Shown here: positions 1-45,865 of the stretch, piece after piece
Position numbering within the stretch: position 1 is the stretch's first letter
How the letters are laid out: every line of letters begins with the position of its first letter
DNA from: Thermoflexales bacterium
GTDB taxonomy: Bacteria; Chloroflexota; Anaerolineae; B4-G1; DUEL01
DNA: 45,865 nucleotides
NCBI GenBank assembly: GCA_014360895.1
Contig: JACIWQ010000012.1
Coordinates: forward strand, 1-45,865
Direction: 5' to 3'
Position numbers and translations under genes: made by a program
Notes under the pieces: model-generated
Databases searched by the model: none
Seen by the model: only the letters and a program-made list of their open reading frames with translations
What the model was told of the DNA's origin: nothing

Positions 1-2035
1 AAGGGGTGAAAACGGAACCAGCAGTAACAGTGGTAGGAACTGTGTGGTTCAGGAGGTTCCAGCGGTCACTGGGGGTTAGGGTGTTTCCCTGGTTGTCAAC
101 AAGGTGCACCCCTGTGTAATAATGGACCAGGATCTGGCGGTAATCTTCCCAACGGAAGTTGGGCTCCCACTGGGCTATAGGGGTCCCATCGCATCCCATC
201 TCTGCTCCATCCTCACAGCCTACGGCATTATGCCGACCCTCAATCCAATGGTTAGCGCTATGGACCCCCATTCCGGAGCTACTGTGTTCATTTTGGGAAC
301 TCACCGGGTCAAAGATGCCTTTGTGAGGGCCGTTTGGGTCACGATTATAAGTTTGCTGTCCCACATATTTGCGATATTGGAGGTCAAAAACGTTACCATT
401 ATAAGTCAAGTATCGGCCTTCTGTATCCGCTACAAAACTGCGATATTCTTCCGCTCGGGCTGAAGACCATCCAGGCCGGTATACTTGATATTGCCAATCG
501 TTAAGGCCGTAGTGAGTTATCCCATTAGTATCAGTCACAATAGAATGAGGGCACCAGTAAAGGGCCACTGTTCTTGCTGCAATAGAAAAGGCCCGCGCCA
601 TTTCAGGTTGCCAGCCCTGAAGGGATGTCTCTGCTGTGCCACCAATTTCCCCCTCTAACACCCCTCCCAGATAATTGCTCCAAGAAGGGTCATGTTGGTA
701 GACGCCTACTTCAAAGGGTATTTGCTGTACACATTCTTCAGGGGAGATTTCAGGGGGGCAATATCGCTCCCTGAAAATCCAAATTGTCCCATCATTCCCT
801 TCTTGGTATGGGCAATCACTCGAGGCAGGGGTATGAACTCCAGGGGGAGTTAAAACAAAAGGGATGACATTTTCCCCTCCTTGGCGAGGGAAGGGCTTTT
901 CCGGTTTGCTTGTGTTAGGCCCCTGACGAGATATTTCAATCACCTGCACCTTTTGTCCTGGCAACCTTGAAGTTCCATAGAGAAGCCTGTTCCCATCAGG
1001 GGACCAGGTTAAAGAGTTTTTTAATCCTCCTGGAGCTATATCTCCCTCACGGTCATCGGTCAACTGCTTCACCATTTTGGTTTCAGGGTCAAGAAAGAAA
1101 ATTTCATAAGAAAGTCCTCTCTCTTCCGTGCGTGCTATAAAGGCAAGGATTTTTCCATCCGGGGACCAGGCGAGATTCCATGGCTCCCAGGCCGAGTGCA
1201 CTTCAGCAATTAGATCCCCATCTTTATCAAGTAGGAAAATGCTATATCTAGACGAAAAGGCCAATTTGCTCCCATCAGGCGACCAGGCAAACCATCCCCA
1301 AAAGGCCCCAGTATAGGGAACGATCTTTTTAAGCTCTCGTGGCTTCTTCAGATTCACGATCCACGCTTCTCCTCCAACGGCTAAGGCTATCCTATCCCCT
1401 TGTGGGGAAAGAGCAAAAAGATTTGCTCCTTCTGGAGGAAAAAGAAGGTTAAATTTTATCCCATCCAAACTAACGCTTTTAATATAGCCATCAAATCCCA
1501 TGTAAACTAGACGGCCATCCTTCGTCCACTCTACCTGTCCTGTTTTGAGGGGTTCCGCTAATTTCCTCTTCCCTGTCCCATCAGATTTCATAACCCAAAG
1601 GGATGCACCCTTTTGAGGCTTAGGGAGGGATTGGGTATAAGCAATCCACTTCCCATCCGGAGACCAGGCATAATCCCACACCCTTTCCAGAAGCTTACTG
1701 GCATTTCTTCCTTGGGAATCAGTGATCCATAGCTCTCTTCCTCCTATCACTTGCTTCCTGAAAAGCATCCATTTGCCATCCGGGGAGAATTCAGGGGCAT
1801 AGTATTCCCTCCAGGGGTTATCTTCCAGAACTTTCCCTTCAACTTCCAGGGGATATCTCCGCATTATAATTATGCTTTCTAAGCTCTCTAACAAAGAAAA
1901 AGGCGTGGGAGTAGGCGGCGAAGGCCTCCCGGCCGAACTTATCAATGGCACCTGGCTTATCCCGATAAAGGAAAAGATGAGGAGAGCAAAAAAGAATAAC
2001 AAACCTTTTTGCTGGAGAAGTCTTTTGCCTCCCAT
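1..2035 (-). CDS. Secreted TolB-like propeller / SpoIID-domain protein (3' end outside window)
   Basis: A frame open from an ATG at 2035 to the window edge, so the C-terminus is missing. The N-terminus (MGGKRLLQQKG, then a run of F/L/I) looks like a signal peptide or membrane anchor, followed by a short P/T-rich stretch. The first 350 or so residues carry repeated propeller motifs (FSPDGKW, AWSPDGK, LSPQGD, TWSPDGN), as in TolB/WD40-like blades. A SpoIID-like domain follows: an ARAFSIAARTVALYW segment, an SSGMGVHSANHWIEG segment in place of the usual GHGxGMSQxGA, and WEDYRQILVHYYTGV. SpoIID proteins act on peptidoglycan glycan strands in sporulators. Here the role is unknown but is probably at the cell surface. 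It is the third gene of a minus-strand set with the paralogues at 2155-3404 and 3401-4548, and is less GC-rich than most of the window. An alternative start is the ATG at 1863. Confidence 0.75.
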   Translation of the reverse strand, partial: MGGKRLLQQKGLLFFFALLIFSFIGISQVPLISSAGRPSPPTPTPFSLLESLESIIIMRRYPLEVEGKVLEDNPWREYYAPEFSPDGKWMLFRKQVIGGRELWITDSQGRNASKLLERVWDYAWSPDGKWIAYTQSLPKPQKGASLWVMKSDGTGKRKLAEPLKTGQVEWTKDGRLVYMGFDGYIKSVSLDGIKFNLLFPPEGANLFALSPQGDRIALAVGGEAWIVNLKKPRELKKIVPYTGAFWGWFAWSPDGSKLAFSSRYSIFLLDKDGDLIAEVHSAWEPWNLAWSPDGKILAFIARTEERGLSYEIFFLDPETKMVKQLTDDREGDIAPGGLKNSLTWSPDGNRLLYGTSRLPGQKVQVIEISRQGPNTSKPEKPFPRQGGENVIPFVLTPPGVHTPASSDCPYQEGNDGTIWIFRERYCPPEISPEECVQQIPFEVGVYQHDPSWSNYLGGVLEGEIGGTAETSLQGWQPEMARAFSIAARTVALYWCPHSIVTDTNGITHYGLNDWQYQVYRPGWSSARAEEYRSFVADTEGRYLTYNGNVFDLQYRKYVGQQTYNRDPNGPHKGIFDPVSSQNEHSSSGMGVHSANHWIEGRHNAVGCEDGAEMGCDGTPIAQWEPNFRWEDYRQILVHYYTGVHLVDNQGNTLTPSDRWNLLNHTVPTTVTAGSVFTP

Positions 2036-2154
2036 TTTTTATTTTTATTTACTCCTTTGCAATTAAATTAGGGGTCAAACCCCTTTCCGAAGCATAATGA
2101 TAGCGCAAGGACGGCAGACTGCCAAGAAGGGGGATAGAGATGTGATGACCGGGA

Positions 2155-3404
2155 CTACATCTTGTAGCGCAGAGGGTCTTTACGTGCACCGAAGCGGCCC
2201 GATGCCAGCCAGAAGGAGAAGACGTCACGGCCCACGATGCTTTCACCAGAGACCCAGAGGCCCTGTAGCAAGAGGCGAAGGGGTTCGTGGATCTCCAGCG
2301 GGGAGCTCTGGTCCTGGACGATACCCCCTCGGGCAAGGGAGAAGCACCAGATGCTGTCCACTGGTAACCCAGGACAATGGCTTCTTCCCACCATTCCCAG
2401 GTGGATGTGTTCTGGAGCATGAGGGAAGGGGTGAAAACGGAACCAGCAGTAACAGTGGTAGGAACTGTGTGGTTCAGGAGGTTCCAGCGGTCACTGGGGG
2501 TTAGGGTGTTTCCCTGGTTGTCAACAAGGTGCACTCCTGTATAGTAATGGACCAGGATCTGGCGATAGTCTTCCCAGCGGATGGGCCAAGGCTCACCCGT
2601 GCCGTATCGGCCGGAATTGCCAAACCCCCAGCGGCTGGCTCCATTCTGGCTCATCCCTCGCTGATGAGCATTGGTCTCGGAGATAATTCCAGTAATGGCC
2701 GGGGCATAACTAATTGGGTTTTCCACACTTCGCAGGTAGCCGTAGTCGCCTGAGGCTGTTCGCAGGTAAGCGTCAGCTGAGAACTCGGCGAAAATGGGCC
2801 CTTTCCCGGGCTCAGGGGCATAGATCAGATATAGCCCTTCCGTTTCGTTCACCGCTTCCTGAACTGCCTGCTGGTATGCAGAAGAGAGTCTGTCAAAGTA
2901 ATAGGGGATGAAGACTTGAAACTGGTTGGAATTGTTGATTTCCCTCCGGCAATTTCCCCAGTAGTCCTCTCCCCCTTCATTTGCTCTTATGGCGCAGTAA
3001 GCATAGGTGCGGGAAGCGATGGCCTGAGCCCGAAGAGCCAGAGGGTGGTAAGAAGGCTCCATCTCCCGAGGGACAACATCCAAGAGATAGTCACCCTCTA
3101 TTTCCACTTGGGCCGGATTGGTGGGGTAAGGATAGGGGCGAACCTGCTCAGGAGGATAGCGACCTGAATCAAACTCTGTGCATCCATAGCGGGTGTCGGC
3201 TTCATTTTGAGGGGTAGAAGGATCATCCCATTGGCATAGAGGATTTGGTTGGTCCCAGTCAATCTCACCATTGCCTTTCAACGCATACATCATAACTGTA
3301 ATCCCTTGTTGCTCCTGAAAGTAAATGGCAATACGCTTGTATAAGGTGGGAAGAATGAACAAGGAAAAGAGGGAGAATATAGCTATGCCTTTTCTCCAGG
3401 TCAT
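2155..3404 (-). CDS. SpoIID-domain secreted protein with apparent frameshift near the C-terminus
   Basis: Start ATG at 3404 overlaps the upstream stop (ATGA) and has GGAGG five bases upstream. Residues 1-30 form an N-terminal membrane/signal segment (MTWRKGIAIFSLFSLF). The core is SpoIID-like: LALRAQAIASRTYAYCA, a HQRGMSQNGASRWG segment and WEDYRQILVHYYTGV, followed by a DRWNLLNH...TVTAGSVF linker and an Ig-like NTSTWEWW...LGYQW stretch. After about 2355 the original frame runs on to 2049, but it uses AGG/AGA codons and reads like noise. The frame one base back reads plausibly (PLEIHEPLRLLLQGLWVSG, then a stop at 2155) with strong G/C third positions. I therefore infer a one-base frameshift near 2345-2355, either a real lesion or a sequencing error, and give 2155 as the likely true end. 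Confidence 0.7.
2426..2534. repeat. Direct repeat shared with positions 1-109
   Basis: Positions 2426-2534 are identical, base for base as far as I can read, to 1-109. Similarity continues more weakly beyond. The block encodes the end of the SpoIID domain and the DRWNLLNHTVPTTVTAG linker in both neighbouring paralogues. Perfect nucleotide identity inside otherwise diverged paralogues suggests recent duplication or gene conversion. Confidence 0.85.
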
Positions 3405-4548
3405 TGCTGCACCTCCACCTGGATGATACACAATGCTCCCTCTCCGGGTTTTGTGCAGTTAATGAGCAGATTATCCCCATCAGGTGACCAAGCAAATGAA
3501 CTCCCACCTCGCACTTCAGGAGGCAGTAAATATAAAGGGTGTTCTTGGCCTGTCGATAAATCAATTAAGCGGTAACTAACCCTATTGGTTTCAGAGATTG
3601 TTCCTGAGAGGAGTATAAATCGGCCATTAGGAGACCATGCCAAATTATGTATATAAGATGGGCGCAATACCGAAACTTCCCTAACTTCCCCTATCCATGG
3701 GTCAACAAGCAACAGAAAACTAAATGGATTTGGCAATCTACCCATTGTGGCTCTTACAGCCAAAGTTCTTCCATCGGGGCTCCACTGGGCATCCAATGCC
3801 CACCGCTTTTCTTCAAACTTTTCCCCCAAGTCTATCTCCTTTATTTGCCCAGTTTTCCCGTCAAAAATTAAAAAGTGTTCACAATTATACACTGCTTGCC
3901 ACCTTCCCCCTGGCGAAATCGCTGTGTTATACTCCCATCCGCAAGCTGGTGCTGGTGGTGCAAAACGAGCAAAGTCCACCTCTATCCTCTTGTCCGGAGG
4001 GCCAATTAACTTGCCTACCAACTTGCCCTTTGCATACGCCATAGCCCCTCTCCCCTCCGGAGCAAGAACCAAGGGCTGGACCACTCCCATCTCTATCAGC
4101 TTAGGATTGCCATCCAATGGGTGCCAAATCAGATCTTCTTGCTCTCGTTATAGAGCAAGTAAGCCAAGGATTGTTCTTTGGAGGACCAAATCGGCTTTCC
4201 CCAGATTACGCCTTCTTTCAGCCTCTTTAGTGCTCCAGTTTTCGCATTAAACACCTCAATCGCCACCCTATTCCTTCCGGGCAATGTGTCCCTGAGGATG
4301 AGGACTTCATCATTGGAAATCCATCCCACAATCCTCAGGCCGAGGGTATCTGTAAGGACCACTCGGGGTGAACCGAAGTGGATTTGCTCCAGGGAAGCAT
4401 TTTCCCAAGTGGAAGGGGTTTGCAAAATAAATGGTGTAGGGGGTAACTCTCCAGCAATCCCTGCCTGGCTATTTACCCTGATGATGAAAGCGATTGTCGC
4501 CACTACAATAAGAAAAGCTAAACCCATCCCCAATTTGTCCCTTTTCAT
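3401..4548 (-). pseudogene. TolB-like propeller protein, frameshifted near 4128
   Basis: The first segment starts at ATG 4548 (MKRDKLGMGLAFLIVV, preceded by GGGAGGTGAGC) with an N-terminal membrane helix, and stops at 4129 after ...LLYNESKKI. The frame continues one base back: the sequence at the break would read NESKK then DLIWHPLDGNPKL, and it stays open to 3401 with blade motifs QWSPDGR, AWSPNGR and AWSPDGD. One extra G in AAGAAG|ATCTG would restore a single reading frame of about 380 codons. The 3' end overlaps the next gene by ATGA, so the set is translationally coupled. It may be a genuine pseudogene, an assembly error or, less likely, recoded; no classical slippery heptamer is visible. 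Propellers of this type often pair with peptidoglycan- or surface-acting domains. Confidence 0.65.
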
Positions 4549-4630
4549 CTGCTCACCTCCCAAAAATTTCTGAAGGCCCAACTCCGTATCGTTCTCCGGA
4601 ATTGTGCCAGCGACGCGCGGCAAACCCAAA

Positions 4631-4660
4631 ATCCGCGCTCGTCCGCGTTTATCCGCGTCC
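4631..4660. repeat. 10-nt iterated intergenic repeat (ACGCGGATxx type)
   Basis: Three degenerate 10-nt units reading GGACGCGGAT, AAACGCGGAC, GAGCGCGGAT on the minus strand, just after the nuoL stop. Close relatives lie at 10691-10720 and 38842-38870. The rest of 4549-4665 shows no gene. Confidence 0.75.
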
Positions 4661-4665
4661 AAACC

Positions 4666-6756
4666 CTACGGCGTCACCCCCAGGTAGAGCAGATACAGCA
4701 GCGCGAAGGTGCACAGGAAGAAGAGCACCGAAACCAGGTAGTGCTGGACCTGGCCCGTCTGCAGGGCCTGGCGGAATTCCCGGCCGATCAGGCCGACCAG
4801 TTTCGCCGACCCGTCCACCAGCCCGCCGTCAATGATGTAGCGGTGGACCCAGCGGTTGAGGATGCCCCAGAGTTCGCCCAGCCGGGCCAGACCGTGCAGG
4901 AGGCCGTCTATCAGACCCCGGTCTATCCACTCGTAGGCGACCTTCGCCAGCCAGAGGGTAGGCCGGATAATGACCAGGCCGTAGAACTCATCAATGTAGT
5001 ACTTGTTGCGCAGGACGGTGTGGACCGGCCCCAGCCAGCGGACCAGCGGGTCGGTCTCCCCCTCTGCCAGCGGCCGCCGCCCGTAGACCAGCCAGCCGCC
5101 CAGCAACCCCAGCAGCGCCGCCCCCACCGAGATGGAGACCGGGACCGGGTTGAACGGCAGCGCCTCCGGCGCCTCCCCCAGCGTCGCGCCGACGAAGTGG
5201 TGGAACCAGTTGCCGTGGAAGAGCGCCTTGCCCACCTCGCCCAGCACCGGGAAGTCCTCCGGCACGCCGACAAAGCCGAAGAGGACGGCGAAGAGCGCCA
5301 GGACCACCAGCGGCCCCGTCATCACCCAGGGCGTCTCGTGGGCGTGCTCGGCATGGTGGCTGCGCGGATGCCCCAGGAAGGTCAGGCAGATTTGCCGCAT
5401 TGTGTAGAATGCGGTGAGGAGCGCGCCCGCCGCCAACGCCCAGAAGACCGTCGGGTTGTGGGCCCAGGCGTGGGCCAGAATCTCGTCCTTGCTCCAGAAG
5501 CCGGCGGTGATGATCGGGAAGCCGGCCAGCGCCAGCCCGCCCGCCAGGAAGGTCCAGAACGTGACCGGCATCCGCTTCGCCAGCCCGCCCATCTTCATCA
5601 TATCCTGCTCGTGGTGGGTGCCGATAATGACCGACCCGGAGCCCAGGAACAGCAGTGCCTTGAAGAAGGCGTGGGTGACCAGATGGAACGCGGCGGCGAT
5701 GTAGGCGCCGATGCCCAGCGCGGCGACCATGTAGGCCAACTGGCTGATGGTGGAGTAGGCCAGCACCCGCTTGATGTCGTTCTGGGCGACGGCGATGGTG
5801 GCAGCGAAGACCGCGCTGAAAGTCCCGATGACGGCCATCGCCTGCATCGGCGGCGTCCCGGCGGCGTGCTCCAGCCCCACCGAGAGGAGCGGGAACATCC
5901 GCACCACCAGGTAGACGCCCGCGGAGACCATCGTCGCGGCATGGATCATCGCGCTGACCGGCGTGGGGCCCTCCATCGCGTCCGGCAACCACACATGGAG
6001 CGGGAACTGGGCCGATTTCCCCACCGTCCCGGCGAAAATCAGCAGCCCCACCGCCGCGGCGACGGAGAGCGTCGGGATCACCGACGGCGTGATCGCCAGT
6101 TCGTGCAACACCTCCTCGTTGCGCAGAATGGCGTCAAAACTGAGCGTGCCCGTCTGCGCGTAGAGGTAGGCGATGCCGATGAGCATGATGACGTCGCCGA
6201 TGCGGGTGGTGAGGAAGGCCTTGATCGCCGCCCGGTAGGCCGACGGCTTCTCAAACCAGAAGCCAATGAGCAGGTAGGAGCAGAGGCCCATAATCTCCCA
6301 GAAAATGAAGAGCATCAGCAGGTTGTCGGAGACGGTGAGCCCCAGCATCCCGGTGGCGAAGAGGCTGATGTAGGCAAAGAACCGGCTGTAGCGCGGGTCC
6401 CCGTGCATGTAGCCCACGCTGTAGATGAAGATGGCCAGACAGGTGATGGAGACGAAGAAGAGGGTGATGGCCGTCAGCGGGTCCACGAAGACCCCCATCT
6501 CCAGCGCCACGTTCGCCGAAGGCAGCCACGGGATGCTCACGGCGATGGGATGCTCGTAGAGATGTTCGCCGCCCCAGCCGACGACCGTCCAGAAGACGTA
6601 CTGGGCCATCAGGAAGGAGAGGGCCATCGCGCCGATGGCGACCGAATGGCTTAGCCGCTTCCAGCGGTTGAAGAAGAGGACGATGGAGACAAAAGCCAGG
6701 AACGGCGGGAGCGGGATGAGAACGGTCAGGAGTTCCAGAAGTTGGCGAGGGTCCAT
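4666..6756 (-). CDS. nuoL: NADH-quinone oxidoreductase subunit L
   Basis: A 696-residue antiporter-like membrane subunit of complex I, which couples NADH oxidation/quinone reduction to proton translocation in the cytoplasmic membrane. The N-terminal domain (VDPLTAITLFFVSITC, YLLIGFWFEKPSAYRAA) and the core (AGTVGKSAQFPLHVWLPDAM with MEGPTPVSAMIHAATMV) are diagnostic. It has the many membrane helices and the C-terminal long-helix region expected of NuoL. The ATG at 6756 has GGAG upstream and lies 9 bp after nuoK. It is the last nuo gene here. No nuoM or nuoN follows; instead the SpoIID/propeller set begins, so the complex I genes must be split over the genome. Confidence 0.97.
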   Translation of the reverse strand: MDPRQLLELLTVLIPLPPFLAFVSIVLFFNRWKRLSHSVAIGAMALSFLMAQYVFWTVVGWGGEHLYEHPIAVSIPWLPSANVALEMGVFVDPLTAITLFFVSITCLAIFIYSVGYMHGDPRYSRFFAYISLFATGMLGLTVSDNLLMLFIFWEIMGLCSYLLIGFWFEKPSAYRAAIKAFLTTRIGDVIMLIGIAYLYAQTGTLSFDAILRNEEVLHELAITPSVIPTLSVAAAVGLLIFAGTVGKSAQFPLHVWLPDAMEGPTPVSAMIHAATMVSAGVYLVVRMFPLLSVGLEHAAGTPPMQAMAVIGTFSAVFAATIAVAQNDIKRVLAYSTISQLAYMVAALGIGAYIAAAFHLVTHAFFKALLFLGSGSVIIGTHHEQDMMKMGGLAKRMPVTFWTFLAGGLALAGFPIITAGFWSKDEILAHAWAHNPTVFWALAAGALLTAFYTMRQICLTFLGHPRSHHAEHAHETPWVMTGPLVVLALFAVLFGFVGVPEDFPVLGEVGKALFHGNWFHHFVGATLGEAPEALPFNPVPVSISVGAALLGLLGGWLVYGRRPLAEGETDPLVRWLGPVHTVLRNKYYIDEFYGLVIIRPTLWLAKVAYEWIDRGLIDGLLHGLARLGELWGILNRWVHRYIIDGGLVDGSAKLVGLIGREFRQALQTGQVQHYLVSVLFFLCTFALLYLLYLGVTP

Positions 6757-6765
6757 ATGTCGCTC

Positions 6766-7074
6766 CTACCACTTCAGCAGGTTGATCTGGTCTATGTCGG
6801 TGGTCCGGCGGCTGCGGTAGATGACGACGATGAGGGCCAGGCCGACGGCGACCTCCGCCGCGGCGACGGCGTAGACGAAGGCCGCGAAGGCCTGACCAAC
6901 GGCCGTCGTCGGCTCACCGTACCGCCAGAAGGCCAGCAAGTTGAGGATGACGGCGTTGAGCATCAGTTCCACGCCCATCAGGATGGCGATGGCGTTCCGC
7001 CGCGCCAGCACGCCGTAGGTGCCGATGCAGAACAGCGCGGCCGCCAGGATGAGGTACCAGGCCAGTGGAATCAT
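6766..7074 (-). CDS. nuoK: NADH-quinone oxidoreductase subunit K
   Basis: A 102-residue subunit with three membrane helices (MIPLAWYLILAAALFCIG; the glutamate-bearing GVELMLNAVILNLLAF; AAAEVAVGLALIVVIYR). The buried glutamates of the second and third helices, needed for proton transfer in the family, are present. I choose ATG 7074, with AGGAGG nine bases upstream, over a longer frame starting at 7131. It is separated from nuoJ by about 3.6 kb of unrelated accessory genes, although J and K are normally adjacent. Confidence 0.95.
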   Translation of the reverse strand: MIPLAWYLILAAALFCIGTYGVLARRNAIAILMGVELMLNAVILNLLAFWRYGEPTTAVGQAFAAFVYAVAAAEVAVGLALIVVIYRSRRTTDIDQINLLKW

Positions 7075-7120
7075 CGGACGTCTTCCTCCTCTTTGAGGTC
7101 CTTGAACACCTGCTCTAACC

Positions 7121-7588
7121 TTATAATTCAATCATCTCCCTGGGATAGCCTATTCCTGCCTGTCGCAACCGACGAGCCTGCGGACTCCCTTTGGGAATAT
7201 GTACACCGCCGGAAGCCAGCCAGAAGTAGGCCGGCCTCGGATTCCGTTGGGTCAATTGCCAAAGAGCTTTCGCGTTTCCCTGAAGCCACGCCTTTAACCA
7301 GGCCAACTTGCTGAGGAAAGCGCTCACCTCAGAAGTATACGCTGGATGGACCTCTATCCAGAACGCCACTTCAGGGCCCCTCTCTATCTGGAAGCCCACC
7401 CCGTAATCCCACAGAGGATCATCCGGGTACTTTTCCTTCAGGGCCTTCTCCAAGTTCACGCTGCCGGTAAAACGGCCGTTCTTTTTACACCGGATTCTAT
7501 CGCCGTCCGGTCCGAGAGCCTGTTTGCCTGGCCGATACGCGCCGAGGCCCAGATGAGGAGTCTCCGCTACCGCCTTCTGGAAACTCAT
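7121..7588 (-). CDS. Unrecognised partner protein of the adjacent AAA ATPase
   Basis: A 155-residue soluble protein. Its start (ATG 7588) overlaps the ATPase stop as ATGA, so the two are translationally coupled and probably act together. I do not recognise the family. Visible features are a DPLWDYGVGFQ segment, AFWIEVHPAYTSEV followed by a helix rich in W/L/K, and a conserved-looking C-terminus (YFWLASGGVHIPKGS, RRLRQAGIGYPRE). The D...E-V-H arrangement faintly recalls nuclease cores, but that is speculation. Pairing of an overcoming-lysogeny/RecF-like ATPase with a small partner is typical of defence or toxin modules. Confidence 0.75.
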   Translation of the reverse strand: MSFQKAVAETPHLGLGAYRPGKQALGPDGDRIRCKKNGRFTGSVNLEKALKEKYPDDPLWDYGVGFQIERGPEVAFWIEVHPAYTSEVSAFLSKLAWLKAWLQGNAKALWQLTQRNPRPAYFWLASGGVHIPKGSPQARRLRQAGIGYPREMIEL

Positions 7589-8751
7589 TCCTCTCCCCCG
7601 GAGGCCACCTCGGCGCGCCGGATTACATCGGCCACCACATCCCCGGCCAGCCCACTGAACCGGGTCAACCCGCCCCATTCTGCCTCATCCACCGATTCAG
7701 AACCCGGGTCCAAGCTGGTGATGTCCACAACGGAGCCATCCCGCCGGAAATAGTATACCCGATATGCCTTGGTGATTACGCTATCGGCCAGCCTTTTCAA
7801 GGGCTCTGTCGTCGGCAGCGAGAACAACTTGAGGACATCCCGGGCCGTCCCTCCGTGCTTTTGCACAATCTGCAACGCCCAGACGGCATCCAGGACAACC
7901 GGCGAATGAGTGGAAAGGGAGACCCGGTATCCCCGCCAGAGGAGTTCCAGCACCAGCACGAGGACAGCAACGATGGCGGCCGGATGCAACCCCATCTCCG
8001 GTTCTTCTATCACTACCCACTCTATGTGGCCCCGCCTCTGGGTCTTGGCTGGAGGTATCAGCCAGTAGAGGCCCAACAAGAGCGGCACAAACTCCCGCTG
8101 CCCGGCCGACCATACCAGAAACGGAAGGCTCTGGCCTGCGGGCCCCCTCAGCACAAGTCGCCTTTCCAACTGACGGGTCTCCAACTCCAGCCCGAATCCG
8201 GCAAAGACGTGTTGGTCCAGAAGTTGGCGATACTCGCTTTTCAGGCGTCTGGGCCAGGGCTGCGGGAACAATTCGCCCGGGAGAGGAAATTCCGACTGAA
8301 CCAGTTGATGGAGTTTCTCGCTGAACTCCCGAACCACAAAAGGGTCACCGGCCCGATAATCCGTAAAAGGCCGCGTCAGCCCTTCCCGTAAGGTCAGGAC
8401 GCGCTGAGCAGGAATGTAAAAAACCCGTTCTTCTTCCTGTCCCCTGGCCGTCAAAAGGCTCACGAGTTTCCTGGGCGCCTCGTCTACCTGGATTTGGGTC
8501 TCTGCTTCGTCGTAGACCCCCGACATCCCTTCGCCCCAATATAATTCCAGAAACCCCTTTAACTCCCCCCTCCAGTCCAGGTTAAACCGCCTCATCTCCT
8601 CCCGAATGGGCCGATAGTCCACCAGTAATTTTGCCAACTGTAACAGGATGCTCTTCCCCGTCGCCTGAGGGCCCACAAAGACGGTCAGGTCTCCCCAGGC
8701 CACGTCTGCCTGCCGAATCGGCCCCAATGCACGAACGGTTAGCCTTTTCAT
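7585..8751 (-). CDS. AAA/ABC-type ATPase (SMC/RecF-like, OLD-related), putative conflict-system ATPase
   Basis: A 388-residue single-chain ABC-class ATPase. The Walker A motif GPQATGKS is at residues 27-34 after an N-terminal strand (MKRLTVRALGPI). A QREF-type signature follows LPFLVWSAG, Walker B with its catalytic glutamate is WVVIEEPEMGLHP, and a switch histidine lies in STHSPVVLDAVW. This architecture matches the AAA_15/AAA_21 type ATPases found in OLD, Gabija-like and AbiEii-like systems. It has no TOPRIM domain, so the coupled downstream protein at 7121-7588 may supply the effector. It sits in the island that separates nuoJ from nuoK and has no obvious Shine-Dalgarno sequence. Confidence 0.85.
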   Translation of the reverse strand: MKRLTVRALGPIRQADVAWGDLTVFVGPQATGKSILLQLAKLLVDYRPIREEMRRFNLDWRGELKGFLELYWGEGMSGVYDEAETQIQVDEAPRKLVSLLTARGQEEERVFYIPAQRVLTLREGLTRPFTDYRAGDPFVVREFSEKLHQLVQSEFPLPGELFPQPWPRRLKSEYRQLLDQHVFAGFGLELETRQLERRLVLRGPAGQSLPFLVWSAGQREFVPLLLGLYWLIPPAKTQRRGHIEWVVIEEPEMGLHPAAIVAVLVLVLELLWRGYRVSLSTHSPVVLDAVWALQIVQKHGGTARDVLKLFSLPTTEPLKRLADSVITKAYRVYYFRRDGSVVDITSLDPGSESVDEAEWGGLTRFSGLAGDVVADVIRRAEVASGGEE

Positions 8752-8801
8752 CGCGACTGACTATCCTCGGCTCTAAACGAACATCCCCGTTTCCTGCTAC
8801 C

Positions 8802-9083
8802 CTAATGCGTACACGGCGTCGCGAAAATCGTGCCGTCGTGGTAGTAGTTGGCCCACGCGTAGACGGGCCACCAGGTCAGGTCAAAGGCCAGGGCCAGCGG
8901 CTCCGAGAAGACCTCCGGCTCCACGAACTCGCCGCGGGCGGCCATTTCCGCCCGGCAGGCCCCGCGCGCCCGTTTCCATCCGATGTGGAACCCCAACCCC
9001 AGCAGCAGGTAGAGGCAGGCCAGGGCCAGCATAACCATTATCAACACTGTTGCCGCCCGCCGCGGCTCTCTCCAACGGCTCAT
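8802..9083 (-). CDS. Small single-pass membrane protein, unknown function
   Basis: A 93-residue protein (start MSRWREPRR at 9083, chosen because the longer frame from 9161 overlaps the PIN gene). One hydrophobic helix spans roughly residues 12-34 (AATVLIMVMLALACLYLLLG). A Trp/Tyr-rich tail follows (FDLTWWPVYAWANYYHDG). It lies between the PIN toxin and the ATPase in the same direction. No family recognised. Confidence 0.55.
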   Translation of the reverse strand: MSRWREPRRAATVLIMVMLALACLYLLLGLGFHIGWKRARGACRAEMAARGEFVEPEVFSEPLALAFDLTWWPVYAWANYYHDGTIFATPCTH

Positions 9084-9090
9084 TTCCCAG

Positions 9091-9540
9091 CTACACCCAA
9101 TCTTCCAAACGAAATTCGCTGGCGAAGGGATTGACGAAACGGACCCCCTCCACCACCTCACCCCCTGGAAAATCCTCGCTAAAGATGACCGGAATCTGGT
9201 TTAAACGGGCCGTGGCCCAGATCATCGCGTCCCAGAAATGAAACCGATGGTCTCGCACCCCCCGGATGGCCTCCAGGACCACCGGACCCGTCAGGCTGAG
9301 CACCATCCAGGACCGGAGATGATTCTGAACCCGCTCGTACCCTTCCTCCACGGTGAGCGGAGCCGCAATCTTGCGCGTCACGGTGACGAAAAACTCGGCC
9401 AGTACCTGCGTGCTGATGGCCCCCCTTCCCCGGACCACCAGGGCATCCAGGACCCGGATCGCCTGCCGTTGTTTTTCTGGCTCGGAGCGATCATAGGCGT
9501 AAACCAGGACGTTCGTATCCAGAAAAACCCTACCGTCCAT
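9091..9540 (-). CDS. PIN-domain ribonuclease toxin (VapC-like)
   Basis: A 149-residue PIN domain with the expected acidic metal-binding set: D8 in FLDTNVLVYAYD, E49 in AEFF, D104 in FWDAMIWATA and D123 in SEDF. PIN toxins cleave tRNA or other RNA and are neutralised by a cognate antitoxin. The gene overlaps the upstream ribbon-helix-helix gene by 11 bp, the usual antitoxin-then-toxin layout. It belongs to the island inserted between nuoJ and nuoK. Confidence 0.92.
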   Translation of the reverse strand: MDGRVFLDTNVLVYAYDRSEPEKQRQAIRVLDALVVRGRGAISTQVLAEFFVTVTRKIAAPLTVEEGYERVQNHLRSWMVLSLTGPVVLEAIRGVRDHRFHFWDAMIWATARLNQIPVIFSEDFPGGEVVEGVRFVNPFASEFRLEDWV

Positions 9541-9784
9541 AAAGGTCTTCGCGGCGCCAGGTCCGCTTGCCGACCACGGGCCCTTGCTCCATCAAGCGTT
9601 CAAGGAATTGCCGTTCCTGCTCCCAGGCCTTCAAATCGGGTCGGAAGGGCACCCAGGCCTCTATCTGCTCTACTGCCTGCCGGATAATCTCTGCCTCCGT
9701 CATCCCGCGTTCACGGGCCAGCCGTTTGAGCAACGCCTCCTGGTGGGGCGCCAGATAGACCTGCTTGCGAACCATCTGCACCAT
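9530..9784 (-). CDS. Ribbon-helix-helix antitoxin (VapB/CopG-like)
   Basis: An 84-residue protein with an N-terminal ribbon-helix-helix fold (VRKQVYLAPHQEALLKRLA, then MTEAEIIRQAVEQ) and a C-terminal tail that would wrap the toxin. Start 9784 is preceded by AGAGGGGG; the ATG at 9775 is an alternative. It overlaps the PIN gene. Two direct copies of TTATACATCAC just upstream coincide with the promoter and suit autoregulation by this protein. Confidence 0.88.
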   Translation of the reverse strand: MVQMVRKQVYLAPHQEALLKRLARERGMTEAEIIRQAVEQIEAWVPFRPDLKAWEQERQFLERLMEQGPVVGKRTWRREDLYGR

Positions 9785-9802
9785 ATCCCCCTCTCAGCGC
9801 CG

Positions 9803-9841
9803 TTATACATCACATTATACATCACCCCACCCGAGAGGCAA
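9803..9841 (-). promoter_or_regulatory. Promoter with tandem operator repeats for the RHH/PIN pair
   Basis: On the minus strand, TTGCCT at 9841-9836 and TATAAT at 9819-9814 are separated by 16 bp, placing the transcript start near 9807. Direct repeats TTATACATCAC at 9803-9813 and 9815-9825 (12-bp period) overlap the -10 box and start site. This is a typical half-site spacing for a ribbon-helix-helix repressor. Confidence 0.65.
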
Positions 9842-9866
9842 CCGATGGAGTGGGGGGAAGACTGCT

Positions 9867-10610
9867 CTACAGAGCCCTGGTCTCCAGTTCCCGGCCCAGT
9901 TCCTCTGCCAGCCGGATGACCGCTTCGGCTTCTGCCGGGCCCACCACCGCCGACCGGTCGTAGCGGGCCAGGTTCCGGTACCTGAGCGCCTCCCGCAACC
10001 GGCGCCCTATCTCCGCAGACAATTCGCCGGTCCGGACGTAGAGTTCTCCAAAGCGGCCCACCAGTCCCCCGTGAGTCTTGGGGAGCCGTTCCGCCTTCAG
10101 CAGGACCATCCCTTTAACGACCAGTTCGGCGGCGTTGTAGGCCAGGTCTACGGCCAGACGGTAGCGCCCCTGTCGGGCCATCTCCTGGGCGCCCTCCAGG
10201 TACTCAGCCGCCAATTCCTGCAGCCCCCGAATCTCCTCCCGCCGCAGTTCTTCCGCACTCATCGCATACAGCACCTCCCCTTCCCGAATCGCCCGGTACA
10301 GGAAGTAAGAGGCCGGATACCGACGTTCGTTCACCGAATAGACCAGCGGCTCCACACTTTCCGCCGTCTCCAGCGCGACCTGAAAACTGGCTTCATCACA
10401 AGCTCTCTCTACGATACCGGAGCCGTCCGTTCGGAAGACCAGCAGGTCCACGTCGCTTTCAGGGCGGGCCTTTCGGGAAGCCGCGCTTCCGTGCAGTAGG
10501 ACACACGCCACATAGGGACGAGCAGGGCTTTCCAGCAGCCGGGCCACGAACATCTCCGCCGCCCGCCGCTTCCGCTCTACAACCGCTGCCCGATTCCCTT
10601 CACCGCTCAT
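9867..10610 (-). CDS. Nucleotidyltransferase-HEPN single-chain protein
   Basis: A 247-residue protein. The N-terminal half is a minimal polymerase-beta nucleotidyltransferase: HGSAASRKARPESDVDLLVF, with GS at 41-42 and D53/D55. The C-terminal half is a HEPN-like helical domain (AVDLAYNAAELVVKGMVLL ... RYRNLARYD), with an RN...Y pattern where RNase HEPNs have RN...H. In MntA/HepT systems the transferase adds AMP to the HEPN ribonuclease to silence it. Here both are fused, and the histidine appears replaced by tyrosine, so it may not be a ribonuclease. Start 10610 (MSGEGNRAAV) is chosen; the frame upstream is repeat-derived. Confidence 0.85.
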   Translation of the reverse strand: MSGEGNRAAVVERKRRAAEMFVARLLESPARPYVACVLLHGSAASRKARPESDVDLLVFRTDGSGIVERACDEASFQVALETAESVEPLVYSVNERRYPASYFLYRAIREGEVLYAMSAEELRREEIRGLQELAAEYLEGAQEMARQGRYRLAVDLAYNAAELVVKGMVLLKAERLPKTHGGLVGRFGELYVRTGELSAEIGRRLREALRYRNLARYDRSAVVGPAEAEAVIRLAEELGRELETRAL

Positions 10611-10720
10611 CCTAAACCGCAAAGGGCGCAAAGGAAAACAAGACGCAGACGAGCACAGATTTCCTTGCCCCAAAAGAACTCAAATTCTTCTATCCGCGTC
10701 CATCCGCGTTCATCCGCGTC
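10611..10720. repeat. Intergenic repeat segment including a 10-nt iterated array
   Basis: The gap between nuoJ and the transferase-HEPN gene holds three 10-nt units (ACGCGGATGA, ACGCGGATGG, ACGCGGATAG on the minus strand, 10691-10720) abutting the nuoJ stop codon. Then come TCGTCTGCGTC and the phrase CTTTGCGCCCTTTGCGG just before the next start. Related units occur at 4631 and 38842. Confidence 0.7.
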
Positions 10721-11230
10721 CTATCTTTCCCGCACGATGGTCACGGCGCCGATGAGGGCCATCACCAAGAGCACCGAGGCGACCTCAAAGGCCAGCGCGT
10801 ACCCCTCTGGGTCCACCAGCGTCACCCCCAGGACCTGGAGGGTGTGTTCCGGGACCGGTTGCGCTCGGACCACCTCGCCCAGGCCCACCTGCAGGATCAG
10901 GAAGATCAGCACGCCCAGGAGCACCGCCGCCAGCAGGGCCGCCAGCCACCACTGTTCGTTGGCGCGCGGCATCGGCTGCCGCATGAAGGCACGGGTGAGC
11001 ATAATCGCGAAGATAATCAGGATGCCGATGGCGCCCATGTAGATGAACAACTGCGCCGCGGCAAAAAACGGGGCCTCTAACAGAACGTAGAGGCCCGCCA
11101 TCCCGAAGAAGACCAGCATCAGCCACAGCGCGGCGTGGAACAGGTTGCGAACGGTGACGACGGCGATCGCCCCGCCCAGCACCATCAGGCCGAAGAGGAC
11201 GAAGAGCACGTGGGAGAGCGTGATGGTCAT
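10721..11230 (-). CDS. nuoJ: NADH-quinone oxidoreductase subunit J
   Basis: A 169-residue five-helix membrane subunit of complex I. Characteristic segments are VVTVRNLFHAALWLMLVFF, an FIYMGAIGILIIFAIMLTR helix (with the pi-bulge region that moves during turnover), and FEVASVLLVMALIGAVTIVR at the end. Start ATG 11230 overlaps the nuoH stop (ATGA). nuoI, usually between H and J, is missing here. The expected next gene, nuoK, is displaced by the accessory island. Confidence 0.95.
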   Translation of the reverse strand: MTITLSHVLFVLFGLMVLGGAIAVVTVRNLFHAALWLMLVFFGMAGLYVLLEAPFFAAAQLFIYMGAIGILIIFAIMLTRAFMRQPMPRANEQWWLAALLAAVLLGVLIFLILQVGLGEVVRAQPVPEHTLQVLGVTLVDPEGYALAFEVASVLLVMALIGAVTIVRER

Positions 11231-12477
11231 ACGGTCACCTCCAGTTCAGCCGTCTGGACGGCCCGCCAGGCCCGCCGCTCCTCCCGTCGCCGGCCCAGCG
11301 CGCTTACCCCCCAGACGGCCAGCACGGTCAGGACGTTGGAGAGCAGGAGAATCCCGGCGCGGGTCCAGACCGGGGCGCCGCCGGGGAAGGCCTCCGTAAT
11401 CCCCTTGTTCACCAGCACCGTCACACAAAGATTCACAATCGCCAGCGGCGTCAGGAACTTCCAGTTGAAGTTCAGCATCTGGTCAATCCGCAGCCGGGGG
11501 AGCGTAATCTGAATGAACATCCAGGCCAGGATGACCAGGCCCATCTTGATGAAGAACCAGAGGGTCCCCAGAATCGGGGCCTGGTCCACCCACGGCCCCC
11601 GCCAGCCGCCCAGGAAGAGGGTGGTGAAAATGGCCGCCACCGCCACCGAGTTCATGAACTCGGCCAGGTAGAACATGCCGAACTTCATCCCGCTGTACTC
11701 AATGAAGTACCCGCAGACCAGTTCCGACTCCGCCTCCAGCAACTCAAAGGGACGGGCGTTGATCTCGGCGAGGCTGGCCACGTAGAAGATGAAGGCCGTC
11801 AGCGGCATCGCGACCAGGAAGATGACGTTCTGTGCGCCGACGATGCCCTGCATCTTCATCGTCCCGGCGACGGCCACCACCGTCAGGACGGCCAGCAGTT
11901 GGGGGATTTCGTAGCCCACCAGTTGGGCCACCGCGCGGAACGCGCCGACGGTGGCGTATTTGTTGTTGGACGACCACCCGGCCATCAGGAAGACGAAGAG
12001 GGCTGCCGAGGAGAAGGCCAGGATGTAGAAGATGCCGATGTTCAGGTCGGTGCCGATGAGGGAGCCGCCGGGGCCGAAGGGGATGACCGCCCAGAGCATC
12101 ACCGACGCGAAGACGACCAGCATCGGGGCCAGGTTGTAGGGGATGAGGTCAATCCCCTGCGGGCGGATGTCCTCCTTGACAATCATCTTGATGGCGTCGG
12201 CGAAGGTCTGGAGGATGCCCCAGGGGCCGGCCCAGGTGCCGGAACTGTTGGGGCCCAGCCGCCCCTGGATGCGGGCGGCGATTTTCCGGTAGGCCCAGAT
12301 GAGGAAGATGACGACAATGAGGGGGAAGAAGCCCACCACCAGTGCGCCGACGGCCCGGACGACCAGGAGCGCCGTCGGCTCGGGGAGCCCCCACCCCATC
12401 AACACACTCTGGAGCCAGGCCCCGATGTTGACGATGGCGTTGGAGAGAAAAGCTAGCAGACGGGTGAGCCAGTCCAT
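11227..12477 (-). CDS. nuoH: NADH-quinone oxidoreductase subunit H
   Basis: A 416-residue quinone-binding membrane subunit of complex I. Diagnostic segments include RLGPNSSGTWAGPWGILQTFADAIKMIVKED (written in parts: the RxGPN loop and the QxxADAxKMxxKE loop), LAEINARPFELLEAESELV, and YSGMKFGMFYLAEF. Start MDWLTRLL (12477) is chosen. The frame runs upstream to 12570, but that part is encoded by a heptanucleotide repeat (it reads like TRNTPHGIRNTEYG) and is surely not protein. The ATG directly follows the last repeat unit, with no Shine-Dalgarno sequence. Confidence 0.95.
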   Translation of the reverse strand: MDWLTRLLAFLSNAIVNIGAWLQSVLMGWGLPEPTALLVVRAVGALVVGFFPLIVVIFLIWAYRKIAARIQGRLGPNSSGTWAGPWGILQTFADAIKMIVKEDIRPQGIDLIPYNLAPMLVVFASVMLWAVIPFGPGGSLIGTDLNIGIFYILAFSSAALFVFLMAGWSSNNKYATVGAFRAVAQLVGYEIPQLLAVLTVVAVAGTMKMQGIVGAQNVIFLVAMPLTAFIFYVASLAEINARPFELLEAESELVCGYFIEYSGMKFGMFYLAEFMNSVAVAAIFTTLFLGGWRGPWVDQAPILGTLWFFIKMGLVILAWMFIQITLPRLRIDQMLNFNWKFLTPLAIVNLCVTVLVNKGITEAFPGGAPVWTRAGILLLSNVLTVLAVWGVSALGRRREERRAWRAVQTAELEVTV

Positions 12478-12539
12478 ATTGCGTACTCCGTATTCCGTAT
12501 TGCGTATCCCGTGTGGCGTGTTCCGTGTTGCGTACGCCG
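12478..12539. repeat. 7-nt iterated repeat between nuoA and nuoH
   Basis: About eight degenerate 7-nt units on the minus strand (ACGCAAC, ACGGAAC, ACGCCAC, ACGGGAT, ACGCAAT, ACGGAAT, ACGGAGT, ACGCAAT) fill the gap and end exactly at the nuoH ATG. A close relative fills the gap in front of glgP. Confidence 0.9.
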
Positions 12540-12896
12540 TCAGGCCCACTCCAGCGCGCCTTTCTTCCACGCGTAGAGCAGGGCCCCCAGCAGGAGCAGG
12601 AGGAAGAGGACGCCCTCTATCACGGCATACAGGGGCAGCCAGTTGTAGATGAGCGCCCAGGGGAAGAGGAAGACGGCCTCCACGTCAAAGACCATGAAGG
12701 CCAGGGCGAAGATGTAATACTGGGCCTTGTACTGGACCCAGGCCTCGCCGTGGGGGTAGATCCCGCATTCGTAGGGTTCACTTTTGCGGGGATGGGGTTT
12801 TTTGGGCCGGAGAAGCCATGCCAGAGCCGGGGGTAATGTGCCTAAAAGTGTAGCCACAAGGAAGAGCAAGCCGACGAAGGTGAATTGTTCTAACAA
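12540..12896 (-). CDS. nuoA: NADH-quinone oxidoreductase subunit A
   Basis: A 118-residue three-helix subunit of complex I with the family loop KSEPYECGIYPHGEAWVQY (the conserved Cys region) and FMVFDVEAVFLFPWA. The start is a TTG at 12896 with GGAGG six bases upstream; no ATG fits the conserved N-terminus. It is the first nuo gene of this operon and is followed directly by nuoH, with nuoB, C and D absent. A good promoter lies about 50 bp upstream. Confidence 0.95.
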   Translation of the reverse strand: MLEQFTFVGLLFLVATLLGTLPPALAWLLRPKKPHPRKSEPYECGIYPHGEAWVQYKAQYYIFALAFMVFDVEAVFLFPWALIYNWLPLYAVIEGVLFLLLLLGALLYAWKKGALEWA

Positions 12897-12946
12897 GGGC
12901 GGCCTCCTTGTAAGAGCATGGGAAGTTGTGGCTCAAAACGGCTTAA

Positions 12947-12974
12947 ATTATAGCATGGGATGGTGAAATGGCAA
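12947..12974 (-). promoter_or_regulatory. Promoter of the nuoA-H-J operon
   Basis: Minus-strand TTGCCA at 12974-12969, a 16-bp spacer, and TATAAT at 12952-12947. Transcription would start near 12940, giving a leader of about 45 nt that carries the GGAGG of nuoA. The -35 box resembles those of yebC, surE and the RHH/PIN pair. Confidence 0.65.
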
Positions 12975-13054
12975 ACCGTCATCAGCAAGGGAGCGGAAAC
13001 AGCCCACCGGTGCGGCGACCCGGCGGTGTCCTGACGGATAGGGCTTCTCACCAA

Positions 13055-13106
13055 CCCCAAAAGACGCAGGAGGCGCAAAGAATCAACGAATTTGCGCCTT
13101 TTGGGG
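13055..13106. terminator. Long imperfect hairpin after glgP
   Basis: CCCCAAAA (13055-13062) pairs with TTTTGGGG (13099-13106) and GGCGCAAA (13072-13079) with TTTGCGCC (13091-13098), with a 9-nt bulge on one side. It lies 29 bp past the glgP stop and before the nuoA promoter. There is no clear T-tract, so it may be a terminator, an mRNA 3'-end stabiliser or one more intergenic palindromic repeat. Confidence 0.4.
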
Positions 13107-13134
13107 TGAACGGATGTACGCTGGTAGGAAACGA

Positions 13135-15282
13135 TTACAGTCCTCGCTCCTGCGCCGCGCGGGCCGCCGGAGCGTAGCACTGAAGGGTATATTCTTTCAG
13201 CATCCGGCGGGTACAGAAGACCGGAGCCACCGACCGGATAGCTTCTTTCATCACCCGGACCCATCCACGGGGGATGCCATCCGGGTCCCGCTGGTAGAAC
13301 AGAGGCGCCACTTCTTCCTCCAGTAGGCGGTACAACTCTGCCGCATCGTGGGCATCCTGCGCCCCCGGGTCAGCATCCTCCAGCGGAGCAATTGCCCAGC
13401 CATTGACACCGTTGTACCCCTCATCCCACCATCCATCCAGCACACTCAGATTGGGCACCCCGTTGATCGCCGCCTTCTGCCCACTGGTGCCGCTGGCCTC
13501 CATCGGACGCCGGGGCGTGTTCATCCAGACGTCTACGCCCTGGACCAGATAGCGGGCCACATGCATATCGTAGTCCTCAATGAAAGCAATCCGCCCGCCC
13601 ACCTCCGGGTCTTTGGCGAAGGTGTAGACCTGCTGAAGGAGATACTTCCCGGCATCGTCGGCGGGGTGGGCCTTCCCGGCAAAGATGAACTGGACCGGGC
13701 GGTACGGGTTATGCAGAATGCGTTTCAGCCGCTCCGGGTCTTGGAAGAGCAGGTTGGCCCGCTTATAGGTGGCAAACCGACGGGCAAAGCCAATCGTCAG
13801 CGCTTCCGGGTCCAGGAAGGCCCCCGCCACCAGCACTTGGTCAGGGTCCATCTCGCCGGAGATGCGCCGCTGGCGGGCCCGCTCCCGGATGAACGCCATC
13901 ATTTTCCGCTTCTGGTCCTCATGCAGGGCCCAGAGTTCTTCGTCCGGAATATCGTCCAGCCGCTCCCAGAGGTCCGGGTCGTCGTACCGCTCCAGCCAAT
14001 CGTGGCCCAGGTACTTGCGGAAGAGACGGTTCAGCGGGCCGGGAATCCAGGAGGGCAGATGGACACCGTTGGTGATGTGGATGATGGGGACTTCCTCCAC
14101 CGGCCGGTCGGGCCAGAGGACATGCCACATCTGGCGGGTCACCTCACCGTGCAGACGGCTGACGCCGTTGCGGTAATCGGCGAATCGCAGCGCCAGCGCG
14201 GTCATATTCCATTGAGGATCGGACGGGCCGTCCAGTCGGCCCAGTTCCAGAAACTCCTCCCGCGTCAGGCCCAGTTCCTGCCAGTAGCCGTGGAAGTGCT
14301 TCTCCACCATCGGCAGGTCAAAGACGTCGTGCCCGGCGGGGACCGGGGTATGGGTAGTGAAGACGGTGGTTGCCCGCACCGCCTCCGTCGCCTGATCAAA
14401 CGTCCACCCCCGGGCAACCAGTTCGCGGATTCGCTCCAGGACCAGAAAGGCACAGTGGCCCTCGTTCAGATGCCAGACGGCGGGGTCGGCCCCCAGCGCC
14501 CGAATGGCCCGCACACCGCCGATACCCAGCACAATCTCCTGGCTGATGCGGGTCTCCCGGTCGCCACCGTAGAGGCGGGAGGTCAGCATCCGGTCCCAGG
14601 GCTCATTCTCCGGCAGGTTGGTGTCCATCAGGCAGATGCGCGCCCGCCCGACCTGGACCTGCCAGAGGGCAACCTGGACGGAGCGGCCCGCGAGTCGGAC
14701 CTGAACGCGAACCGGGTTCCCCTCCGCATCCCGGACCGGCAGGAGGGGAGTCTCCTCTATGCGGAGGGGCTGGTAGACCGCCTCCTGCCAGCCGTGGGAA
14801 GGGATGTGCTGGCGAAAGTAGCCCTGCGAGTAGAGGAATCCTACGCCCACCAGCGGCAACCCCAGGTCGCTGGCCTCTTTGGCGTGATCACCGGCCAGGA
14901 CGCCCAGGCCGCCGGAGTAGATGGGAAGGGAAAAGTGGATGCCGAACTCGGCGGAGAAATAGGCAATCGGTCGGTGGTTCGGATAGACCTGTCGGCCCCA
15001 GAGGTGCCCGTTGCCCATTTCCCGGTCGTAGGCCAGGACGACGGCGTCGTATTGGCGCAGGAACAGGGGGTCTTTCGCCACCTCCTGAACCCGCTCCGGT
15101 GTGACTTCCAGCAGCATCCGCACCGGGTTGTGGCCGGTGGAGCGCCAGAGAGGATAATCAAACATTTTGAAGAGGTCGCGGGCGTCCTGATGCCACGACC
15201 ACCAGAGGTTATAAGCCAGTTCTGCCAGCCGCTCTATACGGGGCGGCAATTTCTCACGAATGACAGCCGGAATCTCTCCCAT
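13135..15282 (-). CDS. glgP: Alpha-glucan (glycogen/maltodextrin) phosphorylase
   Basis: A 715-residue GT35 phosphorylase that releases glucose-1-phosphate from alpha-1,4-glucans using pyridoxal phosphate. It begins with the extra N-terminal domain (RIERLAELAYNLWWSWH) of the shorter AgpA/TM-type family. YFSAEFGIHFSLPIYSGGLG, HLNEGHCAF, THTPVPAGHDVF and HITNGVHLPSW follow. The cofactor lysine is in EASGTSGQKAAINGV (about K603). The start ATG 15282 directly follows a 7-nt repeat array and has no Shine-Dalgarno. It is probably cotranscribed with the membrane protein upstream (15330-16160), which ends 47 bp before it. Confidence 0.96.
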   Translation of the reverse strand: MGEIPAVIREKLPPRIERLAELAYNLWWSWHQDARDLFKMFDYPLWRSTGHNPVRMLLEVTPERVQEVAKDPLFLRQYDAVVLAYDREMGNGHLWGRQVYPNHRPIAYFSAEFGIHFSLPIYSGGLGVLAGDHAKEASDLGLPLVGVGFLYSQGYFRQHIPSHGWQEAVYQPLRIEETPLLPVRDAEGNPVRVQVRLAGRSVQVALWQVQVGRARICLMDTNLPENEPWDRMLTSRLYGGDRETRISQEIVLGIGGVRAIRALGADPAVWHLNEGHCAFLVLERIRELVARGWTFDQATEAVRATTVFTTHTPVPAGHDVFDLPMVEKHFHGYWQELGLTREEFLELGRLDGPSDPQWNMTALALRFADYRNGVSRLHGEVTRQMWHVLWPDRPVEEVPIIHITNGVHLPSWIPGPLNRLFRKYLGHDWLERYDDPDLWERLDDIPDEELWALHEDQKRKMMAFIRERARQRRISGEMDPDQVLVAGAFLDPEALTIGFARRFATYKRANLLFQDPERLKRILHNPYRPVQFIFAGKAHPADDAGKYLLQQVYTFAKDPEVGGRIAFIEDYDMHVARYLVQGVDVWMNTPRRPMEASGTSGQKAAINGVPNLSVLDGWWDEGYNGVNGWAIAPLEDADPGAQDAHDAAELYRLLEEEVAPLFYQRDPDGIPRGWVRVMKEAIRSVAPVFCTRRMLKEYTLQCYAPAARAAQERGL

Positions 15283-15329
15283 ATGTCGTATCCCGTATTC
15301 CGTATTCCGTGTTCCGTGTTCCGTACTTC
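15283..15329. repeat. 7-nt iterated repeat abutting the glgP start
   Basis: Minus-strand units ACGGAAC, ACGGAAC, ACGGAAT, ACGGAAT, ACGGGAT, ACGACAT run straight into the glgP ATG. Same unit family as 12478-12539, near 2.8 kb away. Confidence 0.9.
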
Positions 15330-16160
15330 CTATCTCTCCCCCAAAGCCAGCACCAGGGTGAGGACAGCCGCAGTGACCAGACCGAACTCCAGCAGGACAG
15401 TGGGCTTGAGCCGGTCCAGCAGGTACTGATGAGCAATGCCCGTCGCCAGATAAAAGAACAGCAGCAAGAGCAGACTGGCGGTCCAGTTATCCAGCCGCCA
15501 GTAGTTCAGCGCCCAGGTGGCCTCCCCGACCACCAGGCCAATGACGGCGGAGTAGAGGACCACTCGCGCCGCGCGGGTCTCCGCCACGCCCAGCAGGTCC
15601 AGCGCGATGAAAAACGCCACCAGCGTCACCTCCGTGGCAGTGACCAGGCTGCGGGCCCGGGTCCGGTAAATCAGATAGAAAAAGAGCAGGGCCAGCAGAT
15701 AGGCCAGGACGTTCAGGCCCAGGCGGGCCCGGGTGGCCGCTGGATGGCGAGGGGAGAGTGCGGCGAACTCGGCCGCGACGGCCAGGCCGACAAGGAGCAT
15801 CGCCAGGAGAAGCCCCCCACCCCAGACGACCTCGGTGGGCGCCAGTTCCACCAGATAGGCTGCCATTCCGCCCAGGAGGCCGGGGAGCACCCAGGAGAAG
15901 TAGAGGGGGCGCGAGAGACGATTCGGGGCATCCGGATGGGACGCCAGCACATAGCGGGCCCCCATCGCCGCCAGCCCTGCCACCAGAACAACCAGAAGCC
16001 CTCCACCCGTCAGGTTCACCTCCAGGGGGGAGCCCAGCAGGTGGAACCGCCGGGTGACCTGAGGCAACTGGACGAAACGGAACAGCACGCTGGTCAGCAG
16101 GATCAGCGCGATCAGTACCGAGAGCCGGTCCCGATTCAACCGGGGAATGCGTTCCGCCAT
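15330..16160 (-). CDS. Polytopic membrane protein, function unknown
   Basis: A 276-residue protein with about eight hydrophobic helices (for example LSVLIALILLTSVLFRFVQL, LLVVLVAGLAAMGARYVLA, LLLAMLLVGLAVAAEFAAL, NVLAYLLALLFFYLIYRTRA). Basic loops contain TRARSLVTATEV and WRLDNWTASLLLLLFFYL, and GIAHQYLLDRLKPT is near the end. I recall similar proteins in Chloroflexota (the DUF5656 type) but cannot name a function. It heads a transcript with glgP. A consensus promoter lies so close upstream that the mRNA leader would be only about 5 nt. Confidence 0.75.
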   Translation of the reverse strand: MAERIPRLNRDRLSVLIALILLTSVLFRFVQLPQVTRRFHLLGSPLEVNLTGGGLLVVLVAGLAAMGARYVLASHPDAPNRLSRPLYFSWVLPGLLGGMAAYLVELAPTEVVWGGGLLLAMLLVGLAVAAEFAALSPRHPAATRARLGLNVLAYLLALLFFYLIYRTRARSLVTATEVTLVAFFIALDLLGVAETRAARVVLYSAVIGLVVGEATWALNYWRLDNWTASLLLLLFFYLATGIAHQYLLDRLKPTVLLEFGLVTAAVLTLVLALGER

Positions 16161-16171
16161 AAACGGGGCAA

Positions 16172-16200
16172 ATTGTACCCCCAGGCGGCCGTTTTGTCAA
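16172..16200 (-). promoter_or_regulatory. Consensus promoter giving a near-leaderless transcript
   Basis: TTGACA (16200-16195, perfect), a 17-bp spacer and TACAAT (16177-16172) on the minus strand. The expected start is near 16165, five bases before the ATG at 16160, leaving no room for a Shine-Dalgarno sequence. Confidence 0.75.
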
Positions 16201-16256
16201 TCCAACGCGCTGAAGTTCGGACAAAAACTGGGACAGGGTCATCCTCACCCCACCCC

Positions 16257-16273
16257 CAGCGGCTTCGCCGCTG
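16257..16273. terminator. Small GC-rich hairpin 3' of the propeller lipoprotein
   Basis: CAGCGGC TTC GCCGCTG is a perfect 7-bp stem with a 3-nt loop, 36 bp past the lipoprotein stop. No T-tract follows on the minus strand, so terminator function is uncertain. The rest of 16201-16308 shows no gene. Confidence 0.35.
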
Positions 16274-16308
16274 TGATGAAAAATATTTCTTTATCAGCGG
16301 AGCCCGGT

Positions 16309-17814
16309 TTATTTGCGCACCAGCACGTAGCGTCCCCGTGTGGTAGGAGAGGTGGCAGTATAGAGATACGTCGCCGGTCCCACGATCACCAGGTCGCCGT
16401 GGCCGACGCCGATGTTGCCCGGCAGGTCCATCAGGATGGGATTACCGGGAAATTTTTCCCACGGTCCGTCAATCTCCGGCCCGACGCTCCGGGCCAGCCC
16501 CAGCCCAAACTGATGGTCGCCCGGATTCTCCGCGCTGGGCCCGCGCACCCCTTCGTACACCATGTAGTATCGGTCTCCTACCCGGACGACATCGGCGGAT
16601 GAAATGGTCCGGAACTCAAAAAACGGGTTGGCGGCCGGGCCCACCACATCCAGGGGGCCGTACCCATTCTCGGCTCCAAAGAGGGGATTGGCGGTGCAGC
16701 GATGCAGCCCGCCCACGCCGCTGTACTTGTTGCCGACCAGACAGCCCATATGTCCCGGAGACCGTCCCAAGCCCACGAAGACGTAGAGGCGAGGCCCCTC
16801 CACATACAATCCCGGTGGCGCGCCCACCAGACACTCGCCGTACTCCGCCTCGTTGGGAACGAAGGGGTGGACACCCACCCGCTCTTCGGGCCGTTTGCAT
16901 CCCCACGACCAACCGGTCCCGGGAATCCTGCTGGCGTAGGACCAGTGCAACCCGTCCGGAGATACGCGCAGGTAGACCGCACCGGCCGTTTCGTAGACCA
17001 TATAGACCCGGTCCCGATCAAAGAAGACCCGGGGGTACTGCTGTTGCCAGACGTGGTCGCGCCAGTAGTCACAAGGGCAACCGTGGCAGGGAAGCAGACA
17101 GACGGGATTTTCCAGGACGAAGTGGCGCCCGCCATCGTAACTCTTCCAGAGCGTTACGCACCCCGGAAAATCCACCGGATTCCCGCAGGGGTCCCGGACT
17201 CCCGCGGACGCGAAACTGGCATGGAGGTACGACCAGAATTCCTGCCCGCCCCGGTAGACGGTATCCGACTCCCCCATCGGCAGACCGGTGTCAAACTCCT
17301 CCAGCACCCATTCCGCGTTGCCAGCCCAGAAGTCCTCCAGCGTGGCGAACTCCCGGCCGGGAGGGGGCAGGAACTCCGCATCCGGCACGGAGGTGAACGT
17401 TGGTGGAGGAAGAGTGGGACCGGGGGATGCCCGGTGGGGAGTGGCGGAAGAAGGCGACGGGGTCCGGGTCGGCGGGGGAGAGACCGTGGGCGTGGCAGAA
17501 GCGGAAGGCGAAGGGGTCGGGAGAGGAGAGGGCGTCCAAGTCCAAGTGGGCGTGGACGTAACCCGCACGGTTGGTCGCGGAGACGGGGAGGCGGAAGGGG
17601 TCGGGTCGGGGAGTGAGGGGGTAACCATTGGGGCTTGGAAGAGCTTGGTGGAGGGGGGAGCCGGAACCGGCGTTTCCAAAATGACCCCAGGGGTCTCCTC
17701 GGGCTCCGGGAGACGGTCCGACCCCAGGCATCCACCCATTCCCCATGAAGCCAGGATCAGCAGAAGCACCACCCGGATCCTGGCACCGGTTCCCGAGTCG
17801 CGGAAGGTGCACAT
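16309..17814 (-). CDS. Lipoprotein with Pro/Ser/Thr-rich stalk and GH43-like propeller domain
   Basis: A 501-residue protein. The signal peptide has a lipobox-like MGGC ending at C29, so it is probably a lipid-anchored surface protein. Residues 40-150 form a P/S/T stalk. From about 160 the sequence resembles five-bladed glycoside-hydrolase-type propellers (GH43/GH32/GH117 clan): YPRVFFDRDRVYMVYET, VYLRVSPDGLHWSYA, SSADVVRVGDRYYMVYEG and LGLARSVGPEIDGPWEKFP. It has an unusual Cys-rich loop (PVCLLPCHGCPCDYW). Catalytic residues cannot be assigned, so it may bind or cleave glycans. Start at 17814 has GGAGGAGGA upstream, and its own promoter diverges from that of yebC. Confidence 0.8.
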   Translation of the reverse strand: MCTFRDSGTGARIRVVLLLILASWGMGGCLGSDRLPEPEETPGVILETPVPAPPSTKLFQAPMVTPSLPDPTPSASPSPRPTVRVTSTPTWTWTPSPLPTPSPSASATPTVSPPPTRTPSPSSATPHRASPGPTLPPPTFTSVPDAEFLPPPGREFATLEDFWAGNAEWVLEEFDTGLPMGESDTVYRGGQEFWSYLHASFASAGVRDPCGNPVDFPGCVTLWKSYDGGRHFVLENPVCLLPCHGCPCDYWRDHVWQQQYPRVFFDRDRVYMVYETAGAVYLRVSPDGLHWSYASRIPGTGWSWGCKRPEERVGVHPFVPNEAEYGECLVGAPPGLYVEGPRLYVFVGLGRSPGHMGCLVGNKYSGVGGLHRCTANPLFGAENGYGPLDVVGPAANPFFEFRTISSADVVRVGDRYYMVYEGVRGPSAENPGDHQFGLGLARSVGPEIDGPWEKFPGNPILMDLPGNIGVGHGDLVIVGPATYLYTATSPTTRGRYVLVRK

Positions 17815-17865
17815 CCGTTCCTCCTCCTGAAGGGATGTCGCCCAGTGCTTCCCGCTCGTCGTCTG

Positions 17866-17893
17866 ATTATATCCCGGCGCCCCGAAGAGACAA
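17866..17893 (-). promoter_or_regulatory. Promoter of the propeller lipoprotein
   Basis: Minus-strand TTGTCT (17893-17888), 16-bp spacer, TATAAT (17871-17866); the leader is about 45 nt and includes GGAGGAGGA. Confidence 0.6.
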
Positions 17894-17920
17894 ACCGTCT
17901 GCCCGCGCAGGAAACGGCAT

Positions 17921-17949
17921 TTGCCTCCTCCGCCAGAGCGGGTTATAAT
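17921..17949 (+). promoter_or_regulatory. Promoter of the yebC-ruvC-ruvA operon
   Basis: TTGCCT (17921-17926), 17-bp spacer, perfect TATAAT (17944-17949). It gives a leader of about 43 nt ending with GGGAGG before the yebC ATG. It is back-to-back with the divergent lipoprotein promoter. Confidence 0.75.
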
Positions 17950-17998
17950 GGAGTACAGTCGCCCTGTATCCTATGTACTCTGTTCCGGGAGGAAGCGT

Positions 17999-18757
17999 AT
18001 GTCTGGTCATAGCAAATGGTCTACCATTAAGCACAAGAAAGCCGCGACGGACGCCAAACGGGGGAAGATGTTCACCCAATTGGCGCGGGAGATCACCATC
18101 GCGGCCCGGGAGGGGGGAGGGAATCCGGAGGCCAACTTCCGGCTGCGCCTGGCGATTGATAAGGCGCGCGCGGCCAACATGCCCAAAGAGAACATTGAGC
18201 GGGCCATTAAGCGGGGAACCGGTGAGATTAAAGGGGAGGGCGAACTTTCCGAAGTTCTGTACGAGGCATACGCCCCCAACGGCGTGGCCCTGCTGATTCA
18301 GACCCTGACGGATAACCCGAACCGGTGCGTGGCCGAACTGCGCCACGTCCTGAGCCGCCAGGGCGGGCGAATGGCCGAGGCGGGCGCCGTCGCCTGGCAG
18401 TTTGACCGCAAGGGCTACATCGCCATCACCCCCAACGGCGCCGATGCCGAGCGCATCTTTGAGGTCGCGGTGGAGGCCGGCGCCGACGATGTCGTCATCT
18501 CCGACGACTTGATTGAGGTCTTCTCCCCGCTGGAAGCTTTTCAGGATGTCCGCCAGGCGCTGGAGAACCTGGGCGTCCGGTTTGAACAGGTGGAAATCTC
18601 CATGATTCCCAAGACCACCATCCAGTTGAGCGAACAGGAGACCATGCGCGTGATGAACGTCATCAACGCGCTGGAGGACCTGGAGGACGTCCAGCAGGTC
18701 TATTCCAACCTGGACATCTCCGACGAGGTGATGGCGAAGTTTGAGGCAGCGGCCTGA
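17999..18757 (+). CDS. yebC: YebC/TACO1 family protein
   Basis: A 252-residue cytoplasmic protein with the invariant start [23 protein letters not shown] (written in part: [20 protein letters not shown]), [24 protein letters not shown] (seen as [10 protein letters not shown]) and [13 protein letters not shown]. Members act as translation factors at polyproline stalls and/or as DNA-binding regulators. Here it sits in the common yebC-ruvC-ruvA arrangement. ATG 17999 has GGGAGG seven bases upstream. Its stop overlaps the ruvC start by one base. Confidence 0.97.
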
Positions 18758-19257
18758 TGCGGGTCCTGGGGATTGACCCCGGCACGGCGACGACGGGCTA
18801 CGGAGTGGTGGAGGAGACCGAAGAGGGGCTGCGGGCCCTGGCCTACGGTGTGGTCACCACCCCGCCCGACCTCCCCCTTGCCCGGCGGTTGCAGGCCATA
18901 TATAGGGAACTCCGCCGCCTGGTGCAAGAGTGGAGGCCAGACGCGGTAGCGGTGGAGGAACTCTATTTTAACGTCAACGTCCGGACGGCGATGAGCGTGG
19001 GGCAGGCGCGCGGCGTGGCCCTGCTGGCGATGGCCGATGAGGGATTGGCCGTGGCCGAATACGGCCCCGGGGAGGTGAAGCAGGCCCTCACCGGCTACGG
19101 CGGCGCCGAAAAACGGCAGATGCAGGAGATGGTGCGCATGCTCCTGGGCCTGCCCGCCGTCCCCCATCCGGACGACGCCGCCGATGCCCTGGCCGTCGCC
19201 ATCTGCCACCTCCACTCCGCCCGCTTCCAGGCACTCACTGCCGACCACGAACGGTAG
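18757..19257 (+). CDS. ruvC: Crossover junction endodeoxyribonuclease RuvC
   Basis: A 166-residue Holliday-junction resolvase of the RNase H fold. Catalytic acids are visible: D7 in [14 protein letters not shown]67 in AVEELYFN, and D140/D143 in [12 protein letters not shown]. It works with the RuvAB branch-migration complex. TGATG overlap with yebC indicates coupling. ruvA follows after a 37-bp gap that is filled with 8-nt repeats; ruvB is 11 kb away on the other strand. Confidence 0.97.
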
Positions 19258-19294
19258 ACCACCGTTCCGTCATTCCGTCATACTGTCATTTCCC
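19258..19294. repeat. 8-nt iterated repeat between ruvC and ruvA
   Basis: Units CCGTCATT, CCGTCATA, CTGTCATT end in TCCC directly before the ruvA ATG. The same unit family (TCATTCCG/TCATTCGG) lies in front of the HIT gene at 43374. Confidence 0.85.
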
Positions 19295-19876
19295 ATGATC
19301 GCGCGTCTCATCGGCACAGTGGCTGCGGTCAAACCGGACCGCCTGATCGTCCAGGTGGGGGGACTGGGCATCAGCGTCTACGTGCCCGCGTCGGTGCTCC
19401 GGGAGGTGGACGGGGTGGGGACGCCGGTGGAACTGGTCACCCATCTCCACGTCCGGGAGAACGAACTGGCCCTCTACGGCTTCCTGACCGAGGAGGAACT
19501 GGCCCTCTTTGAGGCGCTCCTGGGCGTCTCGGGGGTGGGGCCGAAAGTGGCCCTCTCCATCCTCAGCACCCTCTCGCCGGACGCGCTCCGTCAGGCGGTG
19601 GCGCGGGACGAGCCGGGCATCCTGACCCGGGTCCCTGGCGTGGGGCCCAAGACGGCCCGGGCCATCCTCTTCCACCTGCGGGAGAGACTGCCCGGATTGG
19701 AGGCCGGGGCCGCGCCGCTGCTGACCGACCAGGACGCCGAAGTGATCGGCGCGCTGACCGCGCTGGGCTTCAGCCTGGTGGAGGCGCAGACCGCCCTCCA
19801 GAACACCCCCCGCGACCCCGACCTCCCGCTGGAAGAGCGCATCCGCCTGGCCCTGGCCTATCTGGGACAGAGGTGA
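19295..19876 (+). CDS. ruvA: Holliday junction branch-migration protein RuvA
   Basis: A 193-residue protein with the N-terminal OB domain (MIARLIGTVAAVKPDRLIVQ, HVRENELALYGF), tandem helix-hairpin-helix motifs (LLGVSGVGPKVALSILS and LTRVPGVGPKTARAIL) and a C-terminal RuvB-binding domain (ALTALGFSLVEAQTAL). It forms the tetramer that loads RuvB on four-way junctions. Start 19295 is set by the conserved N-terminus; no Shine-Dalgarno is present because the preceding bases are repeat. Confidence 0.96.
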   Translation: MIARLIGTVAAVKPDRLIVQVGGLGISVYVPASVLREVDGVGTPVELVTHLHVRENELALYGFLTEEELALFEALLGVSGVGPKVALSILSTLSPDALRQAVARDEPGILTRVPGVGPKTARAILFHLRERLPGLEAGAAPLLTDQDAEVIGALTALGFSLVEAQTALQNTPRDPDLPLEERIRLALAYLGQR

Positions 19877-19903
19877 ACCTCTCCTGAATCCAGAGAGCAA
19901 ACC

Positions 19904-20152
19904 ATGAGAGACGAGCAACTACTGGAACGGATTGTCGTAAATCCACGGGTGATGACCGGGAAACCGGTGATTCGGGGCACCCGGCTCACCGTGGAGTACA
20001 TCCTGAACCTGCTGGCGCACGGCGCGACCGTAGAAGAGATTCTCCAGGAGTACGAGGGGCTCACACGGGAGGACATTCAGGCGTGTGTTTTGTTCGCAAC
20101 CCGTGCTCTGGAGAACACTCTATTTATGCCCCTCGTTATGGAGCCAGCATAA
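19904..20152 (+). CDS. DUF433 antitoxin-like protein
   Basis: An 82-residue DUF433 protein: ERIVVNPRVMTGKPVIRGTR, LTVEYILNLLAHGATVEEI and YEGLTREDIQACVLFATRAL. This small winged-helix-like family typically precedes a Mut7-C/DUF5615 PIN-like gene as a presumed toxin-antitoxin pair, and does so here with a one-base stop/start overlap. Confidence 0.9.
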   Translation: MRDEQLLERIVVNPRVMTGKPVIRGTRLTVEYILNLLAHGATVEEILQEYEGLTREDIQACVLFATRALENTLFMPLVMEPA

Positions 20153-20505
20153 TGCGCTTTCTGGTGGACGAATGCACGGGACCAGCCGTGGCGAAGTGGC
20201 TGCGCGAGCAGGGATACGAGGTGTTTTCCGTATACGAAGAAGCGCGCGGCGCAGACGATGAGGAGATTATCCGGAAAGCGTATGCCGAGGGGTGGATTCT
20301 GATCACGAATGACAAAGACTTTGGGGAGAAGATTTATCGGGAGGGACACCTTCACCACGGGGTCATTTTGCTGCGGCTAACGGACGAACGGGCAGCAACA
20401 AAAATAGCCATACTCCGTCAACTGCTTCGGGCCTATGCCGACCGGCTACCCGGGCAGTTTGTCGTCGTCACCGAGACGGGCGTGCGATTCGCTCGGCAAC
20501 GGTAA
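20152..20505 (+). CDS. DUF5615 PIN-like (Mut7-C) protein, presumed toxin
   Basis: A 117-residue PIN-like protein: MRFLVDECTGPAVAKWLRE with the first acid pair D6/E7, YEEARGADDEEIIRKA, and ILITNDKDFGEKIY with further acids, ending VVVTETGVRFAR. Start 20152 is chosen from the conserved MRFLVDE and the TAATG overlap with DUF433. The last base of its stop is directly followed by the ATG of the next gene. Confidence 0.9.
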   Translation: MRFLVDECTGPAVAKWLREQGYEVFSVYEEARGADDEEIIRKAYAEGWILITNDKDFGEKIYREGHLHHGVILLRLTDERAATKIAILRQLLRAYADRLPGQFVVVTETGVRFARQR

Positions 20506-21165
20506 ATGAAAGTCTTCAGCGGTTTCCCGGACAAGAGAACCCCCACCATCCGCCTGCCGGAGTCGGTGGTCACCGAACTGGTCCCCATCGTGGACGACCT
20601 GGACGAACTGAAGGTCACCCTCCACATCCTCTACCGGCTCCAGCAGGCGCGCGGGCCGGTCCGCTACGTCTCCCAGCGGGACCTGCTGGCGGACCCGGTC
20701 CTCCTGCGCGGGCTAGAATCCCCGGCGGCCATCCGGCGGGCCGTAGACCGCGCGGTGGAGCGGGGGACGTTCCTCCAGGCCGAGGTGGACCTGAATGGCC
20801 GCCCCGACGTCATCTATCTGGCCAACTCGCCCCACGGCCGGGCGGCGCTGGAGGCGCTGCGCCGGGGAGAACCCCTCCCGACTGCGACCCCCGAGCCCCG
20901 TCCCAACATCTTTGACCTCTACGAGCAGAACATCGGCCCGCTCACCCCGCTCATCGCCGAAGAACTGAAAGAGGCCGAGAAGACCTATCCGGCCCCGTGG
21001 ATTGAGGACGCCTTCCGCGAGGCCGTCGCCCTCAACCGGCGCAGTTGGAAGTACATCCGGGCCATTCTGGAGCGCTGGCATGCCGAAGGAAGAACGGACG
21101 AAGAGCGTCGGCGAGGTCCTGAAGACCGCCGCCGCTACATTGAGGGAGAGCACGTCCGCCACTGA
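20506..21165 (+). CDS. DnaD-like replication protein
   Basis: A 219-residue protein. Residues 1-120 look like a winged-helix region (RLPESVVTELVPIVDDLDEL, VSQRDLLADPVLLRG, AIRRAVDRAVERGTFL). Residues 135-200 match the DnaD/DnaB_2 C-terminal domain (IFDLYEQNIGPLTPLIAEEL ... WIEDAFREAVALNRRSWKYI). In Firmicutes and phages such proteins help load the replicative helicase. Its overlap with the helicase-loader-like gene downstream (86 nt) supports that role. Confidence 0.88.
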   Translation: MKVFSGFPDKRTPTIRLPESVVTELVPIVDDLDELKVTLHILYRLQQARGPVRYVSQRDLLADPVLLRGLESPAAIRRAVDRAVERGTFLQAEVDLNGRPDVIYLANSPHGRAALEALRRGEPLPTATPEPRPNIFDLYEQNIGPLTPLIAEELKEAEKTYPAPWIEDAFREAVALNRRSWKYIRAILERWHAEGRTDEERRRGPEDRRRYIEGEHVRH

Positions 21166-22495
21166 GACTGAGGGCGCGCCGGCGGAGAGCTCCCGTGCCC
21201 CCTGTCCCCACTGCGGTGGCCTGGGCTACGTGCGCGCCGACGTCCCGGTGGACCACCCCGATTTCGGCAAACTCATTCCCTGCGTCTGCCGTCTGGCGGA
21301 GTTGGAGCGGCGACGTCTGGCCCAACTGCGCGCAATGGGCCATCTGGCGGCACTGGCCCACATGACCTTTGAGACCTTCGCCCCCGAGGGCCAGGGCCTC
21401 CCCCCCGATAAACGGGCCAACCTGCGCCACGCCTACGAGACGGCGAAGGAGTTCGCCGAAAACCCCACCGGCTGGCTGGTCCTGCGCGGCGGCTACGGCT
21501 GCGGCAAGACCCACCTGGCCGCCGCCATCGCCAACCGCTGCGTGGAGCGCGGCCAGCCCGTCCTCTTCGTTACCGTACCGGACCTCCTGGACCACCTGCG
21601 GGCGACCTTCGGCCCCACCAGCCCCGTCCGCTACGACCAGCGCTTTGAGGAAGTCCGCACCGCCCCGGTGCTGATCCTGGACGACCTGGGCACCGAGGCG
21701 CCCTCCCCCTGGGCCCAGGAGAAACTCTTCCAGATTCTGAACTACCGCTACAACGCCCGGCTGCCCACCGTCATCACCACCAACCACGCCCTGGAGGACC
21801 TGCCGCTGCGCATCCGCTCCCGCCTGGCCGACCCGGACCTCTCGCGCATCGTCACCATCCTGGCGCCCGACTACCGTCAGGCGGGGATCTCCGCCGACCA
21901 ATCGGACCTGAGCACCCTCCACCTGCATGCCCATCAGACCTTTGAGACCTTTGACCTGCGGGAGAAGGAACTGCCGAGGGAAGAGGCGGAGAACCTGCGG
22001 AAGGCGGTGGAACTGGCCCGGGCCTACGCCCAGAAGCCGGAGGGCTGGCTGATTTTTACCGGCACCTACGGTTGCGGGAAGACCCACCTGGCGGCGGCGA
22101 TTGCCAACTTCCGGGCCAAACAGGGGCATCCGGTCCTTTTCGTCGTTGTGCCGGACCTCCTGGACCACCTGCGGGCGACCTTTAGCCCCCAGAGTCCGGT
22201 CCCCTTTGACCGGCGGTTTGAGGAGGTGCGTCGGGCCCCGTTCCTGGTCCTGGACGACCTGGGGACCGAATCGGCCACGCCGTGGGCGCGGGAGAAGATG
22301 TACCAGATTTTTGACTACCGCTACAACGCCCGCCTGCCGACCATCATCACGGCGGCGACGCCCCTCAAGGACCTGGACCCTCGTCTGGCGGCGCGCATCC
22401 AGGACGAGACGCGCTGCATCCACTTCGCCATTCTGGCCCCGGCCTATCGCGGTAAGGCGGAGCGGCGGGGGCGCCGCTCCGGCGGGCGCGGGTAG
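21080..22495 (+). CDS. DnaC/DnaI-like helicase loader with two tandem AAA+ domains
   Basis: A 471-residue protein. An N-terminal Cys cluster (CPHC at 42-45, CVC at 68-70) looks like a zinc site, as in DnaI. Two similar AAA+ domains follow. The first has Walker A GGYGCGKT (137-144) and Walker B VLILDDLG (197-204). The second has GTYGCGKT (328-335) and FLVLDDLG (about 388). Segments such as PVLFVxVPDLLDHLRATF and YRYNARLPTxIT occur in both, so the second copy arose by internal duplication. DnaC-family loaders normally have one AAA+ domain. I choose ATG 21080, with GGAG upstream; the frame extends to 21002 inside the DnaD-like gene. Confidence 0.88.
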   Translation: MPKEERTKSVGEVLKTAAATLRESTSATETEGAPAESSRAPCPHCGGLGYVRADVPVDHPDFGKLIPCVCRLAELERRRLAQLRAMGHLAALAHMTFETFAPEGQGLPPDKRANLRHAYETAKEFAENPTGWLVLRGGYGCGKTHLAAAIANRCVERGQPVLFVTVPDLLDHLRATFGPTSPVRYDQRFEEVRTAPVLILDDLGTEAPSPWAQEKLFQILNYRYNARLPTVITTNHALEDLPLRIRSRLADPDLSRIVTILAPDYRQAGISADQSDLSTLHLHAHQTFETFDLREKELPREEAENLRKAVELARAYAQKPEGWLIFTGTYGCGKTHLAAAIANFRAKQGHPVLFVVVPDLLDHLRATFSPQSPVPFDRRFEEVRRAPFLVLDDLGTESATPWAREKMYQIFDYRYNARLPTIITAATPLKDLDPRLAARIQDETRCIHFAILAPAYRGKAERRGRRSGGRG

Positions 22496-22886
22496 GGGAC
22501 ATCCGCGAAAAAGAAAGGGGGGCCGGCGGTGAAGCTGTCCCCCTTTTGACGGGCCGAGTTGGGGATTGCTTCGCCGCCCTGACGGGCAGCTCGCAATGAC
22601 GGCCCAGTGTCATTGCAAGGCGGCGAAGCTGCCGAAAGCCTGCCGCGAGCGGAGCGGGGTGGCCTGCCGCGAGTGGAGCGGGGTGGTGGCCTGCCGCGAG
22701 TGGAGCGGGGTGGTGGCCTGCCGCGAGTGGAGCGGGGTGGCCTGCCGCGAGTGGAGCGGGGTGGCCTACCACGAGCGGAGCGGGGTGGCCTGCCACGAGC
22801 GGAGCGGGGTGGCCTGCCACGAGCGGAGCGGGATGGCAATCCTCAAGAGCGCTGGGGAGATGGCGCCTCGGGCGAACCCGAAGGAG
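22496..22886. repeat. Repeat-filled convergent intergenic region
   Basis: No gene seen. It contains a palindromic element of the type GGGATTGCTTCG...CTCGCAATGAC (about 22561-22605), an inverted partner GTCATTGC starting at 22609, and the 24/27-bp array at 22637-22834, whose right flank GGCAATCC closes the palindrome. Both flanking genes end here. Confidence 0.75.
22637..22834. repeat. 24/27-bp tandem repeat array, eight units
   Basis: Units begin GGCCTGCCGCGAG and end GGAGCGGGGT, starting at about 22637, 22661, 22688, 22715, 22739, 22763, 22787 and 22811. Two units carry an extra GGT (27 bp). Late units change TGCCGCGAG to TACCACGAG/TGCCACGAG, giving a gradient of change along the array. There are no unique spacers, so it is not CRISPR. 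The 24-bp period matches the array at 33594-33689. Confidence 0.9.
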
Positions 22887-23900
22887 CTACTCCAGCCGCC
22901 CCTCCTCCTCCACTACCAGGCCCTCTTCCTCCCGACCGGCATAGAGATAGCGGCCCAGCAAAGTGTCGTACTCCGTCCAGGGTTTGGTGGGGTCGCGACG
23001 GGTAGCAATGATGCGCTGGAACCGGTTCACCTGCGCACTGAGGTCCTCCGCGTAGTGCAGGGCCGCCGCCTCCAGCGTCTTGGGCCGCCGGGGAGCGCCC
23101 CACTCGTATCGTCCGTGATGGCTGATAATCATATGCCGCAGCCGCAGCGCCAGGTCGGGCGGAAAGTCCGGCATCCCCTCCAGCACCCGGTCCACCATCT
23201 GCAAAGACATCACCACATGCCCCAGCAGCCGCCCCTCGTCGGAGTACTCTATCCCGGTCTCCCAGGTGTACTCGCGCGTCTTGCCGATGTCGTGCAGCAG
23301 CGCGCCGGCCAGCAGGAGGTCCCGATGAATCTGCGGATAGAGGGTCAGCAGGTGGCGGCAGAGGGAGATGACCTCTACAGTGTGCTCCAGCAGTCCCCCC
23401 AGATACGCGTGGTGGACCCGCCGCGCGGCCGGGGCCTGGGAGAAGCGGGCGACGAACTCCGGGTCGTCAAAAAAAGCCGATAACAACGCCCGCAGGTGGG
23501 GGTTCTCCACCTCGGCAATAGCGGCCCGGACCTCTTCCAGCATCTGGCCCACGTCCCGCTCGGTGGCGGGGATCATATCCGCCATGTCGTATTCGCCTTC
23601 CCGGGCCGGGCGGATTTTCTCCACAATGACCTGCCAGCGGTCCAGGTATTCCTCTACCCGCCCCAGCACCTTGACCACCCGCCCCGTCTCCAGGCGGCGC
23701 TCCACCTCCGGCGCCTCCTCCCAGACGCGCGCCAGGATCTCCCCCGTCCGGTCGGCCAGGATGAGGGTGAGGAACTCCCCCCGGGTACGGTCCCGAAACG
23801 GCTCCAGTTGCTTGCGGCGCAGGAGAAAGAAACTGAGCACCCGGGCGCCGGGGCGCAGGTCCCGGACGAACTGTTTCTTTTTCGGTGGTCCACCGGTCAT
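22887..23900 (-). CDS. YhaM-like 3'-5' exoribonuclease (OB fold + HD domain)
   Basis: A 337-residue protein. Residues 10-100 form an OB-fold nucleic-acid domain (FLTLILADRTGEILARVWE, GRVVKVLGRVEEYLDRWQ). Residues 160-320 form an HD phosphohydrolase domain with H173 (GLLEHTVEVISLCRHL), HD at 203-204 (ALLHDIGKTREY), and HMIISHHGRYEWG. In Firmicutes YhaM/CbfI trims RNA and single-stranded DNA. Its start shares one base with the stop of the GTPase upstream. Confidence 0.88.
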   Translation of the reverse strand: MTGGPPKKKQFVRDLRPGARVLSFFLLRRKQLEPFRDRTRGEFLTLILADRTGEILARVWEEAPEVERRLETGRVVKVLGRVEEYLDRWQVIVEKIRPAREGEYDMADMIPATERDVGQMLEEVRAAIAEVENPHLRALLSAFFDDPEFVARFSQAPAARRVHHAYLGGLLEHTVEVISLCRHLLTLYPQIHRDLLLAGALLHDIGKTREYTWETGIEYSDEGRLLGHVVMSLQMVDRVLEGMPDFPPDLALRLRHMIISHHGRYEWGAPRRPKTLEAAALHYAEDLSAQVNRFQRIIATRRDPTKPWTEYDTLLGRYLYAGREEEGLVVEEEGRLE

Positions 23901-24928
23901 CAGGACGGCCCTCCTTCCGGCGAAACCGCCTCCTCGCGGGGATGGCGGCGAACCCGTCGGTAATGGGCGCGCAGTTGGGCGGGCGTCAGCCGTTTGCCGG
24001 TCTCAAAGTACAGACGGGCCACCTCCCCGATGGCCCACGTCCCCAATCCGGTGACCGCTCCGGCGATCACCCAGCCGGGGCCGGGGAGAACTTTGGCCAG
24101 TTGTCCGGCCAGGAAGCGCAACCCCACACCTCCGGCGATGGTGGTGAGTAATTCCTTCGCGTGACGGACGGAGAGGGATTCGCCGTAGATGGCGGCGATG
24201 CGCAGGACCATGCGCACCTGTCCGGCCAGCAGGAAGGGGATATCCAGCCCGGGCACCGGCTCGGCGGCGATGATGCCGTTGAGGGTGGCTGCGCTGCGGA
24301 TAAGCCGCCGGGCCAACTGCTGCCGGTAGGCCGGCAGGGCCCGCCCCAGGGCCACGGCGATCCAGGGATGGGCCTCCACAATAGCTGGGACCAGCCGGTC
24401 TGCCACTCCAATCCCGCTGCGGGCGCAGATCGGGATGGGCGCGACCCCCAATTTCCGTCGGGCATCCTCCAGGACAGCCGGGAGTTCCCGCCGCACCAGG
24501 TCTATCTTGTTGAGCGCCACAATCACCGGCAGGCCTGTTGCCAGCAGTGATTGATAGATTTCATAGTCGGACTGGCGGATCCCGGCGGCGGCGTCCAGGA
24601 GGAGGACGACCACGTCGGCTTCCATAGCCGCGCGACGGGCGATTTCCGCCCGGTCCATCCCGCCCACTTCGCCGAAGCCCGGCGTGTCCACCAGAACAAA
24701 GGGGCCGAACCGCTCCTCCAACACCGTCTGGGTGGTGCCCGGGACCGCGGTGGCGGGAGAGACCCGGCGGCCCATCATCTGGTTGAAGAGGGTGGACTTG
24801 CCGGAGTTGACCGGTCCAACGATGGCCAGGCGGGTGGCCGCCTCCCGTTGGACGGCCAGGGAGAGTTCATCCCAATCCAGGGCCTGGAGCAGGCCCCGCA
24901 GGTCGGCGAGACGGGCAGGAAGTTTCAT
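23900..24928 (-). CDS. Era-like GTPase with DUF697 domain
   Basis: A 342-residue protein. The G domain has G1 GPVNSGKS (38-45), G3 DTPGFGE, G4 NKID and a G5-like CARSGIG. The C-terminal half carries hydrophobic segments typical of DUF697 (MVLRIAAIYGESLSVRHAKE, GPGWVIAGAVTGLGTWAIGE), suggesting membrane association. Function is not established for this family. It is coupled to the YhaM-like gene (TGATG) and follows the dehydrogenase by 11 bp. Confidence 0.85.
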   Translation of the reverse strand: MKLPARLADLRGLLQALDWDELSLAVQREAATRLAIVGPVNSGKSTLFNQMMGRRVSPATAVPGTTQTVLEERFGPFVLVDTPGFGEVGGMDRAEIARRAAMEADVVVLLLDAAAGIRQSDYEIYQSLLATGLPVIVALNKIDLVRRELPAVLEDARRKLGVAPIPICARSGIGVADRLVPAIVEAHPWIAVALGRALPAYRQQLARRLIRSAATLNGIIAAEPVPGLDIPFLLAGQVRMVLRIAAIYGESLSVRHAKELLTTIAGGVGLRFLAGQLAKVLPGPGWVIAGAVTGLGTWAIGEVARLYFETGKRLTPAQLRAHYRRVRRHPREEAVSPEGGPS

Positions 24929-24939
24929 GGCAAAGGGGC

Positions 24940-25893
24940 TCAGTACCCCGCCTGCTTATCCACCACGTTGAGCAACGGTTCGCCCGCCACGTAGCGGCGC
25001 AGGTTTTCCAGGAAAAGGTCTATCTCCCGTTCATCTATGTGCGGCGAACTCCAGGAGTTGTGGGGGGTGATGATGACGTTGGGCATATCCCAGAGGGGGC
25101 TCTCTGGCGGCAGCGGCTCCTGAACAAAGACGTCCAGGCAGGCACCGCCGATTCGGCCTTCCCGCAGTGCCTCAATCAGTGCCTCTTCGTCCACAATGGC
25201 GCCGCGAGAGATGTTGATGAGCCAGGCGTCGGGCTTCATGGCCGCCAGTTCGGCCCGCCCGATCATCCCGCGTGTCTCGGCGGTGAGCGGGACGGCGATG
25301 ACGACGAAGTCGGAGCGCGCGAGCAACTCATGGAGGCGGTCCGGGGGCATGACCTCATCGGCGATGTCGCTGGGGGCGGGGCGGCGCCGGAGGCCCAGGA
25401 CGCGCATGCCGAACGCGCGGCAGAGCCGGGCCACCTCCGCGCCGATGTCCCCCAGGCCGACGATGCCCACCGTCAGGTCGCGCAGTTCCCGCAGGGGAAG
25501 TTTCTCCCACCGGTGCTCCCGCTGTCGGGCCCAGAATTCCGGCAGCCGCTTGACCACCGCCAGGATGTAGGCCATCACCGTCTCCGCAATGGGGACGTTG
25601 AAGACGCCGCTGGCGTTGGTCAGGATGGTATCCGACTCCCGCAGTTCGGGGAAGAGGAGATGGTCTACCCCGGCGCTGATGGTATGGACCCAGCGCAGGT
25701 TGGGGATACGGGTCAGGATGCGCCGGGTGGCCTCCGGATTCAGTCCCCAGCGGAGGAAGAGCACGTCTGCCCCCTCCAGACTCTGGGCGATCTCCCCCTC
25801 TGGCCCGATGGGGATGATTTCACAATCCGGCGCAATCTGGCAGACCGGCTCCCGCAGGCGTTCTATCAGATGGTCAGGAAGGAGAAGTTTCAT
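24940..25893 (-). CDS. D-2-hydroxyacid dehydrogenase family protein
   Basis: A 317-residue NAD(P)-dependent oxidoreductase. The nucleotide loop is TVGIVGLGDIGAEVARLC. Catalytic Arg is in LINISRGAIVDEEAL, Glu in DVFVQEPLPPESPLW and His in IITPHNSWSS. The N-terminal part (HTISAGVDHLLFPEL, LTNASGVFNVPIAE) matches glyoxylate/hydroxypyruvate-reductase-like members. The specific substrate cannot be read from sequence. It lies downstream of tRNA-Val in the same direction. Confidence 0.9.
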   Translation of the reverse strand: MKLLLPDHLIERLREPVCQIAPDCEIIPIGPEGEIAQSLEGADVLFLRWGLNPEATRRILTRIPNLRWVHTISAGVDHLLFPELRESDTILTNASGVFNVPIAETVMAYILAVVKRLPEFWARQREHRWEKLPLRELRDLTVGIVGLGDIGAEVARLCRAFGMRVLGLRRRPAPSDIADEVMPPDRLHELLARSDFVVIAVPLTAETRGMIGRAELAAMKPDAWLINISRGAIVDEEALIEALREGRIGGACLDVFVQEPLPPESPLWDMPNVIITPHNSWSSPHIDEREIDLFLENLRRYVAGEPLLNVVDKQAGY

Positions 25894-25932
25894 GGCTGCA
25901 ACCCGGGCAACTGCTACAAGGATGGGGGAAGG

Positions 25933-26006
25933 TGGGCGGTACAGGACTTGAACCTGTGGCCTCCTCCTTGTAAGGGAGGCGCTCTGACCGACTGAGCTAA
26001 CCGCCC
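25933..26006 (-). tRNA. tRNA-Val (anticodon TAC)
   Basis: A 74-nt cloverleaf: acceptor GGGCGGT/ACCGCCC, D arm GCTC...GAGC, anticodon stem CCTCC/GGAGG with loop CTTACAA (anticodon TAC), T arm ACAGG TTCAAGT CCTGT, discriminator A. The 3' CCA is not encoded. A good promoter lies just upstream. Confidence 0.97.
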
Positions 26007-26015
26007 GGCATAAAC

Positions 26016-26043
26016 ATCATAACACGTTTTTGGGGGAAGTCAA
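26016..26043 (-). promoter_or_regulatory. Promoter of tRNA-Val
   Basis: Minus-strand TTGACT (26043-26038), 16-bp spacer, TATGAT (26021-26016). Transcription would start 2-4 bases before the mature tRNA 5' end, so little 5' trimming would be needed. Confidence 0.7.
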
Positions 26044-26062
26044 TCGGCATAGATGCGAAACG

Positions 26063-27439
26063 TCACTTCTCCTTCCGCCCGCGCGGCCGGAAGACCAGCC
26101 GCAGCGGTACCCCGGTGAACGGGTAGTACTCCCGGATGCGGTTCTCCAGAAAGCGCTCGTAGGAGAAGTGGACCAGTTCCGGGTCGTTGACGGAGAAGAC
26201 GAACGTCGGTGGGGCCACCTCCGCCTGGGTGACGTAGTAAATCTTCAGGTGTTTCCCCGCCTTCGCGGGCGGCGCGTGCCGGGCGATGGCGTCCCGAATC
26301 AGCCGGTTCAGTTCCCCTGTCGGGATGCGGTAGTGGCGCGCCGCGTGGACCTCCAGCGCCTGCGGGATGACCCGCTCCACCCCCTGCCCCGTCCGCGCGG
26401 AGATGAAGAGGACGGGCACGTAATCCAGAAACTTCAGCGCCTCCCGCACGTGGGCCATATATTCCCGCTGCGTCCCCCGCCCTTTGGGCACCGCGTCCCA
26501 TTTGTTGACCAGGACCAGCACACCGCACCCCTCTTCCAGGATGAACTGGGCCACATGGGCGTCCTGTGCGGTCACCCCCTCGGTGGCGTCCACCAGGAGC
26601 AGGGAGACGTCGGCGCGCTGGATGGCCCGCAGCGCCCGCAGGACGGAATACTGTTCCACGCCGGGCTGGACCCGCCCGCGCCGCCGGATGCCGGCCGTAT
26701 CTATCAGCGTGATGGGCGTCCCCTCCCACTCCATGCGGGTGTCTATGGCGTCGCGCGTCGTCCCCGGCACCGGGCTGACGATGGCCCGCTCCTCCCCCAG
26801 CAGTCGGTTCAGCAGCGACGACTTGCCTACGTTGGGCCGGCCCACGATGGCCAGTTTGACCGACTCGTCCTCCGGCTCCGCCTCCCACGTCGGCAGCGCC
26901 TGCACCACCCGGTCCAGAAGGTCCGCCACCCCGTAGCCGTGCAGGGCGGAGATGGGATGGATTTCCTCCAGTCCCAGTTCGTAGAACTCCACTGCCGCCT
27001 CCCGCACCCGGGAGCTCTCGGCCTTGTTGGGGGCCAGGAAGACGGGCTTCCGGGAGCGGCGGAGAATGTCGGCGACCTCCCGGTCGGCGGGCGTCGGGCC
27101 GGTGGTGGCGTCGGTCAGGAAGACGACGACGTCGGCCTCGGCGATGGCCTGCTCCGCCTGCGCGCGGATGAGCGGGATGAAGGGCGCGGAGTCCTCCGCC
27201 AGCGGCTGCGCGGGCGCAGGTCGTTGCCCTTCGGCCACCCGCTCCGGCCAGACCTCTATCCCGCCGGTATCCACCACCGTGAAGAGCACCCCGTTCCACT
27301 CCGCCGTGGCGTGGAGACGGTCGCGCGTCGTCCCCGGACGGTCGTCCACCACCGCCAGTTTCCGCCCGACGATGCGGTTGAACAGAGTGGACTTGCCCAC
27401 ATTGGGCCGTCCGACCAGTGCCACCATCGGCCTGGGCAT
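26063..27439 (-). CDS. der: Ribosome biogenesis GTPase Der (EngA)
   Basis: A 458-residue double GTPase that acts in 50S subunit assembly. Two G domains each carry GRPNVGKS (first at residues 10-17, second near 195), with DTGG and DTAG switch motifs and NKAE/NKWD G4 motifs. A KH-like C-terminal domain follows (PPTFVFSVNDPELVHFSYER, YYPFTGVPLRLVFRPR). The linker between G domains contains an alanine/proline-rich insertion near residues 70-85. The start 27439 has GAGGTG four bases upstream, and the preceding gap is a repeat. Confidence 0.97.
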   Translation of the reverse strand: MPRPMVALVGRPNVGKSTLFNRIVGRKLAVVDDRPGTTRDRLHATAEWNGVLFTVVDTGGIEVWPERVAEGQRPAPAQPLAEDSAPFIPLIRAQAEQAIAEADVVVFLTDATTGPTPADREVADILRRSRKPVFLAPNKAESSRVREAAVEFYELGLEEIHPISALHGYGVADLLDRVVQALPTWEAEPEDESVKLAIVGRPNVGKSSLLNRLLGEERAIVSPVPGTTRDAIDTRMEWEGTPITLIDTAGIRRRGRVQPGVEQYSVLRALRAIQRADVSLLLVDATEGVTAQDAHVAQFILEEGCGVLVLVNKWDAVPKGRGTQREYMAHVREALKFLDYVPVLFISARTGQGVERVIPQALEVHAARHYRIPTGELNRLIRDAIARHAPPAKAGKHLKIYYVTQAEVAPPTFVFSVNDPELVHFSYERFLENRIREYYPFTGVPLRLVFRPRGRKEK

Positions 27440-27458
27440 CTTGCACCTCGCCTGTATC

Positions 27459-27565
27459 TACCACGAAGACACCAAGACACGTGGTAAATCGCTTTTCACC
27501 ACGAAGACACCAAGACACGAAGAATCATTGTTAATTCCCCTTTGTGCCTTCGTGTCTTGGTGGTT
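27459..27565. repeat. Intergenic iterated repeat between cdaR and der
   Basis: The phrase CCACGAAGACACCAAGACACG occurs twice here (about 27459 and 27498, shown as CCACGAAGACACC + AAGACACG), followed by an inverted copy, CTTCGTGTCTTGGTGG, at 27548. The ends can therefore pair into a hairpin. Units are 8-9 nt (GTCTTGGT/GTCTTCGT on the minus strand). Confidence 0.85.
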
Positions 27566-27566
27566 C

Positions 27567-28808
27567 CTATCCGCCCGGCGTTGGCGTGACGGGCAGAGAG
27601 ATTTCCACCTGGACGGTGGCGGGCAGGACGGCGCCCACCACCACCCCCTGCGGCGTGACCACCACCTGCGGCTCCAGCGAATAGCGACCGGCGTTCAGAC
27701 CGAAGAGGTCCACCAGCACCCGCACGTCCTCTGGCCGCAGTTCCTCCAGCACCGGCAGCGGCCCGTTCAGGATGACCTCCACCTCCTCCGGCGCGACGGT
27801 CGCCGTCAGGCCCGGGGCCAGCCCCTGAACCTCCACCGGACGGCGGACGGTCATGCTCCCCTCTATCGGGACGACGGTGACCCGGACGGTGACCACCGGC
27901 TCCTTCATCAGGAGCGACACCCCCTCCGGCGTCACCAGCGGAAGCCGCACCTCCAGGCTCTCCTTGGTGTTCTCCAGGTCCAGCGGCGCCGTCTCCAGAT
28001 AGCCGGGAATCTGGGAGATGACCTCCGGCGCGCCGTAGACGGTCACCACGGGCGGCTCCACGGTGATGCCGGAAATCCGGTAGCCGGAGGCGACCTGGCC
28101 GGTCAGCCGGGCCGTCACCGCCAGGTCCCGGAAGCCGCTCAGTTGCTCCACGGCCACGTGGACGGTGATGCGGGACGGTGCCAGGGTGATGTAGGGCACT
28201 TCTTTGCCCTGGCCGTCGTACGGCTTGAGGTCAAACTCGCCGTCCACGTCGGCCCGGCGGCCCTCCACGGAGACGACGGCCTGGGCCTCCACTACCTGAG
28301 CGACCAGCGACTCCGGCCCGCTGACAGTGACGGTCAGGACGTCGGTCTCCGGCGGACGGGCGATGTAGCCCAGCGGCGTATTCCCCTCCAGGCGGACCCG
28401 GACCGGCACCTCCGCCTGGGTGATTTTTTCCAGATACACCAGCAGGGTAGCGGGCTCCACCCGCCGGACCTGGACCGGCCCCAGGGCCACCTGGACCTGG
28501 ACGGGCAGGGAGTGAGTGCCGGGCTTGAGCCCGCTCAGGTTGACGGACGCCCGGATGTCCTCGGGCCGCAGTGCCTTCCAGACCGACTGAGGCGCCCGCA
28601 GGACGACGGAGACGCGCGCGTCGGTCTGGCCGTAGGCGATCATTCCCTCCGGCGGATTGGTCAGCGAGACCGGTATGGCCGAGGGGAAGGTCTGCTCCAG
28701 GGTGGGATTCTCCTGCTCCACGGCCGTCGCCCAGATGAGGATGGAAAGGGCCAGGGAGAAGAGAATCAGCCCCAGATTGCTCCAAAGCCAGCGCAGCGCT
28801 TTTCTCAT
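27567..28808 (-). CDS. cdaR: YbbR-domain protein, regulator of diadenylate cyclase
   Basis: A 413-residue membrane-anchored protein. The N-terminal helix is LGLILFSLALSILIWATAVE, followed by four YbbR-like beta repeats on the outside (for example VPVSLTNPPEGM-like IPVSLTNPPEG, VPVRVRLEGNTPLGY, ARLTGQVASGYRISG with VTVYGAPEVI, and RRPVEVQGLAPGL). It ends in PVTPTPGG. CdaR binds CdaA and modulates c-di-AMP synthesis. The gene directly follows cdaA (6 bp after its stop). Confidence 0.92.
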   Translation of the reverse strand: MRKALRWLWSNLGLILFSLALSILIWATAVEQENPTLEQTFPSAIPVSLTNPPEGMIAYGQTDARVSVVLRAPQSVWKALRPEDIRASVNLSGLKPGTHSLPVQVQVALGPVQVRRVEPATLLVYLEKITQAEVPVRVRLEGNTPLGYIARPPETDVLTVTVSGPESLVAQVVEAQAVVSVEGRRADVDGEFDLKPYDGQGKEVPYITLAPSRITVHVAVEQLSGFRDLAVTARLTGQVASGYRISGITVEPPVVTVYGAPEVISQIPGYLETAPLDLENTKESLEVRLPLVTPEGVSLLMKEPVVTVRVTVVPIEGSMTVRRPVEVQGLAPGLTATVAPEEVEVILNGPLPVLEELRPEDVRVLVDLFGLNAGRYSLEPQVVVTPQGVVVGAVLPATVQVEISLPVTPTPGG

Positions 28809-28838
28809 CGGGAATCAGCGAATCAGAGAATCAGAAGG
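28809..28838. repeat. 8-nt iterated repeat over the cdaA stop and cdaR start
   Basis: Minus-strand units CTGATTCT, CTGATTCG, CTGATTCC end two bases before the cdaR ATG. The repeat encodes the last residues (SDSLIR) and stop of CdaA, so it has been built into the coding sequence. Confidence 0.8.
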
Positions 28839-29675
28839 CTCGGCAGTATGCTGATTCTCCGGGTTCTTTTGGTTCCTTTTCCGGAAGCGGCGGGGTTCCA
28901 GGATGTTCTGGTAGAAGGCCCGCAGGACCCGTTCCAGACGGTCGGGCTCCAGGTCGCGGATGATGCGGCCGTTGTGGGCCACGGAGATGCTCCCCCGCTC
29001 CTCGGAGACGACGACGGCGATGGCGTCCGTCTCCTCGGTGACGCCCAGGGCGGCGCGGTGGCGCAGGCCCAGCCGCCGGTCTTCCAGGAAGGCGGTGGAG
29101 AGCGGCAGGACGCATGCGGCAGCGATCACCCGTCCGTCCCGCAGGATGACCGCGCCGTCGTGCAGGGCCACGTGCGGGTCAAAGAGGGCGATCAGCAGTT
29201 CCGGCGAGGTCTCGGCGTCCAGCATCACCCCGGTCTCCACGTACTCCTGGAGCCCGGTCTCCCGCTCCAGGACGATGAGGGCGCCGATGCGGCGGCGGGA
29301 GAGGACCCGGCACGCCTCGGCGACGGCGCTGAGGGAGCGGGAGAGGACGGCCCGCTGGCCCGCGCTGCGGGTGAGGAGTTGGCCGGCCCGGCCCAGCCGC
29401 TCCAGCGCCCGCCGCAGTTCCGGCTGGAAGATGACCGGGACGGCGACCAGCAGGGCCGGCAGGGCCCGCTCCACCAGCCAGGCGAAGGCCCGCAGCTGGA
29501 AGACGGTGCTCAAGAGGGCCAGAAGGATGATGAGCAGGATGATGCCGCGCAGCAGCGAAACCGCCCGCGTCCCCCGGACCAGGTAGAGGATGCCGAAAAA
29601 GATGGCGGCGACCAGGGTGATGTCCACCAAGTCCACCCACCGGATGCGCTGAAGGGTCCAGAGCAGGTCTATCAT
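28815..29675 (-). CDS. cdaA: Diadenylate cyclase (c-di-AMP synthase)
   Basis: A 286-residue membrane enzyme that makes c-di-AMP from two ATP. Three N-terminal helices (VDITLVAAIFFGILYLV, SLLRGIILLIILLALLS, ALPALLVAVPVIFQPEL) precede the DAC domain with DGA at 173-175 (VALHDGAVIL) and RHR at 205-207 (LGLRHRAALG). Start 29675 (MIDLLWTLQ) is chosen over a longer frame from 29720 that only reads repeat sequence. The start has no Shine-Dalgarno because an octanucleotide array directly precedes it. Downstream cdaR and der complete the operon; c-di-AMP controls turgor and potassium balance. Confidence 0.95.
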   Translation of the reverse strand: MIDLLWTLQRIRWVDLVDITLVAAIFFGILYLVRGTRAVSLLRGIILLIILLALLSTVFQLRAFAWLVERALPALLVAVPVIFQPELRRALERLGRAGQLLTRSAGQRAVLSRSLSAVAEACRVLSRRRIGALIVLERETGLQEYVETGVMLDAETSPELLIALFDPHVALHDGAVILRDGRVIAAACVLPLSTAFLEDRRLGLRHRAALGVTEETDAIAVVVSEERGSISVAHNGRIIRDLEPDRLERVLRAFYQNILEPRRFRKRNQKNPENQHTAEPSDSLIR

Positions 29676-29752
29676 GATGCAGGATGCAAGAATGCAAGAA
29701 TGCAGGATGCAAGGATGCAAGAATGCAAGAATGCAGGATGCAAGGATGCAAG
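29676..29752. repeat. 7/8-nt iterated repeat abutting the cdaA start
   Basis: About ten units alternating GCATCCTT, GCATCCT and GCATTCTT (minus strand) run straight into the cdaA ATG. The pattern itself repeats as a higher-order block of about 38 nt. The rest of 29753-29897 holds no gene beyond a nine-codon frame (29863-29892) with AGGAG before its ATG. Confidence 0.88.
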
Positions 29753-29897
29753 GGACAGAGCGCAGGGAGCGGGGCGCAGAGCACGATCAGTCAAGACGTC
29801 CGAGGACGAACCGATGCGCAATAGCGCTACCGTACACGCTCACTCCCGCTATTCATTTGCGCTCATACGGTAAGGAGCTCTTTCCCGCTCATTTCTC

Positions 29898-30122
29898 CTA
29901 AACGTACTCGTATACCGGTACCCGAATCATTCGCTTTGGCTTGCTTTTTCGCCAAATCATCTTTTGCAAACGCTCCACCGTCTCCGGTGAGAATAACTGC
30001 TCGCCTGTTTCCACGTTCACTCGCGCCGGGACATTCTCAACCACAATCAGTTGACCGTTGATCTCCAGCGTGTATATAACTCTTGTCTCCACCAGTTTCT
30101 CGCTCCAGCAATCAGTGCTCAT
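29898..30122 (-). CDS. YgiT/MqsA-N-like small protein lacking zinc cysteines
   Basis: A 74-residue protein. The central part VIYTLEINGQLIVVENVPARV and GEQLFSPETVERLQKMIW matches the YgiT-type zinc-finger domain of MqsA-like antitoxins. Normally two CxxC pairs flank this region; here the first reads CWSE and the second NVET, so the zinc site is gone. The expected toxin partner (for example DUF4258) is not adjacent. The start has AGGAG seven bases upstream, so it appears to be expressed. Confidence 0.75.
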   Translation of the reverse strand: MSTDCWSEKLVETRVIYTLEINGQLIVVENVPARVNVETGEQLFSPETVERLQKMIWRKSKPKRMIRVPVYEYV

Positions 30123-30165
30123 CTCACGTTCTCCTCACTTTGAAATCAATCCACTTCGTTGAACC

Positions 30166-31185
30166 TCAAAACAGCATCGGCTGCTCCGGCCGGGAGTAGG
30201 GCAGGCGCAGGTGCTCGTAGGCCCGGGCGGTGGCCACCCGGCCGCGCGGGGTCCGCTCCAGGAAGCCCAACTGCAGCAGATACGGCTCCACCACGTCCAT
30301 AACCGTATCCGCTTCCTCGCTGACGGCGGCGGCAATGGTCTCCAGACCCACCGGCCCGCCGCCGAATTTCTCTATGATGGTCCGCAGCACCCGCCGGTCC
30401 AGGTCGTCCAGGCCCAACTCGTCCACTTCCAGCAACTCCAGCGCCTCCCGGGCCACCGGGCCGGTGATGCGGCCGTCGGAGCGGACCTGGGCGTAGTCCC
30501 GCACTCGCTTCAAGAGGCGCAGGGCGACGCGCGGGGTCCCCCGGCCGCGCCGGGCAATCTCCGAGACCCCTTCGTCGTCCACCTCCAGGTTCAGCACCTG
30601 CGCGGCCCGCCGGACGATGGCCTCCAGTGCCGCCGTGTCGTAGAAATCCACCCGGAAGGTGGCCCCGAAGCGGGCACGCAGGGGGGCCGTCAGCAGGGCC
30701 AGCCGGGTTGTCGCGCCGACAACGGTGAAGCGAGGCAGTTGCAGACGGATGGAGCGGGCCGCCGGCCCCTTCCCCACCACCAGGTCCAGAACGAAGTCCT
30801 CCATAGCCGGGTAGAGAATCTCCTCCACCGCCCGCCCCAGACGGTGGACTTCGTCTATGAAGAGGACTTCTTTCTCCCGCAGGTTGCTCAGGATGGCAGC
30901 CAGGTCACCGGCGCGCTCAATGGCCGGCCCGGCCGTGGCGCGGATGGGCACGCCCATCTCGTTGGCGACGATGTGGGCCAGCGTGGTCTTGCCCAGGCCC
31001 GGCGGGCCGTAGAAGAGGACGTGGTCCAGCGCCTCCCCCCGCTGACGGGCGGCCTCAATCAGGATGCGCAGGTTCTCCCGCAGCCGGTCCTGCCCAATCA
31101 GGTCGTCCAGCCGCTGGGGACGCAGGGTCTGATCCAGTTGCCGTTCATCCGGCCGGACGCGCGGTGAGATGATGCGGTTCTCCAT
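30166..31185 (-). CDS. ruvB: Holliday junction branch-migration helicase RuvB
   Basis: A 339-residue AAA+ motor. Walker A is GPPGLGKT (60-67), Walker [17 protein letters not shown], sensor region [20 protein letters not shown], and a C-terminal winged helix with [17 protein letters not shown] and [16 protein letters not shown]. Start 31185 ([10 protein letters not shown]) is chosen. The frame extends upstream only through the promoter, and there is no Shine-Dalgarno sequence, consistent with a near-leaderless transcript. It is apart from ruvC-ruvA, which lie at 18.8-19.9 kb. Confidence 0.97.
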
Positions 31186-31194
31186 GCTACCGGT

Positions 31195-31200
31195 ATTATA
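31195..31200 (-). promoter_or_regulatory. -10 element of ruvB
   Basis: Minus-strand TATAAT at 31200-31195, within GGTATAATACC. The expected transcript start is about 31188, three bases from the ruvB ATG. No convincing -35 box; TTTGTC with a 16-bp spacer is the best candidate. Confidence 0.5.
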
Positions 31201-31247
31201 CCCCAACCTGCCCACGGACAAAAGCCGCTTTGGGTCTGGCGCTTTTG

Positions 31248-31627
31248 CAACTGGATAAATGGCGCCGATTAGTTGCAGTTTGATAAATTATTTCGGCAAT
31301 CGCCGTTTACGCCCGACCGGAACGGTCGGGTTCAGACGCAAAGCCCCACGGGGCGAGGCCCCTCGGGCCGTGGCCCCACGGGGCGAGGTAGCTCCCTCGG
31401 CCTGAGGCCCTTCGGGGCGAGCCCTCAGGGCGTGGCCCTCGGGGCCGAGATCGCTTCGCTCCGCTCGCGATGACATTGCTCGGGCCGTGGCCCCACGGGG
31501 CGAGGCCCCTCGGGCCGTGGCCCTGCGAGCTATCGGAGAGCCCCGAAGGGGCTTCGCAGAGTGAGCCCGATGCTTTAGCGTCGGGCGAAAGCGGCGCCCA
31601 CTATTGCCGGAATCATTTATCCAGTTG
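31248..31627. repeat. 380-bp GC-rich element bounded by 13-14 bp inverted repeats
   Basis: CAACTGGATAAAT (31248-31260) is mirrored by ATTTATCCAGTTG (31615-31627). The interior is made of repeated short palindromes such as GGCCGTGGCCCCACGGGGCGAGG (in parts: GGCCGTGGCCCC, ACGGGGCGAGG), occurring about four times, plus GAGCCCCGAAGGGGCTTC. No credible gene inside. It could be a non-autonomous mobile element (MITE-like) or a repeat cluster. Confidence 0.6.
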
Positions 31628-31649
31628 TAAGAAGGTGACCGTCACCTTA

Positions 31650-32030
31650 CGCGAGCTGCCGGAGGCAGCAAAGCAATCTCCCTTCACCTTTGGGGATTGC
31701 TTCGGGCGCTGCGCGCCCTCGCAATGACCCCGGACGGTCATTGCGAGCTGCCGGAGGCAGCAAAGCAATCTCCCATCACCTTTGGGGATTGCTTCGGGCG
31801 CTGTGCGCCCTCGCAATGACCCCGGACGGTCATTGCGAGCCGCCGAAGGCGGCGAAGCAATCTCCCATCACCTTTGGGGATTGCTTCGGGCACTCCGTGC
31901 CCTCGCAATGACCCCGGACGGTTATTGCGAGCTGCCGGAGGCAGCAAAGCAATCTCCCAATCACCTTTGGGGATTGCTTCGGGCGCTGCGCGCCCTCGCA
32001 ATGACCTCTTCGGGCGCTGTGCGCCCTCGC
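31650..32030. repeat. 92-bp tandem array of paired palindromic repeats, four units
   Basis: The motif GGGGATTGCTTCGGGC recurs at 31692, 31784, 31876 and 31969 (spacing 92, 92, 93). Each unit has two palindromes of opposite sense: ATTGCTTC-GGGCGC...GCGCCC-TCGCAAT and GTCATTGCGAG-CTGCC...GGCAG-CAAAGCAAT. The stem tips vary in compensated pairs between units. The interval 31186-32137 contains no gene. Confidence 0.9.
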
Positions 32031-32137
32031 AACGGCCCTTCCGCCGTGGTGCAGTTCGCCTGTACCCAGACTGGCCTGGCAGCCTGCGCTCCAGGAGACC
32101 CGCTCAGTCCTCTACGGGCGACACCGCGCCGTCGCCC

Positions 32138-33382
32138 TTACGGCCACCACACCCCCGGAATGGGTTCGCCGCATTCCGGACAGGCCCCGTCCCGCAGGCG
32201 GTACGCCGTCACGTTGAAGCCCTCTCGGGCAATCAGCAGGGCCCCGCAGCGGGGGCAGTAGGTGTGGTTCCCCGGATGTCCCCAGACGTTCCCGATGTAG
32301 ACGAAGCGCATCCCCTCTTCCAGAGCAATCTCCCGGGCCCGTTCCAGCGTCTCCACCGGCGTCGGGGGGAGATTGGTCAGTTTGTACTGGGGGGTGAAAC
32401 GGGTGAAGTGGAGGGGGACGTCGGGGCTGATTTCCCGCGCCAGCCAGCGGGCCAGCGCCCGCAGTTGGTCGGCACGGTCGTTCAGTGTGGGCACCACCAG
32501 GTTGACAATCTCCAGATGGATGCCGCTTTCGTGGATGACCCGGATGGCCTCCAGAACGGGCCTCAGTTCCGCGCCGCAGATTTCCCGATAGAAGCGCTCG
32601 TCGTACCCCTTCAGGTCAATCTTGATGGCGTCCACGGCGGCGCAGAGGGCCCGCAGCGGCTCGGGGTCAATGAATCCGGCGGAGACGACGACGTTCCGGA
32701 GCCCCGCCGCCCGCCCCTGCCGGGCCGTCTCCAGCATGTACTCGTAGAAGACCGTCGGCTCGGTGTAGGTGTAGGCGATGACGGGCGCCCCCGCCTGGAG
32801 GGCATAGCGGACCACCGCCTCCGGCGGCAGGTCTATGTTTTCCGTCTCCTCCGGGGGGAACTGGGAGATGGTCCAGTTCTGACAGTAGAGGCAGCGGAGG
32901 TTACAGCCCGCCGTCGCCAGGGAGAAGGCCGCCGCCGTGGGGAGGAAATGGTAGAAAGGCTTCTTTTCAATGGGGTCCACATGGACGGCGCAGGGGTTGC
33001 CGAAGACGACGGAGAAGAGCTGACCGCCCCGGTTCTCCCGCACCCGGCAGCGCCCCCGCTGCCCCTCCGCAATCAGGCAGCCGTGGGGACAGAGGTGGCA
33101 GCGGACATAGGTGCCCGTGTGGGGGGTGTGGCAGTAACTGACGGGGAGGGAGGGTTCGGTCTCGCTGTGACAGGCGGAGCAGCGAAGGGTGCCTTCTTCT
33201 ACCGTGGGGGTGGCGTAGAGGGCCTCCACCGACCAGGGCGTGGGCGGGGACGGAGGGGGCGGGGGCGCCCCTGCCGGTTCCCGCTCCCACCACCGCTCGC
33301 CCAATCCGGCGGCGATGCCCAATCCCACACCACCCCAAACAGCTAGTTTGCCCAGAAACTCCCGACGCGTCAACCCACTCAT
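32138..33382 (-). CDS. amrS: AmmeMemoRadiSam-type radical SAM protein with Tat-like signal
   Basis: A 414-residue radical SAM enzyme. The N-terminus has a twin-arginine signal (LTRREFLGKLAVWGG), then a P-rich linker. CSACH (68-72) follows, as a haem-c-like CxxCH. Then come CHLCPHGC and GRCRVRENRGGQLFS. The radical SAM cluster is C160xxxC164xxC167 (AGCNLRCLYCQNW), with AYTYTEPTVFYEYMLE and AIKIDLKGYDERFYRE further on. A C-terminal zinc ribbon carries CPRCG and CPECG. It belongs to the pyruvate-formate-lyase-activase-like AmrS group; AmmA/Memo partners are not in the window. Start 33382 is fixed by the Tat motif and directly follows a 7-nt repeat. Confidence 0.88.
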   Translation of the reverse strand: MSGLTRREFLGKLAVWGGVGLGIAAGLGERWWEREPAGAPPPPPSPPTPWSVEALYATPTVEEGTLRCSACHSETEPSLPVSYCHTPHTGTYVRCHLCPHGCLIAEGQRGRCRVRENRGGQLFSVVFGNPCAVHVDPIEKKPFYHFLPTAAAFSLATAGCNLRCLYCQNWTISQFPPEETENIDLPPEAVVRYALQAGAPVIAYTYTEPTVFYEYMLETARQGRAAGLRNVVVSAGFIDPEPLRALCAAVDAIKIDLKGYDERFYREICGAELRPVLEAIRVIHESGIHLEIVNLVVPTLNDRADQLRALARWLAREISPDVPLHFTRFTPQYKLTNLPPTPVETLERAREIALEEGMRFVYIGNVWGHPGNHTYCPRCGALLIAREGFNVTAYRLRDGACPECGEPIPGVWWP

Positions 33383-33420
33383 GTGACCACAGACCACGGA
33401 CGACAGACAACAGACCACAG
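33383..33420. repeat. 7-nt iterated repeat abutting the amrS start
   Basis: Minus-strand units TCTGTGG, TCTGTTG, TCTGTCG, TCCGTGG, TCTGTGG then TCAC run into the ATG at 33382. No Shine-Dalgarno sequence. Confidence 0.88.
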
Positions 33421-33475
33421 AGGATGGACCTCCGGCCAACGGGGCTTTGTGCTACGTTATTTCTGTCAGGACTTA

Positions 33476-33705
33476 CGCACTTGGGAGATTGCTTCGGCCC
33501 GTTGGGCCTCGCAATGACGTTTGCTTCGGCCCGTTGGGCCTCGCAATGACCGCTTCCGCACTCGCAGGGTCATTGCGAGCGGCAACGCCGCGAGGTTCAC
33601 CACGAGCGAAGCGTGGTGGTTCACCACGAGCAAAGCGTGGTGGTTCACCACGAGCAAAGCGTGGTGGTTCACCACGAGCGCAGCGCGGCGGCAATCTCAC
33701 CCCGG
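33476..33705. repeat. Palindromic repeats with a 24-bp tandem array
   Basis: The left part has two copies of TTGCTTCGGCCCGTTGGGCC + TCGCAATGAC. The right part, from 33572, is GTCATTGCGAGCGGCAACGC, then four 24-bp units GGTTCACCACGAGC(A/G)AAGCGTGGT starting at 33594, 33618, 33642 and 33666, ending in GGCGGCAATCTC. As at 22.6 kb, a 24-bp expansion sits inside one arm pair of the ATTGC...GCAAT palindrome. The interval 33421-33733 has no gene. Confidence 0.88.
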
Positions 33706-33733
33706 GAGGCCGACTGCGGAACTCCTGTCCTTA

Positions 33734-35176
33734 TCACGTCGTTCCCCGCAGATAAGCCACCACCTCCTCGTACTGCGCCGGGGAGATACGCCCGGCGTCC
33801 CGCAGCGCCGCCAACATGCGGGTCAGCGGCAGGACGGCATGGAGCCGCAGACCGTGTCGGGCCAGGTCCTCCGCCCCACCCTGCTCCCGGTCTATCAGCA
33901 CCAGCACATCCCGCACTACCAGTCCAGCTTCCTGCAGGGGAGACGCCGCCTCCAGTTTGCTATCCCCCCGGGTGATGAGGTCGTCCACCAGCAAGACCGT
34001 TTCGCCCGGGGCAAAGGCCCCTTCAATTGCGCGCCGGGTGCCGTGCTCCTTCACCTCCCGGCGGGGATAGATGAGGGGACGGTTCATCTCCAGCGCCAGC
34101 GCGGTGCCGATGGGAATCCCGGCGTAGGGGACGGCGGCGATCCGGTCAAAGGAGAGATGGCGAGCAATTCCGGCCATGGCCCGGGCCACGTCTCCCAGCA
34201 AGGCCGGATGGCTGGCCAGGAGGCGCAGGTCAATGTAGATGGGGGAGGTCAAGCCCGACTTCAGGGTGAAGGTGCCAAACTGGACACATCCGGCATCAAA
34301 AAGGGCCAGCGCCAGGCGGTCCAGCACCTCCTCCCGGGGCGGCGACGGGGGGGCCACCGAGGCTGCTCCCCGGAGCGATTCCACCCAGCGGAGGGCCGCC
34401 GCGCGGGCGGCGTCGGCGAAGTCCGGGCCGACGGAGGCGTAGAGGATGGCGCGGGAGACGTTGACCACCGGGCCTACCGCCCCCGCCGGGCCGTAGCGGG
34501 CGGCCGCCTCCAGGTCGCCGCCCTGCGCGCCCAGGCCGGGGATCAGGAAAGGGAGGTCGGGGACAGCGGCCCGCAGGCGGGCCAGTTCCTCCGGGTAGGT
34601 CGCGCCGGCCACCAGGCCGCAGGCGCCGGGATGGGCCGCGTCCCACTCCTGCGCCAGCCGCGCGACACCGAGGTACAGCGGCTCCCCGCCTGCCGTCCGG
34701 TCCTGCAGGTCCGGCGCGGAGGGGTTGGAGGTCCGGGCCAGCAGAAAGACCCCCCGGTCTGCCCGCTCCAGGAACGGGCGCACCCCATCCAGCCCCAGGT
34801 AGGGGTTGACGGTCACCGCGTCGGCGCGCAGGGCATCAAAGGCAAAGCGAGCGTAGGCGGCCGCGGTGTGGCCAATGTCCCCAAACTTCCCGTCCAGGAT
34901 GACCGGTACGTCCGGCGGGACGGCCTCCAGGACGGCCTGCAGGGCTTGCAGGCCCGCCGTCCCGTAGGCCAGCCAGAAGGCCAGGTTGGGCTTGTAGGCG
35001 CAGGCCAGGTCGGCCGTCGCCTCCACAATGGCCCGCCCGAAAAAGGTCAGCGGGTCATCGGCCCGGCGGGCCACTTCCGGAAGTTGCTCCAGCACAGGGT
35101 CCAGGCCCACGCAGAGCCAGGACCGGCGGCGCTCCTGCGCGGTGCGCAATCGGTGGAGAAAGGGTTTTTCAGCCAT
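33734..35176 (-). CDS. pyrFE: Bifunctional orotidine-5'-phosphate decarboxylase / orotate phosphoribosyltransferase
   Basis: A 480-residue fusion covering the last two steps of UMP synthesis. Residues 1-275 are the decarboxylase (LCVGLDPVLEQLP; active-site LDGKFGD at 94-100; LIPGLGAQGGDLE; VNVSRAILYAS). Residues 285-480 are the phosphoribosyltransferase (FTLKSGLTSPIYIDLRLL; IAAVPYAGIPIGTALAL; PRREVKEHG; PRPP loop VLLVDDLITRGDS). The order is the reverse of eukaryotic UMP synthase. The start has AGGAGG directly upstream. The KAP-FGE gene precedes it by 30 bp in the same direction. Confidence 0.96.
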   Translation of the reverse strand: MAEKPFLHRLRTAQERRRSWLCVGLDPVLEQLPEVARRADDPLTFFGRAIVEATADLACAYKPNLAFWLAYGTAGLQALQAVLEAVPPDVPVILDGKFGDIGHTAAAYARFAFDALRADAVTVNPYLGLDGVRPFLERADRGVFLLARTSNPSAPDLQDRTAGGEPLYLGVARLAQEWDAAHPGACGLVAGATYPEELARLRAAVPDLPFLIPGLGAQGGDLEAAARYGPAGAVGPVVNVSRAILYASVGPDFADAARAAALRWVESLRGAASVAPPSPPREEVLDRLALALFDAGCVQFGTFTLKSGLTSPIYIDLRLLASHPALLGDVARAMAGIARHLSFDRIAAVPYAGIPIGTALALEMNRPLIYPRREVKEHGTRRAIEGAFAPGETVLLVDDLITRGDSKLEAASPLQEAGLVVRDVLVLIDREQGGAEDLARHGLRLHAVLPLTRMLAALRDAGRISPAQYEEVVAYLRGTT

Positions 35177-35206
35177 ATCCTCCTTTCGGGAAACCGGCCC
35201 ATCCGC

Positions 35207-37459
35207 TCACTCGCGACGATCCGCGTCCGCCTGAACTTTCGCGGGACCGGCGGCGACGCGGAAGCCCACGCAGTGGGAGCGGTGGTCCCGCCGGGCCCGC
35301 TCCCGGACGAACGTTCGCGCGTCCTCCGCGAAGAAGTTCCAGGCCCCGCCCCGGATGACCATTTCGTCCTCGTCGTAGGGCGTGGCCGTCCACTCCCAGA
35401 CATTTCCAGCGCAGTCCAGTACACCGTAGGGGCTGGCGCCCTCCGGATAGACGCCGACGGGGGTGGTACCACCGATGCCGCTCTCCCGCACGTTGGCCCG
35501 GGTCGGTTCAAAGGACGGCCCCCAGGGGTAGGCCCGCCCGTCCTCTCCCCGGGCGGCCCGCTCCCACTCCTCCTCGGTGGGGAGACGGACGCCCGCCCAG
35601 GCGCAGTACGCCATTGCGTCCTCCCAACTGACCAGCACCACCGGGTGGTTGGCCTTCCCTTCCGGATAGGTCCGGGTGACGGGGTCCCAGTTGTAGGGGC
35701 GGGCCCACTCTTCGTCCACGTACGGGACGGGGTGCTGGGGGTTGGCCGCCAGGAAGCGGGCGTACTGGGCATTGGTCACCGGATAACGGCCGATGCGGAA
35801 GGCCATCGTCATCACGGGCCGCCGGTCCTCGCCGAAGAGGAAGGAGCCGCCCGGAATCTCCACCCATTCGTCCAGGTTCCGGGGATCGCCCAGGTAGCCC
35901 AGGGCGGTCGCAGCGGAGAGCCGCTCGGAGACCGACGTGCCGGAGCCCGGCTCCAGGGCCCGCACCAGCGCGTCCCGGTACCATTCGGCAGTGCCCTGCT
36001 CCCGAATGGCCGCGATGGCGCTCTTCAGCCGGATGGGATCGTTGCTGAGCAGGTCCGCCCAGCGGCGAGCGGGCAGGTCTACCGGCGGTTCGGTCCCCTC
36101 CGCGCCGGTGGTGCGGACCAGGAAGATGTAGGCAGCAATCTGCTCCCGGCTCAGAGGGGCAAAGGGCGGCCCGATGCGCAGCATGCGCAGGAGAGGGCGG
36201 TGGCGCAGGTACTTTTCCAGGAGTGTGCCCGTCTCCGTGGGGGCCAGTGCCACCGGCTGACGGACCTCCGCCCCTTCCCGCGCCGCCGTCTCCAGGTCCT
36301 GGATGAGGACGGGGTACTCCTGGAGGTCCCGGTAGAGGTCCCGGTAGCGGGTCTGAACCACCACCATTTTGGCCAGGAGCGCGGGGACGACGGGCTCCAT
36401 TACCCCTGCCTCTTGCCGCCGTCGGGCCAGGTCGGAGAGGAGGCGGAAGATGTTCAGCGCCCGCTTGACCACCCGGGGGTTCGGCTCCAGGCCGACGGCG
36501 AAGATGGTCCGGCAGGTCGGGTCCACCTCCGGCGCGTGGTCGGCGATGTAGGCGAGAATCTGCTCCTCCTCCAGTGGGGGGAGATAGAAGGGAATCTGGA
36601 CCAGTTTGTCCAGGTAGTCCCGGCCCTGGAAGGGAGCATCGGCCTCGGCACCGTACTGGCTCTGGACCACCCGCTCAATCACCTCCCGGTCGGCGGCGAT
36701 GACGAAGACACACCCGGGCACGTCCAGGTAGAGTTTGATCGTCTCCAGGACCTCCACGGCGCGGGCCGGGAGGCAGCGGTCCAGGTCGTCTATGAAGAGC
36801 ACCAGCAGGCCGTTGCGGGACCAGATGTACTCCCGGACCAGGTGGGCGAATCCGGCCTGGAACTCTTCCAGGAGGGTGATGCGGCGACGGTGGATTTCCA
36901 CCCGTTCCCGCCGGAAGGCCTTGACCAGGTCTTCCACCACCGAGACGTTGCCCTGGGCCAGTTTGACCAGTTCGGCCAGCGTCCCCGGGCCGGGGATAAA
37001 GGAGAGGCCCAGTTTGAGGGCGGCGCGGCCGGCGGCAGGCCAGTCCACCTGCAACGAGCCCAGTTCGGTCCGCTCCACGTCGGCGTAGAGGCGCATCCGC
37101 CAGTCCTCTATCTGACGGGCGTCCTCTTCGGAGAGGTCGTCGCTCCGCAGGCCGTCCAGGACGTGGAGGAGAAGGGAGCGCCAGAGAGCCGCTTCGTCCC
37201 GTTCGTACTGCCAGGCATTGAACCAGACGGTTTGGGCGCGGCGGTGGCCGGGGGTGCGTTGGCCGATCAGTCGCTCGGCCACCAGCCGCATCAGGCTGGT
37301 CTTCCCGCTCCCCCAGGGCCCGAAGATGCCCAGGGTAATAGGCGTGTCGGCGGTGAGGATAATGTCCGCCAGGATGTCGGCGTAATCGGCGAAGTTGAGC
37401 CGGTCCTCACTGCGGGTCTGAATGGGACGGTCGGTCCAGAGTGCTCGCGGGGCGTCCAT
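35207..37459 (-). CDS. KAP-family P-loop NTPase fused to FGE-sulfatase (SUMF1-like) domain
   Basis: A 750-residue protein. The N-terminal part is a KAP NTPase: Walker A GPWGSGKT (47-54), NAWQYERDEAALWRS, Walker B LLVLFIDDLDRCL (about 218-230) with the following ARAVEVLETIKLYLDVPGCV, and PFYLPPLEEEQI. A predicted hydrophobic segment (ALKLGLSFIPGPGTLAELV) splits the NTPase, as is common in KAP proteins. After a helical region, residues from about 535 form an FGE/SUMF1 C-type-lectin fold (VEIPGGSFLFGED, YPVTNAQYARFL, RLPTEEEWERAARG, DCAGNVWEWTATPY, VIRGGAWNF, HCVGFRVA). Function unknown; such NTPase-plus-sensor fusions suggest signalling or conflict. Start 37459 has AGGTG upstream. Confidence 0.88.
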   Translation of the reverse strand: MDAPRALWTDRPIQTRSEDRLNFADYADILADIILTADTPITLGIFGPWGSGKTSLMRLVAERLIGQRTPGHRRAQTVWFNAWQYERDEAALWRSLLLHVLDGLRSDDLSEEDARQIEDWRMRLYADVERTELGSLQVDWPAAGRAALKLGLSFIPGPGTLAELVKLAQGNVSVVEDLVKAFRRERVEIHRRRITLLEEFQAGFAHLVREYIWSRNGLLVLFIDDLDRCLPARAVEVLETIKLYLDVPGCVFVIAADREVIERVVQSQYGAEADAPFQGRDYLDKLVQIPFYLPPLEEEQILAYIADHAPEVDPTCRTIFAVGLEPNPRVVKRALNIFRLLSDLARRRQEAGVMEPVVPALLAKMVVVQTRYRDLYRDLQEYPVLIQDLETAAREGAEVRQPVALAPTETGTLLEKYLRHRPLLRMLRIGPPFAPLSREQIAAYIFLVRTTGAEGTEPPVDLPARRWADLLSNDPIRLKSAIAAIREQGTAEWYRDALVRALEPGSGTSVSERLSAATALGYLGDPRNLDEWVEIPGGSFLFGEDRRPVMTMAFRIGRYPVTNAQYARFLAANPQHPVPYVDEEWARPYNWDPVTRTYPEGKANHPVVLVSWEDAMAYCAWAGVRLPTEEEWERAARGEDGRAYPWGPSFEPTRANVRESGIGGTTPVGVYPEGASPYGVLDCAGNVWEWTATPYDEDEMVIRGGAWNFFAEDARTFVRERARRDHRSHCVGFRVAAGPAKVQADADRRE

Positions 37460-37501
37460 TCTGCACCTCAACGGTGTACACCCACTGCAACGAAGCCCCA
37501 T

Positions 37502-38632
37502 TCATCTTTCCTGATGGCGCATGACCACGCTTTCCACCAGCCCCAACGCGGTCATATACGTCACCAGTGCCGTGCCACCGTAACTGATGAAAGGAAGAGG
37601 CAGACCCGTCACGGGCAGAAGTCCGATGTTCATCCCCACGTTGACCAAAAGCGGGATGTAAATGATGGCTCCCACACCAACCACCAGCAGCCGTCCGAAC
37701 CGATCCGGCGCCAGGACGGCGGCCCGCAGCAGCCGCCAGGCGATGAGGGTGAAGAGAAAGAAGACCAGCATCACCCCGATGAAGCCCAGTTCCTCTCCGA
37801 TGACCGAGAAGATGAAATCGGTGTGGCGGACGCGCAGGAAGTGCAACTGGCTCTGACTGCCCACACCGTAGCCCTGCCCCCATATCCCGCCGGAGCCGAT
37901 GCTGATGAGCGCCTGGTGGATGTTGTACAGCGCACCCGGGTCCCGTTCGGGGTTCAGGAAGACCAGTATCCGTTGCCGCTGGTACTCTTTCATAACTTGC
38001 CAGAGAGGTATCGCCCCGGCGACGGCCAGCAGTCCGGTACCAATGAGGTACAGGAGGCGCACGCCGGAAGCAAATGCCATCACCACCCAGGCCACGATGT
38101 AGATGAGGGCCGTACTCAGGTCGGGCTCCCGGAAGACCAGCGCGGCGACAACCAGCGTCAGGAGGCCGGAGAGAATGTAGGGGACGAGCCCCGGCGGCGC
38201 GTCCTCCGGCTCCCCATTTCCGGCTCCCCGGCGTTTCAGGCGGAGTCGGGCGTTCAGGATAGCGGCCACGGCGACGATATGGAGAAGCATCGCCGGGAAC
38301 GAGGGCTGAAAGCGGAAGGAGCCGATGTAGAACCAGCGCCGCACGTCGCCGATTTCGCTCCGGCCGATGAAGAGGACCAGCACCAGGAGACCCAGGGCGG
38401 CCAGGTAGCCCAGCCACCAGACCGGACGCCACCAGGTATAAGGGGCAGCTGCAACCAAGAGAAAGAGGGCCAGGCCGATGGCCGCCAGGTTCGCCTGACG
38501 CCGCCACAGGTCGGCCAGGTCGGGGGTGTTGGTAGTGGCGCTGCGGATCATTGCCACGCCCAGGGCCACCAGCAGCAACATCACGACCAGTAGAAGAAAA
38601 TCAAACTGTCGCCAGGGTTGAATGGGACGCAT
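37502..38632 (-). CDS. rodA: SEDS-family peptidoglycan polymerase (RodA/FtsW)
   Basis: A 376-residue protein with about ten membrane helices. Family marks are RRWFYIGSFRFQPSF, EPDLSTALIYIVAW, YNIHQALISIGSGGIWGQGYG, FLRVRHTDFIFSVIGEELGF, and PVTGLPLPFISYGGTALVTY near the end. SEDS proteins polymerise glycan strands during elongation (RodA) or division (FtsW). The short N-terminus and FRFQPSF favour RodA, but the nearby min genes keep FtsW possible. Start MRPIQPW (38632) is chosen; the frame upstream to 38770 runs through a palindromic element. Confidence 0.92.
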   Translation of the reverse strand: MRPIQPWRQFDFLLLVVMLLLVALGVAMIRSATTNTPDLADLWRRQANLAAIGLALFLLVAAAPYTWWRPVWWLGYLAALGLLVLVLFIGRSEIGDVRRWFYIGSFRFQPSFPAMLLHIVAVAAILNARLRLKRRGAGNGEPEDAPPGLVPYILSGLLTLVVAALVFREPDLSTALIYIVAWVVMAFASGVRLLYLIGTGLLAVAGAIPLWQVMKEYQRQRILVFLNPERDPGALYNIHQALISIGSGGIWGQGYGVGSQSQLHFLRVRHTDFIFSVIGEELGFIGVMLVFFLFTLIAWRLLRAAVLAPDRFGRLLVVGVGAIIYIPLLVNVGMNIGLLPVTGLPLPFISYGGTALVTYMTALGLVESVVMRHQER

Positions 38633-38695
38633 CAGAGACCTGTTGAGAACAAGACCAAGATAGGCCTGATCGGAAATCGTGCCCGGGGTCTCAAA

Positions 38696-38810
38696 GCATG
38701 TCTGAAAAATACCGCGAAGGGAGCAAAAGTGCTCGTAGTCAGCCACGGAGCGCCACGCACGGCACTTCACCCCGTTTCGTGCCTGACTACGAACGAATTT
38801 TCAGATATGC
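38696..38810. repeat. 115-bp nested inverted-repeat element (MITE-like)
   Basis: Outer arms GCATGTCTGAAAAT (38696-38709) and ATTTTCAGATATGC (38797-38810) match at 13 of 14 positions as inverted repeats. Inner arms CGTAGTCAG (38734-38742) and CTGACTACG (38783-38791) match perfectly. No coding capacity. It lies between rodA and minE. Confidence 0.65.
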
Positions 38811-38841
38811 TCTCAGGGCCACACCATTTTGTCTGTAGGAA

Positions 38842-38942
38842 ATCCGCGCTCGTCCGCGTCCATCCGCGTCCTCTGTAGCGCCGGCCGCCAGGCCGGTACA
38901 GGCTGACAGCCTGCGCTACACGGTACAGGCTGACAGCCTGCG
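38842..38942. repeat. 10-nt iterated repeat plus two 27-bp-spaced palindromes after minE
   Basis: 38842-38870 carries the ACGCGGAT-type 10-nt units seen at 4631 and 10691. 38894-38915 and 38921-38942 are two copies of GGTACAGGCTGACAGCCTGCG, each holding the palindrome CAGGCTGACAGCCTG. The last copy abuts the minE stop codon. A related palindrome, GCCGGCCGCCAGGCCGG, precedes them. Confidence 0.8.
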
Positions 38943-39209
38943 TTACCTTCGCGCTCTCCGCTCCGTCCGCAGGGGGATGTCGGCCACCAGCCGGTTGACG
39001 CGCGCGCCCTCCGTATAGGTCACCTGCACCCCCTCCGGGTCTATGGGCACATGGCGGGAGATGACGGCGATGATTTCGTCCTTCAGGACCTCCAACAGGC
39101 CGGGGGAGATATTGGCCCGGTCGTGGGCCAGCACCAGGCGCAGGCGTTCGCGGGCGATTTCGCCACTGGGCGGTTCTTGACGGTGGAGTAGACGGTCCAG
39201 GAGTTTCAT
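38943..39209 (-). CDS. minE: Cell division topological specificity factor MinE
   Basis: An 88-residue protein: an N-terminal amphipathic segment (MKLLDRLLHRQ), an anti-MinCD helix (EIARERLRLVLAHDRANISPGL, seen as RERLRLVLAHDR) and a C-terminal dimerisation part (LLEVLKDEIIAVISRHVPID, VQVTY). It stimulates MinD ATP hydrolysis to position the division septum. The start overlaps the minD stop by ATGA. Confidence 0.93.
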   Translation of the reverse strand: MKLLDRLLHRQEPPSGEIARERLRLVLAHDRANISPGLLEVLKDEIIAVISRHVPIDPEGVQVTYTEGARVNRLVADIPLRTERRARR

Positions 39210-40015
39210 CGTTGTTCCTCCCCCTCTGAGCGCATCCAGCGGAAGAGTCGCTCCAGCAGGCCCGGTTCCTTCAGTGGGGCGAAGGGGACCTCTTCGCCCA
39301 TCAGGCGGCGGGCGATCTGGTGGAACGCGCGGCCGGCCGGGCTGTTGTCGGTGAAGGCGACGGGGCGACCCGTATTGGCGGCCACGATGACCGTCTCGTC
39401 TTCGGGGATGATGCCAATCAGGTCTATCGCCAGCAGTTCCAGCACCGCCTCCGTGTCCAGCATATCCCCCCGCCGGACCAGTTCGGGCTTCAGCCGGTTG
39501 ATGATAAGACGGGCAGGGCCTTTTCCCTCCGCCTCTATCAGGCCGATGACCCGGTCGGCATCCCGCACCGCCGCCACCTCCGGATTGGTCACGATGAGCA
39601 CCTCATCGGCGGGGGCGACGGCATTGCGGAACCCCTGCTCAATCCCCGCCGGGGAGTCCACCAGCAGGAAGTCAAAGGACTCCCGCAGTTCGTCGCAGAC
39701 GCGGACCATATCCTCCGCGCGCAGGGCGCTCTTATCGCGGGTCTGCGCGGCGGGAAGCAGGTACAGTTCCTGGAGTCGCTTATCCCGCACCAGCGCCTGG
39801 CGCAGCCGGCATCGCCCCTCCACCACATCCACCAGGTCGTAGACGATGCGGTTCTCCAGACCCAGCATGACGTCCAGGTTGCGCAGGCCAATGTCCGCGT
39901 CTATGGTCACCACCCGCTGGCCGCGCATGGCCAGCGCGACCCCCAGGTTGGCGGTGACGGTGGTCTTGCCGACCCCGCCTTTCCCCGAAGTAATGGTCAC
40001 CACCCGGGCACTCAT
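39206..40015 (-). CDS. minD: Septum-site-determining ATPase MinD
   Basis: A 269-residue deviant-Walker ATPase: SGKGGVGKTTVTANLG (KGGVGKT at 12-18), DADIGLRNLDVMLGLE, FLLVDSPAGIEQGF and a C-terminal amphipathic membrane-targeting end (LLERLFRWMRSEGE). It recruits MinC to the membrane and oscillates or forms gradients with MinE. It follows minC by 9 bp and is coupled to minE. Confidence 0.97.
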   Translation of the reverse strand: MSARVVTITSGKGGVGKTTVTANLGVALAMRGQRVVTIDADIGLRNLDVMLGLENRIVYDLVDVVEGRCRLRQALVRDKRLQELYLLPAAQTRDKSALRAEDMVRVCDELRESFDFLLVDSPAGIEQGFRNAVAPADEVLIVTNPEVAAVRDADRVIGLIEAEGKGPARLIINRLKPELVRRGDMLDTEAVLELLAIDLIGIIPEDETVIVAANTGRPVAFTDNSPAGRAFHQIARRLMGEEVPFAPLKEPGLLERLFRWMRSEGEEQR

Positions 40016-40024
40016 TCCACCTCC

Positions 40025-40711
40025 TTACCGATGGGGCCAGGGAATGGCCTCTATGCGTCCCCTGTGAACGCGAGCCATTTCCGGCACGGGCCGACGGCGG
40101 CGCTCCTCCGGAGAGCGGGCGATATGGTCGGCGATGCGGAGTTGCGTCGGGGCCAGGTCCAGCGCGCAGACGACCGCGCTTTCGTCCCCCGTGGCCCCGG
40201 CGTGCACCACGCCGTGCAGTTTCCCCCAGACGATGACGTGACGACCGGCAATAATCTCCGCCCCAGCGTGGACGTCTCCGATGATGATGACGTCGCCGGG
40301 GTGTTCAATCCGTTGGCCGGAGCGGACGGTCCGCTCCACCACCAATCCGCTGACCGGGGAGGCCGGAGCGGCGGCCCCCTCCCGCTGAGGCTCTTCTTTT
40401 CCGGCGACCTCTTTCGGGCGCAGAAGGGGCAGGAGGCCCAACCGCACGGCGGCCAGGATGGTGACGTCCGCCGTGCTCTGTACGGCCCAGAGGTCCACCT
40501 CGTAGCGGGCCAGCAGGTCCCGCACCTGACGGATTCGGGCCTCGTCCAGCGCTCGGGAGCCCACGTCCAGGGCGGCGCGCCCGCCCCGGAAGAAGGCGGC
40601 CCCCTTCTCCAGCCGCCGGGCCAGGGCCTCCACCCGGGCCTCCCACGGCCCCTCCCCCAGGGTAATCAGCAGCCCCTGGCGGGTGCCTTTCACCGCAATC
40701 CCATCGTCCAT
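40025..40711 (-). CDS. minC: Septum-site-determining protein MinC
   Basis: A 228-residue inhibitor of FtsZ polymerisation. The N-terminal domain (IAVKGTRQGLLITLGEG, FFRGGRAALDVGSRAL) and the right-handed beta-helix C-terminal domain (VRSGQRIEHPGDVIIIGDV, GRHVIVWGKLHGVVHAGA, ALDLAPTQLRIAD) are both intact. A linker rich in E/A/P separates them. First gene of minC-minD-minE. Immediately upstream (25 bp) is the truncated small gene produced by the cassette insertion. Confidence 0.94.
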   Translation of the reverse strand: MDDGIAVKGTRQGLLITLGEGPWEARVEALARRLEKGAAFFRGGRAALDVGSRALDEARIRQVRDLLARYEVDLWAVQSTADVTILAAVRLGLLPLLRPKEVAGKEEPQREGAAAPASPVSGLVVERTVRSGQRIEHPGDVIIIGDVHAGAEIIAGRHVIVWGKLHGVVHAGATGDESAVVCALDLAPTQLRIADHIARSPEERRRRPVPEMARVHRGRIEAIPWPHR

Positions 40712-40735
40712 CGTGGCGGGCTCAACCCCCCGTTC

Positions 40736-40867
40736 TTACATGGCCACCAATTGCTCTATGGGCACTTCTGCCAGCCTGCTCCGCAGATATGCCTCCATCC
40801 GCTCGTCCGGCAAGCCGGCCAACTCGTGGGGGTAGCCGGTCTGACGCCTCAACTCCTGAGGCAGCAA
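40736..40867 (-). pseudogene. 3' part of a small gene split by the cassette array
   Basis: An open stretch of 44 codons ending in TAA at 40736 (reads LLPQELRRQTGYPHELAGLP, then a tail ending PIEQLVAM) with GC-rich codons like the chromosome and no start of its own at its 5' end. It begins exactly at the right-hand G|TT point of the cassette array. Joining it to the five codons ATG CCA CCT AAT GTG at 42584-42570 gives a 48-residue protein. Family unknown. Confidence 0.6.
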
Positions 40868-40922
40868 CGGCTGACGCATCGGCCGCACGCGGAGCGCGCC
40901 GGCTGAATGCGCGTATTAGAGC
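40868..40922 (-). repeat. Degenerate attC-like site of cassette 2
   Basis: From GCTCTAAT (40922-40915) to CCG (40870-40868), with imperfect arms GCGCATTCAGCCG and CGGCCGATGCGTC around a near-palindromic tip, GCGCGCTCCGCGTGC. It is shorter and more decayed than the first site; the R'' core has T in place of the final C. Confidence 0.5.
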
Positions 40923-40933
40923 ACAAAAGAACC

Positions 40934-41614
40934 CTATATCTCTGGCAGCCGTAGATCAGAATAATCACCCTGGCGAACCCTTTGCTCTCGCTGCTCCCTC
41001 GCCTTCAAACCATCGTATATGACATAGAGAAGCGTCTCAGCGCCTTCAGGCGGCGTAACAGGGGAAAAATAAGTAACCCCGCCTGTATAGTGCTGCTCAA
41101 CCCAATTGAGCACTTCCTCTATAGCGGCCAAGGCCTCCCTGACCTTTTCGCGGCTTGCAACTGCCAGAGGTTGAGCATTCTGGGCAAGCACAAGATGCAA
41201 ATTCCGATGAGCAATCCGACGATTCCTCCAATCTCGTGAGAATTCTGCGGCCTTTAACGCCTTCTCCACCAGCGAATCAAGTTCTTGAAGTTCTTGGTTG
41301 CCCACAAGCTCGGGTAAGCGCCGAATCGTCAAATTAGGCTTCCCTACAGATTTAGGCGGATCCGTCAGTCTGGCAATATGCATCAAAATGTCATGCCAGA
41401 GAGCATCTTGCACAACACGGAAGAACAAAGGGGCGGCCTTGTTTAGCAAATCGACCCTGGAGGGTTTCTTGCCGAATAGTTCAACATACTCTTGCCACTT
41501 CACGTGAAGCCAAGCAACTTCTTGCCATAGTGCGTAAAAGAGCGCCCCTAATGGCTCTCCCATCCGCTCAATGTAGTAACGTTTTGTTTCCGTGGCCGTA
41601 CGATAGTGGCACAT
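40934..41614 (-). CDS. AbiU2-like HEPN protein (abortive infection)
   Basis: A 226-residue protein. The N-terminal helices (ALWQEVAWLHVKWQEYVELFG), LFFRVVQDALWHDILMHIARL, LTDPPKSVGKPNLTIRRLPEL and DWRNRRIAHRNLHL match the AbiU2 domain family. RNRRIAH gives the HEPN ribonuclease motif R130-N131...H136. Such proteins are presumed RNases that stop growth on phage infection. Start 41614 has AGGTGG upstream; ATG 41563 is an alternative. It is the only gene of cassette 2, 12 bp before its attC-like end, and clearly AT-richer than the min genes. Confidence 0.85.
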   Translation of the reverse strand: MCHYRTATETKRYYIERMGEPLGALFYALWQEVAWLHVKWQEYVELFGKKPSRVDLLNKAAPLFFRVVQDALWHDILMHIARLTDPPKSVGKPNLTIRRLPELVGNQELQELDSLVEKALKAAEFSRDWRNRRIAHRNLHLVLAQNAQPLAVASREKVREALAAIEEVLNWVEQHYTGGVTYFSPVTPPEGAETLLYVIYDGLKAREQREQRVRQGDYSDLRLPEI

Positions 41615-41626
41615 CTCACCACCTGC

Positions 41627-41711
41627 GCTCTAACGGCACCGAGCTCAGCCGCTGCGACCGAGGCGGCGAAGCCGCCGAGGGAGCAGTTGGCTGGAGCGAG
41701 ATGTTAGGCGT
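41627..41711 (-). repeat. attC-like recombination site of cassette 1
   Basis: Read on the minus strand: GCACGCCTAAC (R''), arm GCTCCAGCCAACTGC, central palindrome GGCGGCTTCGCCGCC, returning arm GCAGCGGCTGAGC, then GTGCCG|TTAGAGC (R' of the next cassette). The arms pair with a few unpaired extra bases, as in attC folds, and the total is about 80 bp, within the attC size range. Confidence 0.7.
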
Positions 41712-41715
41712 GCTC

Positions 41716-42540
41716 TCAAAATGGAATCTCTTCATCAAGCGTCTCATAGGAGAGCGAAGCTTTTTCCGCCCGCGCCTCGAGAGCTTTAATGAAACGGATT
41801 GTGCCCACGATATGGTTAAAGATAAAGAAACTTTCCTCATAATTGAGTAGTGGGTTATCGTGAGCGAGAGTCCTTTCATTACGTACGCGATTGAACGCTT
41901 CCATTATGCTAATACTGGACTTCAGAATGCGTTCGGTCATCTCAGATTCAATGAGTCCTGCTTTGCGAAGTGCTTTTACGTATTCGCCAAATATACTGTG
42001 CAGTGGCTTGTCTCTCTCCACAGAAATGCCACGCTTCTGAGCGAAGGTTCGAACCAATTTTGTGACGTAGGTATGTAACCGGTCGAGACCTGCTTCGGGT
42101 TGGTTGTTTTCTATGGATTCGCGTACCGAACGCGCTAGAACCTCAAAGTTCTGGTCATCTCCTTCTGGCGTAATGGCCTCAATTACCTCAATAGAAACGC
42201 TCTCCAATAGACGGGCTGCGATGCGTTGGCATTCCTCAAACAGGCGAGCGTGCTCAATATCTCCCGCCGCTTGTTGGTAGTAAAAAGTCTCTCGGTAATA
42301 CTCCAAGAGGTCACTAAGCAGCTTGCCTACAACGTGATTTGGTTCCTGATTCCAGAAAGCGCGTAAGCGATTGGCCTTTGAGCCGCTGGCGTAATCGTAC
42401 TTGGTATCGTAGATGTTTCGGCCAGTGCTTTCCGCGACAAACTCGGCAAACGTCCGGTTCGAGAAATCCAAGACATAGCCGCTGCCCATCCGTAACAGCT
42501 TCTCCAGCTTGGTCTTCTCGATAAAGCTCAAATCAGCCAT
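41716..42540 (-). CDS. Abortive-infection family protein with C-terminal HEPN (Abi_C-like)
   Basis: A 274-residue protein. The N-terminal half contains LEKLLRMGSGYVLDFSNRTF and GSKANRLRAFW, typical of an AbiJ/NTD-type module in abortive-infection proteins. The C-terminal half matches the Abi_C HEPN fold: PLHSIFGEYVKALRKAGLIE, then SSISIMEAFNRVRNERTLAH with R220-N221...H227, and FIFNHIVGTIRFIKALE. It is probably an infection-triggered RNase. The start at 42540 lies 30 bp inside cassette 1 with no Shine-Dalgarno. Codon use is AT-rich compared with HIT and min genes, pointing to transfer. Confidence 0.85.
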   Translation of the reverse strand: MADLSFIEKTKLEKLLRMGSGYVLDFSNRTFAEFVAESTGRNIYDTKYDYASGSKANRLRAFWNQEPNHVVGKLLSDLLEYYRETFYYQQAAGDIEHARLFEECQRIAARLLESVSIEVIEAITPEGDDQNFEVLARSVRESIENNQPEAGLDRLHTYVTKLVRTFAQKRGISVERDKPLHSIFGEYVKALRKAGLIESEMTERILKSSISIMEAFNRVRNERTLAHDNPLLNYEESFFIFNHIVGTIRFIKALEARAEKASLSYETLDEEIPF

Positions 42541-42573
42541 AGGTGCGTTCTCACGAGGTGCACGCCTAACACA

Positions 42574-42741
42574 TTAGGTGGCATCCCGCAGGTTTCGCCC
42601 ACCCATCACGTCCAGCACTACCCGCCGCACCACGTCCGCTCCCATTTGGCGCACAAATCCCGCGCCGCGCGCTTCCAGCAACTCTCTGAGCATCGGCGGG
42701 ACAAGGGTTCCCAGAGCCGGTCTATCGGTCACCGTCATCAT
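42574..42741 (-). CDS. Small unrecognised protein upstream of the cassette insertion
   Basis: A 55-residue frame (MMTVTDRPALGTLVPPMLRE ... VLDVMGGRNLRDAT) with chromosomal, GC-rich codons. Its start overlaps the stop of the open stretch upstream (TGATG) and its end overlaps the ATG of the split 48-residue gene (ATGCCACCTAA). Such chained small genes suggest an old operon, now interrupted by the cassette array. It may be an N-terminal remnant. No family recognised. Confidence 0.45.
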   Translation of the reverse strand: MMTVTDRPALGTLVPPMLRELLEARGAGFVRQMGADVVRRVVLDVMGGRNLRDAT

Positions 42742-42872
42742 CAGAACAAAAGCCCCTGCTTGACCTGAGGTGGTTCGCAGTTCACGTACAAAACCTCCAT
42801 CGCCGCCTTATCCATCCATTCCACAATCTCCCGCCGAATCACGTCTACATACCGGGGCTCCTTCTCAAGCAG
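42741..42872 (-). pseudogene. Unrecognised coding remnant after the HIT gene
   Basis: An open stretch without a good start codon, directly after the HIT stop and in the same frame: EKEPRYVDVIRREIVEWMDK ... EVLYVNCEPPQVKQGLLF, ending TGA that overlaps the next ATG. It looks like real protein sequence and may be the C-terminal part of a decayed gene. Confidence 0.4.
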
Positions 42873-43373
42873 TCAGCCTCTGGGCGCATACGCCTCAAAC
42901 AGCGGGCGCAGCCGCCGGTACGTGTCGTCCAGCCACTCCGGAATGGTGCGGGTGTGGCCGACGACGCTCATATAGTTGGTGTCCCCGCCCCAGCGGGGGA
43001 CGACATGGAGATGGACATGGTCGGCGACCCCCGCCCCGGCGGCCGTCCCGATGTTTAGCCCCACGTTGAACCCCTGCGGGTTGTAGGCCTCCCGCAGCAC
43101 CCGCAGGCTGGTCTGCGTCAGTGCCATCCACTCCGCCAGCGTCGGCCCGTCCAGGTCCTCCAGCGAGGGAACATGAGCGTAAGGGACAACCATTAGGTGG
43201 CCGTTGTTGTACGGGAAGCGGTTGAGGACGACGTAGCAGAGGCGCCCCCGGTAAACGATGTGCGCTTCCTCGTCCGGCTGGCGGGGCTTCAGGCAAAACA
43301 GGCACTCCTGCGGCAGCGGCTGCTCGCCCCGCAGGTAGGCCATGCGCCACGGAGTCCAGAGAATGTCACTCAT
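42873..43373 (-). CDS. HIT-family hydrolase/phosphorylase
   Basis: A 166-residue nucleotide-binding enzyme with the histidine triad HVHLH (119-123, in ADHVHLHVVPRW), the upstream NRFPYNNGHLMVVPYAH segment and a CLFC pair near residue 24-27. The start MSDILWTPWRMAYL is typical of the Ap4A phosphorylase/FHIT-like branch that hydrolyses dinucleoside polyphosphates or nucleotide adducts. Start 43373 directly follows an 8-nt repeat; no Shine-Dalgarno. Confidence 0.92.
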   Translation of the reverse strand: MSDILWTPWRMAYLRGEQPLPQECLFCLKPRQPDEEAHIVYRGRLCYVVLNRFPYNNGHLMVVPYAHVPSLEDLDGPTLAEWMALTQTSLRVLREAYNPQGFNVGLNIGTAAGAGVADHVHLHVVPRWGGDTNYMSVVGHTRTIPEWLDDTYRRLRPLFEAYAPRG

Positions 43374-43408
43374 AATGACCGAATGACCCAATGACCGAAT
43401 GACGGAAT
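43374..43408. repeat. 8-nt iterated repeat abutting the HIT start
   Basis: Minus-strand units TCATTCCG, TCATTCGG, TCATTGGG, TCATTCGG, TCATT run straight into ATG 43373. The family is shared with the ruvA leader (19258-19294). Confidence 0.88.
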
Positions 43409-43436
43409 GAACAAAGATGTGGCCTGTCGTCCGCCG

Positions 43437-44936
43437 TCAGGGGCCGGGGGTCGGTGTGGGCGTCGGCGTCGGGGTGGGCGTCGGGACGTACTGGATGGCC
43501 CCCGGCCGGACGCAGGAGTCGTAGTCAGCCCCCAGGATGACGCGGAAATCCAATCCGTTCCCTTCCCCCGGCCGTTTCTCCACATCCTCCGACTTCAGGC
43601 GATAGAGCCGGGTGAGTATCCAGAGAGGGGAGCCCTTCGCCGTGGTGGTGAAATCCACCACCCGGGTGCGGGAGACCGGCTCCGTCGCCGTGATGCCCGT
43701 CACCAGGAAGCCCTCCCAGCGCAGCCGCTCCGCCGCCACCTCCGCCATCCCCGGCCGCCCCGTCCCGTCCCAGATTTCTACCTGGAAGGGGGATTGGCGC
43801 GCCCGCCCCGTCGCCGGGGGTTGCAGCGCCTCCGCGACCAGCGGCTCCAGCGCGCCGGGCACCGGCAGAAGCACGTACGCGCCGTTGGGGTCGGTCCAGT
43901 GCTCCACATACGGCGGGATGATGAAGCGGCTCTTCACATTGGCCCAGTCCAGACGGGTCCCCAACCATCCCAGGTAGACCATTTCCTTAAGCCCCAGGTC
44001 GGTCTCCACCGTCTGACGGAGGGCATCCCAGAGGTCTGGGATGCGGCTCAACACGCCTCCGCTCAGCGCCTGCCGGTAGAGGGCCCGCAGGACCTGATGC
44101 TGCCGTCGGCTGCGGTCAAAATCGCTGGTGGACCAGCGGGAACGGACGTACCACAGTGCCTGCTGACCGTTCAGGTGCTGGACGCCCGGGTAGAGGTCTA
44201 TATCCACCCCCTGCTCCGGATTGGCGGGGTCGGGGAAGGTGTCGTGGAACTCGCACTCCACCGGCACATCCACCCCACCCAGCGCGTCCACGATGCGGAC
44301 AAAGCCAGAAAAGTCCACCATCGCGTAGTAGTGAATGGGGATGCCGAAGTTATACTCCACCGTCGCCTTGACCAGCGCCATCCGCCCGCCGGGGTAATCC
44401 TTCCCCCGGTTGATGGCCGTATTGATTTTCCCGAACCCGTAGCCGGGAATCCAGGCGTAGTAGTCCCGGGGGATGGAGAGCATGCTGACCGATGGAACGT
44501 CCGGGTTGATGCTGACCACAATCATCACGTCGGTCCGCCCGCCGTTGCCTTCCTGTGTATCCAGCCCCAGCAGGAGGACGTTCATCACCCTCTCGGGCAG
44601 GGAGACGAGGGGCATCGGCGTGGGGACGGGCAGGCTGACCGGCAGCGTGTTGCTGATCGGCAGGTCGTAGGCCGGCGTCGCGTGGGGCAGGGTGGGCGGG
44701 GACGGCGGGATCAGCGTGGGCGTGGGCGTCGGCCATGGCGTCGGCGTCGGGGTGGGTGTCGGCGCCGCCGTCGGCGACGGGGCGGGAGACGGCGGGTGCG
44801 GGTTGTTGTGGGGCACGACGATGGTCGCCGTCGGCGCGACGTCCATCGGGACCACCGGCACCATCAACCCGCGCGCGGCGATAGCCGTTATGACCAGAAC
44901 GATGATCAGAACGAGCGGCGCAAATATCTTCTTCAT
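43437..44936 (-). CDS. LytR-CpsA-Psr (LCP) family protein
   Basis: A 499-residue membrane-anchored enzyme. One N-terminal helix (FAPLVLIIVLVITAIAARG), a Thr/Pro stalk (residues 45-95), then the LCP domain: MNVLLLGLDTQEGNGGRTDV, SMLSIPRDYYAWIPGYG, KINTAINRG, VDFSGFVRIVDALGGVDV and ALWYVRSRWSTSDFDRSRRQ. A LytR_C-like domain follows (FQVEIWDGTGRPGMAEVAAE). It ends in another (TP)n tract. LCP enzymes attach polymers to peptidoglycan. It is divergent from surE, 53 bp apart, with a shared promoter region. Confidence 0.93.
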   Translation of the reverse strand: MKKIFAPLVLIIVLVITAIAARGLMVPVVPMDVAPTATIVVPHNNPHPPSPAPSPTAAPTPTPTPTPWPTPTPTLIPPSPPTLPHATPAYDLPISNTLPVSLPVPTPMPLVSLPERVMNVLLLGLDTQEGNGGRTDVMIVVSINPDVPSVSMLSIPRDYYAWIPGYGFGKINTAINRGKDYPGGRMALVKATVEYNFGIPIHYYAMVDFSGFVRIVDALGGVDVPVECEFHDTFPDPANPEQGVDIDLYPGVQHLNGQQALWYVRSRWSTSDFDRSRRQHQVLRALYRQALSGGVLSRIPDLWDALRQTVETDLGLKEMVYLGWLGTRLDWANVKSRFIIPPYVEHWTDPNGAYVLLPVPGALEPLVAEALQPPATGRARQSPFQVEIWDGTGRPGMAEVAAERLRWEGFLVTGITATEPVSRTRVVDFTTTAKGSPLWILTRLYRLKSEDVEKRPGEGNGLDFRVILGADYDSCVRPGAIQYVPTPTPTPTPTPTPGP

Positions 44937-44955
44937 CTGCAGGTCAAACTCTCCC

Positions 44956-44984
44956 TTGCCTCCCGACTTCTTTTGGATTATACT
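44956..44984 (+). promoter_or_regulatory. surE promoter, overlapping a divergent -10 for the LCP gene
   Basis: Plus strand: TTGCCT (44956-44961), 17-bp spacer, TATACT (44979-44984); expected start near 44990-44991, at the surE ATG. On the minus strand the same AT patch reads TATAAT (44982-44977), placing an LCP transcript start near 44970. The two polymerase sites overlap, so the genes may compete. Confidence 0.6.
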
Positions 44985-44989
44985 ACGGA

Positions 44990-45808
44990 ATGTTGAAAAT
45001 GCCAGCCATGCCGCTGATTCTGATCACCAACGACGATGGGATTAACTCGCCCGGGCTGCTGGCCGCCGTCCGGGCGGTCCGGGGATTGGGGGATGTGCTG
45101 GTCGTCGCGCCCACCCGCCAGTGGTCGGGCGCGGGCCGCTCTTTCGCCCGGGAGACCACCGGCGCCATCGCCCCGCGCCCTCTGGAGGTGGACGGGGAAC
45201 CGATACCGGCGTTCGCGGTGGACGGTTCCCCCGCCCAGGTGGTGCTGCACGCGCTCCTGGAACTGGCCCCCCGTCCGCCAGACCTGATGGTGGTGGGGAT
45301 CAATTACGGGGAGAACCCCGGGGCGGACGTGACCTGCTCCGGCACGATCGGCGCGGCGCTTCAGGGCGCCTCCTGTGGCGTCCCGGCGCTGGCCGTCTCC
45401 CGGCAGGCCCCCAAAGAGGTCCACATCAACCTCTCCGACAAGGTGGATTTCACCGTCGCGGCCCATTTCACCCGGTTCTTCGCCCGCCGGATGTTGGCGG
45501 TGGCGCTTCCCTTTGATGTGGACGTCCTCAAGGTGGACGTCCCCGACTGTGCCACCCCCGAAACCCCCTGGCGGCTGACCCGGCAATCCCGCCGGACCTA
45601 CTTCCGTCCGGTCCCGCCCCGGCGGAACGCGCTCTCTCAGCCTGGGCGGATGGACTACGAGGCCGCGTGGGACGTCCGGGACCTGGAGCCGGATAGCGAC
45701 ATCTACGCGCTGGTGGTGGACCGGGTGGTGGCGGTGACGCCGTTGAGCCTGGACCTGACCTCCCGGGCCGACCCGGCGGAGGTAGCCCGACTCCTTCAGT
45801 CCGATTGA
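44990..45808 (+). CDS. surE: 5'/3'-nucleotidase SurE
   Basis: A 272-residue metal-dependent phosphatase on nucleoside monophosphates and polyphosphate. Metal ligands are visible: the NDD of ILITNDDGINSPGLLA, Ser in RQWSGAGRS and Asn in VVGINYGENPGADV. CSGTIGAALQGASCGVPALAVS follows (seen as TIGAALQG). It is slightly long for the family. I choose ATG 44990, which would be leaderless from the promoter above; ATG 44999 or 45008 are alternatives, and none has a clear Shine-Dalgarno sequence. Confidence 0.95.
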   Translation: MLKMPAMPLILITNDDGINSPGLLAAVRAVRGLGDVLVVAPTRQWSGAGRSFARETTGAIAPRPLEVDGEPIPAFAVDGSPAQVVLHALLELAPRPPDLMVVGINYGENPGADVTCSGTIGAALQGASCGVPALAVSRQAPKEVHINLSDKVDFTVAAHFTRFFARRMLAVALPFDVDVLKVDVPDCATPETPWRLTRQSRRTYFRPVPPRRNALSQPGRMDYEAAWDVRDLEPDSDIYALVVDRVVAVTPLSLDLTSRADPAEVARLLQSD

Positions 45809-45865
45809 CGCTATTCCTATAATAGAAGGAAAAAATACTTCATACCAACAAGATATGGTACAGCA
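45809..45865. other. AT-rich tail with a possible promoter
   Basis: After the surE stop the sequence turns AT-rich, with TATAAT at 45818-45823 and a weak TTCAGT 17 bp upstream. A gene could start beyond the window; nothing coding is visible. Confidence 0.3.

Follow-up and report, generated by a model that had tools for sequence, protein, structure and literature searches.

The minus strand of positions 40868-42569 is confirmed, by attC models and by the sequence of the junctions, as two integron-type gene cassettes in series, flanked on both sides by host sequence. The positions refer to the window, that is, the whole 45,865-nucleotide stretch of DNA that was analysed. The cassettes are not placed at an attI site and, as judged by alignment to an intact homologue, lie inside a CfrBI-type restriction enzyme (REase) gene. 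An earlier note on this DNA had proposed the same span, and the junction sequence agrees with it to the base; the location of the cassettes inside a broken restriction-modification (R-M) locus had been missed. Taken jointly, cassette identity, a non-attI location and insertion by an integron integrase make up a reading that we consider rather probable on the sequence evidence. The features on which it is built are collected in Table 1, where a slash marks the break between two joined segments.

Table 1. Positions of the cassettes, attC sites, genes and gene remnants in the window.
Feature	Positions	Strand	Evidence
HIT-family gene, conserved left edge of variable locus	42873..43391	-	PF01230; synteny
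Partner N6/N4 DNA methylase remnant, last ~43 codons	42741..42868	-	translation LEKEPRYVDVIRREIVEWMDKAAMEVLYVNCEPPQVKQGLLF* against G001 methylase C-terminus
CfrBI-type REase remnant, codons 1-56, then stop just before junction	42570..42740	-	70% identity to G001; PF09516 in intact G001 homologue
Left junction, host ACCTAATGT G/TTAGGC, short CCTAA/TTAGG palindrome	42564..42579	.	sequence; weak model matches, 7.6 and 6.1 bits
Gene cassette 1, Abi_C gene (TTAGGCGTGC ... attC1 ... CCG)	41634..42569	-	exact junctions by sequence; attC1 by models R1/R2
Abi_C-domain protein, 274 aa, HEPN-like motif R-N-E-R-T-L-A-H intact	41716..42540	-	PF14355, E 9.7e-11
attC1: R'' GCCTAAC, L'' GCTCcAGCC, L' GGCTGAGC, R' GTTAGAGC	41627..41709	-	R1, R2, congener identity, fold
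Gene cassette 2, HEPN_AbiU2 gene (TTAGAGCGC ... attC2 ... CAGCCG)	40868..41633	-	exact junctions by sequence
HEPN_AbiU2 protein, 226 aa, motif R130-N-R-R-I-A-H136 intact	40934..41614	-	PF18734, E 1.9e-33
attC2, degenerate: R'' CTCTAAT, R' G/TTGCTG (last six bases = host)	40862..40921	-	R2, R1, relative identity
CfrBI-type REase remnant, C-terminal codons, homology from TTGCTG	40737..40867	-	alignment to intact homologue
minC, conserved right edge of variable locus	40025..40711	-	PF03775/PF05209; synteny

Cassette junctions and attC sites

Along the minus strand the breaks fall between G42570 and T42569, between G41634 and T41633, and between G40868 and T40867, and both outer junctions have the form G/TT. 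Cassette 1 follows host sequence ending in GATGCCACCTAATGTG (42570) and runs from TTAGGCGTGC (from 42569) through the Abi_C ORF (42540-41716), the R'' core GCACGCCTAAC (41713-41703) and a hairpin to CCG (41634). Cassette 2 starts with TTAGAGC (from 41633) and continues through the HEPN_AbiU2 ORF (41614-40934), the R'' core GCTCTAAT (to 40915) and a hairpin to CAGCCG (40868), after which the host resumes with TTGCTG (from 40867). There is one open frame per cassette, and a search for a sigma-70-like promoter serving the cassettes revealed none. With a GC content of 50-52% against 67%, and a GC3 of about 53% against 83-87%, the cassettes are foreign in composition.

The matching of each TTRRRY-type cassette start with its own R'' core, on which the earlier note had built its case, is borne out and extends over 10 bases in cassette 1 and 7 bases in cassette 2. 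A scan of the whole window for GTT...AA[CT] pairs of at least 10 bases, spaced 300-1500 bases apart, found just one other start/core pair as long as that of cassette 1 in 45.9 kb. Because of this second pair the match is suggestive, not decisive, and needed independent support; cassette identity is decided by the attC evidence and not by the start/R'' match alone.

Since an Rfam search of the cassette region matched no family, the attC models were purpose-built. Model R1 was trained on 9 attC sites from class-1 integrons and a cyanobacterial plasmid and on 3 sites from other contigs of the same genome, with the terminal loops of the training sites trimmed and the sites of the window left out, while model R2 was built from 30 attC matches in related genomes. 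The first site, attC1, is the window's sole R1 match (27.2 bits, E 2e-4) and comes first among its R2 matches (48.6 bits, E 2.6e-10), the E-values of these models being rough. Over the 3.57-Mb genome R1 gave 4 matches, attC1 and the three training sites from that genome, where such genome-wide scans score pre-selected candidates (150 of 3382 in the first pass). Furthermore, attC1 is identical at 77 of 82 aligned bases (94%) to an attC on contig C6 of G002, a genome of the same genus, and the two sites agree in their L''/L' arms and in a large part of the loop. From these model scores and the congener identity it is, for practical purposes, certain that attC1 is an attC site.

The second site, attC2, whose R'' reads AAT, scored 16.1 bits with R2 (rough E 0.05, rank 2 in the window) and 9.0 bits with R1. 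It is identical at 48 of 58 bases (83%) to an attC of an order-level relative (G024:C287), with an alignment score of 33.4 against a shuffle maximum of 11.1, and is most likely a decayed attC. Among the outcomes that, according to the earlier note, would speak against cassettes were the lack of any score with attC models and the lack of matching cores at homologous loci; both checks were run, and neither outcome was obtained. The note had also proposed folding the bottom strands, and at both sites these fold as hairpins with one-sided extrahelical bulges between L'' and L'. The folding energy is unremarkable against shuffled sequence for either site (z -1.8 for attC1 and -0.05 for attC2) and, being significant at neither, was dropped as attC evidence.

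Further sites were found when R1 was run over 41 related genomes, several of them grouped on single contigs, and for 9 of the 30 attC matches inspected in relatives the upstream GTT start agrees with the R'' flank at 9 of 9 bases. Six attC-model matches are present in the 97%-complete, 30-contig assembly of G002, one each on contigs C6, C10, C19, C21, C27 and C32; five of the six are 64 bases long, and they may be isolated cassettes or, alternatively, copies of an attC-like repeat dispersed through the genome.

The restriction-modification locus and integron parts elsewhere in the genome

The intact reference for the broken REase is a 375-aa homologue in G001, a further member of the genus. 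On the right-hand side the REase homology resumes exactly at G/TTGCTG, at the base after the predicted cut, and codons 57-324, corresponding to ~268 codons or about 800 bases, are gone. Most of the partner methylase is lost as well. At the left junction there is a scar of ~7 bases (TAATGTG) that matches neither the REase of the congeners nor attI. No attI similarity was detected at the window flank (score 9.0 against a shuffle mean of 8.3), and an attI remnant at the left flank was rejected on that score. A reading in which the REase homology runs on into attC2, as residues M-R, was likewise rejected, because a YW upstream is conserved among relatives and the distance to the LL pair is off by two residues.

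Comparison of the window (40711-42873) with G001-G006 shows that the stretch from the HIT gene to minC is a variable insertion locus in this genus, in which the two genes may be adjacent or separated by an R-M system, sugar genes or, as here, cassettes. The whole R-M system and a HEPN gene are found there in G001, and parts of the same R-M set, on two contigs, in G003; HIT and minC are adjacent in G002 and G004, and sugar-metabolism genes occupy the locus in G006.

The cassettes had been described as having no integrase. This is correct for the window and its contig, where no IntI-family match was obtained, but not for the genome. A search of the rest of the assembly for IntI and further attC sites revealed, on contig C56, a full-length integron integrase gene (1726-2727, plus strand; TIGR02249, 470 bits), with a probable attI, two attC sites and an ACT-domain cassette upstream of it, and another attC on contig C1. 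The intI and attI of a complete integron are consequently on C56 and not beside the cassettes. An integrase-less cluster is defined by at least two attC sites and no intI nearby; here the contig gives no intI match, and the second attC is weak at its 16.1 bits.

In alignment, the C56 IntI keeps the conserved catalytic residues that are common to the G007 IntI and class-1 IntI1, and it has two 8-residue in-frame insertions that are absent from both. The insertions are located near the catalytic histidine-arginine and tyrosine boxes and are encoded by short palindromic DNA, and the activity of this IntI is uncertain because of them. On the 80-kb contig C1 there is a near-copy of the C56 attI, 130 bases in length (1620-1800 of the locus, minus strand), and after it one cassette (838-1671, minus strand) with its attC and without intI, an arrangement that is, by its sequence, a second integrase-less integron relic. 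The protein of the C1 cassette has 252 aa and belongs to no Pfam family. The source genome is a single assembly of 262 contigs, so that misbinning of C56 is possible in principle, and the near-copy of the same attI on C1 weakens this possibility. Across the phylum, an IntI match at E of 1e-60 or below is present in 45 of 400 sampled genomes, so that the gene is by no means rare, with an attC within 1.5 kb in just a few. Reviews have already recorded integrons in Chloroflexota (PMC8618304, PMC2426708), and the earlier view that integron cassettes are little described in that phylum needs correcting.

Genes carried by the cassettes

The assignment of the two genes as AbiU2-like and Abi_C-like, carried as integron-type cassettes, stands. 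The AbiU2 protein matches its profile PF18734 at 116 bits (cut-off 26.8) and the Abi_C protein matches PF14355 at 42.1 bits (cut-off 24). Both genes are intact and both products keep an Rx4-6H motif (R130/H136 in AbiU2, RNERTLAH in Abi_C); in AbiU2 the residues R130, N131 and R133-H136 are invariant in alignment with two homologues. The retention of these motifs in both proteins suggests RNase-type abortive infection as the function, which we regard as likely for both genes, and for an anti-phage function considered alone we lean moderately in favour. The AlphaFold model of the Abi_C protein is all helical with low confidence (mean pLDDT 53) and that of the AbiU2 protein is also of low confidence (pLDDT 46), values too poor to confirm a HEPN fold for either protein. 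A PADLOC search returned no defence family for either.

Matches to AbiU2 occur in 10 and matches to Abi_C in 3 of 396 genomes of the class, this genome included. Neither gene was found in six congeners, and none of the relatives searched has close homologues of both, so that a further outcome named in the earlier note, relatives with the two genes but lacking these boundaries, did not arise. Homologues of Abi_C that are 52% identical are present on proteobacterial plasmids, where the model detected no attC, and no Abi_C relatives were found on viral contigs. An AbiU2 homologue on a Xanthomonas campestris plasmid (NZ_CP066935.1) has an attC on either side (21.5 and 35.3 bits), and by these model matches AbiU2-type genes ride as cassettes in two distant lineages, in this genome and independently on the Xanthomonas plasmid. 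The family is nevertheless not tied to integrons, since the model found no attC at the 58% identical AbiU2 homologue in G459, at the AbiU2 homologues of viral contigs or in the phage record. In a Chlorobiota MAG (JAADIB010000118.1, 4001-5100 of the locus) a 49% identical AbiU2 gene is situated between GTTAGGGCGCA and CTCTAAC-GTTAGCT junctions and is followed by an apparent second, truncated cassette; these junctions are cassette-like by eye, without attC-model support.

Possible routes of insertion and relation to known systems

In the history that we favour, two promoterless cassettes, each consisting of one abortive-infection gene (an AbiU2-type HEPN and a HEPN-like Abi_C, respectively) and its own attC, would have been inserted by an integron integrase that acted in trans. 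The most likely candidate is the IntI native to the lineage, the gene of which is now on C56. The target would have been a non-attI G/TT site in the CfrBI-type REase gene, as in attG insertion. Insertion together with the loss of REase codons 57-324 would have killed the R-M system, with decay of the methylase afterwards. Cells are harmed by a restriction enzyme whose methylase is missing, and from this general knowledge of R-M systems the loss of the REase probably preceded the decay of the methylase. Both genes would now form an integrase-less cassette cluster in the variable HIT-minC locus, and each product is a predicted RNase that may damage cell or phage RNA upon infection. The cassettes, their attC sites, the broken REase and the resident IntI gene are present in the DNA; from them we infer the insertion in trans, the order of events, the RNase and anti-phage activity and the mode of expression. 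Against this history it can be said that, after a single clean attG insertion, the REase sequence should continue without a gap on either side of the cassettes, whereas the left side has a deletion and the 7-base scar. The weakness of attC2, the insertions in the C56 IntI, the possible misbinning of C56, the negative promoter and PADLOC searches and the poor structure models also count against it. A wider proposition is that resident integrases in this lineage routinely scatter single cassettes into ordinary chromosomal loci, and that here cassettes with two RNase-type genes replaced and destroyed an R-M operon; we put this forward tentatively and regard it as doubtful.

The left junction, a scar with a deletion beside it, could also be read as the trace of a complete integron once present at this locus, from which intI and attI were deleted so that the last two cassettes were left. 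That integrons decay in this genome is implied by the attI copy and cassette without intI on C1. Against such a relic stand the position inside a restriction gene, with the homology resuming exactly at the recombination point, the lack of attI similarity at the window flank and the lack of an IntI-family match on the contig, and we regard the explanation as unlikely. The G/TT form at both junctions is, on the other hand, in line with a variant of the favoured history in which a single event both inserted the cassettes and deleted REase sequence, IntI having joined two secondary G/TT sites, or a two-site cassette molecule, with replacement of the REase core. We consider this variant quite improbable, since congeners read GATGCTG and not GATGTTG at the left point and the 7 bases at that junction are unaccounted for. 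Finally, ordinary defence genes that arrived with the R-M locus by general recombination, with coincidental hairpins, might be suspected from the proteobacterial plasmids on which Abi_C homologues neighbour methylases, of Eco57I type or others, and lack an attC in the vicinity, from AbiU2 in R-M operons (PMC3710099) and from the locus being a hot spot for unrelated inserts, but the cassette edges fall on G/TT points, the right one being the edge of REase homology, and the close identity of attC1 to the attC of a congener and its R2 score leave this highly improbable and, for cassette 1, nearly refuted.

The locus can be compared with several known systems. Clusters of cassettes that lack a nearby integrase (CALINs) are frequent (PMC12444791, PMC9668308), and the present locus resembles them in having two tandem, same-orientation cassettes with attC and no intI nearby. 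It differs in that there are just two cassettes, that the second attC is degenerate, that they are situated inside a restriction gene and that an integrase is found elsewhere in the genome. Insertion of cassettes into genomes at attG-type sites is, as the work of Loot et al. 2024 is cited in PMC12444791 and PMC12901181, an established reaction, and the joining of cassettes to non-attI chromosomal DNA at G/TT is similar to it; here, however, ~800 bases of the target are lost, a 7-base scar is left, and the case is known from one genome only.

With regard to the cargo, the presence of HEPN genes in integron cassettes has been on record since 2013 (PMC3710099), and integrons are, according to the citation of Darracq et al. 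2025 in PMC13064858, stores of anti-phage systems. The HEPN cassette proteins (PDB 3jrt family; PMC3710099) and the anti-phage systems of chromosomal integrons (Darracq et al. 2025) share with our locus the carriage of HEPN or abortive-infection genes as cassettes, whereas the families here are AbiU2 (PF18734) and Abi_C (PF14355), with a predicted anti-phage role. In the open-access literature searched we found no earlier report of AbiU2 as an integron cassette. The Xanthomonas campestris plasmid cassette is alike in having an AbiU2-family gene between two attC sites, and differs in being plasmid-borne, in belonging to another phylum and in its protein identity of 38-39%.

Overall, the locus is a well-marked new example of a known mobile unit rather than a new mechanism. 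It is a natural case, precise to the base, of cassettes located outside an integron and in a lineage remote from the Proteobacteria that are the usual setting. The target gene, an integrase gene of the same genome and congeners lacking the insert are all known for it, and the related genomes with many lone attC sites provide a group in which trans insertion of cassettes can be tested directly.
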